DNA of 64,000 bases, from positions 372,001 through 436,000 of the forward strand of contig NZ_QKOB01000003.1 in the NCBI RefSeq assembly GCF_003226535.1. Direction: 5' to 3'. Positions 1-64,000 of the stretch are shown piece by piece. This DNA comes from Meiothermus sp. Pnk-1. GTDB taxonomy: Bacteria > Deinococcota > Deinococci > Deinococcales > Thermaceae. Positions within the stretch are counted from its first letter, which is position 1. Every line of letters begins with the position of its first letter. The translations under genes and the position numbers were made by a program. The notes beneath the pieces were generated by a model. It made no database searches, was not told the origin of the DNA, and worked only from the letters and a program-made list of their open reading frames with translations.

Positions 1-182
1 AGTATCGCGAACACGAGCGGGGAGCCGAAGCCGGGGCTAGGGAGCAATCGGTTGGCCAACACGCCAGCTAAGTTGGTCAGCACGCTCGCCAGCACCGCGA
101 CCAGCAAAGGAGCGAACAAAGCCGGTTGGCTATCTTTCAGGCGCTCAAAGAAGGCTCGAGGTGCGATCAGTAAGTCTCCCAT
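1..182 (-). CDS. Yip1-like membrane protein, N-terminal part
   Basis: Partial gene running off the left edge; only the first 60 codons are visible. The start ATG (180-182) is preceded by a strong AAGGAGGA Shine-Dalgarno 6-7 bases upstream. The N-terminus reads MGDLLIAPRAFFERLKD, followed by a hydrophobic stretch (about residues 22-40) and a second one beginning at the edge. A short 'P..fFerl' amphipathic start before a membrane domain is typical of Yip1-family proteins (PF04893), so the family is suggested, not proven. It is downstream of the ABC operon on the same strand, but a gap of over 230 bases argues for its own promoter. Confidence 0.5.
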   Translation of the reverse strand, partial: MGDLLIAPRAFFERLKDSQPALFAPLLVAVLASVLTNLAGVLANRLLPSPGFGSPLVFAI

Positions 183-415
183 CCATTCCTCCTTCAACTC
201 GTCAAAAGCGCTCTAATCCCAGTCCACCCGTCAGCAACCTTAGCGTCGAACTAAGGCCACCCTACCCGAGGTGTTTGTTGCGCCGACCGTAGCGCTCCCC
301 CAAGGAAAGGTGGAGAGTACGTGCTCCCCTGGAAGGCGCTTCGCAGCACAACCCATCGAGAGGATTTCTCATACGTCGTACGGCAGCAGACCCCTGGGGC
401 CGCCGGGCTAGCGCC

Positions 416-895
416 TCAGTGGCAGCTTGCCCCCGCTCCCACCCGGAAGTTCACCCGCTCGGCCCGCGTGAAGTCGAAGACGGCCGCATCCTCGAGCGTC
501 CCGCTCGTACACCCCGGCGTGAGCGCCTGGCCATCCCGCAGCACCCGGCCCGACCGGAAGGCAAGGGCGTAAGGTTGGGGCCGCTCTACGCTCAGCGTGT
601 AACTCCCGCTCAAAAACCGAGCGGTAAGCCGCCAGCGCCCATCTTGCACCCCGCCAGCGCAGGAGATGCAGAACGAACGGCGGCTCTCCACCCGCACGCC
701 ATTCCACGTTCCCTCCCCTGGATTCTCCCCCAGGCTCTCCCAGAAGGCCGAGCGGTTACCCAGGGGGTCAGGAAAGGCCACCAGCAGCAAGGCCCCCACC
801 GTCACGGCCCTGGCGGTCTTGCTCTGGGTGCCACGCCACAACGCCACGGCGGCCGCGGCCAGCAAAGCCCACCATACAATCGTCCAGATGCTCAT
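416..895 (-). CDS. Small membrane-anchored protein, last gene of the ytr-like operon
   Basis: 159-residue protein of unknown function. It has one hydrophobic N-terminal segment (about residues 3-20, WTIVWWALLAAAAVALW), a second hydrophobic stretch near residues 30-42, and a hydrophilic C-terminal domain with two cysteines (CISC) and a later isolated Cys. The ATG overlaps the TGA of the upstream permease gene (ATGA), so it is translationally coupled and belongs to the ABC operon. The exposed domain may be an extracytoplasmic accessory part of the transporter; this is inference from position only. Confidence 0.65.
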   Translation of the reverse strand: MSIWTIVWWALLAAAAVALWRGTQSKTARAVTVGALLLVAFPDPLGNRSAFWESLGENPGEGTWNGVRVESRRSFCISCAGGVQDGRWRLTARFLSGSYTLSVERPQPYALAFRSGRVLRDGQALTPGCTSGTLEDAAVFDFTRAERVNFRVGAGASCH

Positions 896-1653
896 GCTTC
901 CACCTCGTCCCAGATCCGCCCGGCCAGCACGATCCCCAGGGCCGTGAGCAGCAGCGCATACAGCAAAGGTTCGCCGGGAAGCCCCGCCACCGGCGCCTCG
1001 GCGAGCAAGTCCACCCCCTGGAAACGCACCGCCGGGAAGGGCCACACCGGCAAGAACGCATATGCGGTGCGGGCCGAAAGCTCGAAAAACCAGCCCAGAA
1101 GGGCAACGATCCCCAAAACGAGGGCGGCCCCTGACAGCCAACCCAGCCGCGAGAGCCCATAGGCCCAGGTGAGGGTTTGCCCCAACAGGGCCAGGGCCAG
1201 CAGGGGCAGGCCAAGGATCACCCCGTAGAGGGCCAACCCCAGCACCCCCGGCAAGCTGAGCTCGAGCCCAAACCCCCGCGTACCCCACCAGAACAACCCG
1301 GCCAGCGCCTCGGCAAAGACCAGCAACACCGCCCCCGCGAAGAGGAAACGGGCCAGCTGGTGGATGAGGCCCGGCGGGACGCTCAACAGCAGCCAGCTCT
1401 CGACCCGGCCAGCCCGTCCCAAGGCAGCCAAAAGCAACAAGAAGCCCGCGAAAGCCGCCGTGATAAACACCGCGAACTGTCCGGCGAACAGCCCGCCCAC
1501 GCTATCGAGGGGCTGCCCCATCGCCTCCTGACGCACCCGGAGCGCCACCACCAGCGAAAGCAGCAGGATGCCCCCCAGCAGCATCAGCCAGCCGAGTTGC
1601 TTGCGCAGCTCGAGCCAGAGCAGGGTGGGCAGCGGATTCACCCGAGCCTTCAT
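892..1653 (-). CDS. ABC transporter permease (ABC-2 type)
   Basis: 253-residue integral membrane protein with about six hydrophobic segments beginning at residue 18 (LGWLMLLGGILLLSLVVALRV). It lacks transport motifs beyond hydrophobicity, as is usual for ABC-2 permeases of the YtrC/D kind. The ATG at 1651-1653 follows AAGGAGGTGTTGGC, and its first bases overlap the stop of the ATPase gene upstream, so the two are coupled and should form one transporter. Longer reading frames upstream are inside the ATPase gene and were not used. Confidence 0.75.
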   Translation of the reverse strand: MKARVNPLPTLLWLELRKQLGWLMLLGGILLLSLVVALRVRQEAMGQPLDSVGGLFAGQFAVFITAAFAGFLLLLAALGRAGRVESWLLLSVPPGLIHQLARFLFAGAVLLVFAEALAGLFWWGTRGFGLELSLPGVLGLALYGVILGLPLLALALLGQTLTWAYGLSRLGWLSGAALVLGIVALLGWFFELSARTAYAFLPVWPFPAVRFQGVDLLAEAPVAGLPGEPLLYALLLTALGIVLAGRIWDEVEA

Positions 1654-2342
1654 GCCAACACCTCCTTGAATGCCTCCACCACGCTCTTGCCCTGCGCGCG
1701 CAGGTCTTCGGCCTGGGCGTCGAGGACCAGTTTTCCTTCCTTGAGGAACACCGCCCGGTCGAACATCCCCTCGGCCTCGGCGACCTCGTGGGTGGAGAGG
1801 ACTACCGTGGCCTCCTCCCGCCACTCCTGCACCAAAGCCCGCAGGATGCGGTCGCGGGAGATGAGGTCTATTCCGGCCAAGGGTTCATCCAGTAGGTAAA
1901 GCTTGGCCTCCCGGGCTAGGGCCAAGGCCAGCCGCAGCCGCCCCTGCTGCCCCTTGGAGAGGGCCTTGATCGGCCTCGCAGGAACCTCCAAAAAAGCCAG
2001 CAGCTCCCTGTAGCGCCCCGGGCGAAAATCCGGGTAGAGCCCTCGCATCATCCGCTCCCCGTCGGCGGGGGTGAGCCAGGGATACAGCCCGTCGGACTCG
2101 GAGAGGAAGGCGATATGGGCCCGGGCCTGGCGAGGCCGCTGGCCGAGTACCTCCACCCGTCCGGCGGTCGGGACCAAGAGCCCGGCCAAAAGCTTCAGGG
2201 CAGTGGTCTTCCCCGCCCCGTTCAGACCCAATAGCCCCACCGCCTGGCCCTGAGGGAGCTCGAGGGAAAGCCCGTGCAGCCCTTCACGGCCCCCATAGCG
2301 CTTGGTGACCCCCTCGAACCTAGCCAACACCTCACTCGCCAT
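1650..2342 (-). CDS. ABC transporter ATP-binding protein
   Basis: 230-residue nucleotide-binding subunit. Walker A GLNGAGKT is at residues 39-46, a signature variant LSKGQ at 128-132 and Walker B LYLLDEP at 148-154, with the switch His in the STHE segment further on. The degenerate signature (SKGQ instead of SGGQ) is common in YtrB/YtrE-like and DrrA-like ATPases. It pairs with the permease that overlaps its 3' end. Its own start overlaps the end of the GntR gene by 11 bases, so the regulator and this transporter are co-translated. Confidence 0.9.
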   Translation of the reverse strand: MASEVLARFEGVTKRYGGREGLHGLSLELPQGQAVGLLGLNGAGKTTALKLLAGLLVPTAGRVEVLGQRPRQARAHIAFLSESDGLYPWLTPADGERMMRGLYPDFRPGRYRELLAFLEVPARPIKALSKGQQGRLRLALALAREAKLYLLDEPLAGIDLISRDRILRALVQEWREEATVVLSTHEVAEAEGMFDRAVFLKEGKLVLDAQAEDLRAQGKSVVEAFKEVLA

Positions 2343-2703
2343 CGCTCACCTCCGAGAGGGCCCTCTTGGCGTCTTCCGCCGAGAGGCCGATGGCCCGCAC
2401 CTCATGTAAAAACCGCTCCGCTGCCTCGCGCAAAAGGCGCAGCCGCATCCCCTCGACCTTGACGTCCTTGCGGATAAAGGTACCCAAGCCCCGCCGGGTC
2501 TCGGTGACCCCGGCGATCTCGAGCTGGCTGAAGGCGTGAATAACCGTATTGGGATTGACCTTGAGTTCGGCGGCCAGTTCACGCGCCGAGGGAAGCTTGT
2601 CCCCTGGTTTCATCTTTCCGCTGGCTAGCATGCGTTCCACCCCCCGTACGATCTGGGCGTAGATAGGCCCGGCCTCGGCATCGATATCCCACACATCGCT
2701 CAC
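2332..2703 (-). CDS. GntR-family (YtrA subfamily) transcriptional regulator
   Basis: 123 residues: an N-terminal winged helix (about residues 10-78; ...GDKLPSARELAAELKVNPNTV... is the recognition part, followed by the wing RRGLGTFI) and a short C-terminal helical tail of about 40 residues. The missing large effector domain is the hallmark of the YtrA subfamily, whose members sit inside the ABC operons they repress. Here it lies between the two transporter pairs. The palindromic site at 4388-4415 over the operon promoter is the likely operator. In Bacillus the ytr operon responds to cell-wall antibiotics; the inducer here is unknown. Confidence 0.88.
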   Translation of the reverse strand: MSDVWDIDAEAGPIYAQIVRGVERMLASGKMKPGDKLPSARELAAELKVNPNTVIHAFSQLEIAGVTETRRGLGTFIRKDVKVEGMRLRLLREAAERFLHEVRAIGLSAEDAKRALSEVSDGE

Positions 2704-2707
2704 CCCC

Positions 2708-3438
2708 TCACCCTCCTAGATCCTGGCGCTTTAGGACCATCCCGGCCAGGGCCAAAAAGCCCAGCGTATACAGCAGCACCCCGCCCAGTTCGGCGTTGAG
2801 GCCCGGGTTTGCCAACCAGGCTTTGCCCAGTGCGGCAGGGAGGTACTGGCCGATGTGGGGCCAGAGCTGGTTGATAGATGCCTCCAGCACCAGCGCGAAG
2901 CCCAGCACCCCACCCAAAGTCGCCGCCACCGAGCGGGCCGCTACCGCCACGAAGAGGGCCAGGCTGAGGTAGGGCAGCGCGGTGAGGAAGAGCTGGAAAA
3001 AGTCCTCGAGCAGCCTTAGGCGGTTTCCCTGAAGCTGGGCCGGGAGGCCCCCGTGGTGGAGGCCAAAAACGATCGGGCCCAAGGCCAGAGGCATCGCCAC
3101 CACCAGCGCCAGCGAGCCCAAGGAGCAGACCCAGCGGGCCAACAGCCAATCTAAGCGCTCCGTTCCCCTCGAGAACAACAGGGCCAGCGTACGCCAGCCG
3201 TACTCCTGGGCCGTCCAGGCCCCCAGGATGGCCGCCGCAAAAATCCCCAGGTTCTGCGCGGCCAACAGGCTAAGCTGGAGGAGGACCTGGGACTGGTGCA
3301 CCAGGGGCTGGCCCCGCCCGTCAAGCTCGCGCAGCACGGAAGCCTGCATCAGCCCCACCAGCACCGCCGCAAACAGCAGGAGGAGCCAGGCCCCCCGCCG
3401 CCCGAAGGCCTTGCGGGCCTCCACCGCGAAAATTCCGC

Positions 3439-3442
<4 letters not shown>
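2708..3442 (-). CDS. ABC transporter permease (ABC-2 type)
   Basis: 244-residue membrane protein with about six transmembrane segments. The first, at residues 17-35, follows a short cytoplasmic start (MSGIFAVEARKAFGRRG). The pattern resembles NatB/YtrC permeases: a hydrophobic hairpin, a large loop at about residues 40-55 and further helix pairs. Its ATG region overlaps the TGA of the ATPase gene 3439-4371, so these two are translationally coupled and form the first transporter of the operon. It ends five bases before the GntR start. Confidence 0.8.
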
Positions 3443-4371
<929 letters not shown>

Positions 4372-4387
4372 CCTACATTCCTCCTAC

Positions 4388-4415
4388 CTAGTGCACTAGC
4401 TATCTAATACACTAG
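4388..4415 (-). promoter_or_regulatory. Putative YtrA-type operator
   Basis: A perfect 12-base palindrome CTAGTGCACTAG (4388-4399), then four bases, then CTAATACACTAG (4404-4415). Read on the minus strand the two halves are CTAGTGTATTAG and CTAGTGCACTAG. They cover the -10 box and the start-point region of the ABC operon. The position and symmetry fit autorepression by the GntR protein encoded in the operon; binding itself is inferred. Confidence 0.6.
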
Positions 4416-4437
4416 GGCTACAGCGAGGCCCTGTCAA
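4409..4437 (-). promoter_or_regulatory. Promoter of the ABC/GntR operon
   Basis: On the minus strand: -35 TTGACA (4432-4437), 17-base spacer, -10 TAGTGT (4409-4414). This places the start near 4402, giving a leader of about 30 bases with AGGAGGA before the GTG start. The -10 lies inside the palindromic operator. Confidence 0.7.
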
Positions 4438-4438
4438 G

Positions 4439-4496
4439 TAGGGGCGTGGCGTAGTTTCGCCGAGCGAAGCGAGGGGTGGAGCCCCTCGCCCCTACC
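4439..4496. repeat. Intergenic hairpin carrying the GCCGAGCGAAGCGAG repeat core
   Basis: The outer arms GTAGGGGCG (4439-4447) and CGCCCCTAC (4488-4496) are complementary, and an inner hairpin GAGGGG-TGGAG-CCCCTC sits between them. The stretch contains the core TCGCCGAGCGAAGCGAG, which recurs at 9531-9550, 9588-9605 and, inverted, at 36024-36180. No gene fits in 4372-4595; this hairpin is the main thing in it. Confidence 0.6.
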
Positions 4497-4595
4497 CGCC
4501 CGCGACAGGCTTACGTTTTTCCTACAGATTGCAGCGGTTGAATACCCACCCCCCGAGCAAACCACAGCAGCAAGACGGGGTCTGGCGGGGCAGCG

Positions 4596-6947
4596 CTACC
4601 GCAGCGGCTCGAGCCGCTGGCGGCTTTGCACTGGGTAGCCTTGGGTTTTCATGGCCAGATACTCGCCGTGCTGCCACAGGGGAAGCAGGTTAGCGAAATC
4701 GCCCGAGAGGGGCGAACCCGACTGGCCCATGGGGTGGATGTACAGCGAGCGCTCGAGGTCGGAGAAGTCCAGGATCTGCCGGTATGACGAGCCCACCGTC
4801 ATGTGGAAGTTGGCCGGGTCGTAGGCTCCCCGGTTTACGGTGTAGCGGTCGCCGCCGTGGGGAACCGCCCGGTCCACAAACCGCCGCAGCGGGGCCACGT
4901 TGGTGAGCACCGGGTGTTCGAAGGTGGCCGGGTGCAGCTCCCCCCAGCGCGGCACCGGCTCCCCCAGGCGCTTTAGGGCCCGCTCGAGGGCCAAAGCCGC
5001 AAAGTCGGCGCAGCTTTCGGCGAAGGTGGTCTCGGGCTGGTCGCAGTTGGGATCCTCACCCCGCAAGGCCGAGAGGATATAGCGCGGCTCCTCCCAGAAC
5101 TCCTGCCCCACTTCCCGCTTGGGCAAGCGGGTGAGTTCGGTGTACCAGGCTTCGAAGACCGAAGGCTCTTGCTGCTCAGGGCGGGTCACCCCATCCCAGG
5201 CTAGCAGCTTGGCCTTCCACTCTCCCGCCGCCTCGCTCAAGGGGGTGAGGCTTTCCAAGACCGGCTTGAAAGCGTCGAAGAGCAGGCTCTTTACGTCCTT
5301 CTGCATGGCGATCATGTCCTCTGGAGAGAGCTTGTCCTTGGCGAGGATCATCTGGCGGATCCGCTCGGCCCGGTAAGGCTCCTCCCACTCCAGGCTGATG
5401 GTGTGCGGATACCCTGGGGCGGTGACCTTGTTGTTGGCGGTGACGATAAACCCCTCTTTGGGGTTATACACTTGGGGCCATTCCTCCTGGGGCAGATATC
5501 CCTGCCAGTCCCAGTCTCCGTCGCCCGGAACCGGCATGAGGCCGGAGTGGCCTGGCCTGCGGATGGGAAACTTGCCCGGAGCCATATAGCCGATGTTACC
5601 GTCTACGTCAGCGTAGACAAAGTTCTGGCTAGGGGCGTTGTAATGGCTGAGGGCCGCTTTGAACTCCGCCCAGTTCTTGGCTTCGGCAAGGCCCAGGAAG
5701 GCTTCGATGGTTTTGTCCTCGGGGTCCAGGGCGGTCCAGCGCAAGGCCAAAGGCTTGCTCCCGGCGGACTTGACCACATCGCTAATCACCGGACCGTAGC
5801 GGCTTTCCCGCACGGCAATCCGCACCTCGGGCTGGCCCTTGACCTTGATGGTCTCGGTACGGGTCCGGAAGGGCTCGACCCTCCCCCGGTAGCGGTAACC
5901 CCCGCCGACCTCGTCCAGGATGTAGAGGTCTTGCACGTCGGCCCCGACGGTGGTCACACCCCAGCCGATGCGGTCGTTGCGCCCGATCACCACCGCGGGT
6001 AACCCGGGGAAGCTCGAGCCTATCGCGCGGTAGCCGGGAGCCTCGAGGTCCACCAAAAACCAGATCGAGGGCACCCCCAACCCCAGGTGCGGATCGTTGG
6101 CCAGCAGGGGCTTGCCGGTGGTGGTGCGCGAGCCGGAGATCACCCAGTTGTTGGAGGCGCGGGCTTTGTCATCCTCCGCCAGCACCAGGTTATCGGGTAG
6201 GGAGTGGGCTAGGGCGAGCAGGGCGCGCGCGGGCTTATCGTCCCCCGGGGCCGGGGGGGGCTGCTTGAGGTCTTCCGATTGCAACACGGTAGGGGCATCC
6301 TCGGGGTAGGGCGGACGAAGCTGGGCCATACGTTCCGGGCTCATCCCCTGGGCGGCCCAGGCGTAGCGCTGGAGTTCGCTGCGCCAGTTCCCTGAGAGGT
6401 CGTAGGCCATCATCTTGGCCCAGACCATCACGTCGGCGGGCTTCCAGGGCTCGGGGCGAAACCCCAAAAGGCGGAACTCGAGGGGCAGGGGCGGGTGGGT
6501 GGCGAGGTAGGCGTTGACCCCGGCCACGTACGCATCCACCACGGCCCTGGCCTGGGGCGAGATTCCCCGGTAGGCCTCCTCGGCGGCGCGGTAAAACCCC
6601 CAGGTGCGCAGGAACTTGTCCTGCTCCAAAGTAGCCTTCCCCAGCACCTCGGAAAGCCGCCCGGCCCCCACCCGCCGCTGAAACTCCATCTGCCATAGGC
6701 GTTCCTGGGCGTGCACTACCCCCAGCGCAAAAAACAGGTCGTGTCGGTTCTCGGCCTTGATGTGCACCACCCCGCGCGGCTCGCGCAACACCTCTACCGG
6801 GGCCGAGAGCCCCTCCAGAGCCAAGCGCCCGCCGTGCTGGGGCAGGGTGGCGCCGCGCAGCCAGACAAAGCCCACCACCCCTGCCACCACCAGCAAGCCG
6901 AGCAATATTCCAATAAAGCGTCCGAGACCACGCAAGAAGCGGCGCAT
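4596..6947 (-). CDS. Penicillin-acylase family Ntn-hydrolase (acylase precursor)
   Basis: 783 residues, the normal size of the alpha-spacer-beta precursor of this family (PF01804). An N-terminal hydrophobic segment (about 11-30) acts as signal or anchor, so the enzyme works outside the cytoplasmic membrane. The beta-chain start is visible as ...RASNNWVISGSRTTTGKPLL..., with the autocatalytic nucleophile Ser265 and the conserved SNNW. LANDPHL follows closely. Cleavage after Ala264 would free Ser265. Possible substrates are N-acyl amides such as acyl-homoserine lactones or N-acyl amino acids; the sequence does not decide. GGGAGG lies 5-6 bases before the ATG. It appears monocistronic. Confidence 0.92.
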   Translation of the reverse strand: MRRFLRGLGRFIGILLGLLVVAGVVGFVWLRGATLPQHGGRLALEGLSAPVEVLREPRGVVHIKAENRHDLFFALGVVHAQERLWQMEFQRRVGAGRLSEVLGKATLEQDKFLRTWGFYRAAEEAYRGISPQARAVVDAYVAGVNAYLATHPPLPLEFRLLGFRPEPWKPADVMVWAKMMAYDLSGNWRSELQRYAWAAQGMSPERMAQLRPPYPEDAPTVLQSEDLKQPPPAPGDDKPARALLALAHSLPDNLVLAEDDKARASNNWVISGSRTTTGKPLLANDPHLGLGVPSIWFLVDLEAPGYRAIGSSFPGLPAVVIGRNDRIGWGVTTVGADVQDLYILDEVGGGYRYRGRVEPFRTRTETIKVKGQPEVRIAVRESRYGPVISDVVKSAGSKPLALRWTALDPEDKTIEAFLGLAEAKNWAEFKAALSHYNAPSQNFVYADVDGNIGYMAPGKFPIRRPGHSGLMPVPGDGDWDWQGYLPQEEWPQVYNPKEGFIVTANNKVTAPGYPHTISLEWEEPYRAERIRQMILAKDKLSPEDMIAMQKDVKSLLFDAFKPVLESLTPLSEAAGEWKAKLLAWDGVTRPEQQEPSVFEAWYTELTRLPKREVGQEFWEEPRYILSALRGEDPNCDQPETTFAESCADFAALALERALKRLGEPVPRWGELHPATFEHPVLTNVAPLRRFVDRAVPHGGDRYTVNRGAYDPANFHMTVGSSYRQILDFSDLERSLYIHPMGQSGSPLSGDFANLLPLWQHGEYLAMKTQGYPVQSRQRLEPLR

Positions 6948-7095
6948 CGAATCCTCCCGAGTTGCCTCGAGTATAAATCAGCCCCCCCGGCTAAGTCCGC
7001 CAAAGGAGGGCGATCCCCCACGTTTTGCGTACGAAGGGGAGTAGCGGCCCTTGGCGGTGCCGAGGCGTTAGCCAAGCGCTATAGGGACCAGCTCG

Positions 7096-8061
7096 TTAGC
7101 CGCGCGGCTCGCTAGGGTTGAGAATTTGCTCGATGCGCTCGACCACCTCCGGGCTCAGATCCACTCCGGCCGCTCCGAGGCTTTCCTGAAGCTGTTTGGG
7201 GCTGCTGGCTCCGGTGATCGCGCTGCTCACCCCCTTGTGCCGCAGCACCCAGGCCAGGGCCAACTGGGTCCGGGTCAGACCCAACTCTCCCGCCACCTCC
7301 CGCAGCGCCAGCACTTTCTGGCGGTTTTCCTCGGTCATGTAGCGGCTGGCGAACTGTGGGTAGCGCTCGAAGCGGCTTCCCTCGGGGATGCCTTGGTCGT
7401 AGCGGCCGGTGAGCATCCCTTGGGCCAGCGGGCTCCAGACCACCAGGCCCATCCCAGCCCGCTCAGCTTCGGGGAGGATCTCCTTCTCCACCCGCTCGCG
7501 GTAGAGCATGGAGTACTGCGGCTGCTCCACCACCGGGGGGTGGAAGCCGTGGGCCCGGGCGAAGCTCACCGCCTCGGCGATCCGCGCGGCAGGCCACTCC
7601 GAGGTACCCCAGTAGAGCACCCAGCCCCGGTCGATCAAGTTCGACATCGTAGGTACCAGTTCCTCCATGGGTACCTCGGGGTCGTAGCGGTGGCAGAAGT
7701 AGAGGTCGACGTAATCGGTTCCCATGCGTTTGAGGCTCTTGCCGATCGATTCCACCACGTGCTTGCGGGAGAGCCCCCGGTCGTTGACGTCGTCAGACAT
7801 CGGCCAGAACACCTTGGTAGACATCACCAGGGTGTGGCGGGGAAAGTCTGCCAGGGCTCGGCTCATCAGCTCCTCGCCTTGGCCTTTGGCGTATACATCG
7901 GCGTTGTCGAAGAAGTTGACCCCGTTCTCGTAGGCCATGCGCACGATCTCGCGGATGGTCTGAAAGTCCTTCACCGCATCCCCGTAGGTGGTCCAAGCTC
8001 CTAGCGAGATCTCCGAGACCTTAACGCCCCACTGACCTAGTTTGCGATAGCGCATTGGCAT
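7096..8061 (-). CDS. Aldo/keto reductase (Kv-beta-like group)
   Basis: 321-residue NADPH-dependent TIM-barrel oxidoreductase. The catalytic tetrad is visible: Asp in FFDNADVY, Tyr in the same motif, Lys in STKVFWPM and His in YFCHRYDP. The coenzyme-binding C-terminal region carries ITGASSPKQLQES. The sequence is closest in style to the potassium-channel beta-subunit/YghZ group (GAWTTYGD, VLYWGTSEWPAARI). The start was set at ATG 8059-8061 because GGAGG lies five bases before it; ATG 8053-8055, two codons later, is also possible. The physiological carbonyl substrate cannot be inferred. Confidence 0.9.
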   Translation of the reverse strand: MPMRYRKLGQWGVKVSEISLGAWTTYGDAVKDFQTIREIVRMAYENGVNFFDNADVYAKGQGEELMSRALADFPRHTLVMSTKVFWPMSDDVNDRGLSRKHVVESIGKSLKRMGTDYVDLYFCHRYDPEVPMEELVPTMSNLIDRGWVLYWGTSEWPAARIAEAVSFARAHGFHPPVVEQPQYSMLYRERVEKEILPEAERAGMGLVVWSPLAQGMLTGRYDQGIPEGSRFERYPQFASRYMTEENRQKVLALREVAGELGLTRTQLALAWVLRHKGVSSAITGASSPKQLQESLGAAGVDLSPEVVERIEQILNPSEPRG

Positions 8062-8117
8062 AAAAACCTCCGCCGATAGCTTATCTTCGGATGGTCTGTA
8101 GCGTGGTGTGTTTCTGC

Positions 8118-8348
8118 TCAATCGCCAGCCAGCAAGGTCTGCTCGTCCAGCTCGATCACCGCTGCCGGGGCTACGAACCCGATGCGCTTATGGGTAGCGT
8201 CGCAAAAAGGTTTGTTGGACGACTGCCCACAGCGGCACAGGGAGACCCGGCTTTTTTCGCTGCCCTGCTCGAGCCCGCCCTGGCGGTAGGTGTAGCGGCC
8301 CCCGGTCTCGAGGACGATGGGTCCGTTTTCGCGAAATTCGATCCTCAT
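8118..8348 (-). CDS. CDGSH-type iron-sulfur protein
   Basis: 76-residue protein with a single CDGSH domain (PF09360). The 2Fe-2S site reads CRCGQSSNKPFCDATH: three cysteines and the C-terminal histidine that gives the labile 3Cys-1His cluster of mitoNEET. The usual CDGSH Gly is Ala here (CDATH), a known variant. There is no transmembrane anchor, so it is cytosolic, with a likely role in electron transfer or redox sensing. The -10-like TAGACT (8355-8360) ends six bases before the ATG and no Shine-Dalgarno is present, indicating a leaderless mRNA. Confidence 0.88.
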   Translation of the reverse strand: MRIEFRENGPIVLETGGRYTYRQGGLEQGSEKSRVSLCRCGQSSNKPFCDATHKRIGFVAPAAVIELDEQTLLAGD

Positions 8349-8357
8349 ACCCCAAGT

Positions 8358-8846
8358 CTAGGGCTTTAGGAGTCGCCCTAGTAGGGGCACCAACAAGTAC
8401 GTCAGGAGGATCCGCACCGTGTGGAAAACCCCCACCAAAGCCGGCCTACCCCCCTCGGCTTGGGCCAGCACCCCCATCCCGGTGATCCCTCCTGGGGCTA
8501 GCCCGAATAAAGCAGTAACGAGGCCGATGCCGGTATACCGATCAAGGATCCACGCCAGGCCAGCCCCCAGGCCGATCAGCGCCAGGGCTGCCCCCACCGC
8601 CCAGGGTAGGGCCTGCCGGGCGATGTGCAGGAGTTCGCGGTTGAAGGCAAGTCCGATCAGGATCCCGGCGGCGAGCTGTACCAACAGGTCCATCCCGTCC
8701 GGTGTCGTAGCCTTAGCCGGGGCGAATAGCTGGTAGGCCGCGGTGCCGAGCATGGCCCCCACCACCGGGCCACCGGGCAAGTTCAGACGCCAGAAGACCA
8801 GCCCAAAGGTGATCCCACACAAACTAGCGGCGAGGAAAGCACTCAT
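8358..8846 (-). CDS. Half-size AbrB/AmoA-like membrane protein
   Basis: 162 residues with about five hydrophobic segments. It carries the features of the AbrB duplication domain (PF05145): LPGGPVVGAMLGTA near the start and the later LFGLAPGGITGMGVLA. Family members usually have two such halves (about 350 residues); here there is only one, so a homodimer is likely. The function of the family is not settled; some members are annotated as regulators of aidB or as transporters. The start was chosen at ATG 8844-8846; a TTG 21 codons upstream is open but lacks support. TATATG lies eight bases upstream, compatible with a leaderless start. Confidence 0.75.
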   Translation of the reverse strand: MSAFLAASLCGITFGLVFWRLNLPGGPVVGAMLGTAAYQLFAPAKATTPDGMDLLVQLAAGILIGLAFNRELLHIARQALPWAVGAALALIGLGAGLAWILDRYTGIGLVTALFGLAPGGITGMGVLAQAEGGRPALVGVFHTVRILLTYLLVPLLGRLLKP

Positions 8847-8881
8847 GCGAAGAGCATATAGCCGCTTCGGCGCCAGGGTGT

Positions 8882-8917
8882 TTGACGTCCGACCGCCGAC
8901 CCTCGACAATACTTTGG
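8882..8917 (+). promoter_or_regulatory. Leaderless promoter of the VOC gene
   Basis: TTGACG (8882-8887), 17-base spacer, GACAAT (8905-8910), then seven bases to the ATG at 8918. No ribosome binding site is present, so transcription should begin at or next to the start codon. Confidence 0.6.
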
Positions 8918-9325
8918 ATGTACCTGACCCGGCTCGCTTACGTCCACCTCAGGGTGCGGCAACTCGAGGCCGCTGTGACCTTTTACACCCGGTTTTTGGA
9001 TTTGCAGCTCTCAGAACGCTTTGAGCAGACCGCGCTCTTGGTCTCCTCGGAAAACGACGCCCACTTTGAGCTGGCCCTCACCGAAGGGGAGCCCGGGGGG
9101 CCGGTGACCCTGGGCTTCGCGGTGGCCTCGGAGGAAGACTTTATGGCCGCCCGGCGCTTTATGGAGCTCGAGGGAATACGACACACCCTCGAGGATCGCG
9201 GCATCGCCCACGTGCTCATCCTGCAGGACCCCGACGGCAACCCCGTGGAGATCTTCCTCGACCGGCGGAAGTCGGGGGGAGCCGCCTTCTGGCGCGGGGA
9301 ATCGAAAGCGATAGCATGGGGGTAA
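8918..9325 (+). CDS. VOC/glyoxalase-family metalloenzyme-like protein
   Basis: 135 residues forming the two beta-alpha-beta-beta-beta modules of the vicinal oxygen chelate superfamily. The typical first-strand LAYVHLRVRQLEAAVTFYTRFLDL contains a metal-ligand His, FELAL gives a Glu at the end of module one, and the C-terminal DPDGNPVEIFLDR supplies the last Glu. It could be a lactoylglutathione-lyase-like, dioxygenase-like or resistance-type protein; the substrate cannot be read from sequence. It is divergent from the AbrB-like gene. The ATG at 8918 was chosen over an upstream ATG because the promoter -10 ends seven bases before it. Confidence 0.82.
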   Translation: MYLTRLAYVHLRVRQLEAAVTFYTRFLDLQLSERFEQTALLVSSENDAHFELALTEGEPGGPVTLGFAVASEEDFMAARRFMELEGIRHTLEDRGIAHVLILQDPDGNPVEIFLDRRKSGGAAFWRGESKAIAWG

Positions 9326-9832
9326 CCAATCCCTTATGGCATTTACCGGCGTCGTACGCTGTACGTCTTACGCAATACGCAAAACGCCAGACGCTAAACG
9401 CGGGGGACGATCCCCTATCGGGACCGGCAGAGCCGGTACACCCGGAGGTAGATTCCCTTCGGGACAGCCTATGGCTGTACACCCAGAGGTAGATTCCCTA
9501 CCCCGCCTACCGGCGGCGAAGGAGACGCTTCTTTCGCCGAGCGAAGCGAGACGCTTGTTTCGGCGCAAGCCGTGGGGTGACGCTTCTTTCGCCGAGCGAA
9601 GTGAGACGCTTGTTTCGGCGTAAGCCGTGGGGTGGCGTCTCGGGACGGAGTACCGCCGTACACCTAGGGGACGATCCCCTATCGGGACGGAGCAAGCTCC
9701 GTACACCCGAGGGACCGATCCCCTTCGTATGACGTACGACGTAGGACGTTCAACCTGGGACGTACCACAGCAGGGAAAAGTTGGGGTGGTACGCTGCACG
9801 TCGTAGGCAAACCCACTGGCTTTGGGTTCTAG
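9326..9832. repeat. Gene-free block of modular intergenic repeats
   Basis: 507 bases without a credible gene. It holds inverted copies of the hairpin repeat described at 21386-21555. Stems are at 9423-9437, 9464-9478, 9645-9659 (imperfect) and 9687-9702. Two copies of the TTTCGCCGAGCGAAGcGAGACGCTTgTTTCGGCG module lie at about 9531-9570 and 9588-9625. Both ends carry ACGTACGAC-type stretches (9350-9400 and 9725-9770). Short open frames across it simply read through the repeats. Confidence 0.75.
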
Positions 9833-10543
9833 CTAAGGCTGTTTAGGTGCCGGGGTGCTTTCCCCGCTCTGCGAGGGAGCGCTGGTCTTGCCTGCCAGGG
9901 CATTCTCGATGCGTTCTTTCCATGTCTCGTAAGGCACGTAGCCATCGGCGTAAAGCTGGCCATTGACATAGAAAGTGGGGGTGCCGCGCAGGGCAAGTTG
10001 GGTGGTGAGGTCACGATCGGCCAGCACCCCAGCCCGCTTGGACCCCGAGCGCAAGCAGTCGGCAAAAGGCCCTGAGGGGATGCCCAACTGGTTGGCCAAG
10101 TCAACGAAGAATTGATCTAGTGCGGCTCCGCTCAACCCACCCCATAGCTGTTGGGCGCGGAACAGCACCTCGTGATACTCCCTGTAGCGCTGAGCATCGG
10201 CGGCGCAAGCGGCGGCCTCCCCTGCCCGGATCACGTTGTCCTGGCCGGTGAAAGGGAAGTCGCGGAAGATATAGCGCACCTTGCCGGTGTCCACATAGTC
10301 TCGGAAGATCTCTGGCACGTTGCGCAGGGCGTGGTCAGCGCAATGGGGGCAGAGGTAGTTAGAGAAGTCCACGATGGTGACTTTGGCGCTTGGGGAACCG
10401 AAGACGAAGCGGGCTCCAGCCGCAGGATCGGCGGCAGCGGGTTTGGGGCGTAAGAACACAAAGAGCACGATCGCGAGGACCACGGCGATCCCCGCGACGA
10501 TGATAAACAGCCCGCGCTGAGGGTTCTGGTTAGCCTTCTGCAT
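9833..10543 (-). CDS. Membrane-anchored DsbA-like thiol oxidoreductase
   Basis: 236 residues: a short positively charged start, one transmembrane anchor (about 11-31) and an extracytoplasmic thioredoxin-fold domain with the active site C65-P-H-C68, the same dipeptide as DsbA. The cis-Pro loop is visible as LRGTPTFYVNG. A helical insertion contains two extra cysteines (AACAAD and ADCLRSG). Likely role: disulfide formation or isomerisation in exported proteins. TAGAAT (10550-10555) ends six bases before the ATG and there is no Shine-Dalgarno, so the mRNA is probably leaderless. An adjacent upstream GTG is possible but less likely. Confidence 0.9.
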   Translation of the reverse strand: MQKANQNPQRGLFIIVAGIAVVLAIVLFVFLRPKPAAADPAAGARFVFGSPSAKVTIVDFSNYLCPHCADHALRNVPEIFRDYVDTGKVRYIFRDFPFTGQDNVIRAGEAAACAADAQRYREYHEVLFRAQQLWGGLSGAALDQFFVDLANQLGIPSGPFADCLRSGSKRAGVLADRDLTTQLALRGTPTFYVNGQLYADGYVPYETWKERIENALAGKTSAPSQSGESTPAPKQP

Positions 10544-10598
10544 CACCGTATTCTACCGAGATTTCTGAGAAAAGAAATTGGTTGTTGGCTAGCCGAGT

Positions 10599-11561
<963 letters not shown>

Positions 11562-11602
11562 TCAGTCGAGCTTGCCTAAAGACCCTCACCCCAGGGTTAC
11601 CG

Positions 11603-12037
11603 CTAGGCTTGTTGTCCCTCTTGCGGGTGATGCCGTTTGATCTCGCGCTCGGTGGGGCGCCAATACTCGAACGAAGACTCCTCCCGCGCCCCGAAGGCCC
11701 GAGCCAGCCCTCGTAAGACACTTTCGGGGTTCACCCCGGATTGGTAGAAATACAAATCCAACGCTGCCGAGGCGTCGTCCTCGGGCCAGGTATGGATCAT
11801 GACTGCGGCTACAGGGCTTACCACGGCTGCCGAGAGTCCCTGGGGGTAGAACTTGTACACCACTCCATGCACCGAGGCGGTGGGTGCCCCCAGCTTGACC
11901 ACCGCGTCCTTGAGAACGGCCTCGACCAGGCGTGGATTTTCTAACACCTCGAGGTTACAGCCATAGATCTCGGCTACCCAGCGGCCTCCAGGCATGCCCT
12001 GGGGTATATTTTGCTCGGGGACACCTTCGCCTGCCAC
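11603..12037 (-). CDS. SpeD-like S-adenosylmethionine decarboxylase homologue lacking the pyruvoyl serine
   Basis: 144 residues with clear similarity to class 1B AdoMet decarboxylases: GRWVAEIYGC near the N-terminus and IHTWPE at 81-86. In active enzymes the preceding residues are ESHLT, the Ser being processed to the pyruvoyl cofactor. Here they are VAAVM, so the Ser position is Ala77. The catalytic Cys of FTCGED is also missing (Tyr98). The protein should not self-process. A regulatory subunit like the trypanosome prozyme, or an unrelated ligand-binding role, are the options. Start GTG 12035-12037 is preceded by TAAGAT at eight bases; ATG 11993-11995 is an alternative. Confidence 0.8.
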   Translation of the reverse strand: MAGEGVPEQNIPQGMPGGRWVAEIYGCNLEVLENPRLVEAVLKDAVVKLGAPTASVHGVVYKFYPQGLSAAVVSPVAAVMIHTWPEDDASAALDLYFYQSGVNPESVLRGLARAFGAREESSFEYWRPTEREIKRHHPQEGQQA

Positions 12038-12043
12038 AAGCCG

Positions 12044-12502
12044 TCATCTTACCACAGGACGAGTAGAGGAGGAGCCTGGCCACAGCAGCCCCACCAGGAC
12101 GAAGCTGCACGCTGCCATCAGGGCGCTTACCCCATCGAGCGGGGCGGTGTCGCCCTGTAACCATCCCAGAGGGGTGAGGAAGGGGAGCCCCAGGCTGCGG
12201 GTCAACAGGAAAAGGGCTAGAATCCCGCTGTTGAGCCATACGCCGCTTCGGTACACCCGTGGTACCGCGGGGTTTCGCTCGGCCATCAGACCCAGATCGA
12301 TCAGAATCAGAAAAAAGGCGAAAGCGATCTGTAAAGCCATGCCCAGGAAGAACAGCTGGGCATAAAGAGCTTGCGCGGAAAAAGGATCGAGTGGCCCCAA
12401 AGCCCCGCACAGCCCGCCACCCAGCGGGGTCTTGGCCCAGCCTAAGAGCTGGAGCAGGAAGGGCAGGAAGGAAAGCCCGATGATCCAGTGTCTCGCCCGC
12501 AT
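12044..12502 (-). CDS. Small polytopic membrane protein upstream of the spe genes
   Basis: 152 residues with four hydrophobic segments (about 5-20, 42-65, 80-98 and 125-145), no known motif and no signal peptide cleavage site. I do not recognise the family. The stop codon lies seven bases from the start of the SpeD-like gene, so the three genes 12502-10599 are probably one transcription unit. The ATG at 12500-12502 was chosen because the frame upstream has no hydrophobic or conserved content and runs into an intergenic repeat at 12560-12610. Confidence 0.6.
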   Translation of the reverse strand: MRARHWIIGLSFLPFLLQLLGWAKTPLGGGLCGALGPLDPFSAQALYAQLFFLGMALQIAFAFFLILIDLGLMAERNPAVPRVYRSGVWLNSGILALFLLTRSLGLPFLTPLGWLQGDTAPLDGVSALMAACSFVLVGLLWPGSSSTRPVVR

Positions 12503-12671
12503 AGGTACATGCTGCGGGATATCTGGGCCCGATGCAAGGGACTTTAATCCGGGTATGCTCGGCATCTTACGCCCTACGGCGTACACGAAACGCCATGCGT
12601 CGAACGTCAGAGGCGCGGGGAGCTCGCTTCGAAGAGTACCTGTTGCCGAAGCCCTAAACACCCCCGATGGG

Positions 12672-15476
12672 CTAACTGGCGTCCCGCCCGAAGTACTCGC
12701 CCAGCTGATCCCTGGTGATCAGTACCTCCCGCGGCTTGGAACCCTGGTGGGGGCCGACGATCCCCATGGCCTCGAGGGCATCCACCAACTTCCCTGCGCG
12801 AGCGTGCCCCACCGACAGCCGCCGTTGCAGGCGGCTCACCGAGGCATACCCCTCTTCGATCACGATCTCGGCAGCTTTCTTGAGCAGGGGATCGCCAAAG
12901 TCCACCTCGCCCGAGGGGCCCCCGCCGTCAGAGCCCAGGTGAGGTGGCCCGTCAAAGTCCGAGCCGTAGCGCTCCCCGAAGGAGTCTTCGAAGCTTTGTG
13001 CGCGCAGGAAGTCGGCGATGCGGTGCACCTCGCCTTCGGAGAGGAAGGGCCCTTGCAGACGCACCGGCTTGGGCAACCCCGGCTGGTGGAAGAGCATGTC
13101 CCCCTGGCCTACCAGCCGCTCGGCGCCCACCGTATCGAGGATGGTGCGGCTGTCGAAGCCTGAGGAGACCGCGAAGGCCATCCGGGCGGGGATGTTGACC
13201 TTGATCAAGGAGGTCAGGATGTCCACCGAGGGGCGCTGGGTGGCCAGGATCAGGTGCATCCCGGTGGCCCGGGCCATCTGGGCCAGGCGCAAGATGGCCT
13301 GCTCGACCTCCTTGGGAGCGGTGATCATCAGGTCGGCGAGCTCGTCGATGACGATGACGAGGTAGGGAAGGGCGGGCTCACCTATGGCCTTCATCTTCTC
13401 GTTGAACTGCTCGAGGTTGCGCGCCCCCACCTGGCTCATCATCTTGTAGCGCCGCTCCATGTGGGCCACCGCCCCCAACAGCACCCCAGCGGCGTCGGCG
13501 GGGTTGGTCACTACGGGGCGGATGAGGTGGGGGATGCCCTCGTAGGGGGTGAGCTCGACCATCTTGGGGTCGATCATCAAGAAGCGCAGCTCGGTGGGTA
13601 AGAACTTGAACAGCAGGCTACTGATGAGGGTGTTGATCGCCACCGATTTGCCTGAGCCGGTGGAGCCGGCGATGAGGAGGTGGGGCATCTTGGCCAGGTC
13701 GCGCACCCAGATCTCGCCGTCGATGCTCTTGCCCAGCACCAGGGGCAAGCGTTCTCGGCTGCGGGCGAAGTTGGCGTGGCTTATGGCCTCGCTGTAGCGC
13801 ACCAGCTCGCGTTCGGCGTTGGGCACCTCGAGGCCGATGACGCTTTTGCCGGGGATGGGGGCCTCGATGCGCACCGATCCGGCGGCCAGGGCCCGGGCCA
13901 GGTCGTTGGCCAGGTTGGCCACCCGGCTAATCTTCTCGCCGGGGGCAGGCTCGAGCTCGAAGCGGGTGACGGTGGGCCCGCGCGACCAAGCCACTACCCG
14001 GGCCTCGATGCCAAAGCTCTTGAGCGTAGCGTCTATGGTGTCGGCCACTCGGCGGGTGGCGGCCTCGAGGGCTTTGGGGTCGTATTTAGGCGGCTCGGGC
14101 GGGTCCAGCAACTTGACGTCGGGAAGGGTGAGGGCAGTGGAGGCGGGTTGGGGCGAACCCCGCATGGGGAGGGATTTGCTCGTTTTGGGGGCCAGGGCTG
14201 GTTTTACTGGCTGTGTTACCGGCTCTTGCAAAGGGTCTGGGAAGACGATGTCGAGGTCGAGCGGGGAGTCGCCTTCCAGGAGGTTTTGGGGCCCAGGCTC
14301 AGGGGGCTTCTTAGGAGCTTCCACCCAGGCGGGGGGCGAGGCGGTGAGGCCCCCCGCCAAGAGGATGCGCAACCCGCCGGGATGGGCCTCCTCGGGGGTA
14401 CCCTCCAGCCACTCTACCCAGCGTAACCAGGCATCGGTGCGCTCCTCTAGCTCGGGGATCAACCCGTCGAGTTCAGCCCATTGCTCCAGGCGTGCCCGGT
14501 GACGCTCCCAAGCAGAAAAAAGCGTTTGTACCTCGAGCTGGCCGCCCAGGGATTTCCCAGCCACCTCGGCGGCTTTGTTCAGGCTGAGGGCCTTTTGCCT
14601 CAGGGCAGAGGTTTCCAGCTTGAGGGCTGCTCGGCGCTCCTCCAGCGCCTTGGCTAGCTCTCCGCTCCCGCTCACCGGAGCGGCTAGGGCTTGGGTCAGC
14701 CCTTCCAGCCGGGGAAGCAGCGGTCGGGGCTCGGCGTTGATCTGGGCGATGAGTTCTTGGGCCCGCTCGCTCAGGAAGCCCTCCAGCGTGCTCCGATACC
14801 CGGCTAGGGTATCCGCGTCGCGGGGGGCCTTGAGGAAGGTTACGAGGTCGCGCTCGAGGGCAGCGATGGCCTTGTGGTCGGGATAGCGCTCGCGGAGGAG
14901 GCGGGCCTGCCGCAGTAAGCGGGTGGCCTGTCGGGATAGCCGGTAGGCGCGCCAGACCCGACCTCCGGCCTGGCCACCGCGTCGGATACCCATCGCTACG
15001 AGCTTACCAGGGGTCTGGCGCAGCATCAGATCCACCACCCCCGTCAGCAGCAGCAGCGGTACCAATAGCCCCGCCGCCCCCAGGTGTTGGCGTAGCCATT
15101 CCAGCGTGACCCGGCCCAGCTCGCCGCCCAAGCCGGGCTTAAGCGCGGTGAAGAGCGGGGTAGTTACCAGCGCCCCCAACAGGACCAGCCCTGCCCAGAA
15201 GAAGAAGGTCCGCACCGGCTTGCCCAGCACGGCCAGCAAACCCCAACCCACCAAGATAGGGGGGAGCAAGTACGACGCCACCCCAACATGGCCATAGAGC
15301 AAGTGGCGCACCCAGGCCCCCAGATCACCCACCAAAGCGGCGGGGGCGTACAGATAAAACCCCAGAAAAACGGCCAAGCCGAAGAGGAATAGGGCCAGCG
15401 CCTCGAGGTCGCGATGGCGGCTGGTGGGGTCAGCTTCACCCCGCCTGTCTTTGGCTTTGGGCTTCGGCTTAGCCAT
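12672..15476 (-). CDS. ftsK: DNA translocase FtsK/SpoIIIE
   Basis: 934 residues. The N-terminal domain has four to five membrane segments (about 28-150). A long charged/coiled linker follows (to about 480). The RecA-like motor has Walker [10 protein letters not shown] near residue 600, Walker [12 protein letters not shown], and the conserved [22 protein letters not shown]. The C-terminal winged-helix gamma domain (...[27 protein letters not shown]...) reads polar KOPS-like sequences. Role: pumping the chromosome terminus through the division septum and activating dimer resolution. The promoter ATGACC/TAGAAT sits immediately upstream, with the ATG seven bases after the -10, so the mRNA is leaderless. 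Confidence 0.96.
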
Positions 15477-15483
15477 CGGCTAA

Positions 15484-15512
15484 ATTCTAGCATGCAGTAT
15501 GTTGTGGGTCAT
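15484..15512 (-). promoter_or_regulatory. Leaderless promoter of ftsK
   Basis: Minus strand: -35-like ATGACC (15507-15512), 17-base spacer, -10 TAGAAT (15484-15489), then seven bases to the ATG. No ribosome binding site is present. Confidence 0.6.
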
Positions 15513-15578
15513 ACACATAGATAGTAGTGTGTGTATTTGGCCCGGCGCGCCCGAGGAGGGCAAGCCGCCCGCTTCAGT

Positions 15579-16076
15579 TCACTTGATGGCCTTGACGGCC
15601 TTGATGACCCCGTCGGTCACGTCGAGGGAGTCGTCGCCGTAGAGCACCAGCCCGCTGCTCGCCGCCACCTGCCGGTTCAGGATGATCCCGAAGCCTTGGG
15701 CTTTGGCAAATCTGGCGATTTCCGCGTCTATTTGCTTGGTGATGGGCTCGAGGGCTTTGGCCTGACGCTCGGCCCACTTCTGGCTAGCCTGCTGGTAGGC
15801 GTTGCGCAGGGTCTGGAAGTTCTGCTGTTCCTTGGCGGTGGCGCTCCCGGCCTGGATCTTTGGCTGCAATGCCTTGAGCTGGTCCTCCAGGGGTCTTAGC
15901 TCTTTTTGGGCCTGTTCGATCACGGCCTGGATCTCTTTGTAGCGAGGGTGGGCTTGCACCACCTTTTGCGAATCCATGAACCCCACCTTGAGCACCGGTT
16001 GATGCTGGGCTACCAGGGGGGAGGCGACCAGCACAAAACCGAGCCAAACGGGGACGAAGCGCAAGAATCCTTTCAT
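15579..16076 (-). CDS. OmpH/Skp-family periplasmic chaperone, copy 1
   Basis: 165 residues: a signal peptide (about 1-23, ending ASPLVAQ), then VGFMDSQKVVQAHPRYKEIQ, the usual Skp start. Long alpha-helical coiled-coil arms follow (about 45-125), then a return strand (GFGIILNRQV...GDDSLDVTD). It would help carry outer-membrane proteins across the periplasm. It is a tandem duplicate of the next gene (16181-16669), with long identical segments such as LRNAYQQASQKW and SSGLVLYGDDSLDVTD. TAAAGT (16083-16088) ends six bases before the ATG: leaderless. A terminator separates the two copies, so each has its own transcript. Confidence 0.9.
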   Translation of the reverse strand: MKGFLRFVPVWLGFVLVASPLVAQHQPVLKVGFMDSQKVVQAHPRYKEIQAVIEQAQKELRPLEDQLKALQPKIQAGSATAKEQQNFQTLRNAYQQASQKWAERQAKALEPITKQIDAEIARFAKAQGFGIILNRQVAASSGLVLYGDDSLDVTDGVIKAVKAIK

Positions 16077-16132
16077 GGGGGCACTTTAGCGAGCTCCGCT
16101 TAAGGGCCGGTGAGAGGTTGGTCTGCTCCACG

Positions 16133-16166
16133 AAAAACGGCGGCGGAACTAGGCCCGCGCCGTTTT
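16133..16166 (-). terminator. Rho-independent terminator between the two ompH copies
   Basis: On the minus strand, AAAACGGC-GCGG pairs with CCGC-C-GCCGTTTT (one bulged C) around the loop GCCTAGTT, and the descending arm ends in five Ts. It lies just after the stop of the upstream ompH copy. Confidence 0.75.
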
Positions 16167-16180
16167 GGAAAGTAAAGTTT

Positions 16181-16669
16181 TTATTTGAGCGCGTTGATGA
16201 TCTCGTCGGTCACGTCGAGGGAGTCGTCGCCGTAGAGCACCAGCCCGCTGCTGGAGGCTACCCGCCGGTCCAAGATGATCCCAAAACCTTGGGCGCGGGC
16301 GAACTTGTCGATTTGTACGTCAATTTCTTTGGTGATGGGCTCGAGGGCTTTGGCTCGGCGCTCGTTCCATTTCTGGCTGGCTTGCTGGTAGGCGTTGCGC
16401 AGGGTCTGGAAGTCCTGCTGTTCCTTGGCGGTGGCGGTCCCGGCCTGGATCTTTTGCTGCAGCGGGACGAGCTGATCGGTGAGGGGTTTGAGCTCCTTGT
16501 TGGCTTGATCGAGCACGGCCTGGACTTCCTTGTAGCGTGGATGGGCCTGAATGACCTTTTCCGAGTCAAGGAAGCCGACCCGCAGCACCGGGCGGTTTTG
16601 GGCGACCAAGGGGGTTGCAGCGATCATGACGCCGAGAAGGATGGGGATAAACCATGCCAAACGTTTCAT
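16181..16669 (-). CDS. OmpH/Skp-family periplasmic chaperone, copy 2
   Basis: 162 residues; signal peptide MKRLAWFIPILLGVMIAATPLVAQ, then VGFLDSEKVIQAHPRYKEVQ, coiled-coil arms and the same C-terminal strand as copy 1. The copies agree over most of the arms and differ mainly in the signal peptide and the last residues (EIINALK here). TATACA (16679-16684) lies nine bases before the ATG and six before an in-frame GTG directly in front of it (GTG ATG), so either codon may begin a leaderless transcript. It is followed by its own terminator. Confidence 0.9.
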   Translation of the reverse strand: MKRLAWFIPILLGVMIAATPLVAQNRPVLRVGFLDSEKVIQAHPRYKEVQAVLDQANKELKPLTDQLVPLQQKIQAGTATAKEQQDFQTLRNAYQQASQKWNERRAKALEPITKEIDVQIDKFARAQGFGIILDRRVASSSGLVLYGDDSLDVTDEIINALK

Positions 16670-16858
16670 CACCGACACTGTATATGCCCTGCCTTAGCGA
16701 AGCGTGAGAGGGCGTCGCTGGCGGTTGGGCTGTCTTGAAAGTTCTATGAGAGCAAGGCCAACCAAGGTCTACTTGGCCTTATGGCCCGGGCTCGGATAGA
16801 CTAGGCCCGCGGTGGCTGGGAAAGCTGCTGCCCAGCTAAGATGCAGGAGGAATACGTC

Positions 16859-17302
16859 ATGAAGAGAATCTGGCTTTTCTTGGTCTTGCTAGCCCTCATT
16901 GCTCCTAGCGCGTTGGCGCAGCGAGCTTTTCAGTTTAGGATATCGGTCCCTGCGCCGACGCTGGGCTTGGGGCTCGAGGCTGATCTGCAGCGCAATTTGG
17001 TGGCGCAGCTTTACGGGGACATCGTGCTGCGCAGTAACGTAGGCTTTCTATTGGGAGGAAACCTCCTCTTCAAGCCGGATCTGGGCCAGTTTGACCGGGA
17101 CCTGCGGGGGATCAGCCCGTACGTAGGGGGAGGGCTTGGCGCGCTGCTCTCGAGCGGCGGGGTGGACTTCGGGATCAACCTCGACTTGGGGATCGAGTTC
17201 GCCATAGACCGTAGTACGGGGATTTTTATAGGAGGCGAAAACCTCTTCTCTTTCAACGGCGGCTCCTACGGGCGGCTCATCTTCGGGGCCTCGTTCCGCT
17301 AA
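16859..17302 (+). CDS. Small outer-membrane beta-barrel-like protein
   Basis: 147 residues. A signal peptide (MKRIWLFLVLLALIAPSALAQ) precedes a run of short alternating-hydrophobic strands rich in Gly and aromatic residues (LGLGLEADLQ, GFLLGGNLLF, YVGGGLGALL, FGINLDLGIEFA, GIFIGGENLFSF). It ends in GRLIFGASFR, a C-terminal strand closing with Phe-Arg. This fits an eight-strand barrel of the OmpA/OmpX size class. CAGGAGG lies eight bases before the ATG. It is transcribed away from the two Skp-like chaperones that would assist its folding. Confidence 0.75.
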   Translation: MKRIWLFLVLLALIAPSALAQRAFQFRISVPAPTLGLGLEADLQRNLVAQLYGDIVLRSNVGFLLGGNLLFKPDLGQFDRDLRGISPYVGGGLGALLSSGGVDFGINLDLGIEFAIDRSTGIFIGGENLFSFNGGSYGRLIFGASFR

Positions 17303-17309
17303 AACGAGC

Positions 17310-17355
17310 TCCCCGCACATTCTGCGTTCGACATGCGGCGTATGGCGTGGGACGT
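17310..17355. repeat. ACGTACGAC-type intergenic repeat fragment
   Basis: A degenerate copy of the 'gcgtmygacrtgcg...cgtatggcgtgggacgt' type stretches seen in several intergenic gaps of this window (12560-12610, 47536-47575, 49337-49375, 50950-51008, 63596-63640). Confidence 0.4.
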
Positions 17356-17428
17356 GAGGTCAGCCCAGGGTTCCAACGATCAAGTCGCCGGCATACGAGC
17401 TCGGGTTTGAGGTGGTTGTCGTGTTCGT

Positions 17429-17450
17429 AGGGCGGCCTCGAGGCCGCCCT
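17429..17450. other. Perfect 22-base palindrome centred on CTCGAG
   Basis: Two 11-base arms, AGGGCGGCCTC and GAGGCCGCCCT, are directly adjacent. As RNA the centre would form the loop. It lies about 130 bases after the barrel gene and 145 before the amidohydrolase. There is no T-run directly after it, so it is not a standard terminator. The rest of 17303-17594 holds only the repeat fragment and GC-rich sequence. Confidence 0.6.
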
Positions 17451-17594
17451 CGGCTTTGGGGCCCCTGGCATTTTTGCCCATGCCGGGTGTAGAACTTTGG
17501 TGAGTCCCTGAGGGTCTGGCTCGAGTGGAATGGGCGGTGGTGGGTCGGCTCCGCTCAGGCTTCGAGCGCTCCAGGGGGATACGGAGGTATACGC

Positions 17595-18836
17595 ATGAGT
17601 CTGAACCCACAGCGCACCATCGCCGAACTCAAGGAACTCCGCGCCCTCACCAGCGACGAGAACGGGGCCCAGCGGGTAGCCTGGACGGATACTTGGCTCA
17701 AGGCGCGGGAGTGGTTCAGGTCAAAGCTCGAGGGGTTGCCGGTAGAGTTCCATCAGGATGCCGCCGGGAACAACTGGGTCACGCTAAGGGGGGAGAGCGA
17801 GCAGGCTCTCTTGATGGGTGGCCACCTCGACAGCGTGCCGAACGGCGGCTGGCTAGACGGCTGCCTCAATGTGCTGGCCGCGCTCGAGGTCCTGCGCCGC
17901 ATCGCCGAGGAGTACGGGGGTAGACCCCCCGTCACCGTGCGCCTGGTGGACTGGGCCGACGAGGAGGGGGCCCGCTTTGGGCGCAGCCTTTTGGGTTCGT
18001 CAGCCTTCGCCGGCACCCACACCATCGAGGCCGACCGGGGCCGCACCGACCGCGAGGGGGTGCGGCTCGAGGATGCCCTGAGGCGCTGCGGCGTGGAGAT
18101 CGACCGCTTTCCCGAAGCGGCCCAGGAGCAAAAGAACGCAGCGGCCTACCTCGAGCTGCACATCGAACAGGGGCCGGTGCTGGAGAGATTGGGGCTGCCC
18201 CTAGGGGTGGTGCTGGGGACCAAAGGGGTCGAGCGCCACCAGATCACCTTCTACGGCCAGGAAGCGCACTCCGGCTCCACCCCCATGACCGCGCGGAAGG
18301 ACGCGCTGGCGGCGGCGGCCAAGCTGGCCTTGGAGATCCGCCCCATCGCCATGAAACACCCCGATGCAGTCTGTACCATGGGCTCGGTCAAGACCTATCC
18401 CGGTATCGTCACGGCGGTGGTGGGGCGCTGCGAGTGCACCCTCGACCAGCGCGACCTCGACGCGAACGTCCTGGCCCAGATGCTGGCCGAGGCTCGCGAG
18501 GCCAGCGAGCGCTTTGCCAAAGAGGAAAACTGCACCGTGGAGTGGAGCCGTATCTGGAACATCGAACCCATCCCCTTCCATCCGCACCTCATCGAGCTTT
18601 GCGACGAGGCCATCCGCGAAGTGGCGGGCGTCTCCCACCGGCTACCCTCCGGGCCGCTGCACGATGCGGCGGAGGTGGCCCGCGCAGGGATTCCCACGGT
18701 GATGATGTTCGTCCAGTCCCTCTACGGGATCAGCCACAACAAGATCGAGGACACCAAGGAGGAGCACCTCGAGCTCGCCGTGCGGGCCTTCGACCGGCTG
18801 GCCAGTAAGACGATGCAATGGATGTTGAACGGCTAG
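17595..18836 (+). CDS. M20-family amidohydrolase (allantoate/N-carbamoyl-amino-acid hydrolase type)
   Basis: 413 residues, the normal length for the hydantoinase/carbamoylase group. The dinuclear-zinc ligands are visible: His77 in GGHLDSV, Asp88 in GGWLDGC, the Glu pair at 123-124 in DEEGARFG, His in ELHIEQGP and His in GISHNKIED. The dimerisation lid domain carries EAHSGSTPM. It hydrolyses an N-carbamoyl or ureido bond: allantoate, N-carbamoyl-L-amino acid or N-carbamoyl-beta-alanine. Nearby genes for beta-amino-acid transamination and malonate-semialdehyde oxidation make beta-ureidopropionase an attractive guess. GGAGG lies about ten bases before the ATG. Confidence 0.88.
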   Translation: MSLNPQRTIAELKELRALTSDENGAQRVAWTDTWLKAREWFRSKLEGLPVEFHQDAAGNNWVTLRGESEQALLMGGHLDSVPNGGWLDGCLNVLAALEVLRRIAEEYGGRPPVTVRLVDWADEEGARFGRSLLGSSAFAGTHTIEADRGRTDREGVRLEDALRRCGVEIDRFPEAAQEQKNAAAYLELHIEQGPVLERLGLPLGVVLGTKGVERHQITFYGQEAHSGSTPMTARKDALAAAAKLALEIRPIAMKHPDAVCTMGSVKTYPGIVTAVVGRCECTLDQRDLDANVLAQMLAEAREASERFAKEENCTVEWSRIWNIEPIPFHPHLIELCDEAIREVAGVSHRLPSGPLHDAAEVARAGIPTVMMFVQSLYGISHNKIEDTKEEHLELAVRAFDRLASKTMQWMLNG

Positions 18837-18904
18837 GACGCGCCGCATACATCCTACGGTGCATATGCACCGCGGAAACCCGGATCGCTTGGCAGACTAG
18901 GGGT

Positions 18905-20089
18905 ATGAGCAGGCGTTACCTATGGGCGGCGCTTCTGTGGGGTTTTGGGGCCTTGGCCCAAGGAGGAACCAGCCTCGAGATCCGGTGCCTCTTTCAAGGA
19001 GCTTCGTTGGAGGCCGCCCCCATTCTCCTCAACGGGATCCAAGTGGGAACCTGCCCCCAGGTAACTCTGCCCATGCCCTCGGGCAAAAGTAAGATTAGCA
19101 TCCGAGCGAGCCAGAACGACGGTACCTTTTTGCAGTACGAGCGCAGCTTTCAAGGACCCATTCCCTCTCCCCTCGAGGCTACTCTCGAGCGCTTCGACCC
19201 TAGGGTTACCTTAAGCCTCAACACCAAAGCCCCCGGCCTTTATGACAGCGCCATCGCCCCCGATAACCGCTGGCTAGCGGTGGGTGGAAGCGACGGGCTT
19301 CTACGCTTGTGGGACTTGGGGGCGGCCCGGGAGGTGCGCGTTTTCAAGGGGCACACCAAGTATATTCGCTCTGTGGCCTATAGCCCCGACGGCAAATGGA
19401 TTGCCAGCGGTTCGGGAGACGCCACTGTACGGTTGTGGGATGCAGTCAGCGGCAAAGAGCTCAAGAACTTCAAACTGGCCAAAAGCGTGTGGGCGGTGAC
19501 CTTCGACACCTCGGGCAAACACCTGTTGGTGATTCAGCTGGGGGGCGAGGCCATGTTGCTGGACGTCGCCAGCGGGAAGCCCCTAAAGAGGTGGCAGACC
19601 TCGAGCTTCCTGTTCTCTACGGCGTTTTCTCCCTCGGGCCGCACCCTGGTGGTGGGGCGATCCAACGGCGGGGTGGAGTTTTGGGACTTGGCCAACACCC
19701 GCCTGGTCAATCAGCTACAGCTCGGCGGAGGGCCGGTCTACGCCATGGCCTTTAGCCCCGACAGCCGCTTTTTAGCGGCTGGCCGGGATAGCGGAGAGGT
19801 GATGATCTACGACCTGCTGACACCCGGCGGAGCCCAGCTCGTCGCCACCCTAACAGGGCATACGGATGCGGTGAGCAGCTTAGCCTACAGCCCTGACGGC
19901 CGGTGGCTAGCCTCCGGCAGCGCCGACCGTACCGTGCGGCTTTGGGAGCTGGCGCCAGGCGAGGCCCCCAGGCTCAACCGAGTCTGGGTGGGGCATACCG
20001 CCACCCTCAACAGCGTGTACTTCCGCAAGAACCTGCTCTACACCACGAGCAATTCCGGCAACATCCTGATATGGGCATTGCCCCAGTAG
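18905..20089 (+). CDS. Secreted WD40-repeat protein
   Basis: 394 residues: a signal peptide (about 1-19, ending ALAQ), an immunoglobulin-like or unassigned domain (about 22-95), then at least six WD40 blades. Blade hallmarks are DNRWLAVGGSDGLLRLWDL, DGKWIASGSGDATVRLWDA and DGRWLASGSADRTVRLWEL. It would form a beta-propeller on the outer side of the membrane, a protein-interaction platform. CAGACT ends six bases before the ATG, so a leaderless start is likely. It is convergent with the small TPR-like gene, with two bases between the stops. Confidence 0.85.
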   Translation: MSRRYLWAALLWGFGALAQGGTSLEIRCLFQGASLEAAPILLNGIQVGTCPQVTLPMPSGKSKISIRASQNDGTFLQYERSFQGPIPSPLEATLERFDPRVTLSLNTKAPGLYDSAIAPDNRWLAVGGSDGLLRLWDLGAAREVRVFKGHTKYIRSVAYSPDGKWIASGSGDATVRLWDAVSGKELKNFKLAKSVWAVTFDTSGKHLLVIQLGGEAMLLDVASGKPLKRWQTSSFLFSTAFSPSGRTLVVGRSNGGVEFWDLANTRLVNQLQLGGGPVYAMAFSPDSRFLAAGRDSGEVMIYDLLTPGGAQLVATLTGHTDAVSSLAYSPDGRWLASGSADRTVRLWELAPGEAPRLNRVWVGHTATLNSVYFRKNLLYTTSNSGNILIWALPQ

Positions 20090-20091
20090 GA

Positions 20092-20520
20092 TCACTGCCC
20101 TGCTTCCACCGCGGCCGCCTGGGCTGCCCAGCGCTCGGCTTCGGCGGGGTCGTTGCGCTGTTTGGCGTAAAAGGCCAGCTGACGCGCCGCTTGGGCAGCC
20201 GCCGTGCGCGCGGCGCTATCCCACTCGCCCCCCTTGCTGCGGTAGTCGCTCCAGGCGTTCCAGGCCCGAATGGAGAACTTGGTCTCGCCGTACAGCTCCG
20301 CCAGCAAGCGCAAGGCTGCGAGGTTGCCAGGCTCCTTGGCCACCAGGGCCTCGGCCTTTTCCACCGCCGCCTTCCAGGGGGCCAGGTCGAAGAAGCCATT
20401 GGGGTAGACCTTGCGGGCCTCTTCTCTAGCCTGCTGCACTTCTTGCAACGTCTGGGCCGAACCGAGACTGAGGACTCCCAGGGTTATCGGGACTGCCAAG
20501 CGAATCCAGAGCTTTTTCAT
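20092..20520 (-). CDS. Secreted TPR-like helical protein
   Basis: 142 residues. A signal peptide (MKKLWIRLAVPITLGVLSLGSAQ) is followed by all-helical sequence with TPR-like spacing: W-K-A-A-V-E-K-A-E-A-L-V-A-K-E-P-G-N at about 48-66 and a second unit near 120-140 (NDPAEAERWAAQA). The mature protein is small, probably two or three repeats. No catalytic motif. GGAGG lies seven bases before the ATG. Function unknown; the adjacency to the WD40 protein may be accidental because the two are convergent. Confidence 0.75.
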   Translation of the reverse strand: MKKLWIRLAVPITLGVLSLGSAQTLQEVQQAREEARKVYPNGFFDLAPWKAAVEKAEALVAKEPGNLAALRLLAELYGETKFSIRAWNAWSDYRSKGGEWDSAARTAAAQAARQLAFYAKQRNDPAEAERWAAQAAAVEAGQ

Positions 20521-20650
20521 CTTGGGCCTCCTAATCGACCTGTAGGGAAAACATCGTTCCCTTGGGAATCATACCGTAGGACCGGCTCCTCCATGTGAGG
20601 TACCCCTCAGCAGGGGCTTTTTGCGATAGACTGCGGGCGCACATCGGTTT

Positions 20651-21361
20651 ATGAGCCTGCCTACCCTGCGTCAGATCCTCGAGCTGCCCGCCTTCGCTGG
20701 GGCGGAACTCCTGTCGGGCCATTCCCGCCTCGACCAGCTCATCACCTGGGTTCACGTCGCGGAAGTCATGGACGCTTGGCGCTTTTTGTCGGGCGGGGAA
20801 CTGCTGCTTTCCACGGGGCTGGAGCTGGCTCGAGCCACCCCGGAAGCCCAGGTCACCTACCTGCGCGCGCTGGCCCAGGCCGGGGCGCACGGCTTGGCGT
20901 TGGAACTGGTGCAGTGGATGCGGGAGGTGCCCGCCGAACTGCTACAAACGGCGCGGCTGCTCGAGTTCCCCATCTTGGTCTTCCGGAAGGAGGTCCGCTT
21001 CGCCGACCTCACCCGCGCCGCCCACGAGCGCATCCTGCGCCCGCATGGGGCGGGGGAAGAGGAGCCCTTGCTCGAGTCCCTCCTGGACGCTTTGATCGAA
21101 ACGGGCCGGAGCCAGGGCTTCCTCCGGCGCCAGCTCGGCCCCATCCTCTCCCTGCCCAGCCGCCCGCGTTCGACGCTGCTCTCGACGCTCGAGGCCCTGC
21201 TGGCTTCGCAGTTCAACATCGCCGAAACGGCCCGGCGGCTTGGGGTGCGGCGGCAGAGCATCTACTACCGCCTGGAGCAGCTAAAGGGCATGTTGGGCGA
21301 CCTCGACAGCACCGAGCGTCGGCTGGGGCTGTGGGTGGCGCTCGAGCTGCTCAAGCGGTAA
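20651..21361 (+). CDS. PucR-family transcriptional regulator, short form
   Basis: 236 residues. The N-terminal half matches the purine-catabolism regulator domain PF07905 (TLRQILELPAFAGAELLSG...VHVAEVMDAWRFLSGGELLLSTG). The C-terminus is the helix-turn-helix PF13556 (LEALLASQFNIAETARRLGVRRQSIYYRLEQLKGML). The central domain of typical 400-550-residue PucR proteins is missing. PucR proteins usually activate nearby catabolic genes. The likely targets are the aminotransferase and MmsA genes downstream, which share an upstream box. The ATG has no clear Shine-Dalgarno. Confidence 0.88.
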   Translation: MSLPTLRQILELPAFAGAELLSGHSRLDQLITWVHVAEVMDAWRFLSGGELLLSTGLELARATPEAQVTYLRALAQAGAHGLALELVQWMREVPAELLQTARLLEFPILVFRKEVRFADLTRAAHERILRPHGAGEEEPLLESLLDALIETGRSQGFLRRQLGPILSLPSRPRSTLLSTLEALLASQFNIAETARRLGVRRQSIYYRLEQLKGMLGDLDSTERRLGLWVALELLKR

Positions 21362-21689
21362 TCTTGGCTTCGCCGGCTTAGAATGTAGGGAATCTACCCC
21401 TAGGTGTACGAGCTTTGCTCGTCCTGACAGGGAATCTACCTCCGGGTGTACGGAGCTTGCTCCGTCCCGAAAGGAATCTACCTCTGGGTGTACCGGCCCT
21501 GCCGGTCCCGACAGGGGATCGTCCTCCGGGTGTACGGGCACCGCCCGTCCCGAGACGCTTCCTTCGCCGCCGGTAGGCGGGGTAGGGAATCTACCCCCGC
21601 GTTTAGGGTAAGACGTACGACGTACGACGTAAGTCGCGTTTAGCGTACGACGTACGACCTAAGTCGCGGGCGTACCAGACCCCCCGGCT
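21362..21689. repeat. Tandem array of four hairpin repeats plus ACGTACGAC tail
   Basis: Four units of about 42 bases follow one another from 21386: GGGAATCTACCyCyGGGTGTAC, a hairpin, then GTCCCGACA. The hairpin stems lie at 21408-21422 (ACGAGC/GCTCGT), 21450-21465 (ACGGAGC/GCTCCGT), 21492-21506 (ACCGGC/GCCGGT) and 21534-21548 (ACGGGC/GCCCGT). Flanks are conserved but stems differ, always keeping complementarity. A CGCCGCCGGTAGGCGG linker and a GGGAATCTACC remnant follow, then CGTACGACGTA repeats to 21665. There is no gene in this stretch. Confidence 0.85.
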
Positions 21690-21734
21690 TTTACACACTG
21701 TCCATTGCATCCTTTCACCTAGCGGGGCTACCAT
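21690..21734 (+). promoter_or_regulatory. Aminotransferase promoter with upstream PucR-candidate box
   Basis: TTTACA-CAC-TGTCCA (21690-21704; imperfect inverted repeat) directly abuts the -35 TTGCAT (21705-21710). The spacer is 18 bases and the -10 is TACCAT (21729-21734). The same arrangement occurs at 23630-23673 before the MmsA gene. An activator site touching the -35 box fits a class II activator. Confidence 0.6.
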
Positions 21735-21763
21735 TGGGGGAACCAAGGCACAGGAGGTCTTTG

Positions 21764-23098
21764 ATGGAACGCCCCTCGTCGGAAATCATCCAGGAGAACC
21801 GCGACTACACCCTCTTCTCCTGGTCGGTGCAGAGTCAGGCCAACCCCATCCACATGACGCACGCCCAGGGGGTGTGGTTCTGGGACGGCGACGGCAACAA
21901 GTGGCTCGACTTCAGCTCCCAGCTCATCAACATCAACGTGGGGCACCAGCACCCCAAGGTACTCGAGGCCATCAAGCGCCAGGTGGATGAACTTTGCTTC
22001 GCCGGGCCTTCCTTCGCCACCGAGCCGCGCGGGAAGCTGGGCAAGAAGCTGGCCGAGGTCACCGGGTTGGCCAAGAGCTTCTTCACCCTGGGCGGGGCCG
22101 AGGCCAACGAGAACGCCATGAAGATCGCCCGGCTTTTCACCGGGCGCGACAAGATCATCACCCGCTACCGCTCCTACCATGGGGCCACCATGGGCGCCAT
22201 GACCGCTTCCGGCGATCCCCGCCGCTGGCCGGTGGAGCCCGGCATCCCCGGCATCGTGCGGGTCTTCGACCCCTACTGCTACCGCTGCCCTTTTGGCAAG
22301 ACCCCCGATAGCTGCAAGCGCGAGTGCGTGAGCCACATCGAAGAGGTCATCCAGATGGAAGGCCCGCACACCATCGCGGCGATCATGGTAGAGGGCATTA
22401 CCGGCTCCAACGGCCTTCTGGTTCCGCCAGACGATTACTACCCCAAGCTGCGCGCCCTGTGCGATAAGTACGGCCTCCTGCTCATCACCGACGAGGTGAT
22501 GTCGGGCTTCGGGCGCACGGGAAAGTGGCTCTCCACCCAGCACTACGGCATCAAGCCCGACATCGTGACCTGCGCCAAGGGCCTCACCAGCGGCTACATG
22601 CCCTTAGGGGCGGTGATCGTGAGCCAGCCCATCGCCGATTACTTCGAGAACAACATGCTCTGGGGCGGCCTGACCTACTCGGGCCACCCGGTCTCCTGCG
22701 CGGCGGCGGTGGCCAACCTCTCGGTGTATGAGGAGGAGCACCTCTTCGAGAACACCGAGGTGCAGGGGCGCTACCTCGCCGAGCGGCTCGAGGCCATGAA
22801 GCGCAAGTACGCTTGCGTGGGCGATGTGCGCTACAAGGGACTGTTCAGCGTGCTCGAGCTCGTGCGCGACAAGGCCACCAAGGAGCCCTTAGCCCCCTGG
22901 GGCGGGACTAGCCCCGAGATGCAAAAGCTGGCCGGATACCTCAAGTCCAAGCACGTCTACGCCTTCAGCCGCTTCAACATGCTGTGGGTCTGCCCGCCCT
23001 TGGTCATCACCCGAGAGGAGCTGAAGTACGGCCTGGACATCTACGAGGAGGCCTTGGCCTTGGTGGACCAGACGTTGGGAGCGGTAGCCGCCGATTGA
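21764..23098 (+). CDS. Class III PLP-dependent aminotransferase (beta-alanine/omega-amino acid type)
   Basis: 444 residues. Fold type I features: the PLP Asp in LLITDEVMSGFGRTG and the Schiff-base Lys272 in CAKGLTSGYMPLGA. The phosphate-binding region is GGAEANENAMKIAR. It would transfer the amino group of an omega-amino acid such as beta-alanine, taurine or GABA to pyruvate or 2-oxoglutarate. Followed by an MmsA-type semialdehyde dehydrogenase under the same promoter signal, it suggests beta-amino acid to semialdehyde to acyl-CoA. GGAGG lies about six bases before the ATG. Three CxxC-like cysteines (CYRCPFGKTPDSCKREC) form an unusual internal cluster seen in some taurine-pyruvate aminotransferase relatives. 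Confidence 0.88.
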   Translation: MERPSSEIIQENRDYTLFSWSVQSQANPIHMTHAQGVWFWDGDGNKWLDFSSQLININVGHQHPKVLEAIKRQVDELCFAGPSFATEPRGKLGKKLAEVTGLAKSFFTLGGAEANENAMKIARLFTGRDKIITRYRSYHGATMGAMTASGDPRRWPVEPGIPGIVRVFDPYCYRCPFGKTPDSCKRECVSHIEEVIQMEGPHTIAAIMVEGITGSNGLLVPPDDYYPKLRALCDKYGLLLITDEVMSGFGRTGKWLSTQHYGIKPDIVTCAKGLTSGYMPLGAVIVSQPIADYFENNMLWGGLTYSGHPVSCAAAVANLSVYEEEHLFENTEVQGRYLAERLEAMKRKYACVGDVRYKGLFSVLELVRDKATKEPLAPWGGTSPEMQKLAGYLKSKHVYAFSRFNMLWVCPPLVITREELKYGLDIYEEALALVDQTLGAVAAD

Positions 23099-23207
23099 TC
23101 CGCCAAACCGGTGCGGATTCGTCTAGCGCGCGGTTTTGGCGGTCGGTCCTGGGGGACATTCCTCCCAGGCTTTTTTTGCACACTTGCTCGTGGAGGGGGT
23201 GGAAATC

Positions 23208-23624
23208 GTGGCGATTGAGTGGAGCCCCAGCTATGAAACGGGCGAGATGCGCATCGACAGGCAGCACCGCACCTTGTTTGATCGGGTGAACCGCCTCGAG
23301 CGCATGCTCGAGGCGGGTGAGGTATTGGATCAAGATGAGGTGGAGAATCTTTTGATCTTTTTGGAAAGCTACATAAACACCCACTTTGCCTATGAAGAGC
23401 TGTGTATGACGCTACGGGGATGCCCCATAGCCCGAAAGAATAAGGAAGCCCACGACAAACTTCTGGCGTTCTATAACGACTTCGCTCAACGTTATGCCGC
23501 GCGCGGAAAAGCCGACGTGGCGATGCTGCGGGAGCTGCATGAAGTGCTGAGCAAGTGGTTGGTGGGGCATGTGTGCAATATAGATGTGCGCTTGCGTAAC
23601 CACGTTCCCGCCGGGGGGTTGTAG
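23208..23624 (+). CDS. Bacteriohemerythrin
   Basis: 138 residues, single hemerythrin domain. The non-heme diiron ligands are visible: His in DRQHRTLFD, His and Glu in NTHFAYEE, His in KEAHDKLL, and His/Asp in GHVCNIDVRLR. It would bind O2 or NO reversibly in the cytoplasm. Start GTG 23208-23210 was chosen because GGAGGGGG lies eight bases upstream and the domain begins immediately (AIEWSPSYETGEMRIDRQH); longer upstream frames lack conservation. It sits between the aminotransferase and MmsA genes, which does not explain its function. Confidence 0.88.
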   Translation: MAIEWSPSYETGEMRIDRQHRTLFDRVNRLERMLEAGEVLDQDEVENLLIFLESYINTHFAYEELCMTLRGCPIARKNKEAHDKLLAFYNDFAQRYAARGKADVAMLRELHEVLSKWLVGHVCNIDVRLRNHVPAGGL

Positions 23625-23629
23625 CCGCA

Positions 23630-23673
23630 TGGACACACTGTCCATTGCACTGCTTCGGCCCAGGTTCTACCAT
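23630..23673 (+). promoter_or_regulatory. mmsA promoter with palindromic activator box
   Basis: TGGACA-CAC-TGTCCA (23630-23644) is a perfect inverted repeat that directly abuts the -35 TTGCAC (23645-23650). The spacer is 17 bases and the -10 is TACCAT (23668-23673). The run ACACACTGTCCATTGCA is identical to that in the aminotransferase promoter. Confidence 0.65.
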
Positions 23674-23695
23674 AAGGCATCTTTGGGAGGTCGAA

Positions 23696-25213
23696 ATGGC
23701 AGTTCGGGAACCTGAGGTGGGCATCAAGCGCGTGTCACACTGGATCGGCGGAAAAGTCGTGGAGGGCAGCTCCGGGCGCAGCGGGGTGGTGTGGAACCCG
23801 GCTACCGGGGTCCAGCAGGCCACGGTGGACTTCGCCAGCGTGGAGGAGGTGGACCAGGCGGTGGCCGTGGCCAAGGGGGCCTTCAAGGGCTGGCGGCAGA
23901 CCCCCCTCTCCCGGCGGGCCGAGATCATGTTCAAGTTCCGCGAGCTCATCGACGCTAACCGTCGCAAGATCGCCGAACTCATCACCCTCGAGCACGGCAA
24001 GACCCTCCCCGACGCCCTGGGCGAGGTAGCCCGGGGGCTGGAGAACGTCGAGTTCGCCTGCGGCATCCCCAACCTGCTCAAAGGGGGCTTCTCCGAGCAG
24101 GTCAGCCGTGGGGTGGACGTCTACCAGATCCGCCAGCCGCTGGGCGTGGTGGCGGGCATCACCCCCTTCAACTTCCCCGCCATGGTGCCGATGTGGATGT
24201 TTGCCAACGCCATCGCCTGCGGCAACACCTTCGTGCTCAAGCCCTCCGAGAAAGACCCCTCGGCCAGCTTGTACCTGGCCGAGCTGCTCCAGCAAGCAGG
24301 TCTGCCCGACGGCGTGTTCAACGTGATTCAGGGCGATAAAGTGGCCGTAGATCGCCTCCTCGAGCACCCCGACGTCAAGGCCATCAGTTTCGTAGGCTCG
24401 ACCCCCATCGCCAAGTACATCTACGAGACCGGCACCAAGCACGGCAAGCGCGTGCAGGCCCTGGGCGGGGCGAAGAACCACATGGTGGTGCTCCCCGACG
24501 CCGACATCGAGATGGCCGCCGACGCTGCCGTCTCGGCGGCCTATGGCTCGGCGGGCGAGCGCTGCATGGCCATCAGCGTGGTGGTGGCGGTGGGCGAGGT
24601 GGCCGACCCGCTCATCGAGGCCATCAAAGAGCGCATGCCCAAGATCAAGGTGGGGCCGGGGCTCGAGGAGGGCAGCGAGATGGGACCCCTCATCACCAAG
24701 GAGCACCGCGACAGGGTGGCCTCCTACGTGGAGAACGCCCCCCAGGAAGGGGCCACGGTGGTGGTAGATGGCCGCGAAGATCCGGTGAGCGAGCGCGAAG
24801 GCTTCTTCCTGGGCACCTCGCTCCTCGACAACGTCAAGCCGGGCATGAAGTGCTACGATGAGGAGATCTTCGGCCCCGTGCTGAGCGTGGTGCGGGTCAA
24901 GACCTACGAGGAGGCCCTCAAGCTGGTCAACGAGCACCCCTACGGCAACGGCACCGCCATCTTCACCCGCGACGGCGGCGCGGCCCGCCAGTTCCAGTTC
25001 GACGTCGAAGCAGGCATGGTGGGCATCAACGTGCCCATTCCGGTGCCGGTGGCCTACTACAGCTTCGGCGGCTGGAAGGCCAGCCTCTTCGGCGACCTGC
25101 ACATGTACGGCCCCGAAGGCGTGCAGTTCTACACCCGCGCCAAGGTGGTCACCAGCCGCTGGCCCGATCCCAGCACCTCCAAGGTGGACCTGGGCTTCCC
25201 GCAGGTGCGGTAG
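23696..25213 (+). CDS. mmsA: CoA-acylating methylmalonate/malonate-semialdehyde dehydrogenase
   Basis: 505 residues. The aldehyde dehydrogenase fold carries the MmsA-specific motifs ITPFNFPAMVPMWMF, LGGAKNHMVVLPDAD and the active site GSAGERCMAIS (catalytic Cys290). The general-base Glu of hydrolytic ALDHs is absent, as expected for CoA-dependent MMSDH. It converts malonate semialdehyde to acetyl-CoA, or methylmalonate semialdehyde to propionyl-CoA. It is the natural next step after the upstream aminotransferase in beta-alanine or valine breakdown. GGGAGG lies five bases before the ATG; the upstream TTG frame is inside the promoter. Confidence 0.92.
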   Translation: MAVREPEVGIKRVSHWIGGKVVEGSSGRSGVVWNPATGVQQATVDFASVEEVDQAVAVAKGAFKGWRQTPLSRRAEIMFKFRELIDANRRKIAELITLEHGKTLPDALGEVARGLENVEFACGIPNLLKGGFSEQVSRGVDVYQIRQPLGVVAGITPFNFPAMVPMWMFANAIACGNTFVLKPSEKDPSASLYLAELLQQAGLPDGVFNVIQGDKVAVDRLLEHPDVKAISFVGSTPIAKYIYETGTKHGKRVQALGGAKNHMVVLPDADIEMAADAAVSAAYGSAGERCMAISVVVAVGEVADPLIEAIKERMPKIKVGPGLEEGSEMGPLITKEHRDRVASYVENAPQEGATVVVDGREDPVSEREGFFLGTSLLDNVKPGMKCYDEEIFGPVLSVVRVKTYEEALKLVNEHPYGNGTAIFTRDGGAARQFQFDVEAGMVGINVPIPVPVAYYSFGGWKASLFGDLHMYGPEGVQFYTRAKVVTSRWPDPSTSKVDLGFPQVR

Positions 25214-25244
25214 AGTTCAGCCCGCGCGGATGTGAGGGGTTGCT

Positions 25245-26657
25245 ATGTCCCTGGTCGATAGTGCGGGCAACCCCGTGACCGCTGCTGATCCTGCGGCTTT
25301 GGGGTATTTTGACCAGGCCCTCGATGACTTCTTGCATTTCCGCGGGGACCTGGTGGGAGACATCGAGCGCTCCATTCAAGCCGACCCCGAATTTGCCCTG
25401 GGCTATGCCTGTAAGGGTTATGTCGGCGTGCTGGGTACCGAACCCGCCGATGCCGCCGCCGCCAAGGCGGTGCTGGCGGCCTACCTAGCCCGCGCCGACC
25501 TTTCCCGGCTGAGCGAGCGCGAGCGGATGCACCTGCGGGCGGCTTGGACCCTGCTCGAGGGCGACTTTCACCGGGCCGGGCAGCTTTTGGCCGAGATCTC
25601 GCTGGCGTATCCTCGCGATACCCTGGCCCTGGCGGTGGGTCACCAGATTGACTTCTTCACCGGGAACGCCGAGATGCTGCGGGACCGGCTGGCTGGGGTA
25701 ATGTATGCCTGGACCCCCGAGGATCGCCATTACCCCAACCTGCTGGGGATGCTCTCCTTTGGCCTCGAGGAGACCGGGCATTACCAGCGGGCCGAGGAGG
25801 TGGGCCTGGAAGCGGTGGAGCGCAACCCCAAGGACGTGTGGGGCATCCACGCGGTGACCCACACCTACGAGATGCAAGGGCGCTTCGCCCAGGGGATGCG
25901 CTTTATGGACCAGCGCCGCGAGGACTGGGCCAGCGGCAACTACTTCATCCTGCACAACTGGTGGCACTATGCCCTCTACGCCCTCGAGGCCGGGGAGGAG
26001 GAGCGAGCCTTGGCGATCCACGACACGGTACTGCTCACCGCCGATAATGCCGGGGTGGCGCTGTCCCTACTGGACGCCACCGCGTTATGTTGGCGGCTTT
26101 ACCTCGAGGGCCACGACCTGCGCCCCCGGTTCGCGGACCAGGCCGAGCGTTGGAAGCGCAAGGTAGAACCGGCTTTTTACGCCTTCAACGATATGCATAT
26201 GGTCATGGCCTTCGTGGGGGCGGGGCTCGAGAGGGAGGCCGAGGAACTCATCACCAGCCGGGAACGCTGGCTCCAGACCCATCCCCCTGAGCACGTCAGC
26301 AACGTGCGGATGACCCGCGAGATCGGGCTGCCGGTGTGCCGGGCTATCCTGGCCTTTGGACGCGGCCAGTACCGCCGGGTAGTAGAGCTTCTGTACCCCA
26401 TCCGCCGCCGGCTGCACGAGTTCGGCGGCAGCCACGCCCAGCGCGATGCAGTGCTGCGGACTCTGCTCGAGGCCGCTATCCGCGGGGGGGAGTATGCGCT
26501 GTCCCAGGCCCTCCTCGGCGAGCGGATCAGCGTCAAACCGCGCAGCCCCTACAACTGGCTCAAACAGGCCCAGCTGCTCGAGCGGGTCGGAGAGAGCGCC
26601 AAAGCCGAACTGGCCCGCAAAAACGCAGCCCGCCAGCGCTTAGGTAGCGTTGGTTAG
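25245..26657 (+). CDS. TTC38-like TPR protein
   Basis: 470 residues, entirely helical, with tetratricopeptide-like spacing throughout and the conserved patches of the TTC38 family. These are a FDQALDDFLHF start, ALAVGHQIDFFTGN, WGIHAVTHTYEMQGR and FILHNWWHYALYALE. No signal peptide, so cytoplasmic. The family is widespread and its biochemical role is unknown; conserved His residues in the HAVTH and HNWWHYAL patches suggest more than scaffolding. It follows mmsA by 31 bases on the same strand and may be co-transcribed. GAGGGG is six bases before the ATG. Confidence 0.75.
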   Translation: MSLVDSAGNPVTAADPAALGYFDQALDDFLHFRGDLVGDIERSIQADPEFALGYACKGYVGVLGTEPADAAAAKAVLAAYLARADLSRLSERERMHLRAAWTLLEGDFHRAGQLLAEISLAYPRDTLALAVGHQIDFFTGNAEMLRDRLAGVMYAWTPEDRHYPNLLGMLSFGLEETGHYQRAEEVGLEAVERNPKDVWGIHAVTHTYEMQGRFAQGMRFMDQRREDWASGNYFILHNWWHYALYALEAGEEERALAIHDTVLLTADNAGVALSLLDATALCWRLYLEGHDLRPRFADQAERWKRKVEPAFYAFNDMHMVMAFVGAGLEREAEELITSRERWLQTHPPEHVSNVRMTREIGLPVCRAILAFGRGQYRRVVELLYPIRRRLHEFGGSHAQRDAVLRTLLEAAIRGGEYALSQALLGERISVKPRSPYNWLKQAQLLERVGESAKAELARKNAARQRLGSVG

Positions 26658-26671
26658 GTGGTGGGGAGGCC

Positions 26672-27154
26672 TTAAAACACCGCTACCTTGGCGACCATGT
26701 TGCGGAACTGGAGGGTTCCTCCGGCGAGTTGGCCGCTCTTGAGGCGCACCCCCAGGTAAAGCTCCCCTTTATTCACCCCCGAGGTAAGCTCGCTGCCTTG
26801 CCAGGTAAAGGGCTGGGTGGCCCCGCTCGAGAAGTTGACCTGGCCGATGCTCTCGAGGTTGGGGCTGTTGGCCGGGCAGGTGTAAACTCCGCTGAACGCA
26901 GTTCCGCAAGGAGGCTGGTCGGCGGCGTAGAACTCAAGCGTCACGTCCTGCTGCTGGTAGGTGACGTTGCCCACGATCTCGATGCTCTTGAGGGCCACCC
27001 CGGGCCGCTGGTCGAGCTGGGCTCGTTGCAGGACGACCGTACTGGTGCCGACTAAGGCGACTTTGGTATCGTAATCCTTGATCGAAGTGCTGAAGGGGAG
27101 AGCCGTACAAGCCGCCAGCAATCCTAAAAGGGGCACGACGAAAAGACGCTTCAC
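26672..27154 (-). CDS. Putative lipoprotein
   Basis: 160 residues. The lipoprotein signal sequence is VKRLFVVPLLGLLAAC, with lipobox LLAAC and the lipidated Cys at residue 16. The mature part is rich in beta-strand-like sequence with two cysteines (PPCGTAF and VYTCPA) that may form a disulfide. No known domain. The start is GTG 27152-27154: TAGACT (27162-27167) ends seven bases before it and no Shine-Dalgarno is present. The frame stays open far upstream over pyrD on the opposite strand, but that extension is a shadow. Confidence 0.75.
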   Translation of the reverse strand: MKRLFVVPLLGLLAACTALPFSTSIKDYDTKVALVGTSTVVLQRAQLDQRPGVALKSIEIVGNVTYQQQDVTLEFYAADQPPCGTAFSGVYTCPANSPNLESIGQVNFSSGATQPFTWQGSELTSGVNKGELYLGVRLKSGQLAGGTLQFRNMVAKVAVF

Positions 27155-27223
27155 GCTGCCCAGTCTAGCGGGTATGGCGGTGGCGGGGGAGTCAGCCCCC
27201 ACAAACGCGGTATCATGCGCCGG

Positions 27224-28306
27224 ATGTACGCACGGATAAGACCCTGGCTCTTCCGCCAAGACCCCGAGACCATCCACGAACGGGTCATGCACCTCCTGGC
27301 CTTTGCGGCGGGGGGGCGGCCCCGGCTCGAGCTGCTGTCGGCGTTGTTTGGCGTGCGAGATGAGCGGCTCAAGGTGAGGTTGTGGGGGCTCGAGTTCCCT
27401 AACCCCATCGGCTTGGCGGCGGGTTTCGATAAAAACGCCCTGGCCGTTCCCGCCTGGCCCGCTTTGGGCTTCGGCTACGTCGAGATCGGCAGCGTGACGG
27501 CCTTGGCCCAGCCGGGGAACCCCAAGCCCCGGCTTTTCCGGCTTCCCCAGGACCAGGCCCTCGTCAACCGCATGGGCTTCAACAACGACGGCGCGGAGGT
27601 GATTGCGGCCCGGCTCGAGCGCTGGCAGCAGATCCACGGCAAGGTGCCGGTTCCCTTGGGGATCAACCTGGGGAAATCGAAGCTCACCCCGCTCGAGGAG
27701 GCCTCCGCCGACTACCTCAAAAGCCTGGGGCGGCTCTGGCCCTATGGCGATTACTTCGCGATCAACGTGAGCTCGCCCAACACGCCGGGGCTGCGGCAGC
27801 TGCAGGAGCGGGAGCGGCTGGAGGAGCTGCTGGGGGCGGTGATGGGGTTTGCCCGCGCCCAGCCGGAAGCCAAGCCGGTCTTGCTCAAGATCGCCCCCGA
27901 CCTGTCCTGGGAGCAGGTAGACGAGATCCTCGAGCTGGCCGAGCGCTACGGGCTCTCCGGCCTCATCGCCACCAACACCACCGTGGCCCGAGCTGGCCTG
28001 AAAACTCCCCTTGACGAGGCCGGCGGGTTGTCCGGTAGGCCGCTCAGGGCGCGCTCCCTGGAGGTCTTGCGGTATCTGCGCCGACAGCTCCAAGACCGCC
28101 TCCCGATCATCTCGGTGGGCGGGATCTTTACCGCAGAGGACGTGCTCGAGCGCTTGCAAGCGGGGGCCTCGTTGGTCCAGGTATACACCGGATTCGTCTA
28201 CGAAGGCCCGTTCATGCTCAGGAAGCTGAACCGGGGGCTGCTCGAGCACCTCGAGCGGTTAGGCCTGCAGGGCGTCGAAGATCTGCGCCGATCCTCCAGC
28301 CCATGA
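27224..28306 (+). CDS. pyrD: Dihydroorotate dehydrogenase (quinone), class 2
   Basis: 360 residues. The N-terminal membrane-associating helices (MYARIRPWLFRQDPETIHERVMH) mark class 2, quinone-dependent enzymes. FMN-binding and active-site motifs: IGLAAGFDKNA, RMGFNNDGA, the catalytic Ser in AINVSSPNTPGLR, and ISVGGIF near the end. It catalyses the fourth step of UMP synthesis at the membrane. The start was placed at ATG 27224 because TATCAT (27211-27216) ends seven bases before it and homologues begin with MY; an ATG nine bases upstream is the alternative. It is convergent with pyrC, with ten bases between the stops. Confidence 0.93.
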   Translation: MYARIRPWLFRQDPETIHERVMHLLAFAAGGRPRLELLSALFGVRDERLKVRLWGLEFPNPIGLAAGFDKNALAVPAWPALGFGYVEIGSVTALAQPGNPKPRLFRLPQDQALVNRMGFNNDGAEVIAARLERWQQIHGKVPVPLGINLGKSKLTPLEEASADYLKSLGRLWPYGDYFAINVSSPNTPGLRQLQERERLEELLGAVMGFARAQPEAKPVLLKIAPDLSWEQVDEILELAERYGLSGLIATNTTVARAGLKTPLDEAGGLSGRPLRARSLEVLRYLRRQLQDRLPIISVGGIFTAEDVLERLQAGASLVQVYTGFVYEGPFMLRKLNRGLLEHLERLGLQGVEDLRRSSSP

Positions 28307-28316
28307 GGGCGAAAAA

Positions 28317-29624
28317 TCAGGCCCCTACCGTAAGGCTCGGATGGACGAAGACCTCGCGTCCTTCCACCAGGGTCATCACCGGCCAACCGGAGAGCCGCCA
28401 CCCCGCCCAGGGGCTGAACTTGGCCTTGGAGGCGAAATGGGTCGGGTCCACCGCCCGCTCGCTGTTGGGATCGAGAAGGGTCAGGCTGGCCTCGTGGCCC
28501 TCCTCGAGGCGAATTGGCCTGAAGCCCAGTACCCGCCGCGGCCCGTCGGTGAAGCGCTCGATCAGGGTGGCTAGAGGGAAGCCCTGTTTGAGGCAAAGCT
28601 CGGTGTAGAGGAGCGGGAATGCCACCTCGAGGCTGGGAATCCCGAAGGGGGCCCGCAGCAAATCCTGTTCCTTCTCGGCCTGGGTGTGAGGGGCGTGGTC
28701 GGTGCCGATGCAGTCAATCGAGCCCTCCAGCAAACCTCGGATGAGCGCTTCGCGGTCGGTTTGGGTACGCAAGGGCGGGGCGACTTTGTACACCGGGTCG
28801 AGGCTTTCCAGCCGCTCGTCGGTGAGGGTGAGGTGGTGCGGCGCGACCTCGGCGGTGACGGGCAGGCCCCGGGCCCTGGCCCGGCGGATAAGTTCCAGAC
28901 CTCGAGCGGTGGATAGGTGCTGGATATGCAGCCGGGCGTCCTGCGCCGGGCGCTCCAACACGTAGCTTAGGATCTCCAGATCCCGCGCGATCCTGGCTGC
29001 TTCCGCCGCGGCTGGGTTTCCGGGCAAACCCAAGCGGAACGATACCGGCCCCTCGTTCATCACCCCACCCCGGCGCAGGCCGGCGTCCTCCGCGTGCACC
29101 GCGACCGGCAAGCCCCAGGAGGCCGCGTAGGTAAGACCCAAGGCCAGCACCCCGGCGTCTTCATTGGTCTTGCCGTCGTCGGTGAGCATGACCGCCCCGG
29201 CTTCCTTGAGCAGCTTGGCTTCGGTGAGGAGCTTGCCCTCTTGCCCTTGGGTGAGGGCGGCGGCGGGATGGAGCCGGGCCTGGCCGATCTGGCGGGCCTT
29301 TTTGATGAGGGCTGCCACGACCTCAGGCTGATCTACCGGGGGCGTGGTGTTGGGCATCGAGACCACGTCGGTGTAGCCGCCTCGGGCGGCGGCGGTGAGG
29401 CCGGTCTCGAGGTTTTCTTTTACCTCCTGCCCCGGTTCGCGCAGGTGGGCGTGGGGATCGAAAAAGCCAGGGCAGAGGATGAGCCCGCCGGCATCGAGGG
29501 TGCGCTGGGCATTTCCACCGTCCAGCGCCAGGATCTTGCCTTCACCAATCAATACGTCGGCTGGGCCGCGCTCGCCGGAGGCGTCCACCAGCCGGACGTT
29601 TTTGAGGAGGATTTCGCCTTGCAC
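28317..29624 (-). CDS. pyrC: Dihydroorotase, type I
   Basis: 435 residues of the amidohydrolase superfamily. The metal-binding start is [16 protein letters not shown], with [24 protein letters not shown] and the catalytic Asp in [13 protein letters not shown]. It cyclises carbamoyl-aspartate to dihydroorotate and often forms a complex with aspartate carbamoyltransferase in thermophiles. It is the third gene of pyrR-pyrB-pyrC, with 24 bases to pyrB. It is under the PyrR-responsive leader upstream of pyrR. Confidence 0.95.
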
Positions 29625-29648
29625 GAATGCTCCTTTCGAAAAAACTGG

Positions 29649-30593
29649 CTAAGCGCCTTTTCTCCCCACCAGCAGGTGGTACAGCACCGCCATCCGCACC
29701 GCCTGGCCGTTGGCCACCTGGCGTTCGATGAGGCTTTGGGCAGCCTCGGCTAGGGTGCCCTCGAGCTCCACGTCGCGGTTCATCGGGCCGGGGTGGAGGA
29801 GGAGGGCTCCCGGCTTGGCCCATCCCAGGCGTTCTTGGGTGATCTGATAGCCGGCGACGTACTCAGGCTCGCTGGGCAGGAGCCCCTTGTCCATCCGCTC
29901 TCGCTGTAGCCGCAGGGCCATCACCGCGTCGGCATCCTGGAGGGCTTGGCGGAGGTGGGTGGTCATCGTGACGTTGGGAAGCCCGCCGGGCAGCAGGGTC
30001 GCCGGGCCACATAGCCAGACCTCGGCCCCCAGCATGGGCAGCAACTCGGCGCCCGAGCGGGCCACGCGGGAGTGCAGGATGTCCCCCACGATGGCGATCT
30101 TCTTGCCCTCGAGGGAACCTAAGCGCTCGAGCAGGCTAAAGGCATCCAAGAGCGCCTGGGTGGGGTGGGCCCGCCAACCGTCCCCGGCGTTGATGATGGG
30201 TTTTCCCAACCACCGGGCGGCCTGGTGAGGCATCCCGGCGGCGTCGCTGCGGATCACGTAGGCGTCAATGCCCATCGCGTCCAGGGTGAGCAGGGTATCC
30301 TTGTAGGACTCTCCTTTGGCCAAGGAGGAGGTGGCGGCACTGAAGGAGAGCACATCGGCGGACATCCTCCGGGCGGCCAGCTCGAAGGAAAGCCGGGTGC
30401 GCGTAGAATTCTCGAAAAAGACCGTGGCTACGGTGAACCCGGTGAGGGCGGGAACCTTCTTGACCGGCCTCGAGAGCACCTCTTGCATCAGCTTGGCCGT
30501 TTCAAAGAGGTCTTCGATGTGCTTGCGATTCCAGCCTTGGAAGTCGAGCAGATGTTTGGGGAAGGCGGCTTGCTGGGTCAGCTCAGCGATCAT
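29649..30593 (-). CDS. pyrB: Aspartate carbamoyltransferase catalytic subunit
   Basis: 314 residues. The carbamoyl-phosphate site STRTR is at 63-67 (FFENSTRTRLSFE). HPTQALLDAF follows, and HPGPMNRDVE marks the aspartate domain. No regulatory subunit gene (pyrI) is present, as in most bacteria outside the enterics, so control is expected from PyrR. The gene starts 27 bases after pyrR. Catalytic trimer expected; a complex with dihydroorotase is plausible in a thermophile. Confidence 0.95.
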   Translation of the reverse strand: MIAELTQQAAFPKHLLDFQGWNRKHIEDLFETAKLMQEVLSRPVKKVPALTGFTVATVFFENSTRTRLSFELAARRMSADVLSFSAATSSLAKGESYKDTLLTLDAMGIDAYVIRSDAAGMPHQAARWLGKPIINAGDGWRAHPTQALLDAFSLLERLGSLEGKKIAIVGDILHSRVARSGAELLPMLGAEVWLCGPATLLPGGLPNVTMTTHLRQALQDADAVMALRLQRERMDKGLLPSEPEYVAGYQITQERLGWAKPGALLLHPGPMNRDVELEGTLAEAAQSLIERQVANGQAVRMAVLYHLLVGRKGA

Positions 30594-30620
30594 GGCTCCT
30601 CCTGGGGGTAGAGGGGTGAG

Positions 30621-31249
<629 letters not shown>

Positions 31250-31256
31250 TTTCCTC

Positions 31257-31288
31257 CCTTCCCGGCCTCGCGGGGCCGGACTTAAAGG
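31257..31288 (-). promoter_or_regulatory. PyrR-binding hairpin at the 5' end of pyr mRNA
   Basis: Minus strand: CCTTTAAGTCC then GGCCCCGCGAGGCC then GGGAAGG. The centre matches the PyrR site consensus ARUCCNGNGAGGYU at 11 of 14 positions, and the three differences (A to G, U to C, U to C) suit a GC-rich thermophile. The lower stem CCTT/AAGG runs into the GGGAGG Shine-Dalgarno of the leader ORF, so PyrR binding would hide it. Confidence 0.7.
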
Positions 31289-31295
31289 TCTACCC

Positions 31296-31324
31296 AAGAT
31301 ACGCCCCGCCCAACCGGCCGTCAA
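31296..31324 (-). promoter_or_regulatory. pyr operon promoter
   Basis: Minus strand: -35 TTGACG (31319-31324), 17-base spacer, -10 TATCTT (31296-31301). The expected start near 31289 puts the PyrR hairpin at the extreme 5' end of the transcript. Confidence 0.75.
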
Positions 31325-31387
31325 GCTTTGCCCCCGTCAAGATTAAGGTTTTGCTCATGTTCGCCGGGCCGCGCTTTGGGGCAGAAT

Positions 31388-32092
31388 GTGAGAAGGGCAC
31401 CCATACCCTTTGGAGGTTTTGGTCTGCTGCTCGTCAACGGACACCCGGTCATCCACGGGCTTCTCAAGATCCCCCGGGTACGGCGTCCGGTGGCCGAGTT
31501 TTACCTCCCCGCCTCCGGCCAGGGCCGCCGCCCGGTACGGCTAGGGGAGTCGGTGAGTGTGGACCTCGAGTTCGGCCCGGAGTTTCTCATGCACGTATTC
31601 TTCGCCGAGGCTACGGGCGAAGGGTACCGGGTGCGGTTGGTGGGGGGAACCGGCGGCCTCTCCCGCGTCATCCCCGCCAAGGTCTACGAGAACGTGCGGG
31701 CTTCGAGGGTGGTCCTGGAGATCCTAGCCGAGGTAGGCGAGGGGGCCGGGGAGATCAGCCTCTCTGAGCCGCTGCGGCGCTGGGTGCGTGGGGCTGGTCC
31801 TGCCTACCAGGCCCTCGAGGCCTTGGTGCTGGCCCTCGACTGCGACTGGCGCATGCTTCCCGGGGGAGAGGTGTGGGTGGGGAAAGAGCAGTGGCCGCGT
31901 TACGAACGGGTGGTAAAGGTCGCCCGGGCCTCCCCCCAGAGCGGGCGCTATACCTTTCCGCTCGAGCCCGAGCTCCTCCCCGGTACCTTGTTGATGGGCC
32001 AGTACCGGGGGATGGAGGGGGTGTTGGGGCGGGTGGAGCAGGTCATCCACCGGATTGGCGAGGAGCCCTACACGGAGGTGCTCTGCTCCTGA
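31388..32092 (+). CDS. Uncharacterised protein, possibly of phage tail-hub origin
   Basis: About 234 residues, soluble, mixed alpha/beta, with no signal peptide. The middle part (RVIPAKVYENVRASRVVLEILAEVGE ... WVRGAGPAYQALEALVLALDCDWRMLPGGEVWVGKE) has the look of phage baseplate/tail-hub proteins of the gp27/gpD sort. In that family a 'limited-cleavage/low-dimension lookup' segment precedes beta domains. This is pattern memory, not proof. The C-terminus (LPGTLLMGQYRGMEGVLGRVEQVIHRIGEEPYTEVLC) suits the same idea. The start is uncertain: GTG 31388-31390 is used, while GGAGG at 31412 is followed in frame only by CTG codons. Divergent from pyrR. Confidence 0.45.
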   Translation: MRRAPIPFGGFGLLLVNGHPVIHGLLKIPRVRRPVAEFYLPASGQGRRPVRLGESVSVDLEFGPEFLMHVFFAEATGEGYRVRLVGGTGGLSRVIPAKVYENVRASRVVLEILAEVGEGAGEISLSEPLRRWVRGAGPAYQALEALVLALDCDWRMLPGGEVWVGKEQWPRYERVVKVARASPQSGRYTFPLEPELLPGTLLMGQYRGMEGVLGRVEQVIHRIGEEPYTEVLCS

Positions 32093-32115
32093 TGCCCAGG
32101 TTGGGCGGGGCCGAA

Positions 32116-32127
32116 TAGAATGGACCC
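32116..32127 (+). promoter_or_regulatory. -10 box of leaderless sbcD
   Basis: TAGAAT (32116-32121) followed by exactly six bases and the sbcD ATG at 32128. No Shine-Dalgarno is present. Confidence 0.6.
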
Positions 32128-33288
32128 ATGCGCATTCTGCACACCGCAGACTGGCACCTGGGCAAGCTGCTCAAAGGAACCGACCGCACCCCGGAGATCG
32201 CAGCGGCGCTGGAGGAGCTGGTATCGCTGGTTCGTTCCGAACGGGTGGAGCTGGTGCTGGTGGCGGGCGACCTCTTCGACCGGCCTCAGGTCTCCGCCGA
32301 GGCGGAGGCGGCGGCGTTTGGCTTTTTTCACAGGCTGCACGAACTCCAGGTTCCGGCCTGGGTGATCGCGGGGAACCACGACCCCCGGGAGCGGCTCGAG
32401 GCCCTCGCCCCGCTGCTTGCCTTGGCGGGGACTACGGTGCGGGGGGAGGTGCGGCTCTCCGGCCAGGGGGGGGTAGTCTGCTTCCCGGGTGGTCAAGCCG
32501 CGTTGCTTCCCTTTCTCTCCGAGCGCCGATTGGTCAAGGCCCAGATGCTTCTGGAGGGGGAGGGAACCCAGTGGAAAGGGATCTACGCCGACGGGATGCG
32601 CCGGGTGGTGGACAACCTCTGCGCCGGGATGAACGCCGCGGGCGTGAAGCTGATCATGGGTCACCTCACCGTGGAGGGCTCGCGGCTGGGGGGTGGGGAG
32701 TTTCAGTTTTACTGTAGCAATAGCTACGCGGTCTCGCCCAGCATCTTTCCTACCAGCCTGAGCTATGTGGCCTTGGGGCATATCCATCGCCAGCAGCAGG
32801 TTTCGGAAGCCCCGGTGGCCTGGTATCCGGGTTCGCTGGTGCAGCTCGACTTCGGGGAAGGGGAAAACGCCCCACGAGGAGCCCTCCTCATCGAGGTTGA
32901 ACCGGGGACCCCGCCCAGGGTTCACCCCGTTGAGGCCCGCTGGGGCAAGCCCCTCAAGACCTTCCGCATCAAACTGGAACACCTCGAGCGCCGCCTGGAC
33001 GAGCTGGCCACCTGGGGGGGCTACGCCAAGCTGGTGCTGGAAGGCCGGGGCAACGCGGCTTTGCGCGAGCGGCTGTTCAAGGAGTTTCCAGGGCTGCTCG
33101 AGGTCGAGTTCCACACCCCGGAATCCGCAGCCACCCCCCCGGTCGCGCCGATGCCAGAGGAACTCGACTGGGCCGATACCTACACCAGCTACGTCCGCGA
33201 CACCTATGGCGGCGAGCCCGACGAAGCCCTGCTCTCGGCGTTTCGCCAGGTTTATGAGGAAGTCCACGCTGCCGAAGCGGCGATCTGA
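32128..33288 (+). CDS. sbcD: Exonuclease SbcCD subunit D
   Basis: 386 residues. All metallophosphoesterase motifs are present: HTADWHLG (D8, H10), AGDLFDRP, GNHDPRER, MGHLTVEG and ALGHIHRQQQ, binding two Mn ions at the nuclease site. The C-terminal part forms the capping and SbcC-binding region. With SbcC it removes hairpins and protein-blocked DNA ends and processes replication forks. The genes are adjacent, 20 bases apart. The start is a leaderless ATG. Confidence 0.95.
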   Translation: MRILHTADWHLGKLLKGTDRTPEIAAALEELVSLVRSERVELVLVAGDLFDRPQVSAEAEAAAFGFFHRLHELQVPAWVIAGNHDPRERLEALAPLLALAGTTVRGEVRLSGQGGVVCFPGGQAALLPFLSERRLVKAQMLLEGEGTQWKGIYADGMRRVVDNLCAGMNAAGVKLIMGHLTVEGSRLGGGEFQFYCSNSYAVSPSIFPTSLSYVALGHIHRQQQVSEAPVAWYPGSLVQLDFGEGENAPRGALLIEVEPGTPPRVHPVEARWGKPLKTFRIKLEHLERRLDELATWGGYAKLVLEGRGNAALRERLFKEFPGLLEVEFHTPESAATPPVAPMPEELDWADTYTSYVRDTYGGEPDEALLSAFRQVYEEVHAAEAAI

Positions 33289-33308
33289 CCGCTTTCCAAA
33301 GGAGATCC

Positions 33309-36023
33309 ATGCGACCTCTCCGACTCCGTGTAGAAGGCTTTGGGGCTTACCTCGAGCCGCAGGAAATCCTCTTTGACGAGGTGGAACTATTCGCCATCAC
33401 CGGCCCCACCGGCTCGGGCAAAAGTACCCTTTTGGACGCGATCACCTACGCCCTCTACAAGCAGACCCCGCGCATCGGGGCCAAGGGATTTTCCGAACTC
33501 AGGCATCCCGGCGCGGCCCATACCCGGGTCGAGCTCGAGTTCGGCGTGGCCGAGCAGGTCTGGCGGGTGGTGCGGGTGCTGGGCAAGGACAACCAGCACC
33601 GGCTCGAGTACCTCCAGGATGGGACTTGGCGGGTGCACCTTTCCTCTGAGAAGGCCAAGACCTTAGATGCCCAGATCGCCCATCTGCTCGGCATGGACTA
33701 CGACACCTTCACCCGTGCCATTTTGCTGCCGCAGGGCCAGTTCGACCTCTTTTTACGCGGGGCAGCCAAGGACCGCCGCGAGACCCTGATCAAGCTCTAC
33801 GGCCTGGAGCGCCTCAAGGCGATGCGCGAGCGGGTGGGCGAGCACCTGCGGGAGGCTCGGGAAAGGCTGAAGCTGCTGGAAGGAGAGCTTCTGGCTCTAG
33901 AAGAGGCCGAGGAAGGTCGGCTCGAGGCCTTGCGCGAAGAGATCGAAAAGCTCAGGCGCGAAGAGGGCTCCCTCGAGGCCCAGGTGGCCCAGGCCGAGCG
34001 CGACCTAAAGCGGCGTGAGGAACTGGCCCAGAAGTTCGAGGAGTGGGAGCGCATGCAGCGCACCCTGAAGCGCCTGGAGGTCGAAGCGACGGATCTTGCT
34101 CAGTTCAAGCTCCGGCTCGAGCGGGCCCAAGCCGCGGAGCGGGTGTTGCCCCAGGTGGAAGCCTTCGAGGCTGCCCAGCGCGAGGCCCACCAAGCGAGAA
34201 CTCACGCCGATCGGGCACGCTCCGAGGCTGAGCGCTTGCAGGCCGAACTCAGCCGCCTCGAGGCCGGCTACGACCTGGCCGCGCTCGAGGCGGCCAAGGC
34301 CGAACTGGCCCGGCTCCCGCTGCTCGAGGCGTGGGAAAAATCGCTCATGCGCCACGGCGGAAACCTGAACCTCCGGCATCCTGCCCCCCTATCTTTCGAT
34401 GAAGACCGGCTCAAAGCGATAGGAGAAGCCGAGCGCGCCTGGGGGGAGGTGGAAAAGCTCGAGGGGCGGCTGGCTCAACTCGAGGGTGAGCTCGCCCAAG
34501 AGCAAGCCCGTCTGCGCAGACGCCAAGCGGAGCGGGACGGGCTCGAGCGGGAGCTGGAGCGCCTCAAGGCCTTGGGACAGGAGGCGGCCAAGGTTCACGA
34601 GGCCGCCAAGGCAGCCTTCGAAGCGGCGCAGCAAAAGGCCGGGGTGCTGCTCCACCGGCACCTGCTTCGCGCGGGAGAGCCCTGCCCGTTGTGTGCGCAG
34701 CCGGTGGCGGCGCTCCCCCCCGAGGCCCCCCTTCCGGATCTGGAGGGGTTGCGGCTCGAGCTAGCCCGTACCGACCAGCAGTTGCAAGAGCTGCGCGGCG
34801 CTTACCAGGAGAAGCGCGGCTCGCTCAAGGCCCTTAGCGAGAGCCTGCCCGAGGAAGCGCAGCGGCTCGCGGCCCGCCAGCAGGAGCGGGACAAGTTGGC
34901 GGGGGAAGTGCAGCAGCTCAAAGCCGGGCTCTTCGGTTCGCCGGAGTCGCTCGCGGAGGAACGGGTGCGGATGCTGGCCGGGTTGGCCGCCCAACTCCGG
35001 GCCGCGACCGGCGGGGAGGCGGTAGGCCGCTTCAAAGCCGCGTTGCAGAAGAAGGCCTCCGACCTCGAGGCCACCAGAAGCCGCCTGGAAGAGGCCGAGC
35101 AGCGCCTGGCCGAAGCCCAGCGCAAACACCTGGCCGCCGAGGAGGCCGCCAAAGCCGCCGAAAGCGGGCTGGCTCGGCTTGAGCAAAGCCTCTCGATCTC
35201 GCTGCGAAACGCCGGGTTTACCGGTCCTGACGAGGTACGTAAAGCCCAGCTGAGCCCGGCGGAGCGTGACTCGCTAACCCAGCGCATCGAGAGCCACCAG
35301 AAGGACAAAGAATACGCGACCAAGCGGCTCGAGGTGCTCACTGCCGAACTCATCGGGCAGCCGCTGGTGGGGCCGGAGGCGGTGCGGGAGGCGAAGGGCA
35401 GGCTGGACGAGCTGCGCGCGCGGGCCAAGGAGGTCCACGGGCGGCGGGTGGGGCTCGAGGGCGATCTGGATCGGCTGGAAGGGCAGCTCAAGCGCAAACG
35501 CGAGATCCAAGGCGAACAGGCCAAGCTAAGCCAATCCGTAGATCTATGGGAACGCTTGGCCCGGGACCTGCAAGGTGACCGCTTTCAGGATTATCTGCTC
35601 GAGCGCTACCAGACCGGGCTCTTGCAGCGGGCCACCGAGCTGATGGGCGAACTCTCCGGCGGGCGTTACCGCTTCTGCTTGGATGGGGGGGAGTACGCGG
35701 TGGAAGACCGCTGGATACATGCCGTCCGCCCGGTGCGCACCCTCTCCGGCGGGGAGAGCTTTTTGGCCTCGTTGTCGCTGGCGTTGTCGCTCTCGGAACA
35801 CCTCTCGCGGGGTAGGATCGGGGCGCTATTCCTCGATGAAGGCTTTGGAACGCTGGACGCCGAGACGTTGGAACAAGTAGCCGGGGTTTTAGAAGCCTTG
35901 CCCACCCGAGGCCGCCTGGTGGGGATCGTCACCCATGTCGAAGCCCTAGCCGAGCGGCTCCCGGCCCGGTTGGTGGTGGACAAGCACCCTTCGGGGAGTC
36001 GGTTGCGCTGGCTCGAGCGTTAA
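33309..36023 (+). CDS. sbcC: Exonuclease SbcCD subunit C (SMC-like ATPase)
   Basis: 904 residues. N-terminal Walker A GPTGSGKST (32-40), a long coiled coil (about 165-445) rich in RLEALREEIEKLRREEG-type heptads, zinc hook C459-P-L-C462, a return coil (to about 745), then the signature LSGGESFLASLSLALSLSE and Walker B GALFLDEGFGTLD. Two molecules join by the hook to form the Rad50-like clamp. AAAGGAGAT precedes the ATG. A break in the coil near residues 342-362 (SLMRHGGNLNLRHPAPLSFDE) looks like a small inserted segment, sited before the hook. Confidence 0.95.
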   Translation: MRPLRLRVEGFGAYLEPQEILFDEVELFAITGPTGSGKSTLLDAITYALYKQTPRIGAKGFSELRHPGAAHTRVELEFGVAEQVWRVVRVLGKDNQHRLEYLQDGTWRVHLSSEKAKTLDAQIAHLLGMDYDTFTRAILLPQGQFDLFLRGAAKDRRETLIKLYGLERLKAMRERVGEHLREARERLKLLEGELLALEEAEEGRLEALREEIEKLRREEGSLEAQVAQAERDLKRREELAQKFEEWERMQRTLKRLEVEATDLAQFKLRLERAQAAERVLPQVEAFEAAQREAHQARTHADRARSEAERLQAELSRLEAGYDLAALEAAKAELARLPLLEAWEKSLMRHGGNLNLRHPAPLSFDEDRLKAIGEAERAWGEVEKLEGRLAQLEGELAQEQARLRRRQAERDGLERELERLKALGQEAAKVHEAAKAAFEAAQQKAGVLLHRHLLRAGEPCPLCAQPVAALPPEAPLPDLEGLRLELARTDQQLQELRGAYQEKRGSLKALSESLPEEAQRLAARQQERDKLAGEVQQLKAGLFGSPESLAEERVRMLAGLAAQLRAATGGEAVGRFKAALQKKASDLEATRSRLEEAEQRLAEAQRKHLAAEEAAKAAESGLARLEQSLSISLRNAGFTGPDEVRKAQLSPAERDSLTQRIESHQKDKEYATKRLEVLTAELIGQPLVGPEAVREAKGRLDELRARAKEVHGRRVGLEGDLDRLEGQLKRKREIQGEQAKLSQSVDLWERLARDLQGDRFQDYLLERYQTGLLQRATELMGELSGGRYRFCLDGGEYAVEDRWIHAVRPVRTLSGGESFLASLSLALSLSEHLSRGRIGALFLDEGFGTLDAETLEQVAGVLEALPTRGRLVGIVTHVEALAERLPARLVVDKHPSGSRLRWLER

Positions 36024-36343
36024 GCCACCCCTCGCTTTGCTCGGCGAAAATACGCCACCCCACGGCTTGCGCCGAAACAAGCGTCTCGCTACCCCGCCTA
36101 CCGGCGGTGAAAGAGGCGTCTCGCTCGGCGAAAATACGCCACCCCTCGCTTCGCTCGGCGAAAATACGCCTCTCGAGGTACAGCTTGGGCTCGCGCTGGG
36201 GGGCGGGTATGCTGTAGGTCGTTTGGCTCTTGGGGTATGAAGGGGAATCCGCTTGATCCGTCCTTATTGTTGGGGCCCCCCACAGGGGGCGTAACCGATA
36301 GGCCTTGGCTTGCATTTGGCGGAACGCCTCGGGCGGGGTTCGC
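36024..36343. repeat. Gene-free gap with inverted GCCGAGCGAAGCGAG modules
   Basis: 320 bases without a gene. Three copies of CTCGCTT(C/T)GCTCGGCGAAAATACGCC lie at about 36030-36055, 36118-36142 and 36146-36172, with CACGGCTTGCGCCGAAACAAGCGTCTCG (split over 36060-36090) and the CCGCCTACCGGCGG linker. These are reverse complements of modules at 9500-9630. From 36180 to 36343 I see no repeat and only a weak GGCGGGG before the murJ start. Confidence 0.7.
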
Positions 36344-37822
36344 ATGACCCGTATTTTTCGTAACTCCGTGGTGGTCATGATCGGCACCCTAGCCAGCCGG
36401 CTGCTGGGGGTATTGCGCCAGATCGTCTTCAATAACGCCTACGCCTCGGATACCCTCAAGGACGCTTTCAACGTGGCCTACCGGGTGCCTAACCTCTTCC
36501 GCGAGCTGCTGGCCGAGGGCGGGGTGCAAAACGCCCTGATCCCGGTGCTCAAATCCTTGCCCGACGCGGAGGTTCCGGTGTTCGCCCGCCGCTTCGGGGC
36601 CTTGTTGCTGGGGCTCAACCTGGCGGTGATCGGGCTGTGCTGGGCGGCGGCCCCTTGGCTGGCCGGGCTCCTGATCTCGCCGGGCAGCCCCCACCTGCGA
36701 GAGCCGCAGAACTTCCAGACGGTGGTGCTCCTGATGCGGCTGGCTTTGCCCTTCCTGCTGGGCATCTCGATGTCGGCCCTGTTCACCGCGCTCCTCCAGG
36801 CCGACGAGCGCTTCGGGGCCAGCAGCTTCAGCCCCTTGGCTTTCAACCTGGGCTCGATGGCCTTGATGCTCCTGTGGCCCGGCGACCCGGTGATGCTGGG
36901 GCTCTCGGTCACGGTAGGGGGATTCTTGCAGGCATTGGTGCAGCTTCCTTACCTGCGGGGGTTTGGCCTCGAGTTCAGGCCCCACCCCGCTCTTGGGCGC
37001 GCTCTGGCCCGGATGGGTCCTTTTGTCTTCACCACCTCCACCCGCCAGGTTCTGAACTTGGTGTTGGTGAATATCCTGACCTTTTACCCGCAAGCTACCG
37101 TGACCGGTTTTTACAACGCCGAGCTGGTCTACCTCACCGCTTTGGGGGTACTGGCGGTTTCCCCGGCGATGGCCGCGTATCCCCGCATGTCCGAGCTATA
37201 TGCCAAAGGAGACCTTCCCGGCTTCAACCGCCTCCTTGAGGGGATGATCGCTCGGGTAGCGGTTCTGCTAGGGCTGGCCTCTGCGCTGATGGGTTGGTTG
37301 GCTCCTTGGCTGGCCTCGGTTTTCGCCTGGACCGCGAACTTCACCCAGGCCAACCGCGAGCTCACCACCCTCTTCCTGCTCACTTTCAGTTTTTCCCTCC
37401 TCCCCTGGGGCCTCAACGCCCTCTTGGTGCGAGGGTTCTATGCGGTAGGGGAAGTCCAGCGGGCGGTGCGCATCTCGGTGCTGGTGGTGCTCTTGAACAC
37501 CCTGGGCTACTGGCTCCTCAAAGGGCAAAGCCTCTATCTGCTCAACGCCGCGACGGTATTGGCCGGTTTGGTCGGGATGCTACTCTACGCCCGCCGATTA
37601 GGAATTTTTGGGCATTTGCGCCTGGGCTGGTTGGTTTTTCTGCTGGCCCGGGTGGGCCTCGCAGCCCTCATCTCGGGAGCTCCGGCCTACTTCGTGGCCC
37701 GCCTCTTCGGGCCGCCGCAGAATTTTTTTCACGACCTCCCGGCCTTGGTCGTAGCCGGGGGGGTGGGGCTTTTGGTGTATGTGGGGGTGGCTCGAGCCCT
37801 GCGGCTGTCGCTCAGGGGGTGA
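36344..37822 (+). CDS. murJ: Lipid II flippase MurJ/MviN
   Basis: 492 residues with about 14 hydrophobic segments of the MOP superfamily. Conserved N-terminal region: MIGTLASRLLGVLRQIVFNNAYASDTLKDAFNVAYRVPNLFRELLAEGGVQNALIPV. The Arg residues in SRLLGVLR and YRVPNLFRELLAEG line the substrate cavity in known structures. It moves lipid II to the outer leaflet for peptidoglycan synthesis. The start at ATG 36344 keeps the conserved MTRIFRNS start; the longer frame upstream is intergenic. Its end overlaps the convergent aspS gene by 11 bases. Confidence 0.92.
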   Translation: MTRIFRNSVVVMIGTLASRLLGVLRQIVFNNAYASDTLKDAFNVAYRVPNLFRELLAEGGVQNALIPVLKSLPDAEVPVFARRFGALLLGLNLAVIGLCWAAAPWLAGLLISPGSPHLREPQNFQTVVLLMRLALPFLLGISMSALFTALLQADERFGASSFSPLAFNLGSMALMLLWPGDPVMLGLSVTVGGFLQALVQLPYLRGFGLEFRPHPALGRALARMGPFVFTTSTRQVLNLVLVNILTFYPQATVTGFYNAELVYLTALGVLAVSPAMAAYPRMSELYAKGDLPGFNRLLEGMIARVAVLLGLASALMGWLAPWLASVFAWTANFTQANRELTTLFLLTFSFSLLPWGLNALLVRGFYAVGEVQRAVRISVLVVLLNTLGYWLLKGQSLYLLNAATVLAGLVGMLLYARRLGIFGHLRLGWLVFLLARVGLAALISGAPAYFVARLFGPPQNFFHDLPALVVAGGVGLLVYVGVARALRLSLRG

Positions 37823-39083
37823 GCCGGTGGCGGTCGCGGGGGAAGGCCCGCGCATAGCGCACGTTGGGCAACCCCAAGAGCTTCTGGGTGAGCCGTTCCG
37901 CCCCGATGGCGAACCCGCCGTGGGGGGGCATCCCGTACTTGAACACCTCCAAGTAGCCTGTGAAGTTCGCCGGGTCGTTGCCTTTTTTCCTTAGTTGCTC
38001 GACCAAAACCTCGTACTGGTGCACCCGCTGCCCACCCGAGGTGATCTCCAGCCCGCGGAATAACAGGTCGAAGCCCCGCGTCACCCCGTTTCCCTCGGGG
38101 TAGGCGTAAAAGGGTCGGGCCACTTCGGGGTACTTGGTGACGAAGAGGAAGTCCACCCCCCACCGCTCCTTGGCGTAAGCCCCCAACGCCCGCTCGGCCT
38201 CCTCGTTGAAATCCTGGCCAACCGGCATAGAAAGCTCTTCGCGCAGGATGCGCCGAGCTTCGGCGTGAGAGAGCCGGGGCATCTCTTGGGTGTTGGGCCA
38301 CTCCACCTCGAGCATCGCCAGCTGCTTGGGCGTAGCCTGCCGGGCCTCCTCGAGCATGGCCCGCAGCAGGTTCTCCTCGAGGTCGATAACCTCGAACTCG
38401 TCTTGGATGAAGCCCATCTCCACGTCGAGCGACAGATATTCGTTCAGGTGGCGGCTGGTGGCGTGCTCTTCGGCGCGGAAGACCGGGGCCACCTCGTAGA
38501 CCCGCTCGTAGACCCCCACCATGATCTGCTTGTAGAGCTGGGGCGATTGGGCTAGGTAGGCCCGTTTCTCGAAGTAATCCACCCCGAAGAGGTTACTCCC
38601 CCCCTCGGCCCCCGCCGAGACGATCTTGGGGGTGTAGATCTCGGTGAACCCTTGCGCATCCAAGTAGTTGCGGAAACCGCGCACCAAGGCCGCCTGCACC
38701 TTTAGGGCGGCCCGGGCTTTCTCCCCCCGCAAGCTCACGTAGCGGTACTCGAGTAGGGTCTCTGGGTTGACCCGCCACTCTTCCTTGGGGATCTCGATGG
38801 GGGAGGGCTCGAGGGCCGCCGACACCACTTCGATCCCGTTGGCCAGCACCTCATAGCCGCCGGGGGCTTTGGCGTTTTCCACCACCTTGCCCGTTACCCG
38901 TAGGCTCGACTCGGCCAGGGGGAGGTTCACCCCCTTCTCCACCACTACTTGCACGATCCCGCTGCGGTCACGCAGGAGGGCGAACTGGATGCCCCCCAGG
39001 TCGCGCTTCCAGTGCAAAAAGCCCAGCAGGCTAACCTGCTCCCCGACGTGATGGGGTACTTCGCTTGCCAGTACTCTCGACAT
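37812..39083 (-). CDS. aspS2: Aspartyl-tRNA synthetase, archaeal type (AspRS2, probably non-discriminating)
   Basis: 423 residues, about 160 shorter than bacterial AspRS because the GAD insertion domain is missing. An N-terminal OB fold (about 10-95) precedes the class II catalytic core, with motif 2 FRAEEHATSRHLNEYLSLDVEMGF and motif 3 GGFAIGAERL. Thermus has a comparable AspRS2 of about 422 residues that also charges tRNA-Asn, the Asp being amidated by GatCAB. GATGAGGAG lies eight bases before the ATG; an upstream ATG (39096-39098) overlaps that signal. The promoter and an attenuator-like leader precede it. Confidence 0.93.
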   Translation of the reverse strand: MSRVLASEVPHHVGEQVSLLGFLHWKRDLGGIQFALLRDRSGIVQVVVEKGVNLPLAESSLRVTGKVVENAKAPGGYEVLANGIEVVSAALEPSPIEIPKEEWRVNPETLLEYRYVSLRGEKARAALKVQAALVRGFRNYLDAQGFTEIYTPKIVSAGAEGGSNLFGVDYFEKRAYLAQSPQLYKQIMVGVYERVYEVAPVFRAEEHATSRHLNEYLSLDVEMGFIQDEFEVIDLEENLLRAMLEEARQATPKQLAMLEVEWPNTQEMPRLSHAEARRILREELSMPVGQDFNEEAERALGAYAKERWGVDFLFVTKYPEVARPFYAYPEGNGVTRGFDLLFRGLEITSGGQRVHQYEVLVEQLRKKGNDPANFTGYLEVFKYGMPPHGGFAIGAERLTQKLLGLPNVRYARAFPRDRHRLTP

Positions 39084-39104
39084 CGCTTTGCTCCTCATCG
39101 AAAA

Positions 39105-39132
39105 CCCCCCGGCGCAAGGGCGGGCCGGGGGG
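39105..39132 (-). terminator. Attenuator terminator hairpin in the aspS2 leader
   Basis: Minus strand: CCCCCCGGC (39124-39132) pairs perfectly with GCCGGGGGG (39105-39113) around a ten-base loop, and TTTT (39101-39104) follows. It lies just before the aspS2 Shine-Dalgarno and after a tiny ORF. Confidence 0.75.
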
Positions 39133-39150
39133 CGTTTGCCTATTCCCCCG
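39126..39150 (-). promoter_or_regulatory. Competing antiterminator pairing
   Basis: CGGGGG (39145-39150), directly after the leader stop codon, is complementary to CCCCCG (39126-39131), the first arm of the terminator. The two pairings exclude each other. Confidence 0.6.
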
Positions 39151-39151
39151 C

Positions 39152-39181
39152 TTAGGAATTGTCGTCCCTACGACCCCACAT
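39152..39181 (-). CDS. aspS2 leader peptide MWGRRDDNS
   Basis: Nine codons, ATG 39179-39181 to TAA 39152-39154, beginning ten bases after the promoter -10 box, so almost at the 5' end of the RNA. Codons 6-8 are GAC GAC AAT: two Asp and one Asn, exactly the amino acids whose tRNAs a non-discriminating AspRS charges. Ribosome stalling there would leave the antiterminator arm at 39145-39150 free. Confidence 0.65.
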   Translation of the reverse strand: MWGRRDDNS

Positions 39182-39191
39182 CTTGCTAGAG

Positions 39192-39220
39192 AGTCTACGG
39201 GCAGGCTTCCTCCGGGTCAA
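39192..39220 (-). promoter_or_regulatory. aspS2 promoter
   Basis: Minus strand: -35 TTGACC (39215-39220), 17-base spacer, -10 TAGACT (39192-39197). The -35 overlaps the stop codon of tatD. The expected start near 39185 gives a leader of about 100 bases. Confidence 0.7.
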
Positions 39221-39984
39221 GCGAAGGCAAACAACCGCTGGGCGTTTTCATCGGTGAGGTGCTCCATCGCTCGGCTTTCCATCTCCCTCAGCGCGGCCAG
39301 CTGCTCGAGGGTGTGGCGCACCAGGGCCGGATGGTTGCGCTTGCCCCGGTGTGGCTCGGGGGGGAGAAAGGGGCTGTCGGTCTCTACTAACAGCCTGTCG
39401 AGCGGCACCTGCCGGGCGGCATCTCGCAGGGTGTCGTTCTTCTTGTAGGTGAGGGACCCGGCGAAGCTGAAGTAGCCCCCGAGCTCCAAGCCCACCTGCA
39501 GCAGTTGCTTATGCCCCCCGAAGGCGTGGAGCACGAACCGGGGAGGGCGGTGGAGCCGGAGCCACTCGGCCAGCTCGCGCTCGGCGTCGTCGCTGCCTTT
39601 GGCGCTGCGGACGTGAAAGATGAGGGGGAGGCCCCGGCTTTGGGCGAGTTGGGCTTGGAAGTCCAAGGCCCGGTACTGGGCAGAACGGGTTTCGGGTTTC
39701 CAGTAAAAATCCAGCCCACTTTCGCCGATAGCCCGCACTTTGGGGTGCCGGGCGAGTTCGCTCAGGTCGGCCTCGAGGTGGGAGGAGAGCTGCTCGGCCT
39801 CGGTGGGGTGTAGCCCGACGGCGGCCCAGACGTTGGGGGTTTTCGCGGCGATTTCGAGGGCTTTGCGGTTTTTCACCGGGTCGGTGCCGATGGTTAGGAG
39901 GGCGCGGAAGTCGCGCGCTGCATGGAGGGCAGCCTCGAGTTCGCCTGCTTCTAGGTAGTCCAAGTGGCAGTGGGTGTCGGTCAC
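39217..39984 (-). CDS. tatD: TatD-family metal-dependent DNase
   Basis: 255 residues. TIM-barrel metal ligands: THCHLD (two His at the N-terminus), the Glu in GESGLDFYW, His in HVRSA, His in LHAFGG and the Asp in ETDSPFLPPEPHRGKRNHP. This is the normal length for TatD. Likely a 3'-5' exonuclease acting in DNA repair or degradation. Start GTG 39982-39984; TACCCT (39992-39997) ends seven bases upstream and no Shine-Dalgarno is present, so leaderless. The gene ends inside the aspS2 promoter. Confidence 0.92.
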   Translation of the reverse strand: MTDTHCHLDYLEAGELEAALHAARDFRALLTIGTDPVKNRKALEIAAKTPNVWAAVGLHPTEAEQLSSHLEADLSELARHPKVRAIGESGLDFYWKPETRSAQYRALDFQAQLAQSRGLPLIFHVRSAKGSDDAERELAEWLRLHRPPRFVLHAFGGHKQLLQVGLELGGYFSFAGSLTYKKNDTLRDAARQVPLDRLLVETDSPFLPPEPHRGKRNHPALVRHTLEQLAALREMESRAMEHLTDENAQRLFAFA

Positions 39985-40069
39985 GCGGACTAGGGTATCG
40001 GGGAGGGGAAGAGGGCATTGGAGCGTAAGGAACGTTGCCTAGGGGCCTGGTAGCGCTGACCGCACGTCA

Positions 40070-40225
40070 GACGTGGTACGTCACACGTCCTTCGTACGAA
40101 GGAGATCGGTCCCCTAGGTGTACGGGCATCGCCCGTCCCGCTAGGGAATCTACCCCCGCGTTTAGCCTCTGGCGTTTTGCGTATAGCGTACGACGTAATT
40201 CGCGTTAGGGCCGCTATGCGGCCCT
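40070..40225. repeat. Isolated copy of the hairpin repeat
   Basis: GATCGGTCCCCTAGGTGTAC leads into the stem ACGGGC-ATC-GCCCGT (40122-40136), then CCCGCTA, GGGAATCTACCCCCGCGTTTAG and a CGTACGACGTAATTCGCG tail. Same module order as the array at 21386-21665. Confidence 0.75.
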
Positions 40226-40239
40226 AGATGTATATCCGC

Positions 40240-40716
40240 TCATGCAAGAGAAGAGGTCGCTTTGCTTGATGCCCGGGCCTCAACCTCGCGTTTGAACTCC
40301 TCTAGAGTTACTTTCAAAAGCTTGTGGGGTTCGCCAAACATGCTGGCGTAAATGTCGGCCGCCCGGTTCATCAGGGGGGACTTGAAGTGAGGTTGACCCT
40401 CGAAATGAAGCCTAACGCGGCTGCCGTTTTCGGTAGGCTCGAACCACACCGATCCCTCTACCACCAAGTCGTGTTCGGCTCCTTCGATGCTGGCAAAACG
40501 GACATAACGAGGGGCTTCGCGCTCCACCGCTCGAGCGGTCCAAACTAGATCTACCGGAGGCATACCCCGAGCCCGGAACATCCATCCTTCGCCGTGGCGC
40601 TTGACCTCCTTGAGGTAAGTGGACCAGCGGGGCCAGCTGGAGAAGTCTTGGAATGCTTCCCAAACGACTTCGACCGGAGCGGCAATTACGATCTCGAGGT
40701 CCTCTTCGAAGCGCAT
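40240..40716 (-). CDS. SRPBCC (START-like) ligand-binding protein
   Basis: 158 residues with the helix-grip fold of the polyketide cyclase/COQ10 group. The pattern is IVIAAPVEVVWEAFQDFSSWPRWSTYLKEVKRHGEGWMFRARG, then beta-strands, then a long C-terminal helix (LMNRAADIYASMFGEPHKLLKVTLEEFKREVE). It probably binds a lipid or other hydrophobic ligand in the cytoplasm; no catalytic residue is evident. GGAGG lies six bases before the ATG. Upstream is a palindrome (40791-40808) next to an AT-rich -10 region, so expression is probably controlled by a repressor. Confidence 0.8.
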   Translation of the reverse strand: MRFEEDLEIVIAAPVEVVWEAFQDFSSWPRWSTYLKEVKRHGEGWMFRARGMPPVDLVWTARAVEREAPRYVRFASIEGAEHDLVVEGSVWFEPTENGSRVRLHFEGQPHFKSPLMNRAADIYASMFGEPHKLLKVTLEEFKREVEARASSKATSSLA

Positions 40717-41075
40717 TCCACACCTCCTGCAACCCAAGCTTTGGGACTGTGGGCAAAGAGGGTCTACCCGGGGTGTTCTCTATAAAATAATCGGGACATT
40801 TGTCCCGAATTGTGACGGTGTTGCAAATTGTTCTGGAATGGAGTCAACTTATACCTTTCCAGTCGCTGCGTACCCTCTTGCGGAAAGGGTTTTCTCCGGG
40901 CGTACGTCTATTGGCTTCCACGGCGCACGCCTTATTGCGGAGGACGCGCGGTCGGCAGTGGGCTAAGCGCTCTCCGGAAGGTTCTCGGCTTGTGGGACCC
41001 TGGAGGCAGGCTGGTGACGCGGTTAGCCCGCTTTTCTGCTTTAGCGTGTTGCCTCTGGTGCGCCTTTCCGGAGCA
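40717..41075. other. Gene-free region between the SRPBCC gene and trmFO
   Basis: 359 bases. The left part holds the SRPBCC promoter region and palindrome. The right part (40809-41075) is less GC-rich around 40810-40880, lacks CTCGAG and has no conserved ORF on either strand. It has a weak plus-strand promoter-like pair TTGTTC (40828-40833) and TATACC (40850-40855). Several short inverted repeats occur near 41060-41100. A small RNA gene is possible, but nothing matches tRNA, SRP, tmRNA or RNase P RNA cores. Confidence 0.4.
40791..40808. promoter_or_regulatory. Palindromic operator upstream of the SRPBCC gene
   Basis: TCGGGACA-TT-TGTCCCGA, a perfect inverted repeat with eight-base arms. The minus-strand sequence after it, ATTATTTTATAGAG, offers TATTTT or TATAGA as a -10, so the site would lie between -10 and -35. 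The binding protein is unknown. Confidence 0.6.
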
Positions 41076-42407
<1,332 letters not shown>

Positions 42408-42411
42408 CCTT

Positions 42412-42816
42412 CTACTCTAGCGCGTCTCGGGCCGGCCGATCCTGGGGTTGACCCCTCAAGCTGCTTAAGATCCTCCCCATCGTCCCTAGGCTGCTTCCTA
42501 TGAAGCCTCCGACACCTCCGCCTACAAGCCCGATCGCAGCCCCCGCAGCTCCCCCTACCTCGTGGGAGAGGGCGGCCCCGAGGGCCAAGCCCACCAAGGC
42601 CCCCATCAGGGCCCCACAGAAGACCCCGCTCAAGATACCCTTCAACCGGCTGCTGGTCCGGATCCAGACCAAGACCCCCGTCACCGCTCCCACCACGGCC
42701 CCCCCCAGACCGCTCATCACGCCCACCACGAAACCTACGATCTGTAGGGTCTTGGCATCGGTGCTATGAGCCCCTTCAGCAGCCGCCAGAATCAAAGCTT
42801 CAACTATCCCATTCAT
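42412..42816 (-). CDS. Glycine-rich small membrane protein
   Basis: 134 residues. Several hydrophobic segments are built of Gly/Ala/Val (FVVGVMSGLGGAVVGAVTGVLVW, LSGVFCGALMGALVGLALGAAL, GAAGAAIGLVGGGVGGFIGS) with glycine-zipper spacing. I do not recognise a family. The start ATG 42814-42816 has AAGGA at eight bases; an ATG three codons upstream is too close to that signal. It overlaps the end of the preceding small membrane gene by 17 bases, and it ends only four bases before the trmFO start. Confidence 0.6.
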   Translation of the reverse strand: MNGIVEALILAAAEGAHSTDAKTLQIVGFVVGVMSGLGGAVVGAVTGVLVWIRTSSRLKGILSGVFCGALMGALVGLALGAALSHEVGGAAGAAIGLVGGGVGGFIGSSLGTMGRILSSLRGQPQDRPARDALE

Positions 42817-43117
42817 CGAAACCATCCTTGGCGGGGCGGTTTCCCAGCCCGGAGCGGTACAGTAAATACCCCAGCACCCCCACCAGAAGGAAAGGGACGG
42901 GTACCATCAATCCAAGCCCCCAGGCATGACCCATACCTACGTCAGCGCTTACCTCCGACCCCGAATCCTGCGCGAGCGTGCAGAGAGAGGTCGGGATGCC
43001 CTCGGTCAAAAGGTAGGGTTCCCTAAACCCCGCCGCGACCCCCGCCCGCACGCTCCACCACAGGGCCCCAGCGGCGAATCCCACCGCCAACGAAAGGGCC
43101 AGAACCATCCGGCGCAC
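42800..43117 (-). CDS. Small two-helix membrane protein after the oxidase operon
   Basis: 105 residues with a hydrophobic N-terminal segment (about 4-22), a polar middle with one Cys (TSLCTLAQDSGSE) and a second membrane segment (about 68-88, LGLMVPVPFLLVGVLGYLLY). It follows the COX4-like gene by 12 bases and is probably part of the oxidase transcript, perhaps an accessory or assembly factor. Start GTG 43115-43117 with GGAGGA four bases upstream; an ATG three codons in is the alternative. Confidence 0.6.
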   Translation of the reverse strand: MRRMVLALSLAVGFAAGALWWSVRAGVAAGFREPYLLTEGIPTSLCTLAQDSGSEVSADVGMGHAWGLGLMVPVPFLLVGVLGYLLYRSGLGNRPAKDGFDEWDS

Positions 43118-43129
43118 CGGCTCCTCCCC

Positions 43130-43474
43130 CTATCGCCCGAAAAAGAGCTCCCGCACCCCGGCCACGTAGTTGCCCTCGGGGAGCAGGATCGCTACCAAGG
43201 CCATCAGCAGTAAAGGCGGCAACAGGATCGCCAGGATCAAGCCCAGCCGCTCAAAGCGCATGTGCATGAAAAACCCCACGATCAGCGCGGCTTTGATCAG
43301 GGCAAAGGCGGTGATCAGGAAGTGCCGCAGCCAGTCCGGGTGCACATCGAAGTAATCCAGGAAATAAGACATCGCCGACAACACGAAGAGCAGACCCCAC
43401 ACGATAAGGTAGACCCTTATCGGCTGGTGCTGCTCGCCTTTGGTTGTGCTCGCGGGGGTTTCGGCGTATTCCAT
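43130..43474 (-). CDS. Cytochrome c oxidase subunit IV
   Basis: 114 residues with three membrane segments (about 20-40, 52-75 and 80-100). It shows the features of the prokaryotic COX4/CyoD-like family (RVYLIVWGLLFVLSAMSYFLDYF ... FALIKAALIVGFFMHMRFE). It stabilises the catalytic core and is not itself redox active. GGGAGG lies four to five bases before the ATG. It follows the subunit III gene by 27 bases in the oxidase operon. Confidence 0.85.
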   Translation of the reverse strand: MEYAETPASTTKGEQHQPIRVYLIVWGLLFVLSAMSYFLDYFDVHPDWLRHFLITAFALIKAALIVGFFMHMRFERLGLILAILLPPLLLMALVAILLPEGNYVAGVRELFFGR

Positions 43475-43501
43475 GTTTCCTCCCTTGGCCCGGTGCACGG
43501 T

Positions 43502-44179
43502 TTAGAACAGGTAGAAGAACGCGAAGATGAAAACCCACACCAAATCCACGAAGTGCCAGTAGAGCCCGCAAATTTCCACACCCACGTAACTGCCCCGGTC
43601 GTAAACCCCTTTTAGCACCCGCACCGCTACCGCGGTGAGGTAGATCACCCCGATGGTTACGTGCAGGCCGTGGAAGCCGGTGAGCATAAAAAAGGAAGAG
43701 CCGAATTGGGGTGCGCCCATGGGATTGCCCCAGGGGCGGAAGCCCAGATCCACGATGAGGTGAGTCCACTCAAACGCCTGCATCGAGACGAAGGTCAGGC
43801 CTAGCAGGGCGGTGAGCACCATGAATATGGCAGTCTGCACCTTACGTTTGGCGTAGGCGTGATAGACCGCGATGGCCATGGTTCCGCTCGAGCTGATCAG
43901 CACTACCGTCATGATGGCGATAAGCAAAAGCGGGACTTCGGTCTCGCCGATGTGCAAAGCAAATACTTCTTTAGGGGAAGGCCAGGAGTTGGTTGTGCTG
44001 GCCGCTAGCCGGGCCGAGGCGTAGCTGGTGATAAACGAGCCAAAGATGAAGGTGTCGGAGAGCAGGAAGATCCACATCATGGCCTTGCCCCAGACCACCT
44101 TGAAGGCCGAGAGGTCGCTGGCCCAATCGCTCACCAGTTGGCTGGGGCCCTTTAGGGTTTGCTTAGGGTGTCGCTCCAC
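43502..44179 (-). CDS. ctaE: Cytochrome c oxidase subunit III
   Basis: 225 residues with about five to six membrane segments. Conserved patches are ALLGLTFVSMQAFEW and FFMLTGFHGLHVTIGVIYL, ending in ICGLYWHFVDLVWVFIFAFFYL. These are standard for COX III (PF00510). Start GTG 44177-44179 with GGAGG nearby. A second, more divergent COX III-like gene lies immediately upstream. Confidence 0.92.
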   Translation of the reverse strand: MERHPKQTLKGPSQLVSDWASDLSAFKVVWGKAMMWIFLLSDTFIFGSFITSYASARLAASTTNSWPSPKEVFALHIGETEVPLLLIAIMTVVLISSSGTMAIAVYHAYAKRKVQTAIFMVLTALLGLTFVSMQAFEWTHLIVDLGFRPWGNPMGAPQFGSSFFMLTGFHGLHVTIGVIYLTAVAVRVLKGVYDRGSYVGVEICGLYWHFVDLVWVFIFAFFYLF

Positions 44180-44203
44180 GCCGCCTCCTCATTTGCCTGC
44201 GCC

Positions 44204-44812
44204 TCAAGTCAATAGCAACAGCCCGTATAACGCCGCCCAGACCGCCAGCAGAAAGTGCCAGTAGAGGGCACAAAGTTCAATCCTGAGGGGGGTGGGGCGG
44301 GCGCTCACCGCTGCCCAGGCCACCAGACCGCCGGCCAGGTGCAGGCCGTGCAGGGCGGTGATCAGGTAGAAGAAGCTCGAGGAGGGGTTGCTGCTCATCC
44401 CAAAGCCCAGGCTCTGCAGCTGCCTCCAGGCCAGCAGTTGCCCCAGGATAAAGAGCCCCCCCAGGACTCCGCCCAGCCGCACCCCGGTGCGGACCCCCTG
44501 CGCCTCTCCTTTGCGGGCAGCCCAAGCAGCCCGTTGGAAAAACAGGCTCGAGCAAGCCAGCACCGCGGTGTTGAGCCATAAAAGCCCCGGCTTAGGGCTG
44601 CTTTTCCAGTCCGGTAAGCCCATCCGCACCAGGTAAGCGCTCACCAGGGCCGAGAACATCACCGTGACTATCGCTAACAAGATCCATACCCCGATCTTCG
44701 CGGTGGGTAGAGGGAAGGCTCCAGGGGGAGGATCCCCTCCCCCGCCGCCTGATCCCCGGCCTCCGCGGTGGTGGACCCCGCCAAGGCTATCCCGCTCTTT
44801 CACTTGGGGCAT
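44204..44812 (-). CDS. Second, divergent subunit III-like oxidase protein
   Basis: 202 residues. A Gly-rich hydrophilic N-terminus (about 1-36, containing a GGRGSGGGGGDPP stretch) precedes five membrane segments with the COX III fold. The signature FFYLITALHGLHLAGGLVAW and terminal ELCALYWHFLLAVWAALYG parallel the next gene. It is smaller than typical COX III. The ATG lies four bases before the coxA stop-side boundary, with GGAGG inside the coxA end, so it is coupled to subunit I. Two subunit III paralogues may assemble in one complex or alternate. Confidence 0.8.
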   Translation of the reverse strand: MPQVKERDSLGGVHHRGGRGSGGGGGDPPPGAFPLPTAKIGVWILLAIVTVMFSALVSAYLVRMGLPDWKSSPKPGLLWLNTAVLACSSLFFQRAAWAARKGEAQGVRTGVRLGGVLGGLFILGQLLAWRQLQSLGFGMSSNPSSSFFYLITALHGLHLAGGLVAWAAVSARPTPLRIELCALYWHFLLAVWAALYGLLLLT

Positions 44813-44815
44813 AGC

Positions 44816-46570
44816 CTACTCACCTCCGCCGCCCGCAGCCTGAGGTTGGAGGGTGGGCCGATTCTGCGGGATAAAGTCTTCTGCCTCGCCAGGCACGCTA
44901 TAGTCGTAAGGCCAGCGGTACACCACTGGAGGGGGTACCGGGCCCCAGTTGCCATGGGGGGCTGGGGTGGGGGCCACCCACTCCAGGGTGGCTGCACGCC
45001 AGGGGTTTTGCCCTGAATGCTTGCCCCAGAAGATGCTATGCACCAGGTTGTAGGCAAAAAGCAGCTGGGCCGCCCCCACGATAAGGGCCACCACGGTGAT
45101 AAAGCGCTCGAGGCTATGCACCGATTCGGGGACGAACTGAAGGTTATTGAAATCGTAGTAGCGGCGGGGAACCCCGGTGAGGCCGATGTAGTGCATCGGG
45201 AGGAAAATCGCGTAGGTACCGACAAAGGTAACCCAAAAGTGAATCTTACCCAGGGTTTCGTTCATCAGCCGACCCGTCACCTTGGGAAACCAGTGGTAGA
45301 TCCCGGCGAAGATCGCCACGATGGCTGCCACCCCCATCACCATGTGGAAGTGCGCCACCACGAAATAGGTGTCCTGAAGCGGAAAGTCTAGCACTACGTT
45401 GCCCAAGAAGAGCCCGGTCAGCCCACCGATCAAGAACGTGTTGAGAAAGCCGATGGCGAAGAGCATGGGGGTGGTGAGGTGAATGTTGCCCCGCCATAAC
45501 GTCAGCACCCAGTTGAACACCTTAACCGCAGAAGGTATGGCCACAATTAGCGTGGTCACGGCAAAGAGGAAACCAAAGTAAGGATTCATCCCGCTGGTGT
45601 ACATGTGATGGGCCCATACCACAAAGCTCAAAGCCCCGATCACCAAAATCGAGAGCACCATCATGGGGTAACCGAAGATCGGTTTGCGCGCGTGCACCGC
45701 GATGATCTCGGAAATCACCCCCATCGCCGGAAGAATCACGATGTAGACCTCGGGATGGCCGAAGTACCAGAAGAGGTGCTGGAACAAAAGCGGGCTGCCC
45801 CCCTCGTGCGGCTGGAGTTGGCCGAACTGTACGATGGTCGGGATGAAGAACGAAGAGCCCGCCAACCGGTCGAGGAGCAGCATTATGCAGCCCACAAAGA
45901 GCGCTGGGAAAGCCAGCAAGGCCAGGATGGTCGCCACAAAAATCCCCCATACCGCAAGCGGCATCCGCATCAGGGTCATGCCTTTGGTGCGCAACTGCAG
46001 CACGGTGGTGACGTAATTGAGCCCACCCATGGTGAAGCCGATGATGAACAGAATCAGCGAGACCAGCATCAGCACGATGCCTAGGTCCGAACCTGGGGTT
46101 CCTTTGAGGATGGTCTGAGGGGGATAGAGGGTCCAGCCACCCCCGGTAGGGCCGCCCGGAACAAAGAAGCTCGCCAGCAGCACTAACACGGAGAGCAGAT
46201 AAGCCCAGTAGCTGAGCATGTTGACGAAGGGGAAAGCCATGTCCCTGGCCCCCAGCATGAGGGGGATCAGGAGGTTGCCAAAAGTCCCCAGCAAAAACGC
46301 CGTCAGCAAGTAGATCACCATGATCATCCCATGCTGGGTTACCGCCTGGTAGTAGCGGCTGGGGTCAATGAAGGAGAACTGGCCGGGAAACCCTAGCTGC
46401 AAGCGCATGCCCCAGGAAAGCACCATTCCCACCGCTCCTACAAAGAGCGCGGTGAGGGCGTACTGGATTCCGATGACCTTGTGGTCTTGGCAGAATACAT
46501 ACCGGGTCCACCAGCTTTTGGGTTCCGGGCCGACGTAGTGATCGTGATAGCCAGGGTTGTAGTGCGCCAT
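44816..46570 (-). CDS. ctaD: Cytochrome c oxidase subunit I (A-type heme-copper oxidase)
   Basis: 584 residues, 12 core membrane segments plus an extra C-terminal tail rich in Pro. Redox-centre ligands: His in VTQHGMIMV (heme a), YFGHPEVYI (CuB His cross-linked Tyr motif, with the D-channel Glu), WAHHMYTSG (CuB His pair), and HFHMVMG (heme a3 and heme a). It reduces O2 to water and pumps protons. In Thermus caa3 the equivalent is fused to subunit III; here it is separate. AAAGGA precedes the ATG. Confidence 0.96.
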   Translation of the reverse strand: MAHYNPGYHDHYVGPEPKSWWTRYVFCQDHKVIGIQYALTALFVGAVGMVLSWGMRLQLGFPGQFSFIDPSRYYQAVTQHGMIMVIYLLTAFLLGTFGNLLIPLMLGARDMAFPFVNMLSYWAYLLSVLVLLASFFVPGGPTGGGWTLYPPQTILKGTPGSDLGIVLMLVSLILFIIGFTMGGLNYVTTVLQLRTKGMTLMRMPLAVWGIFVATILALLAFPALFVGCIMLLLDRLAGSSFFIPTIVQFGQLQPHEGGSPLLFQHLFWYFGHPEVYIVILPAMGVISEIIAVHARKPIFGYPMMVLSILVIGALSFVVWAHHMYTSGMNPYFGFLFAVTTLIVAIPSAVKVFNWVLTLWRGNIHLTTPMLFAIGFLNTFLIGGLTGLFLGNVVLDFPLQDTYFVVAHFHMVMGVAAIVAIFAGIYHWFPKVTGRLMNETLGKIHFWVTFVGTYAIFLPMHYIGLTGVPRRYYDFNNLQFVPESVHSLERFITVVALIVGAAQLLFAYNLVHSIFWGKHSGQNPWRAATLEWVAPTPAPHGNWGPVPPPVVYRWPYDYSVPGEAEDFIPQNRPTLQPQAAGGGGE

Positions 46571-46623
46571 TCCTTTACTCCCCTCCTCTCTCGTCTGAAG
46601 CACGCCAGGCGCTCGAGTGCGGG

Positions 46624-47445
46624 CTACCGCTGGGCTTTAGGGCTGGGGCCAAATATCTGAGCCACGGTAGGGCGCTCAGAGAGCCACTTTTGGAAAGCGT
46701 CTGGCTCCATCACCACCACTTTCCCCACCATGCTGTAATGCCCCACCCCGCATAGCTCAGCGCAGATCACCTGGAACTCGCCAGTCTTGGTGGGGGTAAA
46801 CCATACCTCGGTGACCATCCCCGGCACGACATCCCACTTAACCCGGAACTCTGGGACATAAAAACTGTGGATCACATCGTTGGAGCGCATTCGCAGCAAC
46901 ACCGGCTGGCCTACAGGCAAAGCCAACGGGCCACCCAGCACGGGGATGTCGTCCTGGCTGGCGGGGGCCTGGGGGTCTAAGCCGAACTGGTTGGCCGGGG
47001 TGAAACGTTTGATGCTGGCCGGGCCCAAGACACCGTCTTTACCCGGGTAACGATAGCTCCATAGCCATTGTTGGGTCAGCACCTCTACCACCATATGGTT
47101 TTGCGGGGGGCGGATGAGCTGGGCGTAGTAGTAAAGCCCAGGCCCCAACAACACCACAATCCCTACGGTAGTGACCGCGATCAACCCCCACTCCAGCCGG
47201 GGATTATCCACGAAGAAGAGCGCTTTGCGGTCCTTCTGGGCACGGTGATAGTACACCGAGTAGGCGATGAAGAGATTGACCCCCACCAGCGCCAAACCGG
47301 TAACGGCAAAAGTGATGACGATGAGGGTATCGAGCGACCCCCAATTAGAGGCCAAGGGGGCGAACCACCACACCTTAGCGACGGTCAAAAAGATCGTCGC
47401 CACAATCATAGCAACCAGGGTGAGGGCCACCGCCAGAGCTTGCAT
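46624..47445 (-). CDS. ctaC: Cytochrome c oxidase subunit II
   Basis: 273 residues. Two N-terminal membrane helices (about 1-25 and 45-70; a third hydrophobic stretch near 90-110) precede a periplasmic cupredoxin domain with the full CuA site: His in DVIHSFYVPEF and CAELCGVGHYSM. No fused cytochrome c domain follows, so it is not a caa3-type subunit II. A separate cytochrome c must donate electrons. First gene of the oxidase operon. AAAGGAG lies seven bases before the ATG. Confidence 0.94.
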   Translation of the reverse strand: MQALAVALTLVAMIVATIFLTVAKVWWFAPLASNWGSLDTLIVITFAVTGLALVGVNLFIAYSVYYHRAQKDRKALFFVDNPRLEWGLIAVTTVGIVVLLGPGLYYYAQLIRPPQNHMVVEVLTQQWLWSYRYPGKDGVLGPASIKRFTPANQFGLDPQAPASQDDIPVLGGPLALPVGQPVLLRMRSNDVIHSFYVPEFRVKWDVVPGMVTEVWFTPTKTGEFQVICAELCGVGHYSMVGKVVVMEPDAFQKWLSERPTVAQIFGPSPKAQR

Positions 47446-47467
47446 TGTCAGCTCCTTTATCCTTAAA

Positions 47468-47496
47468 AGTTTAGCGCTGACTTTATGGATTGTGAA
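47468..47496 (-). promoter_or_regulatory. Cytochrome oxidase operon promoter
   Basis: Minus strand: -35 TTCACA (47491-47496), 17-base spacer, -10 TAAACT (47468-47473), then a leader of about 20 bases to the subunit II ATG. Confidence 0.6.
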
Positions 47497-47535
47497 TGGC
47501 CGGCCGTACTGTTTCAAACAGCCTTTTCGTGATTT

Positions 47536-47575
47536 TTTGCACTACGCTGTACGCAAGACGCTAAGCGGGATGGAA
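47536..47575. repeat. ACGTACGAC-type repeat fragment
   Basis: CACTACGCTGTACGCAAGACGCTAAG-type stretch like those flanking the hairpin repeats at 9350-9400. Confidence 0.4.
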
Positions 47576-47616
47576 CATCTTTAGCGTGAATCTTGTTACC
47601 AGACCACTGGCTCTAG

Positions 47617-49309
47617 CCGATATTCCGCACCCCTCCCCTCCGGCCTTAGGATTTTGGGGTGGAACCCACACCCGCGCTCCAGGTTTACGACCTGGCCCAT
47701 CTGGGCCTGGTGGCCGGCATCATGGACCGCATCGGCTTGGTGGGGGTGGTGGATCAGAAGGTGGGGCCCAGGCCACAGGAGAAGGTCTCCACCGGCATGG
47801 CCCTCAAAGCCGCCGTCCTTAACGCCTTGGGCTTCGTGGCCTCCCCCCTCTACCTCTTCGGCCACTTCTTCCAGGGCAAGCCCACAGACCACCCCCGAGC
47901 TTCTGAACGACGACTGCATGGGCCGTGTACGAGGCGGGGGTGACGGAGGTGTTTCTGGGGATCGTGGGGGCGGCCAAGAAAGCCTTCCCCTTCCCTGTCC
48001 ACGCTCTGCACGTGGACTCCAGCAGTTTCCACGTGCACGGGGCTTATGGGGAGGAGAGGACGGAGGGGGAGGCGGGAGGAGAGGAAGAGCCCCGGGCCAT
48101 CCGCATCGTCCACGGGTACAGCCGGGACCACCGGCCCGACCTGAGGCAGTGGGTGATGAACCTGGTGTGCGCGGACACGGGGGGCATCCCCCTGCTCTAC
48201 GCCCCGGGGGACGGGAACCAGGCGGACCGGGAGACCCTGGTCTTTCTGGTGGCCCGGTACCGGGAGGCCTTGGACCTGGGGGAGGTGGTGGTGCTGGACG
48301 GGGCCAGCTACAGCCGGGAGAACCTCCTGGCCCTGGAGGGGTTTGGGTGGATCCTGCGGGTCCCCGCCACCCTGAAGGAGGCCCAGGCCCTCTTGGGGAA
48401 GGAGGTGGCGGAGGGGGCAGTGAAGCCGCACCAGCGGCCCGGCGATGCCGGTACTCAGTGGCTTCCCCTTCTCCCTGGGTACCGGGGCCTGGAGGTGGAG
48501 GTGACCTACGGGGTGCGGCAGCGGTGGCTTTTGGTGGAGAGCGAGGCGCGGCGGAGGGAAGCGGAAGAGGCCCTGGCGCGCAAGGTGGAGCGGGGGGAGG
48601 AGGAGGCGGGGAGGGTGCTCAGGCGCCTCCTTGCCCGGCGCTTTGCCTGCGAGGAGGACGCCCGGAGGGCCCTGGAGGCGGCCAGCGCCTCCCTGGCCTA
48701 CCACCGGCTGGTCTTCCTGGGGTTGCGGGAGGAGAGGCGGCGGGGCCGGGTAGGGAGGCCGAGGAAGGGGGAGGGGGCTTTGGGGGTGAGCTACCGGCTT
48801 CTGGCGCGGGGGGAGGTGGACGAGGGGAAGGTGGCCCAGGCGCGGCGGGGGCTTGGGCGCTTTCTCCTGGCGACCAACGTGCTGGACCGAGAGGCCCTTC
48901 CGGCCCGGGAGGTGCTGGTGAGGTACAAGGAGCAGGGCAAGACGGTGGAGCGGGGCTTCCGCTTTCTCAAGGACCCCTTGTTCTTTGCCTCCAGCACCTA
49001 CCTCAAGCGGCCGGAGCGGGTGATGGCCTTGGGGATGGTGATGGCGGTAGCCCTTTTGGTCTACGCCCTTGGGGAGTGGGAGCTAAGGCGGCGGCTCGGG
49101 GAAGAGGGGGTGCGGGTGCCGGACCAGAAGGGGAAGCCCACGGAGAGGCCCACCCTGCGGTGGATGTTCCAGTACTTCATGTGGGTCCGCCTGGTGGTGC
49201 TTGAGGGCAGGGTCTTGGTGCTCAACCTCTCCCCTGACCATGAGAAGGTGGTGCGGCTTCTGAGGGTGGAGCGATATTACCTCCTGGAGTGAGGGGGGTG
49301 CGGAATGTG
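47617..49309 (+). mobile_element. Decayed IS1634-like insertion sequence
   Basis: Inverted ends are ATTCCGCACCCC near 47622 and GGGGTGCGGAAT near 49306. The eight bases GGCTCTAG flank the element directly at 47609-47616 and 49310-49317, a likely target duplication. The interior is a broken transposase gene. The CTCGAG hexamer, frequent elsewhere in the window, is absent throughout, and Leu-Glu is written CTGGAG. This indicates origin from another genome, plausibly Thermus. Confidence 0.75.
47659..49292 (+). pseudogene. IS1634-family transposase, disrupted
   Basis: DDE transposase in three frames. The N-terminal part (47659 to about 47890: VYDLAHLGLVAGIMDRIGLV ... LYLFGHFFQGKPTDH) is in one frame. 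A short piece PELLNDDCMGR (about 47893-47925) is in the second. The main part from 47925 (VYEAGVTEVFLGIVGAAKK ... LHVDSSSFHVHG ... GDGNQADRETL ... KTVERGFRFLKDPLFF ... RYYLLE) is in the third. The junctions look like small internal deletions, removing the usual residues between TDH and PELLND and between GR and YEAG. Motifs for the catalytic acids survive, but no full-length enzyme can be made. Confidence 0.85.
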
Positions 49310-49458
49310 GGCTCTAGTATGATTTTCGGGGCATTTTGCGGCTCCCACGTCCTACGTCATACGCCAAAGGCAGGGTGCGGGGTACCACCCCCGTAGAGCT
49401 TGCTCCAAAAACTACACAAATCTTGTTACCGGCCCACTAACCGTGAAGAAGCTTCGCT

Positions 49459-50217
49459 CTAGCGGGCTGTCCAGCCCAGATCGATGACCTGGGCCGACCC
49501 GGTGATGGCCCCAGCTTTGTCGGAGGCCAGGAACAGGGCGTATTCGGCTACCTCCCAGGGCTCGATCAAGCGCTTGATGGCTGCCGGGGCCAGCATCACC
49601 CTCTCCACCACCTCGCTCTCAGGGATGTGTAGGGTGCGGGCTTGGTCGGCGATCTGCGCCTGGACGAGGGGGGTATTGACGTAGGCGGGACAGATCGCGT
49701 TGCAGGTGATGCCGTACTCGGCCACCTCCAGCGCGACGGTTTTGGTGAGGCCCAGCAGCCCGTGTTTGGCCGAGATGTACGCCGACTTGAAGGGGCTGGC
49801 CACCAGGCCGTGCAGGCTCGCGATGTTGAGAATACGGCCCCAGCGCTTAGCCTTCATCCCTGGCAGGGTGTACTTGATGAGCTGGAAGGGCGCGCTTAGG
49901 AGTACCTGGAGCATCAGGTTCCAGGTTTCCTCGGGAAATTCCTCTACCGGGTGGATGCGCTGGAGCCCGGCGTTGTTGACCAAGATGTCCACCGGGCCTC
50001 CCTCCAGCGCCTTCCGGGCGAGCTCCTCGACCGCTTCTTGGCGCGAGAGGTCAGCCTGGATGAAGCTTCCTCCCAGCGCCCGGGCGAGCTCTCCGCCGCT
50101 TGGGGAGAGGTCGTTGAGGATGACCTTGGCGCCCTCGCGGGCAAAGACCTCGGCGATGGCCTTGCCGATACCACTCCCGGCCCCGGTGATCAGCGCGGTT
50201 TTTCCTTGCAGCTGCAT
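49459..50217 (-). CDS. 3-hydroxybutyrate dehydrogenase-like SDR
   Basis: 252 residues, classical short-chain dehydrogenase. NAD site TGAGSGIG (12-19), NNAG, and a Ser-Tyr-Lys triad in NIASLHGLVASPFKSAYISAKHGLLG. The SLHG and the AYVNTPLVQAQIADQA segment are characteristic of D-3-hydroxybutyrate dehydrogenases. It would convert 3-hydroxybutyrate to acetoacetate. It is the last gene of the Liv/acyl operon. TAGGAT (50224-50229) ends six bases before the ATG, inside the end of livF, so it may also be expressed separately and leaderless. Confidence 0.87.
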   Translation of the reverse strand: MQLQGKTALITGAGSGIGKAIAEVFAREGAKVILNDLSPSGGELARALGGSFIQADLSRQEAVEELARKALEGGPVDILVNNAGLQRIHPVEEFPEETWNLMLQVLLSAPFQLIKYTLPGMKAKRWGRILNIASLHGLVASPFKSAYISAKHGLLGLTKTVALEVAEYGITCNAICPAYVNTPLVQAQIADQARTLHIPESEVVERVMLAPAAIKRLIEPWEVAEYALFLASDKAGAITGSAQVIDLGWTAR

Positions 50218-50226
50218 AGCCTTATC

Positions 50227-50931
50227 CTATAGAGCCAGATACGCTTTCCGCACGCCTTCGTCGCGCACGAGCTGGTCTGCCAGACCCGAGAGCATCACTT
50301 TGCCGTGCTCCATCACATACCCTCGGTCGGCCACCTCCAGGCTCATGGCCACGTTCTGCTCGACCAAAAGCACCCCGATGCCCTCCGCCTTGACCCTCGA
50401 GAGCGTCAGGAGCACCTCCTCGGCCAGCTTGGGGGAGAGGCCCAGGCTGGGTTCGTCCACCATCAAAAGCTTGGGCCGCCCCATCAGGGCCCGCCCGATG
50501 GCCAGCATCTGCTGTTCGCCGCCGGACATGGTCCCGGCCAGTTGCCTGCGCCGTTCGGCCAGGCGAGGGAAGAGGGCATAGATGCGCTCGAGGTTCTCCT
50601 GCCGACCTTCCCAAGCCAGGAAAGCTGCTCCCAACAGGAGGTTTTCCTCGACGCTCATGAGAGGGAAGAGCTGCCGCCCCTCGGGGACGTGCCCCAGGCC
50701 CAGCCGGGCGCGTTTTGCGGCGGAGAGCCCGCCGAGGTCGCGCCCATCTAGCCGTACACTCCCGCCCCAGGGCCGCATCAGCCCGGAAACGGTGCGCAGC
50801 AGGGTGGTTTTGCCGGCCCCGTTGGCGCCTAGCAGCGCCACCAGCTCGCCCTGGGAGACCTCGAGGCTCACCCCGAAGAGCACCTGGGCCTTGGCGTAGC
50901 CGCCGGTGAGGTCGCGGACGCTAAGCTTCAT
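50227..50931 (-). CDS. livF: Liv-type ABC transporter ATP-binding protein LivF
   Basis: 234 residues. Walker A GANGAGKTT, signature MSGGEQQMLAIGRALM and Walker B LLMVDEPSLGLSP, in the order and wording of LivF. It works as a pair with LivG on the LivH/LivM permeases of the branched-chain amino acid (HAAT) class. GGAGG lies five bases before the ATG. An 84-base gap carrying an intergenic repeat separates it from livG, unlike the overlapping junctions upstream. Confidence 0.93.
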   Translation of the reverse strand: MKLSVRDLTGGYAKAQVLFGVSLEVSQGELVALLGANGAGKTTLLRTVSGLMRPWGGSVRLDGRDLGGLSAAKRARLGLGHVPEGRQLFPLMSVEENLLLGAAFLAWEGRQENLERIYALFPRLAERRRQLAGTMSGGEQQMLAIGRALMGRPKLLMVDEPSLGLSPKLAEEVLLTLSRVKAEGIGVLLVEQNVAMSLEVADRGYVMEHGKVMLSGLADQLVRDEGVRKAYLAL

Positions 50932-50949
50932 CTCGGCCTCCGGCCCTGC

Positions 50950-51008
50950 AGTTCGGTCGTACGTCGCGCGTCATACGTCCTACACAATTCGGCGCACGGC
51001 GTATGACC
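50950..51008. repeat. Intergenic repeat inserted between livG and livF
   Basis: CGGTCGTACGTCGCGCG, TCATACGTCCTAC and GCACGGCGTATGACC segments, imperfectly inverted, in an otherwise tightly packed operon. Confidence 0.5.
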
Positions 51009-51015
51009 TCTCGGT

Positions 51016-51747
51016 TCACGCGCTCCTCCCCAGATACGCCTCGCGCACTTTGGCGTTTTGCGCCACCTCGTCGTAGCGACCTTCAGCGATGACTTGGCCA
51101 TAGTCCATCACCACCACCCGATCCGCCAGCGCCCGCACCACCGGCATCAGGTGCTCGATGAACAGGATCGCGACCCCGCTGGCGCGGACCTTCTTGACCA
51201 GTTCGACCGCCTCCATCGCCTCGGCAGGCCGTAGCCCGGCCATCACCTCGTCGAGCAGGAGCAGCTTGGGTTGGGTGCAAAGCGCCCGGGCCATCTCCAG
51301 CCGCTTGTCCTCGAGCAGGGTCAGCTCGCCCGCCGGGGTCTCGGCTTTGGGCTCCAGGCCGGTCAGCCTGAGCACCTTCTCCACCACCTCGTGCGCAGTT
51401 TTCAAGGGGGTTTGCGGCTTGCCATAGATGCCGCCTACCAATAGGTTTTCCCGCACGGTCATCTCGGGGAAGGGCTGCACGATCTGGAAAGCCCGGCCCA
51501 GGCCCCGCCAGGTGCGTTGCTCGGGCGGAAGGAGGGTGATGTCGGCCTCGAGAAAACGTATTGTGCCAGCGTCAGTGGGGTAGAGCCCGCTGATCAGGTT
51601 CAAGAGGGTGCTCTTGCCGGCCCCGTTGGGCCCGATCACCGCCAGGATCTCGCCCTGGCGCACCTCGAGGCTCGCGTTGTTGACCGCCACCAGCCCGCCA
51701 AAGCGCTTGGTCACCCTGGAAAGTTGCAGCACGACCGCGCTAGACAT
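51016..51747 (-). CDS. livG: Liv-type ABC transporter ATP-binding protein LivG
   Basis: 243 residues. Walker A GPNGAGKST in VIGPNGAGKSTLLNLISG, the LivG-type insertion GRAFQIVQPFPEMTVRENL, a degenerate signature (LTLLEDKRLEMARAL in place of LSGGQ) and Walker B LLLLDEVMAGLRPAE. The weak signature is common in LivG. Its start overlaps the livM stop by eight bases, so it is coupled to the permease. Confidence 0.92.
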   Translation of the reverse strand: MSSAVVLQLSRVTKRFGGLVAVNNASLEVRQGEILAVIGPNGAGKSTLLNLISGLYPTDAGTIRFLEADITLLPPEQRTWRGLGRAFQIVQPFPEMTVRENLLVGGIYGKPQTPLKTAHEVVEKVLRLTGLEPKAETPAGELTLLEDKRLEMARALCTQPKLLLLDEVMAGLRPAEAMEAVELVKKVRASGVAILFIEHLMPVVRALADRVVVMDYGQVIAEGRYDEVAQNAKVREAYLGRSA

Positions 51748-52699
51748 GCTGTTCCCCCTGCGGGCTCGAGCTGGGGATGGGTTTGGAGCGAGATCTGACC
51801 AACCCGACGAGCCCTTTGGGCAGGAAGAGGATGGTCAGTACGAGGATCACCCCGTACACCACCAGATATCCCTCGCCGATGCGCAGGCGCAGCCAGGTCT
51901 CGAGCCCCACCAGCAAGATCCCGCCCACAAGCGGCCCCGCCGTGGTGTAGAGCCCGCCGAAGATGGGGATGACCAGGGCCTCCACGGCCCGCGCCAGCCC
52001 AAAGGCGTCGTAAGGGGTGAGAAAGAGGGTTTTCATCCCATACACCCCGCCCGCGAGCCCGGCTAAGGCCGCTGAAATGGCAAACACCAGCAGCTTGACC
52101 CGCACCACCGGCACCCCCAGCACCCGCGCCACGGCCTCCCCCTGGCGGGTGGCGGCCATCGCATAGTGGAGGCGGCTTTGGCTCACCCCCAGGCTCACCA
52201 GTGCGCACCCCGCTAGCACCGTCACCGCCAGGTAGTAGCCTCCCAGCGGGAGTTGCCCCCCGAAAGCGGGCGGCACCGGCAGGCCGATGGAGCCCCCGGT
52301 GAACTGGGCTTTGAGCACCAGAGTGCGCATCACCTCGGAGAAGGCCAAGGTGGCGATGGCGAAGTACATCCCCTGTAGGCGTAAGGTAGCGAGGCCGAGC
52401 AGCAGGCTCGAGGCGGCAGCTATGGCCATCCCTACCAAGAGCGCAGGGATCGTCCCCAGCCCTGGGGCCGCCAAGGCCGCCGCGTAAGCTCCCAGCCCAA
52501 AGAACGCCCCGTGCGCCAGGGAGAGCTGACCGGTGCGGGCCAGCAGATCCCAGGAGAGGGCTAGCCCGGTAACGATGAAGGCGAACTGCGCCGTGTCGAG
52601 CAGAAAGGCCCGCCATGCCCCCAGCGGCAGCCCCGGCAGAAACAGGGCCAAAAGGAGTACCATCCCGACCAGGATCAAAGTGCCCTCCCGCGCTTCCAT
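51740..52699 (-). CDS. livM: Liv-type permease LivM
   Basis: 319 residues with about nine hydrophobic segments. The family core is ALSWDLLARTGQLSLAHGAFFGLGAYAAALAA ... ATLRLQGMYFAIATLAFSEVMRTLV, and ALAGLAGGVYGMKTLFLTP follows later. The start ATG lies inside the livH end (25-base overlap). Together with LivH it forms the channel. Confidence 0.9.
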   Translation of the reverse strand: MEAREGTLILVGMVLLLALFLPGLPLGAWRAFLLDTAQFAFIVTGLALSWDLLARTGQLSLAHGAFFGLGAYAAALAAPGLGTIPALLVGMAIAAASSLLLGLATLRLQGMYFAIATLAFSEVMRTLVLKAQFTGGSIGLPVPPAFGGQLPLGGYYLAVTVLAGCALVSLGVSQSRLHYAMAATRQGEAVARVLGVPVVRVKLLVFAISAALAGLAGGVYGMKTLFLTPYDAFGLARAVEALVIPIFGGLYTTAGPLVGGILLVGLETWLRLRIGEGYLVVYGVILVLTILFLPKGLVGLVRSRSKPIPSSSPQGEQHV

Positions 52700-53565
52700 C
52701 GCCTCGCGAAGACCTCCTGCCAGCTACGCCAGGTGAGCGCCACGAAGATCACCAGGAAGAACACCGCCTCCACCCAGCCCCCTCCGCCCGGCAGGTAAGT
52801 GCTTACGAGGGCTTCGGCCAGGGCCAGAATGATCGCCGCGGGGATCACCCCGCGCAGGTTGCCCAGCCCGGCCATGACCACGATGGCGAAGGCCTTGAGG
52901 GTATAGGCGAAGCCCACCGTGGGCGAGGCATATAGCACCACCGAGAGCATTACCCCCGCCACCCCGGCAATGGCCGCGCTAAGGCCGAAGGCCAGCAGGT
53001 ACACCTGCTCTTTCTCGATCCCCAAAAGCCCCGGCGCGACCCGGTTCTGCGCCACCGCCCGCACCGCGAAGCCCAGGCGGGTGCGGCCTAAGAACCCGTA
53101 AAGCCCGCCCAGTATGCCCAACGAGAGCAAAAACGCCGCGAACTGGGGAACCCCAAAGGAGAGCCCGGCCAGGCTGATCGTGCTGCCCTGGTAGGGGGGG
53201 CTCACCACCCGGGTCTGGGCCCCAAACACCAGCAACGCCACGTTCTGCAAAGCCACCGAGAGCCCGAAGGTCAGGAGCATCTGGTTGAGTTCGGGCGCGG
53301 CAAGGACGGGGCGGATCAGGCCATAGTAGCTGGCCGCTCCTACCAAAAAGACCACCAGCGCAGCGATGCCCAGCGAGAGGAGGGGATCGAGGCCAAAGTA
53401 GCTGAACATCCAGTAGGAGACGAAGGCCCCGATCATCAAAAACTCGCCGTGGGCGAAGTTGACGATGCCCACTACGCCCACCGCCAGGGCCAGCCCGCTG
53501 GCCACCAAGGCGTAGATCCCGGCGGCCAGCACGCCGTTGATGAGGGTTTGCAGCAGCAGCTCCAT
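52675..53565 (-). CDS. livH: Liv-type permease LivH
   Basis: 296 residues. The N-terminal hallmark LLLQTLINGVLAAGIYALVASGLALAVGVVGIVNFAHGEFLMIGAFVSYW is classical LivH, with about eight membrane segments. MAGLGNLRGVIPAAIILALAEAL near the C-terminus is also conserved. It starts eight bases after the binding-protein gene. Confidence 0.92.
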   Translation of the reverse strand: MELLLQTLINGVLAAGIYALVASGLALAVGVVGIVNFAHGEFLMIGAFVSYWMFSYFGLDPLLSLGIAALVVFLVGAASYYGLIRPVLAAPELNQMLLTFGLSVALQNVALLVFGAQTRVVSPPYQGSTISLAGLSFGVPQFAAFLLSLGILGGLYGFLGRTRLGFAVRAVAQNRVAPGLLGIEKEQVYLLAFGLSAAIAGVAGVMLSVVLYASPTVGFAYTLKAFAIVVMAGLGNLRGVIPAAIILALAEALVSTYLPGGGGWVEAVFFLVIFVALTWRSWQEVFARRWKRGRAL

Positions 53566-53573
53566 ACAGGCCG

Positions 53574-54734
53574 CTAGTAGCTGCCGGGGTAGCGCAGCGG
53601 ACGGCTGGCCCGCTCCTTGGGGAAGACCGGGCGGCGGGAGCCCTCGAGGTACTGGAACTGCAGCCAGATGCTCTGGTTGAAGCCCTGGTACTTGGTCTTA
53701 CCGGTGTCGGAGGGTTTGAAGGAAAGCGGCCCAAAGGGGGTATCCATCTGTACCTTGGCCAGCGCTTCGGCGAGTTTGTCCTTGTCCGCCGATCCAGCGG
53801 CCTCGAGGGCCCGACCCAAGGAGAGCACGATGGTGTAGCCCATGGGGGCCATGTACTCGTCGGTGACCTCGCCGTACTTCTTGCGGTAGGCGCTTACAAA
53901 CTTGCGCGACTCGTTGTTGGCCACCGAGGGCAGCCAGGCGGTCATGCCGGCGATATCGTTGGAGAGGTTATTCTTCTCAAACCCAGCGGGCCAAGCCGGC
54001 GGCGCGCCGTAGATGAGCTTGGGCTCGAGACCCACCTGACGGGTCTGGGCGGCGATGGGCAGGGCGTCCACGTCGTAGCCGATCCAGTAGAGGATATCCG
54101 GCTTGAAGGATTTGAAGCGGGTCAGGATCGCGGTGAAGTTCCCCGAACCCGATTTGAAGGGTTCGGCCTGCACGGCAAATCCGACCTTCTTCAGCTGGTC
54201 TTGGTAGGTTTGGATGCCCGCCGAGCCGAAAGGGCCGTCTTCGTAGAGGATGGCCACCTTGCGCGCGCCCTCCTGTTGGTAGAGGTATTTGAAGAACTCC
54301 ATCGCGGCGGCGACGTTGTGGTAGTCCCAGGGGTGGTAGTGGAAGAAGCGATCATAGCCGCTGAAAGCCTGCTCGACCACGCTGCTGGCCGCGCCGATGC
54401 AGAGGAAGAGGGGCCCATACTGCTTGACCGGCCCGGAGAGCGCGAAGGTCACGCCGGAGGAGAGCCCGCCGATTACGATATCCACCTTGTCCACGGTCAT
54501 CAGCTTGGTGAGGGCCGGGACCGCCGCCGCCGCGGCGTTGCCGTCGTCGGCGATGACCAGCTCGAGCTTCACCTTTCCGGAAGCGTTGACCTGGTCGGCG
54601 GCCAGTTGGAGGCCGTACAGGGCAGCTTTGCCGGCCACGGTGGAAATGGGCAGGAGCACCCCTACCCGGGCGGTGGTTTGGGCCCAAGCCAGGCCCATCA
54701 GGATGAAGACAACCGCTAAGATGCCTCTTTTCAT
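53574..54734 (-). CDS. Liv-type periplasmic substrate-binding protein
   Basis: 386 residues. Signal peptide (about 1-18, ending AWAQ) followed by a type I periplasmic-binding fold: VGVLLPISTVAGKAALYGLQLAADQVNASGKVKLELVIADDGN. It lacks a lipobox. The ligand is unknown. In this family close relatives bind branched-chain amino acids, amides, urea or aromatic acids. Operon context (acyl-CoA synthetase, hydrolase, 3-hydroxybutyrate dehydrogenase) points to a carboxylate or hydroxy-acid. Its start overlaps the end of the MaoC gene. Confidence 0.88.
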   Translation of the reverse strand: MKRGILAVVFILMGLAWAQTTARVGVLLPISTVAGKAALYGLQLAADQVNASGKVKLELVIADDGNAAAAAVPALTKLMTVDKVDIVIGGLSSGVTFALSGPVKQYGPLFLCIGAASSVVEQAFSGYDRFFHYHPWDYHNVAAAMEFFKYLYQQEGARKVAILYEDGPFGSAGIQTYQDQLKKVGFAVQAEPFKSGSGNFTAILTRFKSFKPDILYWIGYDVDALPIAAQTRQVGLEPKLIYGAPPAWPAGFEKNNLSNDIAGMTAWLPSVANNESRKFVSAYRKKYGEVTDEYMAPMGYTIVLSLGRALEAAGSADKDKLAEALAKVQMDTPFGPLSFKPSDTGKTKYQGFNQSIWLQFQYLEGSRRPVFPKERASRPLRYPGSY

Positions 54735-55135
54735 GCTTCCTCCTCGTACAAAACCGTTGCCTCTCCTTCGATGACTTGTTCCCCGCGCTGGTTGGTGCAG
54801 ATGGTCGTTAGCGTGAGGATGGGCTTATCCTCTCGGATGGCCTTGACCGTGACGGTCGCGGTGATGGTATCCCCCAGCTTGGTGGGCTTGAGGAACCTGA
54901 GGGTCTGCCCTAGATAGACCGCCCCGACCCCTGGCAGCTTGGTACCGATACAGGTCGAGATCAGCCCGGCCACCAAGATGCCCTGGGCGATCCGCTCGCC
55001 AAAGCGGCTGCGCTTGGCGTACTCTGCGTCTACGTGGAGCGGATTGGTATCCCCTACTGCGCCGATGAACATCGCCACGCTGGCCTCGCTGATGGTCTGG
55101 GTGTAGCTGGCCGAATCGCCGACCCTAAACCTCAT
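54731..55135 (-). CDS. MaoC-like (R)-specific enoyl-CoA hydratase
   Basis: 134 residues, single hot-dog domain. The hydratase-2 motif has the catalytic Asp and His: FIGAVGDTNPLHVDAEYAKRSRFGERIAQGILVAGLIS. It would interconvert trans-enoyl-CoA and (R)-3-hydroxyacyl-CoA, as PhaJ does, which fits the 3-hydroxybutyrate dehydrogenase at the operon end. The ATG overlaps the hydrolase stop (ATGA), so it is coupled. The longer open frame upstream is a shadow of the hydrolase gene. Confidence 0.87.
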   Translation of the reverse strand: MRFRVGDSASYTQTISEASVAMFIGAVGDTNPLHVDAEYAKRSRFGERIAQGILVAGLISTCIGTKLPGVGAVYLGQTLRFLKPTKLGDTITATVTVKAIREDKPILTLTTICTNQRGEQVIEGEATVLYEEEA

Positions 55136-55935
55136 GCATCCACCTCCAAAAACTCCCGGATTTCCTGGGCCAAAAGGGTGGGCACCTCGGCCGGGGCGGC
55201 GTGCCCGGTTTGGGGTAAGACCCGGTGCTTGGCCCCCGGGATGGCTTGGGCAATCTCCTGGGCGTATAGGGGGGGAAACAGCAGGTCCTCCTCGCCCGAG
55301 AGCACCAGGGTCGGCGCGGTGACGCCGCGCAGTTGGGGCCGCAGGTCGCCGAGGGTGAAGAACCCGGCCATCAGGTTGCGCTGGGCCTCTGCGGTAGGGG
55401 CGGCGAGCTTCATCTGCTCCAACGAAGCTGCGCTGTCTACCTCGGGGTGGGCCTCGAGATGGGCCCGTCCCCAGATCCAGGGCAAGGCGATGCGCAGTCG
55501 TCCCTCGGGGCCGCCCCATTCCAGCCCGAGCCGCCAGCTCTCGACCTTGGCCCGGATCAGCGGGTCAATCCGAGATGTGGTGCAGAGCAGGATCAGCTTG
55601 TGCAGGCCAGCAGGTTGGCGCGCCGCGTGGACCTGGGCCACGATCCCGCCGTTGGAGAGGCCCAGCAGGTGGTAGCGCTCGATGCTCAGCGCCCTGAGCA
55701 GCGCCTCCAGGTCATCGGCGTGGAGCTGGGGGGTGTAGACCCCTGGGGGGGTGCTCGAGCGCCCTTGTCCGCGCATGTCGTAGCGCAAGACCCTAAACCC
55801 CCTCAGGTGCGGCATTAAGGGCTCCCAAGCCTCGACCCGCTGAAAGATGCCGTTGGCCAGCACCAGCACAGGGCTGTCCATGCTGCCTTCCATTTGGTAG
55901 TAGAGTTCGATGCCGTTCGCGCTGACCTTAGGCAT
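55132..55935 (-). CDS. Alpha/beta hydrolase (3-oxoadipate enol-lactonase-like)
   Basis: 267 residues. Nucleophile elbow GLSNGG (Ser in LLGLSNGGIVAQ), oxyanion region LANGIFQRVEAWEPL, acid in LSGEEDLLFP, and the catalytic His in PQTGHAAPAE. The sequence is most like PcaD-type enol-lactonases and related esterases. In this operon it could open a lactone or cleave an ester before CoA activation. GGAGGT lies seven bases before the ATG, which lies inside the end of the synthetase gene. Confidence 0.85.
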   Translation of the reverse strand: MPKVSANGIELYYQMEGSMDSPVLVLANGIFQRVEAWEPLMPHLRGFRVLRYDMRGQGRSSTPPGVYTPQLHADDLEALLRALSIERYHLLGLSNGGIVAQVHAARQPAGLHKLILLCTTSRIDPLIRAKVESWRLGLEWGGPEGRLRIALPWIWGRAHLEAHPEVDSAASLEQMKLAAPTAEAQRNLMAGFFTLGDLRPQLRGVTAPTLVLSGEEDLLFPPLYAQEIAQAIPGAKHRVLPQTGHAAPAEVPTLLAQEIREFLEVDA

Positions 55936-57418
55936 TTCGACCTCCGAAGCGCTTGGCCAGTTCGGCCTTGAGGATTTTGCCGGGGCCGCTTTTGGGTAGT
56001 TCCTCCAGGAATACGAAGTGCTTGGGAATCTTGTACCCGGCCAGCCTGCCCTTGAGGAAGGCGCGAAACTCCTCTTCCCAGCCGTGACCCTGAGCGGCCG
56101 CTTCGGCCTTGAGCGCGATGGCCGCCAAACCCACCTCGCCCCACTGGGCATCGGGTACGCCCACCACAGCGCACTCCGCCACCGCGGGATGGTCGTAGAG
56201 GGCGCGTTCGACCTCGATGGGGTAGACGTTTTCGCCCCCCGAGATGAACATCTCCTTGACCCGTCCCACGATGTAAAACCGCCCTTCCGCGTCCCGCCGG
56301 GCCAGGTCGCCGGTCTTGAGCCAGTCGCGCCCCTCGTGCCTGACCAGACACCTTGCGGTGTCCTCGGGGCGTTCGAAGTACCCCGACATCAGCGTCGGCC
56401 CGCTGAGCCAGAGTTCGCCCTCGCTGTGGGCTTCCTTTCCCTCCGCGTCCATCAGCTTGGCCCACAGGTGGGGCATCGGTCGCCCCACCGATTCCGGGTA
56501 GCGCTCGGCCTCGTCAGCTTCGAAGGTGAAGCAGTTCACCCCGCACTCGGTCAGGCCGTAGCCTTGTTTGAAGCGGAGCCCCTTAGCCCGGTACGCCTCG
56601 CGTACCGGAGCCGGGCAGGGTGCGCCGCCGGAGATGGCCCAGCGCACGCTGGAGAAATCCGTTCGCTCAAAATCCGGATGGTGGGCGAGCATCTGGTACA
56701 TGGTGGGTACCAAGAACAACAGGCTCACCCGGTGCTGGCTCACCCAGGCCAGGTACTCGGCGGGGTCGAACCTCTCCTGGATCAGCACGCTCGCCCCCAG
56801 GTACAGCAGCGGGGTGCAGAGGGCGTTCAAGGCCGCGTGGAACATCGGGGTGGCGACGATGTAGCGGTCCTGGGGGGAGAGTCCCCAGCTCATGCAGGTC
56901 TGGAAGGCGTTCGTGAGCAGTTGCCGGTAGGGGATCAGCGCGCCTTTGGGTAGCCCGGTGGTGCCCCCGGTGAAGAGGATCAACCCCGGGTCTTCCAGCT
57001 CCACACGGTGTGCAGGGAGCGGGGCCGGGGGCAGGGCGGCCAGGGCCTCGAGGGGGTATGCGCGGGAGTCCAGGGCGTGGGCTAGCTCTGCCAACCCGTC
57101 GCTGTAGAAGAGGGCTCGAGGCCGGGTGTATTCCAGCAGCCCTTGCAGCTCGGCCCTGGACAGGCGGTGGTTGAAGAGGGTAGGGATGCAGCCCAACAGC
57201 GGCGCGGCGAAGTACAGCTCGAGGTAGCCGATATGGTTCCACCCCAACACCCCCACCCGCTCCCCCTGGCCGATCCCCAGCCCAGCCAGGGATTCGGCGG
57301 CGCGTACAGCCCGGGCATATAGCTCCTGGTAGCTGATCCAGCCCTCCCGCCAGAAGACCGCCGGGCGGTCGGGGTGGTATTCGGCCAGGCGCGCCAGCCA
57401 GTTGGCGTTAAGTTCCAT
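55928..57418 (-). CDS. AMP-forming acyl-CoA synthetase
   Basis: 496 residues of the ANL superfamily. P-loop LILFTGGTTGLPKGALIP, the A5-type motif KQGYGLTECGVNCF, and the A8 hinge YIVGRVKEMFISGGENVYPIEVE; the catalytic C-terminal Lys is in ELPKSGPGKILKAEL. It activates a carboxylic acid (fatty or hydroxy acid) via an acyl-adenylate. The ATG overlaps the end of the FabH-like gene, with GGGAGAGGGG upstream. Its place between the FabH-like enzyme and a hydrolase makes the true acyl substrate an open question. Confidence 0.9.
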   Translation of the reverse strand: MELNANWLARLAEYHPDRPAVFWREGWISYQELYARAVRAAESLAGLGIGQGERVGVLGWNHIGYLELYFAAPLLGCIPTLFNHRLSRAELQGLLEYTRPRALFYSDGLAELAHALDSRAYPLEALAALPPAPLPAHRVELEDPGLILFTGGTTGLPKGALIPYRQLLTNAFQTCMSWGLSPQDRYIVATPMFHAALNALCTPLLYLGASVLIQERFDPAEYLAWVSQHRVSLLFLVPTMYQMLAHHPDFERTDFSSVRWAISGGAPCPAPVREAYRAKGLRFKQGYGLTECGVNCFTFEADEAERYPESVGRPMPHLWAKLMDAEGKEAHSEGELWLSGPTLMSGYFERPEDTARCLVRHEGRDWLKTGDLARRDAEGRFYIVGRVKEMFISGGENVYPIEVERALYDHPAVAECAVVGVPDAQWGEVGLAAIALKAEAAAQGHGWEEEFRAFLKGRLAGYKIPKHFVFLEELPKSGPGKILKAELAKRFGGRNA

Positions 57419-58418
57419 TGCCCCTCTCCCAACGCAGCACCGCGGCCCCCCAGTGGTACCCGACCCCGGCCGCGGCGAGGGCGATGAGGCTACCGGGGCC
57501 GATCTTTCCCGCATCCCGGGCCAGCTTGAGCGAGAGGATCGGGTCGAGCTGGCCCAGATGGCCGTACTCGGCCAGGTAGATGCACTGCTCCTCGGCTATC
57601 CCTAACCCCTCGAGCACCGCCCGGTGCGCCGAGGGTTTCATGTGCAGCAAGGCCAGGTAATCCAGATCGGCGGCGGTGTATCCGGCGTCGTGCAAGGCCC
57701 CCTGGATGACCTCGAGGAAACCCGGCAGGGAGACGGCCTCGAGCCGGGTCTTCATCCACTCGGGGTTGGTCACGCGCAGCTTGAACTGCCCGGCATTTTC
57801 CGGGGTGACGGGGGCGGCGGTCCCGCCCACCGGGACCAGCACGCTCTGGGCCAGGGTGGGATCGGTCTTGAGCCGGGTGGAGAGGAGCCGGATCCCCGGC
57901 CCCCCGCGCCGCAAGACGGCAGCCCCCCCGCCCGCGGCCAGGTCGTACATAAAGCGCACGGTTTCGTCGGTGTAGTCGATCAGATCGCCGTTGCGGTAAC
58001 CCCCGGCTACCAGGATCACCTCCACCTCGGGCCGCGCGGCGAACAGCCCCTGGGCTACGGTGAGGGCGGTGATAAAGCTGGCGCACTTTTGGTTGATGTC
58101 GAAGCCCCAGGCCCGGTTTGCAGCGACCTCCAGGGCGATGTAGGGCGCGCTCGTCCACACCGGGTAATCTTTGTACTCCTCGACGATGGAGAGCACCACG
58201 TCTACCTCCGCACCGCTTGCCTCGGCATCCTTCAGGGCTTCTGCCGCAGCCTTGGCGGCCATCTTGGCGGGGTCGTCGCCGGGGCCGGGTACGGGCTTCT
58301 GGTGGATGCCCAGCTTCTCCCGTACTACCCACTCCGGCAGCCCCGACCGCAGGGCGATTTCGCCGCTGGTCATGCGTGGAACGGGTAGATAGACCCCTAG
58401 GCCGCTGAGGTAAGCCAT
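57408..58418 (-). CDS. FabH-like (KAS III family) condensing enzyme with altered active site
   Basis: 336 residues of the thiolase fold. Catalytic Cys in NQKCASFITAL and His in LALLHMKPSAHRAVL. Where FabH has the third active-site residue Asn (YGNTS...), this protein reads EYGHLGQLDPILSL, so the Asn is replaced by His. It may therefore catalyse transfer or condensation different from fatty-acid initiation. It is the first gene of the long operon, preceded by a -10 TAGACT (58445-58450) and the shared palindrome. AGAGG is seven to eight bases before the ATG. Confidence 0.85.
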   Translation of the reverse strand: MAYLSGLGVYLPVPRMTSGEIALRSGLPEWVVREKLGIHQKPVPGPGDDPAKMAAKAAAEALKDAEASGAEVDVVLSIVEEYKDYPVWTSAPYIALEVAANRAWGFDINQKCASFITALTVAQGLFAARPEVEVILVAGGYRNGDLIDYTDETVRFMYDLAAGGGAAVLRRGGPGIRLLSTRLKTDPTLAQSVLVPVGGTAAPVTPENAGQFKLRVTNPEWMKTRLEAVSLPGFLEVIQGALHDAGYTAADLDYLALLHMKPSAHRAVLEGLGIAEEQCIYLAEYGHLGQLDPILSLKLARDAGKIGPGSLIALAAAGVGYHWGAAVLRWERGNGT

Positions 58419-58444
58419 GATGAACCTCTGACTTGATCGCCAAA

Positions 58445-58494
58445 AGTCTATCGGGTGGCTGTTACAAGCTTGTTACAAAGGTGGGCGTTAAACT
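58445..58494. promoter_or_regulatory. Symmetrical divergent promoter region with GTTACAA boxes
   Basis: Minus-strand -10 TAGACT (58445-58450) and plus-strand -10 TAAACT (58489-58494) lie at nearly equal distance on either side of GTTACAA-GCTT-GTTACAA (58461-58478). Its centre ACAAGCTTGT is a ten-base palindrome. The boxes occupy both -35 positions, and neither promoter has a good -35 hexamer, as expected for activator-dependent promoters. The direct repeat period is 11 bases, about one helical turn. Confidence 0.6.
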
Positions 58495-58501
58495 GGGTGT
58501 A

Positions 58502-61177
58502 ATGCCTTACCGCGTGCCCAAGAGCCGCCTGCTTCCCCCGCGCACCGCCCACGAGGTTCGCCGGGAGCGGCTTTTGCATACCCTCCGCCAGGGCTTCCCC
58601 CAAAGCCCGGTGCTGGTGCTGGCCGCGGGGGCGGGTTACGGGAAGTCCACCCTTATGGCCTCCTACGGAGGGCTGTGGCTCTCCCTGGGGGAGGAGGCCA
58701 AAGACCCGGTGGCGCTGGGCTGGCATTTGCTCGAGGCCTACCGCCCCCGGCTAAAAGATCCAGATGAAATTGAACAGGCCCTCGAGCGCGGCGCCTGGAC
58801 GTTGGCGGGAGAGGCGTTGTTGGAGGAGGTGAGCGCGCTCGAGCCCCACACCCTGGTGCTGGACGAAGCTCAGCGGGCCGCCAGCCGCGAGGCGGTCTCG
58901 CTGGTTCGGACGCTGGCCCAGGCCCCGCAGGTGAACGTGGCCGTCCTCTCCCGCCGGGCCGCGCCGTGGGAGGTGCTGGGAAGGGTGATCGGGGAAGCGG
59001 AGCTGGCCTTTGACCCCAACGAGGCGCTCTTGCTGGCTCGAGCCCTCACCCCCGAACTCCCGGCTTTCGAGGTGGAGCGGGCCCACAGCCTGGTGCGGGG
59101 GTGGCCGCTGGGGCTGCGCCTGTTGTTGCGGGCCATGCAGCGGGGCATCCAGCCCGAGGAGGCCCTCTACGCCCACCCCGATGCGGCGGGCCTGCTCGCG
59201 TATCTGCTGCCGGGATTGCCCGAAGCGGTGCAGAGGTTGGCAGCCCGCGCGAGCGTGCTGGGGGAGTTGGGGCCGGAGGAGGCGGAACTTTTGGGCGTTC
59301 CCAACGTCGGTCTCGAGTTCTACGCCGAAGACCTTCTGCTCGAGCGCGTGGGTTCCCGGCTGCGCTTTCACCCCCTGGTGCGCCGGGCCTTGATGGGCAC
59401 GCTCGAGCCCGCCGAGACCCGGACTTTGCTCAGCAAGGCCGCAGATGCGGCGATGGCGCGCGGAGAAGGGGTAAGGGCGGCGGGGTATTTGCTGGAGGCT
59501 GGGCGGTTAGGCCACGCGGCGGATCTGCTGCTCGAGCAAGGCGAGGGGTGGCTGGCCTCAGGGCTCATGCATACCGTCCTGAGCCTCTTGGACCGCATGC
59601 CGGATTCGCTGGTACAAGCCCGGCCCGGCCTGCTCTACCTGCGGGCCGAGGCCTTGCGCCAGGCCGGTCGCTACGCCCAGGCCGAGGCTGCCTACCGCGA
59701 GGCGCTCTCGGCGGGGGTCGGGCGGGCGTTGCTGGGGTTGTCGCGCCTGTACCTCGACACGGTGGAGCCGGCCAAGGCCTGGCCCTACCTGGAGGCGGCC
59801 CAGGTCCAGTTTCCCGAGGCGGTGCGGGCCTTGCGGGCGGAGAACCTGCTCAATGCGGGCCGGGTGGAGGAGGCCGCGGCGCTCGGATTGACCGGGCCCA
59901 GGGTGCTGCTGCGCAGCGGACACCCCATCTGGGCGCTCGAGCTGCTGCGGGAAAGCCCGGCGCCCCAGGTGGACCGCCCACCCGGCAACCACCGCGAGGA
60001 TGCCCTGCTCCTCTCGCTGCTAGAGGCCATCGCGGGGAGCGCGCAGGCCGCCGAGGCCGCCGCGTTGCGGGGGCGCAAGCGGGGCGAGGCCACGGGCAGC
60101 CCCTTTGTGGTGGCGCTGGCCGAGGCCCGGCTGGGCCATGCCCTGCTGGCGCAAAACCGCTGGGAGGAGGCTCGGGCTGCCTATGAGCGGGCCCTTTCGC
60201 TGGCCGAGGGCGGACCGGGACGGCTCAAGGTCGAGGCCCTCGGGGGGCTCGCGGCCACCGACGGGGAGGCGGCTTACGCCGAGATGGTGCGGTTGGCCCG
60301 GGAGTCTGGCGATGCCTGGGTGGAAGCCTTTATGACCCTTGTCGTAGCCTACGCCCGGCGGCGCCAGGGGAAGACCTTCGCCTTGCCAGCCCTGGCCGTA
60401 CAGGATCCGTTTTTGCTCGAGCTGGCCGAGGCATACCCCTGGGACCAGGGGGGCGCGGCGACCCTGGAGCGCTACCCCTTCCTGGGCGAGGCCACGCTGT
60501 TTGCCCCTCCCGTTGAGCGGGTGCGGCGCCTGCTGTGGGAGATGGGGCAGCTCGAGGTCGCCTACCATCCCGGGGTGCGGGTGGAGATACGGGCTTTGGG
60601 GGGGCTATCGGTTGCGGTGAACGGCCAGGCGGCGCGCTTCAGGCGGGAGAAAACCCAGCTTCTGTTGGCTTTGTTGTTGCTACGGGATTGGGGCAAGGAG
60701 GAGCTGATGGAGGCGCTGGAGGTATCGGACGGCGAGTTTCGGGTGCTGTGGTCGGAGCTGTTGCACCTCTTGGAGCCGGGTCGTCCCGCCCGCACTCCGG
60801 GGTATTTCTGCAAGCCGTATGGCCTGGTACGGCGGCCTGAGCTATGGGTAGACCTGTGGGAGCTCGAGCGCCAGAACTTTGCCCCGCCCTTCGCCGGCCT
60901 CGAGCATCCGTTGCTGGAGGAAACCCGAGCCGAGCTGACCCAGCAGTACCGGCAGCGGATGCTCCGCCGCGGCGATGAGGAAGCCCTGCTGGAAGCCCTC
61001 CGCCTGGACCCGCTGGACGAGGCGCTGGTAGAGCGCTTGCTACAGACCACACAGGCCGAGGCGGCGTGGTCCGCCTACACCCGGGCGCTGCGCGAGCTTG
61101 GGCTCGAGCCTGACGCCCTGTTGGTGCGCAGGGCTAGGCTGAGACTGAACCCCCCGGCTGCTGGAACTGCTGGATAA
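58502..61177 (+). CDS. MalT/SARP-like transcriptional regulator with NTPase and BTAD domains
   Basis: 891 residues. The N-terminal STAND-type NTPase has the P-loop AAGAGYGKSTL (near residue 42) and Walker B HTLVLDEAQRA. A long TPR-like superhelix follows (about 330-680). The C-terminal part has a SARP-like winged helix (EIRALGGLSVAVNGQAARFRREKTQLLLALLLL) and a BTAD-type helical domain ending in LRELGLEPDALLVRRARLR. Such proteins are ligand-dependent activators. It is divergent from the long acyl/Liv operon and is its probable regulator. TAAACT ends seven bases before the ATG: leaderless. Confidence 0.85.
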   Translation: MPYRVPKSRLLPPRTAHEVRRERLLHTLRQGFPQSPVLVLAAGAGYGKSTLMASYGGLWLSLGEEAKDPVALGWHLLEAYRPRLKDPDEIEQALERGAWTLAGEALLEEVSALEPHTLVLDEAQRAASREAVSLVRTLAQAPQVNVAVLSRRAAPWEVLGRVIGEAELAFDPNEALLLARALTPELPAFEVERAHSLVRGWPLGLRLLLRAMQRGIQPEEALYAHPDAAGLLAYLLPGLPEAVQRLAARASVLGELGPEEAELLGVPNVGLEFYAEDLLLERVGSRLRFHPLVRRALMGTLEPAETRTLLSKAADAAMARGEGVRAAGYLLEAGRLGHAADLLLEQGEGWLASGLMHTVLSLLDRMPDSLVQARPGLLYLRAEALRQAGRYAQAEAAYREALSAGVGRALLGLSRLYLDTVEPAKAWPYLEAAQVQFPEAVRALRAENLLNAGRVEEAAALGLTGPRVLLRSGHPIWALELLRESPAPQVDRPPGNHREDALLLSLLEAIAGSAQAAEAAALRGRKRGEATGSPFVVALAEARLGHALLAQNRWEEARAAYERALSLAEGGPGRLKVEALGGLAATDGEAAYAEMVRLARESGDAWVEAFMTLVVAYARRRQGKTFALPALAVQDPFLLELAEAYPWDQGGAATLERYPFLGEATLFAPPVERVRRLLWEMGQLEVAYHPGVRVEIRALGGLSVAVNGQAARFRREKTQLLLALLLLRDWGKEELMEALEVSDGEFRVLWSELLHLLEPGRPARTPGYFCKPYGLVRRPELWVDLWELERQNFAPPFAGLEHPLLEETRAELTQQYRQRMLRRGDEEALLEALRLDPLDEALVERLLQTTQAEAAWSAYTRALRELGLEPDALLVRRARLRLNPPAAGTAG

Positions 61178-61745
61178 ACCGCTGTAGCCGTGCAAAACGC
61201 TCCAGCAGCGAGGGGGCTTCGAGCAGATACTGTCGCAAAGGGGCATCCGCGCCGAGGTTTACGCACAAGAACGAAGCATGGTACAGCGGGTCGTCGGGTA
61301 GGCTGTGGATAGCCTGCTCCAGCGCTTTAGGGTCCATGCGCCCTTGGGCGAAGCTGCGAAAGGCTTCCATGGCGTCCCAAGCGGCGATGCGCTCCGCGGC
61401 CAGGTCACCGCGCTCGAGGGGGTAGGGCTGCTCGGGAATCGAGAGGTAGGGGTGTTCGCTGGCGTCTACGTCCTCAACCCGGCAGCGCTCAGTGCCCCGC
61501 GTGAGCATAGTGAAGGTGCCGTCAGGGTTCTCTGATACCGCCATCACCTCGACGATTCCGCCGATTGAGCGCATCTGTCCCGGCTCCGGACCCGCCAGGG
61601 TGATGACGAACCTGCGCTTTTCCTGGGGCAGGGCGAGCAGGTCCCGGGTCATCTGCTTGTAGCGCTCCTCGAAGATGAACAATGGGATCAAGAGGCCCGG
61701 GAAGACCACGGTCTCCGGCAGGGGGAACAGGGGAAGGCGGCTCAC
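61134..61745 (-). CDS. LON substrate-binding-domain protein
   Basis: 203 residues corresponding to the N-terminal LON domain alone (PF02190): LPLFPLPETVVFPGLLIPLFIFEERYKQM ... GGIVEV ... GTERCRVEDV. A helical bundle follows (about 110-195). There is no AAA or protease domain, so it is one of the stand-alone LON proteins, of unknown role. Start GTG 61743-61745; TAAGCT (61752-61757) ends six bases upstream and no Shine-Dalgarno is present: leaderless. Its last 44 bases overlap the end of the regulator gene on the other strand. Confidence 0.87.
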   Translation of the reverse strand: MSRLPLFPLPETVVFPGLLIPLFIFEERYKQMTRDLLALPQEKRRFVITLAGPEPGQMRSIGGIVEVMAVSENPDGTFTMLTRGTERCRVEDVDASEHPYLSIPEQPYPLERGDLAAERIAAWDAMEAFRSFAQGRMDPKALEQAIHSLPDDPLYHASFLCVNLGADAPLRQYLLEAPSLLERFARLQRFIQQFQQPGGSVSA

Positions 61746-61789
61746 GGGATCAGCTTAGGCCGGATCGGCGGGGATAAAAGCGGCCTGGT

Positions 61790-62233
61790 CTAGCTTCTCG
61801 CCTGCCGGAAGCTGGCCCAGCGCTCCTCGAGCTTCTCGAAAATGCGCTCGAGCTTGCCCTTGGGTAGGATCACCTGCTCAGTCTGGCCCTCGCCGATGAG
61901 GTCGCCGAGTTCGTTCCACACCTTGAGGGCGGTCCAAACACGGTTGCCCTCGGTGCGGGTGTGCTCGGCCAAGAGCCGCACCTTCATCCCCGGCAGGGCC
62001 GAGGCCAGGTGGTTGACGCTGACCTTCGAACCGATGCCCTCCTCGCCCTCCTCGAGGAAGTCGAGGATGATCATGCGCCCGGCCATCTCCATGTGCTTGG
62101 CCATCCAGTAGGTGGCGTAGACGGCGTGCAGCTTGCCCAGCCGGGGGTCGTGGGGGTGCTCGAAGTCTACGGTCATCTCATCGGTGACGGTGAGCTCGAG
62201 GGTGGCTTGATATCCGATGGGGATGGGCTTCAT
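61790..62233 (-). CDS. FlK-like hot-dog thioesterase
   Basis: 147 residues, single hot-dog domain in the style of fluoroacetyl-CoA-specific thioesterases (VDFEHPHDPRLGKLHAVYATYWMAKHMEMAGRMIILDFLEEGEEGIGSKVSVNHLASALPGMKVRLLAEHTRTEG). It overlaps the paaK stop (ATGA) and is co-translated with it, so it may release CoA from aromatic or blocked acyl-CoAs. GAGGA lies seven bases before the ATG. Confidence 0.8.
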   Translation of the reverse strand: MKPIPIGYQATLELTVTDEMTVDFEHPHDPRLGKLHAVYATYWMAKHMEMAGRMIILDFLEEGEEGIGSKVSVNHLASALPGMKVRLLAEHTRTEGNRVWTALKVWNELGDLIGEGQTEQVILPKGKLERIFEKLEERWASFRQARS

Positions 62234-63579
62234 CCTAAATTCCTCAAGTCGGCCACGCGCTTGAGCTTGCCGCCTTCGCTGCGCGGGGCGGTGCCGGGGC
62301 TGATGAGCGTGACCTTGACCGAGACGCCGATGTTGTCCTTGACCTTGTGGGCCACCTTGTCGCGCAGCGCCGAGAGGCGGTGATCGGCCTCGATGACCTC
62401 GTCGGAGAGCATCTGCGCGCCGATCTCGCGGAAGAAGGACTCGGCGACCTCGAGCTTGAGCTCGAGTTCGTCCATGGTGCGCTCGCGCTTGAGCACGATC
62501 TGGTAGTGCGGGGCTACCTCGGGGATCTGCAACAGCACGGCCTCGATCTGGGTGGGATAGACGTTGACCCCCCGCACGATGAGCATGTCGTCGGTGCGAC
62601 CCCGGATCTGGGCCATTCGGGCGTGGGTGCGCCCGGAGGCCCCCGGCTCGCGGGTGAGGTAGGTGAGGTCGCCGGTCCAGTAGCGCAGCACCGGCATGGC
62701 CTTCTTGGTGAGGGTGGTGAGCACCAGCACGCCCACCTGGCCCTCGGGCAGGGGCTCGCCGGTCTCGGGGTGGACGACCTCGGGGTAGAAGTGGTCCTCC
62801 CAGATGTAGCTCAGGCCATCGCGTTCGTTCACGTCCTCGTTGGAGACACCGGGGCCGATGATTTCGGAGAGGCCATAGATGTTGGTAGACTTCACCCCTA
62901 AGCCCTCGTCCACGCTCTTTCGGATGGCCTCGGTCCAGGGTTCTGCGCCCAACACGGCGTACTTGAGGCTGATCTCCTCCGGACTCACCCCGCGCCGCTT
63001 GAACTCCTCGGCCAGGGTCTGGGCATACGAGGGGGTGCAGCAGATGACTTCGGGCTTGAAATCCTGAATCAGCATGATCTGCCGCTCGGTCATGCCGCCG
63101 GAGACGGGTACCACGATCATGCCGAGCTTCTCCGCGCCCCCGTGCAGCCCCAGCCCGCCGGTGAAGAGGCCATAGCCGTAGGCGTTGTGCAGCATCATGC
63201 CAGGCTCGCACCCCGCGGCGGCCAGCGAGCGGGCCACCACCTCGGCGAAGACCTCGAGGTCGCCCTTGGTGTACCCCACCACCGTAGGCTTGCCGGTAGT
63301 GCCACTGCTGGCGTGGATGCGGGCCAGCTCGTGGCGGGGCACGGCGAAGAGGCCGAAGGGGTAGGTGTCGCGCAGATCTTTCTTTTTGGTGAAAGGCAGT
63401 CTGGGCAGGTCTTCTATGCCCCGAATGTCTGAGGGCTTGATCCCTCGTTCGTCGAAGGCTTGCTTGTAGAAGGGTACGCGCTCGTAGACGTAGGCCACCT
63501 GCTCGCGTAGCCGCTCGTCCTGGAGCGCTTTGAGCTGGGGGCGGGGAAGGGTCTCGAGCTCGGGTTGGAAGATGGGCAT
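62230..63579 (-). CDS. paaK: Phenylacetate-CoA ligase
   Basis: 449 residues, right for PaaK. AMP-binding motif HASSGTTGKPTVVGYTKGD, then PSYAQTLAEEFKRRG, the acyl-adenylate region NIYGLSEIIGPGVS and the hinge RGRTDDMLIVRGVNVYPTQIE; the C-terminal Lys is in RSEGGKLKRVADLR. It makes phenylacetyl-CoA, the entry step of the aerobic phenylacetate pathway. AGGAGG lies six bases before the ATG. The ring-epoxidation genes (paaABCDE) are not in the window. Confidence 0.94.
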   Translation of the reverse strand: MPIFQPELETLPRPQLKALQDERLREQVAYVYERVPFYKQAFDERGIKPSDIRGIEDLPRLPFTKKKDLRDTYPFGLFAVPRHELARIHASSGTTGKPTVVGYTKGDLEVFAEVVARSLAAAGCEPGMMLHNAYGYGLFTGGLGLHGGAEKLGMIVVPVSGGMTERQIMLIQDFKPEVICCTPSYAQTLAEEFKRRGVSPEEISLKYAVLGAEPWTEAIRKSVDEGLGVKSTNIYGLSEIIGPGVSNEDVNERDGLSYIWEDHFYPEVVHPETGEPLPEGQVGVLVLTTLTKKAMPVLRYWTGDLTYLTREPGASGRTHARMAQIRGRTDDMLIVRGVNVYPTQIEAVLLQIPEVAPHYQIVLKRERTMDELELKLEVAESFFREIGAQMLSDEVIEADHRLSALRDKVAHKVKDNIGVSVKVTLISPGTAPRSEGGKLKRVADLRNLG

Positions 63580-63595
63580 GGGAACCTCCTATAGG

Positions 63596-63640
63596 CGCAG
63601 GTCGCACGTCTTACGTCGTACGCAGGACGCAAGATGCTGG
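63596..63640. repeat. ACGTACGAC-type repeat fragment
   Basis: GCAGGTCGCACGTCTTACG followed by TCGTACGCAGGACGCAAG, the same short-repeat class as in the other gaps, placed between two minus-strand genes. Confidence 0.4.
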
Positions 63641-63644
63641 CCGG

Positions 63645-64000
63645 TCATAAAGCCGTCATCCCCCCGTCCACGGCGAGCACCTGGCCGCTGACGTAGTCGG
63701 AGGCGGGGGAGCAGAGGAAGAGCGCGGCCCCGGCGAGTTCGCCGCTGCGGCCCAGGCGGCCCAGGGGGGTGCGCCCGCTCACGGCGGCCTCGATGCGCGG
63801 CAAGACCTTCTCGGTCATGCGGGTGGGGAAGAAGCCGGGGGCCAGGGCGTTGACCCGGATGCCAAAGGGGCCCCACTTCACCGCCAGGTCGCGGGTCAGG
63901 GCGATCAGGCCGCCCTTGGAGGCCGAGTAGGCGGCGGCGTCCATGAGCTCGCTGGGGCTGCCCATCAGCCCAGCCACCGAGGCGATGTTGAGGATCTTGC
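63645..64000 (-). CDS. Short-chain dehydrogenase, C-terminal part
   Basis: Partial gene running off the right edge; the last 117 codons are visible. KILNIASVAGLMG carries the catalytic Ser region and AAYSASKGGLIALTRDLAVKWGPFGIRVNALAPGFFPTRMTEKVL the Tyr-x-x-x-Lys pair. It ends GQVLAVDGGMTAL, a standard SDR C-terminus. Close in style to gluconate-5-dehydrogenase and FabG-like enzymes; the substrate is unknown. It lies upstream of paaK on the same strand. Confidence 0.88.
   Translation of the reverse strand, partial: KILNIASVAGLMGSPSELMDAAAYSASKGGLIALTRDLAVKWGPFGIRVNALAPGFFPTRMTEKVLPRIEAAVSGRTPLGRLGRSGELAGAALFLCSPASDYVSGQVLAVDGGMTAL

Follow-up and report, generated by a model that had tools for sequence, protein, structure and literature searches.

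The window, i.e., the whole stretch of 64,000 nucleotides analysed here, belongs to a genome of 3.51 Mb from the family Thermaceae (hereafter G000), and it contains an intergenic island of composite repeats in which four hairpin-forming units stand in direct tandem, along with dispersed copies of the same unit (Table 1). A preliminary description had reported the four units at 21386-21555 and most of the dispersed copies; on re-reading the sequence all of them are present, with small corrections only. The downstream flank GTCCCGA, given there as common to the array, is found in units 2-4 and reads GTCCTGA in unit 1, and unit 4 is preceded by GGGGATCGTCC instead of the shared upstream flank GGGAATCTACC. 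In addition, one minus-strand copy at 9641-9664 (ACGGCG...CTCCGT), whose inner stem is mispaired, had been overlooked. The pattern GGTGTAC-N10..24-GTCCCG matches the window eight times, compared with 0.03 matches expected from shuffled sequences.

Table 1. Repeat units and associated features of the window, with positions counted from its first nucleotide.
Feature	Position	Strand	Remarks
Island of composite repeats	21361..21687	+	intergenic, contains the array; ~6 bp in its place between the same two genes of Allomeiothermus silvanus
Spacer (GGGAATCTACCCC)	21386..21400	+	5' of unit 1
Unit 1	21401..21442	+	42 nt; stem ACGAGC/GCTCGT; GTCCTGA variant
Unit 2	21443..21484	+	42 nt; stem ACGGAGC/GCTCCGT
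Unit 3	21485..21526	+	42 nt; stem ACCGGC/GCCGGT
Unit 4	21527..21553	+	stem ACGGGC/GCCCGT; other repeat module (GAGACGCTTCCTTCGCCG) in place of the 3' spacer
Unit core	9683..9709	-	stem ACGGAGC/GCTCCGT
Unit core	9641..9666	-	inner stem mispaired (ACGGCG/CTCCGT); 43 bp from the 9683..9709 core
Unit core	9460..9485	-	stem ACAGCC/GGCTGT
Unit core	9419..9444	-	stem ACCGGC/GCCGGT; 41 bp from the neighbouring core
Solo unit core	40115..40140	+	stem ACGGGC/GCCCGT

The consensus of the unit can be written as YNGGTGTAC-hairpin-GTCCCGAnAGGG(GATCGTCC or AATCTACC)NN, and its predicted fold, CGGG-[TGT]-AC-stem-loop-stem-GT-CCCG, includes a 3-nt bulge. The window gave no match above the gathering score in Rfam, and none to the viral contigs compared.

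The abundance of the unit was assessed by a genome-wide pattern search, which relied on the fixed flanks only and did not require the arms to be complementary. The pattern GGTGTAC-N8..16-GTCCCGA has 112 exact matches in G000 and none for the reversed control; it occurs 13 times in the congener Allomeiothermus silvanus DSM 9946 (G001), 10 times in each of two genomes of genus g2, and 0-7 times per Meiothermus-type genome, and the few exact matches in genus g4, probably Thermus, do not rise above the control. Copies were collected as stretches around the pattern matches, so that those diverged from the exact flanks are undercounted. Stricter patterns defined by spacer type were found in 15 (GATCG) and 6 (AATCTACC) of 111 Deinococcota genomes, all from three genera, and had no match elsewhere in this set. 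At L122 and L143, intergenic DNA that includes a unit is identical over at least 300 bp between A. silvanus and a Meiothermus-type genome, which suggests recent transfer.

The central claim of the preliminary description, that both arms of the stem change together, is borne out by these copies. In G000, 97.9% of the variable stem cells are paired, against a mean of 54.9% (maximum 65.2%) when the 3' arms are dealt out anew among the copies, so that complementarity is well in excess of that of random arms; all four variable pairs are intact in 77 of the 84 copies fetched, and the other seven miss a single pair. Outside G000, the corresponding values are 91.4% and 65.0%. When only the 46 distinct 25-mers are considered, the covariation score counted on the named structure is 0.287 versus 0.068 after shuffling, a value reached in none of 500 shuffles, with 95.7% versus 82.9% of the cells paired, and the signal is abolished by sliding the partner by 1-3 columns. 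The copies are kin, and independent paired changes are thus fewer than the count of cells. Twelve distinct four-base stems pair perfectly, mispaired stems are nearly all single copies, and the loop sequence varies freely. Stems limited to a few types that follow phylogeny, the case named in the preliminary description as speaking against its claim, are partly what G000 itself holds, with about seven discrete types, but this does not extend to the family as a whole. Taken together, pairing, covariation, and predicted fold support either selection on a folded hairpin or a mechanical need for it.

Comparison of filled and empty sites indicates how the unit comes to lie where it does. The hpaB gene of G012 contains exactly 42 nt (TCGGTGTACGGGTGCTGCCCGTCCCGATAGGGGATCGTCCGT, in the orientation of the unit) that are missing from 19 aligned orthologues, and its junction is unambiguous and free of duplication. 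Likewise, an IS605-type tnpB of G005 has an in-frame insertion of 14 codons, i.e., 42 nt (LVYGPSPSREGIVP), that is lacking from its tnpB homologues of G000, G001, and G002. In a second tnpB lineage, the site is empty in G041, where it reads GACCCC|TGGGAACC, and is filled in G001, G003, G005, G007, and G014 by one to three 42-nt units with differing hairpins. These hairpins were considered as a case of covariation in place at a homologous site, a reading that was dropped because one genome carries three units there, and the differences follow equally well from separate insertions or from the loss of different members of an array. The leader of thiD has a unit in G000 and is empty, apart from one G, in G003, G008, and G021. 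On a larger scale, A. silvanus has about 6 bp in place of the 327-bp island that surrounds the array of the window.

The left flanks of solo copies favour the motif CCYC, with C at its three fixed positions in 37, 32, and 39 of 45 copies; this is a preference and not an absolute rule, the hpaB site being one that departs from it. Over the registers in which target-site duplication was tested, the 5-mers on the two sides of the unit agree slightly more often than by chance, with a z of about 4.4 that is inflated by related copies, and partial duplication of the target may occur at some sites. At the level of sequence, the comparisons show insertion to be clean, devoid of consistent target duplication, and located mostly just 3' of CCYC. 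Mobility itself we infer from these empty sites rather than from direct observation.

Many of the insertions lie within genes. Predicted genes hold 33 of the 61 distinct copies outside G000, with all six frames used, compared with three of the 86 copies fetched from G000, all these gene calls being approximate because they come from a simple codon model. The hosts are unrelated, namely Cse1 (CasA), adenine deaminase (at its C-terminal end), HpaB, a TraG-type coupling protein, a TauE-type transporter (in G000), a gene with a RES domain, and the intein of a ribonucleotide reductase, and the unit found in tnpB has no stop codon in any of the six frames. The lengths of the parts are related as well: outside G000, the 13-nt hairpin goes with the longer linker in 28 of 30 copies and the 14-nt hairpin with the shorter one in 23 of 25 (P=4e-11), so that the total of 42 nt is kept, although part of this association could reflect shared descent of a single 14-nt subfamily. 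No such relation between hairpin and linker exists in G000 (P=1.0), where spacings of 40-43 bp occur. Two of the host genes deserve separate mention. In A. silvanus, two tandem units interrupt in frame the cse1 gene of a type I-E CRISPR system (L123). The RES-domain gene has the same insertion in G000, G001 (twice), G008, and G016 (L089:16349-16371, L124:3357-3379, L098, L144, and L161), with near-identical flanks, which indicates that the insertion travelled with the gene.

In G000, the units form intergenic arrays of one to five members, framed on the left by ACGTCATACGAAGGGGATCGGTCCC and on the right by CGCGTTTAGCGTCTGGCG or GAGACGCTTCCTTCGCCG. Only 3 of 66 neighbouring pairs are of a single hairpin type, where 9.9 would be expected (P=0.008), and serial insertion accounts for this mixing better than tandem duplication does; identical units in tandem in G018, G019, and G020 look like the product of duplication. 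Hairpin type in G000 goes with the unit's own linker (P=0.0005), whereas its association with the GATCG/AATCT spacer of the same unit is not clear (P=0.16), so that units also exchange parts.

The reading that we favour, with a probability of roughly 0.7, treats the unit as a mobile palindrome that is non-autonomous and exactly 42 nt long, with a hairpin recognised in trans, a length constrained by the frame when it lies in genes, and arrays built by serial insertion. An enzyme acting in trans would recognise the folded hairpin by its shape, i.e., about 8-10 bp with the 3-nt TGT bulge, most likely on single-stranded DNA. The stem sequence could then drift by paired changes and give rise to many subfamilies, and mispaired copies would stop multiplying. 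Within genes, the total length would have to stay a multiple of three and free of stop codons, and for this reason hairpin and linker would compensate for each other. With its 3' end (TCCNC or ACCCC), every copy would recreate the preferred target, so that later copies would insert beside earlier ones, and in G000 such adjacent insertion, together with the spread of larger composite islands, would yield intergenic mosaic arrays of mixed subfamilies. A bolder version, which we regard as doubtful, would place the unit in a new class of minimal mobile elements: one 42-nt hairpin, mobilised by a structure-reading enzyme of a kind not yet described, would be held at 14 codons open in all frames, which would let it spread through protein-coding genes, and its arms would possibly be rewritten from each other during transposition.

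The search for a transposase bears on the most obvious alternative. An associated REP-like transposase (TnpA-REP), which the preliminary description had proposed looking for, did not turn up: the only Y1 gene (PF01797) of G000 is an IS605-type tnpA adjoining its own tnpB, and no REP-type (RAYT) transposase was found there despite the 112 copies, so that a REP/RAYT system was rejected on gene content. More broadly, units might be the ends of, or small elements moved by, an IS200/IS605-type Y1 transposase, in a REP/RAYT-like or PATE-like manner. Elements of the IS200/IS605 group insert cleanly 3' of a short fixed motif, with neither target duplication nor terminal inverted repeats, and the Thermaceae unit resembles a non-autonomous derivative of them in its duplication-free insertion 3' of a preferred motif, its bulged hairpin, and its lack of terminal inverted repeats; moreover, some of the units are located within IS605-type genes or close to them. 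Even so, we find this origin rather unlikely. The sole Y1 gene of G000 is an ordinary tnpA whose element end is unlike the unit, the right end is different in those IS605-type copies that were compared, and no Y1 gene was found in G015, G016, G020, or G021, all of which carry units. The unit has one hairpin and not two ends, and the preferred target sequence accounts for its presence within tnpB. That location had also raised the suspicion that the unit was the right-end hairpin of an IS200/IS605 element, a candidate set aside since the unit is missing from homologous tnpB copies and the element has a different end.

Mobility is dispensable if template-switch copying through a quasi-palindrome rewrites one arm from the other, a process that calls for no selection either, and from which the near-perfect pairing, the covariation, and the freely varying loops would all be expected. 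It leaves unexplained, however, the clean 42-nt insertions, the CCYC target, and the copies in unrelated genes, and within a subfamily many copies have one and the same stem, with no diversification from locus to locus. As the whole explanation it is therefore quite improbable, but it can coexist with mobility as a source of new stems. A role in RNA, as terminators or mRNA stabilisers of REP-like kind in intergenic regions, might likewise keep the stems paired, and the placement of the G000 arrays, 17 between convergent, 30 between co-directional, and only 4 between divergent genes, a pair type that is thus avoided, is in line with it. A few of these arrays (L005, L158, and L160) have six consecutive T at their end, following the last hairpin or spacer, and could act as intrinsic terminators. 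Most arrays have no T run, though, those between co-directional genes show no preferred orientation relative to transcription (14 same, 16 opposite), roughly half of the copies outside G000 are in genes in either orientation, and insertion is left unexplained; we hold this role to be very unlikely as the reason for the stems.

The statement in the preliminary description that no family of this form is described was too strong in kind, as Rickettsia palindromic elements (RPEs) and small mobile hairpins are known, but it may hold for this 42-nt family, of which no published description in Thermaceae was found in the literature searched. The RPEs are dispersed palindromes found in frame in many unrelated protein genes (PMC10969869). 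The Thermaceae unit shares this in-frame residence in unrelated protein-coding genes, but it has 42 nt instead of about 100-150 bp, uses six frames instead of encoding family-specific conserved peptides, has a variable stem, and occurs in a different phylum; no sequence relation is claimed. Palindromic amphipathic repeat coding elements (PARCELs) likewise spread and diversify (PMC2996958); they differ in being tandem domains of 25 residues with a conserved amphipathic pattern, as opposed to 14 codons in any frame. Very small, possibly mobile hairpin elements occur in genes and spacers of fungal and sponge mitochondria (PMC2800124); besides being organellar, those of sponges have mostly conserved stems and varying loops, whereas the stems of the Thermaceae unit covary.

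REP and REPIN sequences associated with RAYT are similar as short, many-copy hairpins clustered into intergenic mosaics and avoiding the space between divergent genes, yet the Thermaceae units are solo or in direct tandem 40-43 bp apart rather than inverted hairpin pairs, their hairpin has no GTAG foot, no RAYT was found in G000, and insertions in genes are common in its relatives. A classical MITE is a poor match too, given the absence of duplication in hpaB and the ends of the unit, GGTGTAC and GATCGTCC, which are not inverted repeats. Cyanobacteria of the genus Nostoc have small dispersed repeats (SDR), very small mobile repeats of which some lie within heptamer repeats. We know of no system that combines the 42-nt length, a covarying stem, and length control linked to the frame.

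As a mobile palindrome, the unit would rank among the smallest mobile elements with precise filled and empty sites, and would give, after that of Rickettsia, another clear example of selfish palindromic DNA that resides in genes for proteins. Two constraints that are usually confounded, namely the frame in genes and the fold everywhere, can be told apart here through length compensation and stem covariation. Since culturable thermophiles offer plenty of copies, empty sites, and subfamilies, the movement of tiny palindromes is directly testable.

Other repeats accompany the units. Flanking the arrays, in the window at 9310-9400, 21600-21670, and 40150-40200, are degenerate repeats that combine GCGTNNN-like heptamers with ACGTACG-type runs (GCGTTTAGCGTCTGGCGTTTTGCGTA) and that resemble loose inverted arms around many arrays of G000. 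A second repeat module (GAGACGCTTCTTTCGCCG..., CCGGTAGGCGGGGTAGGGAATCTACC), present in the window at 9520-9640 and 21553-21600, directly abuts units in many arrays, and fragments of it also match A. silvanus. Finally, at L251/L088 the N-terminal end of the tnpB frame (IPYRDGLASVRQ) resembles another unit read in an antisense frame.

Follow-up and report, generated by a model that had tools for sequence, protein, structure and literature searches.

The leader upstream of aspS2 in Meiothermus sp. Pnk-1, the gene of an archaeal-type non-discriminating aspartyl-tRNA synthetase (AspRS2), is in all likelihood a ribosome-mediated transcription attenuator which works, via a tRNA synthetase, as an attenuator of asparagine biosynthesis. 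It is very probably a switch that would raise AspRS2 when charged Asn- or Asp-tRNA becomes scarce. The analysis established the architecture of the leader, the conservation of its codons and pairings, the enzyme type and the gene inventory.

Architecture of the aspS2 leader in Meiothermus sp. Pnk-1

In the window, which is the whole stretch of 64,000 nucleotides that was analysed, aspS2 is located on the minus strand and its upstream neighbour on the same strand is a gene for a TatD-family nuclease (tatD). The following parts were assigned:

39215..39220, minus strand: -35 hexamer TTGACC, overlapping the stop codon of the upstream tatD
39192..39197, minus strand: -10 hexamer TAGACT, 17-nt spacer to the -35 hexamer
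39152..39181, minus strand: leader mini-ORF MWGRRDDNS with TAA, its ATG at 39181, 10 nt past the -10 hexamer
39158..39166, minus strand: putative control codons GAC GAC AAT (Asp Asp Asn; GAC 39166-39164, GAC 39163-39161, AAT 39160-39158)
39154-39152, minus strand: mini-ORF stop TAA
39145..39150, minus strand: antiterminator strand CGGGGG, immediately 3' of the mini-ORF stop
39124..39132, minus strand: shared C arm CCCCCCGGC, terminator 5' arm; its C-run CCCCCG (39131-39126) also pairs with the antiterminator strand
39105..39113, minus strand: terminator 3' arm GCCGGGGGG, nine-pair stem with CCCCCCGGC
39101..39104, minus strand: terminator U-tract TTTT
39091..39096, minus strand: aspS2 Shine-Dalgarno sequence GAGGAG
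37812..39083, minus strand: aspS2, archaeal-type non-discriminating aspartate--tRNA(Asp/Asn) ligase of 423 aa (NCBIfam PRK05159, E=2.8e-168; TIGR00458 aspS_nondisc)

The original prediction had placed the promoter, MWGRRDDNS with its codons GAC GAC AAT, the two pairing partners CGGGGG and CCCCCG, the stem and TTTT at this locus, and all of them were found at the positions it gave. TTGACC and TAGACT constitute the only promoter-like match in the 4 kb scanned. The mini-ORF is predicted to be near-leaderless with a transcript start at about 39184-39187. For aspS2 itself the ATG at 39083 behind GAGGAG was taken as start, a longer ORF from 39098 being unnecessary. The assignment of the enzyme to the AspRS2 type agrees with the curated family models of the non-discriminating AspRS (PRK05159, TIGR00458), the match to TIGR00458 aspS_nondisc reaching 402 bits in comparison to a cut-off of 368.4.

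The folding of the single Meiothermus sp. Pnk-1 leader is unexceptional (z = -0.16), and thus the case for the leader rests on the comparison with its relatives, in which the conservation greatly exceeds what chance would produce. An Rfam search of the window gave nothing at the gathering score and chance matches only below it, and the T-box model (Rfam RF00230) had no match at this aspS2 leader.

Conservation of the leader across the order

A common layout was detected in 88 of 89 aspS2 upstream regions from five families (referred to as f1 to f5), while the gene located upstream changes. Its recurring order comprises a promoter, a near-leaderless mini-ORF of 7-37 codons, a cluster of Asp/Asn codons, a stop, an antiterminator strand and a hairpin. 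All 50 Thermaceae genomes searched encode AspRS2. The Thermaceae series is present throughout (50/50) and consists of TTGAC(C), 17 nt, TAnnnT, 7-10 nt, ATG, 7-10 codons and the stop, which is followed, likewise in 50/50, by a G-run at 0-4 nt, a short spacer and the hairpin of a C-run and a G-run. The -35 hexamer and the spacing are identical in nearly all aspS2 upstream regions of the Thermaceae. Mini-ORF, its spacing from the -10 hexamer and the position of its stop are conserved, and the identity of the stop codon varies.

Beyond the Thermaceae the leader was identified in ten genomes of f4, three of f3, one of the two of f2 and 24 of the Trueperaceae-like f5. Two f5 regions (L124, L138) are located at contig ends and display only the Asp/Asn codons, the stop and the hairpins. 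In one f2 region (L115) no leader was found upstream of aspS2, the sole exception among the 89 regions. The mini-ORFs of f5 and f2 are longer (17-37 codons) and their antiterminator strand lies mostly within the last codons; a terminating ribosome would therefore still cover this strand. A phylum-wide search for Deinococcaceae added no genomes to the 111 of the class.

A covariance model derived from 57 leaders had its top match at the aspS2 leader in 50 of 50 Thermaceae genomes, with E-values between 8.6e-6 and 2.7e-17 and 1e-3 for the best other match; only aspS2 stood out when this model was used to search the Thermaceae genomes for copies elsewhere.

The overlap of the promoter with the tatD stop in Meiothermus sp. 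Pnk-1 might suggest that the hairpin serves only to terminate tatD and that the mini-ORF occurs by chance. We consider this next to impossible and rejected it, since the upstream gene changes between genomes while the spacing of promoter, ORF and hairpin is fixed: tatD adjoins in some Thermaceae genomes, lies several hundred bases off in others or is not found within the stretch.

Asp and Asn codons in the mini-ORF

Asn is present in 85 of the 86 parsed leaders, the exception (L129) has Asp, and all of them contain Asp or Asn. The tiny ORF and its Asp/Asn codons are hence kept in the orthologues (88 of the 89 regions), as the original prediction implied. In the 86 parsed leaders Asn is encoded by AAT (76) and AAC (62), Asp by GAC (78) and GAT (29), and the ORF ends with TAG (50), TAA (25) or TGA (11). 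The order of both residues varies as well (DDN, DNN, NDN, NND, NN, ND). Since codons, stops and order vary, it is the residues that are conserved and not a nucleotide motif.

Asn accounts for about 19% of the residues in the leaders of Thermus and of the Meiothermus-like group compared to 1.6% in long Thermus ORFs. The share of Asp and Asn together amounts to 24-38% in the Thermus, Meiothermus-like and f4 leaders and to 18% in f5, compared to 5.5% in long Thermus ORFs. Furthermore, in 63 of 64 leaders outside f5 the first base of an Asp or Asn codon is 12-17 nt away from the antiterminator G-run downstream; the exception is L040 with Asn at 11 nt. Several Meiothermus-like leaders have an Asn codon at 9-11 nt, so close that a ribosome stalled on it would partly hide the G-run, which counts against the attenuator model; the 12-17 nt slot is filled by Asp in these leaders.

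Sensing of both Asp and Asn had been proposed for the leader. Asp or Asn does occur in every parsed leader, but many leaders of Thermus have no Asp. Asn is the most constant residue, and Asp is best read as a second input.

Judged by its geometry, the leader would answer any stall 5' of the stop, and it could thus sense translation in general, i.e. ribosome supply or initiation, with the Asp/Asn codons being incidental. This seems extremely improbable, since the enrichment and the position of Asp/Asn are kept in five families despite changes in codon and order, and since the leaders of leuS, ilvB, trpE and hcs (see below) each contain codons for the amino acid that the gene serves.

Two mutually exclusive pairings

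In f1 and f4 the core of the antiterminator consists of invariant G:C pairs and hence displays little covariation. By eye, the flanking pairs in these families vary in step (GGGGGAA/TTCCCCC, GGGGGAG/CTCCCCC, CGGA/TCCG, CGAG/CTCG). Across lineages the pairs differ more, as in CTCGGGG/CCCCGAG, GCTTCGGG/CCCGAAGC, TTGGGGT/ACCCCAA and CGGGGC/GCCCCG.

In a swap test with 30 distinct terminator arms the match of the leader's own antiterminator beat the permuted ones (p=5e-5, uncorrected for relatedness), and the same result was obtained with the 16 arms of f2, f3 and f5, again uncorrected for relatedness. The alignment of f5 contains 96.4% paired cells, four cells being changed on both sides, and its covariation score was reached by none of 500 shuffles, which do not correct for relatedness either. 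When the f5 partner is shifted along the alignment, fewer cells are paired and the covariation score drops. Single-sequence shuffles of the leaders were mostly non-significant. Taking together the swap test and the pair counts of f5, the two exclusive pairings that had been postulated for Meiothermus sp. Pnk-1 are conserved in the orthologues.

The comparison with trp and his that had been drawn applies to the control codons and the exclusive antiterminator and terminator, but not to a 1:2 hairpin of the trp type: none is conserved, and the consensus fold contains only the terminator stem. A local GTCGT/ACGAC hairpin of the Meiothermus sp. Pnk-1 leader is absent from its sister L002.

At 60 C the energies calculated for the Meiothermus sp. 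Pnk-1 leader are -7.3 kcal/mol for the antiterminator window and -16.2 kcal/mol for the terminator, and the antiterminator window alone reaches about -7 to -13 kcal/mol in examples from f1-f4. For the ribosome a footprint of about 12 nt was assumed, counted from the first base of the A-site codon. With the A site on a codon in the 12-17 nt slot the G-run would lie just outside this footprint, and with the stop in the A site it would be covered. For a ribosome at the stop, the RNA left folds only the terminator. These stem energies fit a kinetic switch.

Alternatively, AspRS2 or another protein may bind the leader RNA directly, an autoregulation that is known for synthetase genes and is mentioned for E. 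coli thrS in PMC2965389. For the aspS2 leader this is very improbable, as its conserved elements are two simple helices and an ORF whose codons vary synonymously, and neither a tRNA-like fold nor an Rfam match was found.

Proposed mechanism of attenuation

Start of transcription, translation of the mini-ORF, termination and the response to starvation are the steps that we infer for the attenuator. The near-leaderless transcript would start only a few bases 5' of the mini-ORF, whose translation would begin immediately. In a cell well supplied with Asp-tRNA(Asp) and, most importantly, with Asn-tRNA(Asn), the ribosome would reach the stop and hide the G-run under its footprint, so that the C-run would pair with the downstream G-run and form the terminator. 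If the charged tRNA is scarce, the ribosome would presumably stall on the Asp/Asn codons, some 12-17 nt ahead of the first G-run, and leave this G-run free. It could then capture the C-run while the distal G-run has yet to be transcribed, and RNA polymerase would read into aspS2. More AspRS2 would provide more Asp-tRNA(Asn) for the amidation by GatCAB to Asn-tRNA(Asn).

The predicted switch is simpler than those of trp and his, as a ribosome at the stop that masks the antiterminator suffices. Due to the lack of a conserved 1:2 hairpin the antiterminator should form without any translation, and aspS2 should then be on. This predicted behaviour is a difference to the trp attenuator.

Extensive loss of the U-tract in Thermus

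The aspS2 leaders of Thermus (g4; L023-L049, L139) retain the promoter, the mini-ORF with its Asn codons and the two pairings. However, the intrinsic terminator with a U-tract that is present in Meiothermus sp. Pnk-1 and in most lineages is not found in Thermus: the 8 nt after the stem contain on average 2.0 T, in comparison to averages of about 4.5-5.7 in most other lineages (in g1 the extension of one stem through its U-tract lowers the automatic count). The majority of the Meiothermus-like, f4 and f5 leaders have 4-6 T at these 8 nt. Intrinsic termination is therefore doubtful in Thermus, and the aspS2 switch may act differently there.

In Thermus, and perhaps generally, the leader might act on translation, on pausing or on Rho-dependent termination, with the distal hairpin near the Shine-Dalgarno sequence hindering initiation and the antiterminator relieving this effect. 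Such a mode would be in line with the largely lost U-tract, given that the leuS and metG leaders of Thermus retain long U-tracts, and with the hairpin ending roughly 20-25 nt before the aspS2 start codon in many genomes. It appears rather unlikely, since the U-tract is kept in Meiothermus sp. Pnk-1, in the Meiothermus-like and f4 leaders and in most of f5, and since the stem does not include the bases of the Shine-Dalgarno sequence.

AspRS2 and the tRNA-dependent formation of asparagine

Among the 111 genomes of the class AspRS1 was found in 105, AsnRS in 104 and AspRS2 in 99. The asparagine synthetase genes are rarer: asnB was detected in 34 genomes and is absent from 77, including Meiothermus sp. 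Pnk-1, and asnA is absent from all 111. In Thermus and Deinococcus a second AspRS together with GatCAB makes asparagine on the tRNA (PMC4206432). The gene inventory matches this published tRNA-dependent route, and for this reason the leader is best read as an attenuator of asparagine biosynthesis. In the stretches read, no leaders of the aspS2 kind were seen before asnS (L173) and aspS1 (L175).

For the question of how the formation of Asn-tRNA is divided between AsnRS and AspRS2/GatCAB in Thermus and its relatives, no regulatory answer was found in the literature searched. The leader offers one, in which a shortage of charged Asn-tRNA would switch on the tRNA-dependent route.

T-box leaders were detected before 8 of 11 distant bacterial relatives of AspRS2 examined, all eight being clostridial (L079, L080, L082, L085, L086, L088, L089, L100). 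For the four clostridial leaders inspected, the position in the model alignment suggests GAC (Asp) as the specifier. As in the aspS2 leader, the same enzyme type is concerned and tRNA charging is sensed; in contrast, the T-box is a structured RNA that binds the tRNA directly. The clostridial T-boxes thus indicate that sensing of the tRNA charge before an AspRS2-type enzyme was reached elsewhere by another device.

Relation to known attenuators

Leader-peptide attenuators are classically represented by trp, his and pheST of enterobacteria. The aspS2 leader resembles them in its cognate control codons, the mutually exclusive antiterminator and terminator and the intrinsic terminator, and synthetase genes are known targets of attenuators. 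In contrast to the classical ones, it has Asn/Asp codons, lies before the gene of a non-discriminating AspRS, and has a near-leaderless ORF of nine codons and no conserved 1:2 hairpin. For the lysine (hcs) cluster in Thermus thermophilus a leader-peptide attenuator was reportedly described by Tsubouchi et al. in 2005. It belongs to the same kind of device in the same group of bacteria, but uses Lys codons and controls a biosynthetic operon instead of a synthetase gene.

Attenuated synthetase genes are exemplified by trpS and leuS of Streptomyces (PMC1262725), and in the model of the ilvB1 attenuator of M. tuberculosis the antiterminator is hidden by a ribosome that has arrived at the stop (PMC13236596). 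Leaderless polycysteine ORFs of mycobacteria act as attenuators, too (Canestrari et al. 2020, cited in PMC13236596). They likewise are short leaderless ORFs with control codons, but they contain Cys codons and are described as acting by translation attenuation, in contrast to the terminator of the aspS2 leader.

Targeted searches of the openly accessible full-text literature returned nothing on an Asp/Asn attenuator or on the regulation of aspS2 in Thermus. The kind of device is known in this group, and what is new is the predicted Asn/Asp member, its target and its reach. We put forward only tentatively that it could be the first known example of an attenuator that uses Asn (and Asp) as control codons and governs a tRNA-dependent route of amino acid synthesis, that it is kept across the order as one of a set of near-leaderless mini-ORF attenuators over much of the amino acid and tRNA-charging metabolism of the Thermaceae, and that its Thermus version works in a mode without intrinsic termination. 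The leader would add Asn and Asp to the codons used by attenuators, and its compact, recognisable design offers a way to find other attenuated genes in thermophiles.

Similar leaders before other genes

A pattern search revealed a similar leader before leuS of Meiothermus sp. Pnk-1 (L174/L176, contig C15). Its ORF reads ATG AGG TTT GTG AAG CGC CTA GCG CTA GGC TAG and is followed by GGGAGC, and the terminator arm contains GCTCCCC. The analogue, comprising a near-leaderless ORF, an antiterminator right after the stop and a terminator, was found in most Thermaceae examined (L177-L205). Every correctly parsed leuS leader of the Thermaceae contains CTA, a rare codon that accounts for 2.5% of Leu codons in the long ORFs of Thermus. 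Several Thermus leaders were assigned wrongly by the automatic parse, which detected no leader in L178, L179, L183 and L189; visual inspection showed CTA in the wrongly assigned leaders and in L178 and L179, too.

One complete Thermus chromosome (G048) was scanned de novo for a near-leaderless ORF combined with an antiterminator and a terminator. Leaders were obtained for ilvB MRAGLVLSLALVLIVGPAGGRA (LVLSLALVLIV), leuC MRRAVTLVLDRAGPV, leuS, trpE MALPSALWWPG (WW), hcs MLARAKKLGRRGVG (KK), lysJ MRARGKS and metG MKGMPRS, in addition to a few without evident logic; the same scan on the reversed chromosome yielded 0 matches. The genes trpE and hcs were named from sequence and the others by NCBIfam. 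The hcs leader MLARAKKLGRRGVG, which we take to be the published lysine attenuator of T. thermophilus, serves as positive control. Since leuS, ilvB, leuC, trpE and hcs have similar leaders, the device of aspS2 is not unique to this gene.

The metG leaders of Thermus (L306-L332) have two hairpins behind a conserved mini-ORF, MKGMP, and a CCCC strand directly after the second Met codon. Their pairing logic may differ, and they may not represent a switch of the aspS2 type.

Repeats in the window

Between two large plus-strand genes, positions 36021-36170 of the window contain copies of a 36-nt repeat, TAAGCCACCCCTCGCTTTGCTCGGCGAAAATACGCC, two of which are 94-100% alike and two about 61%.
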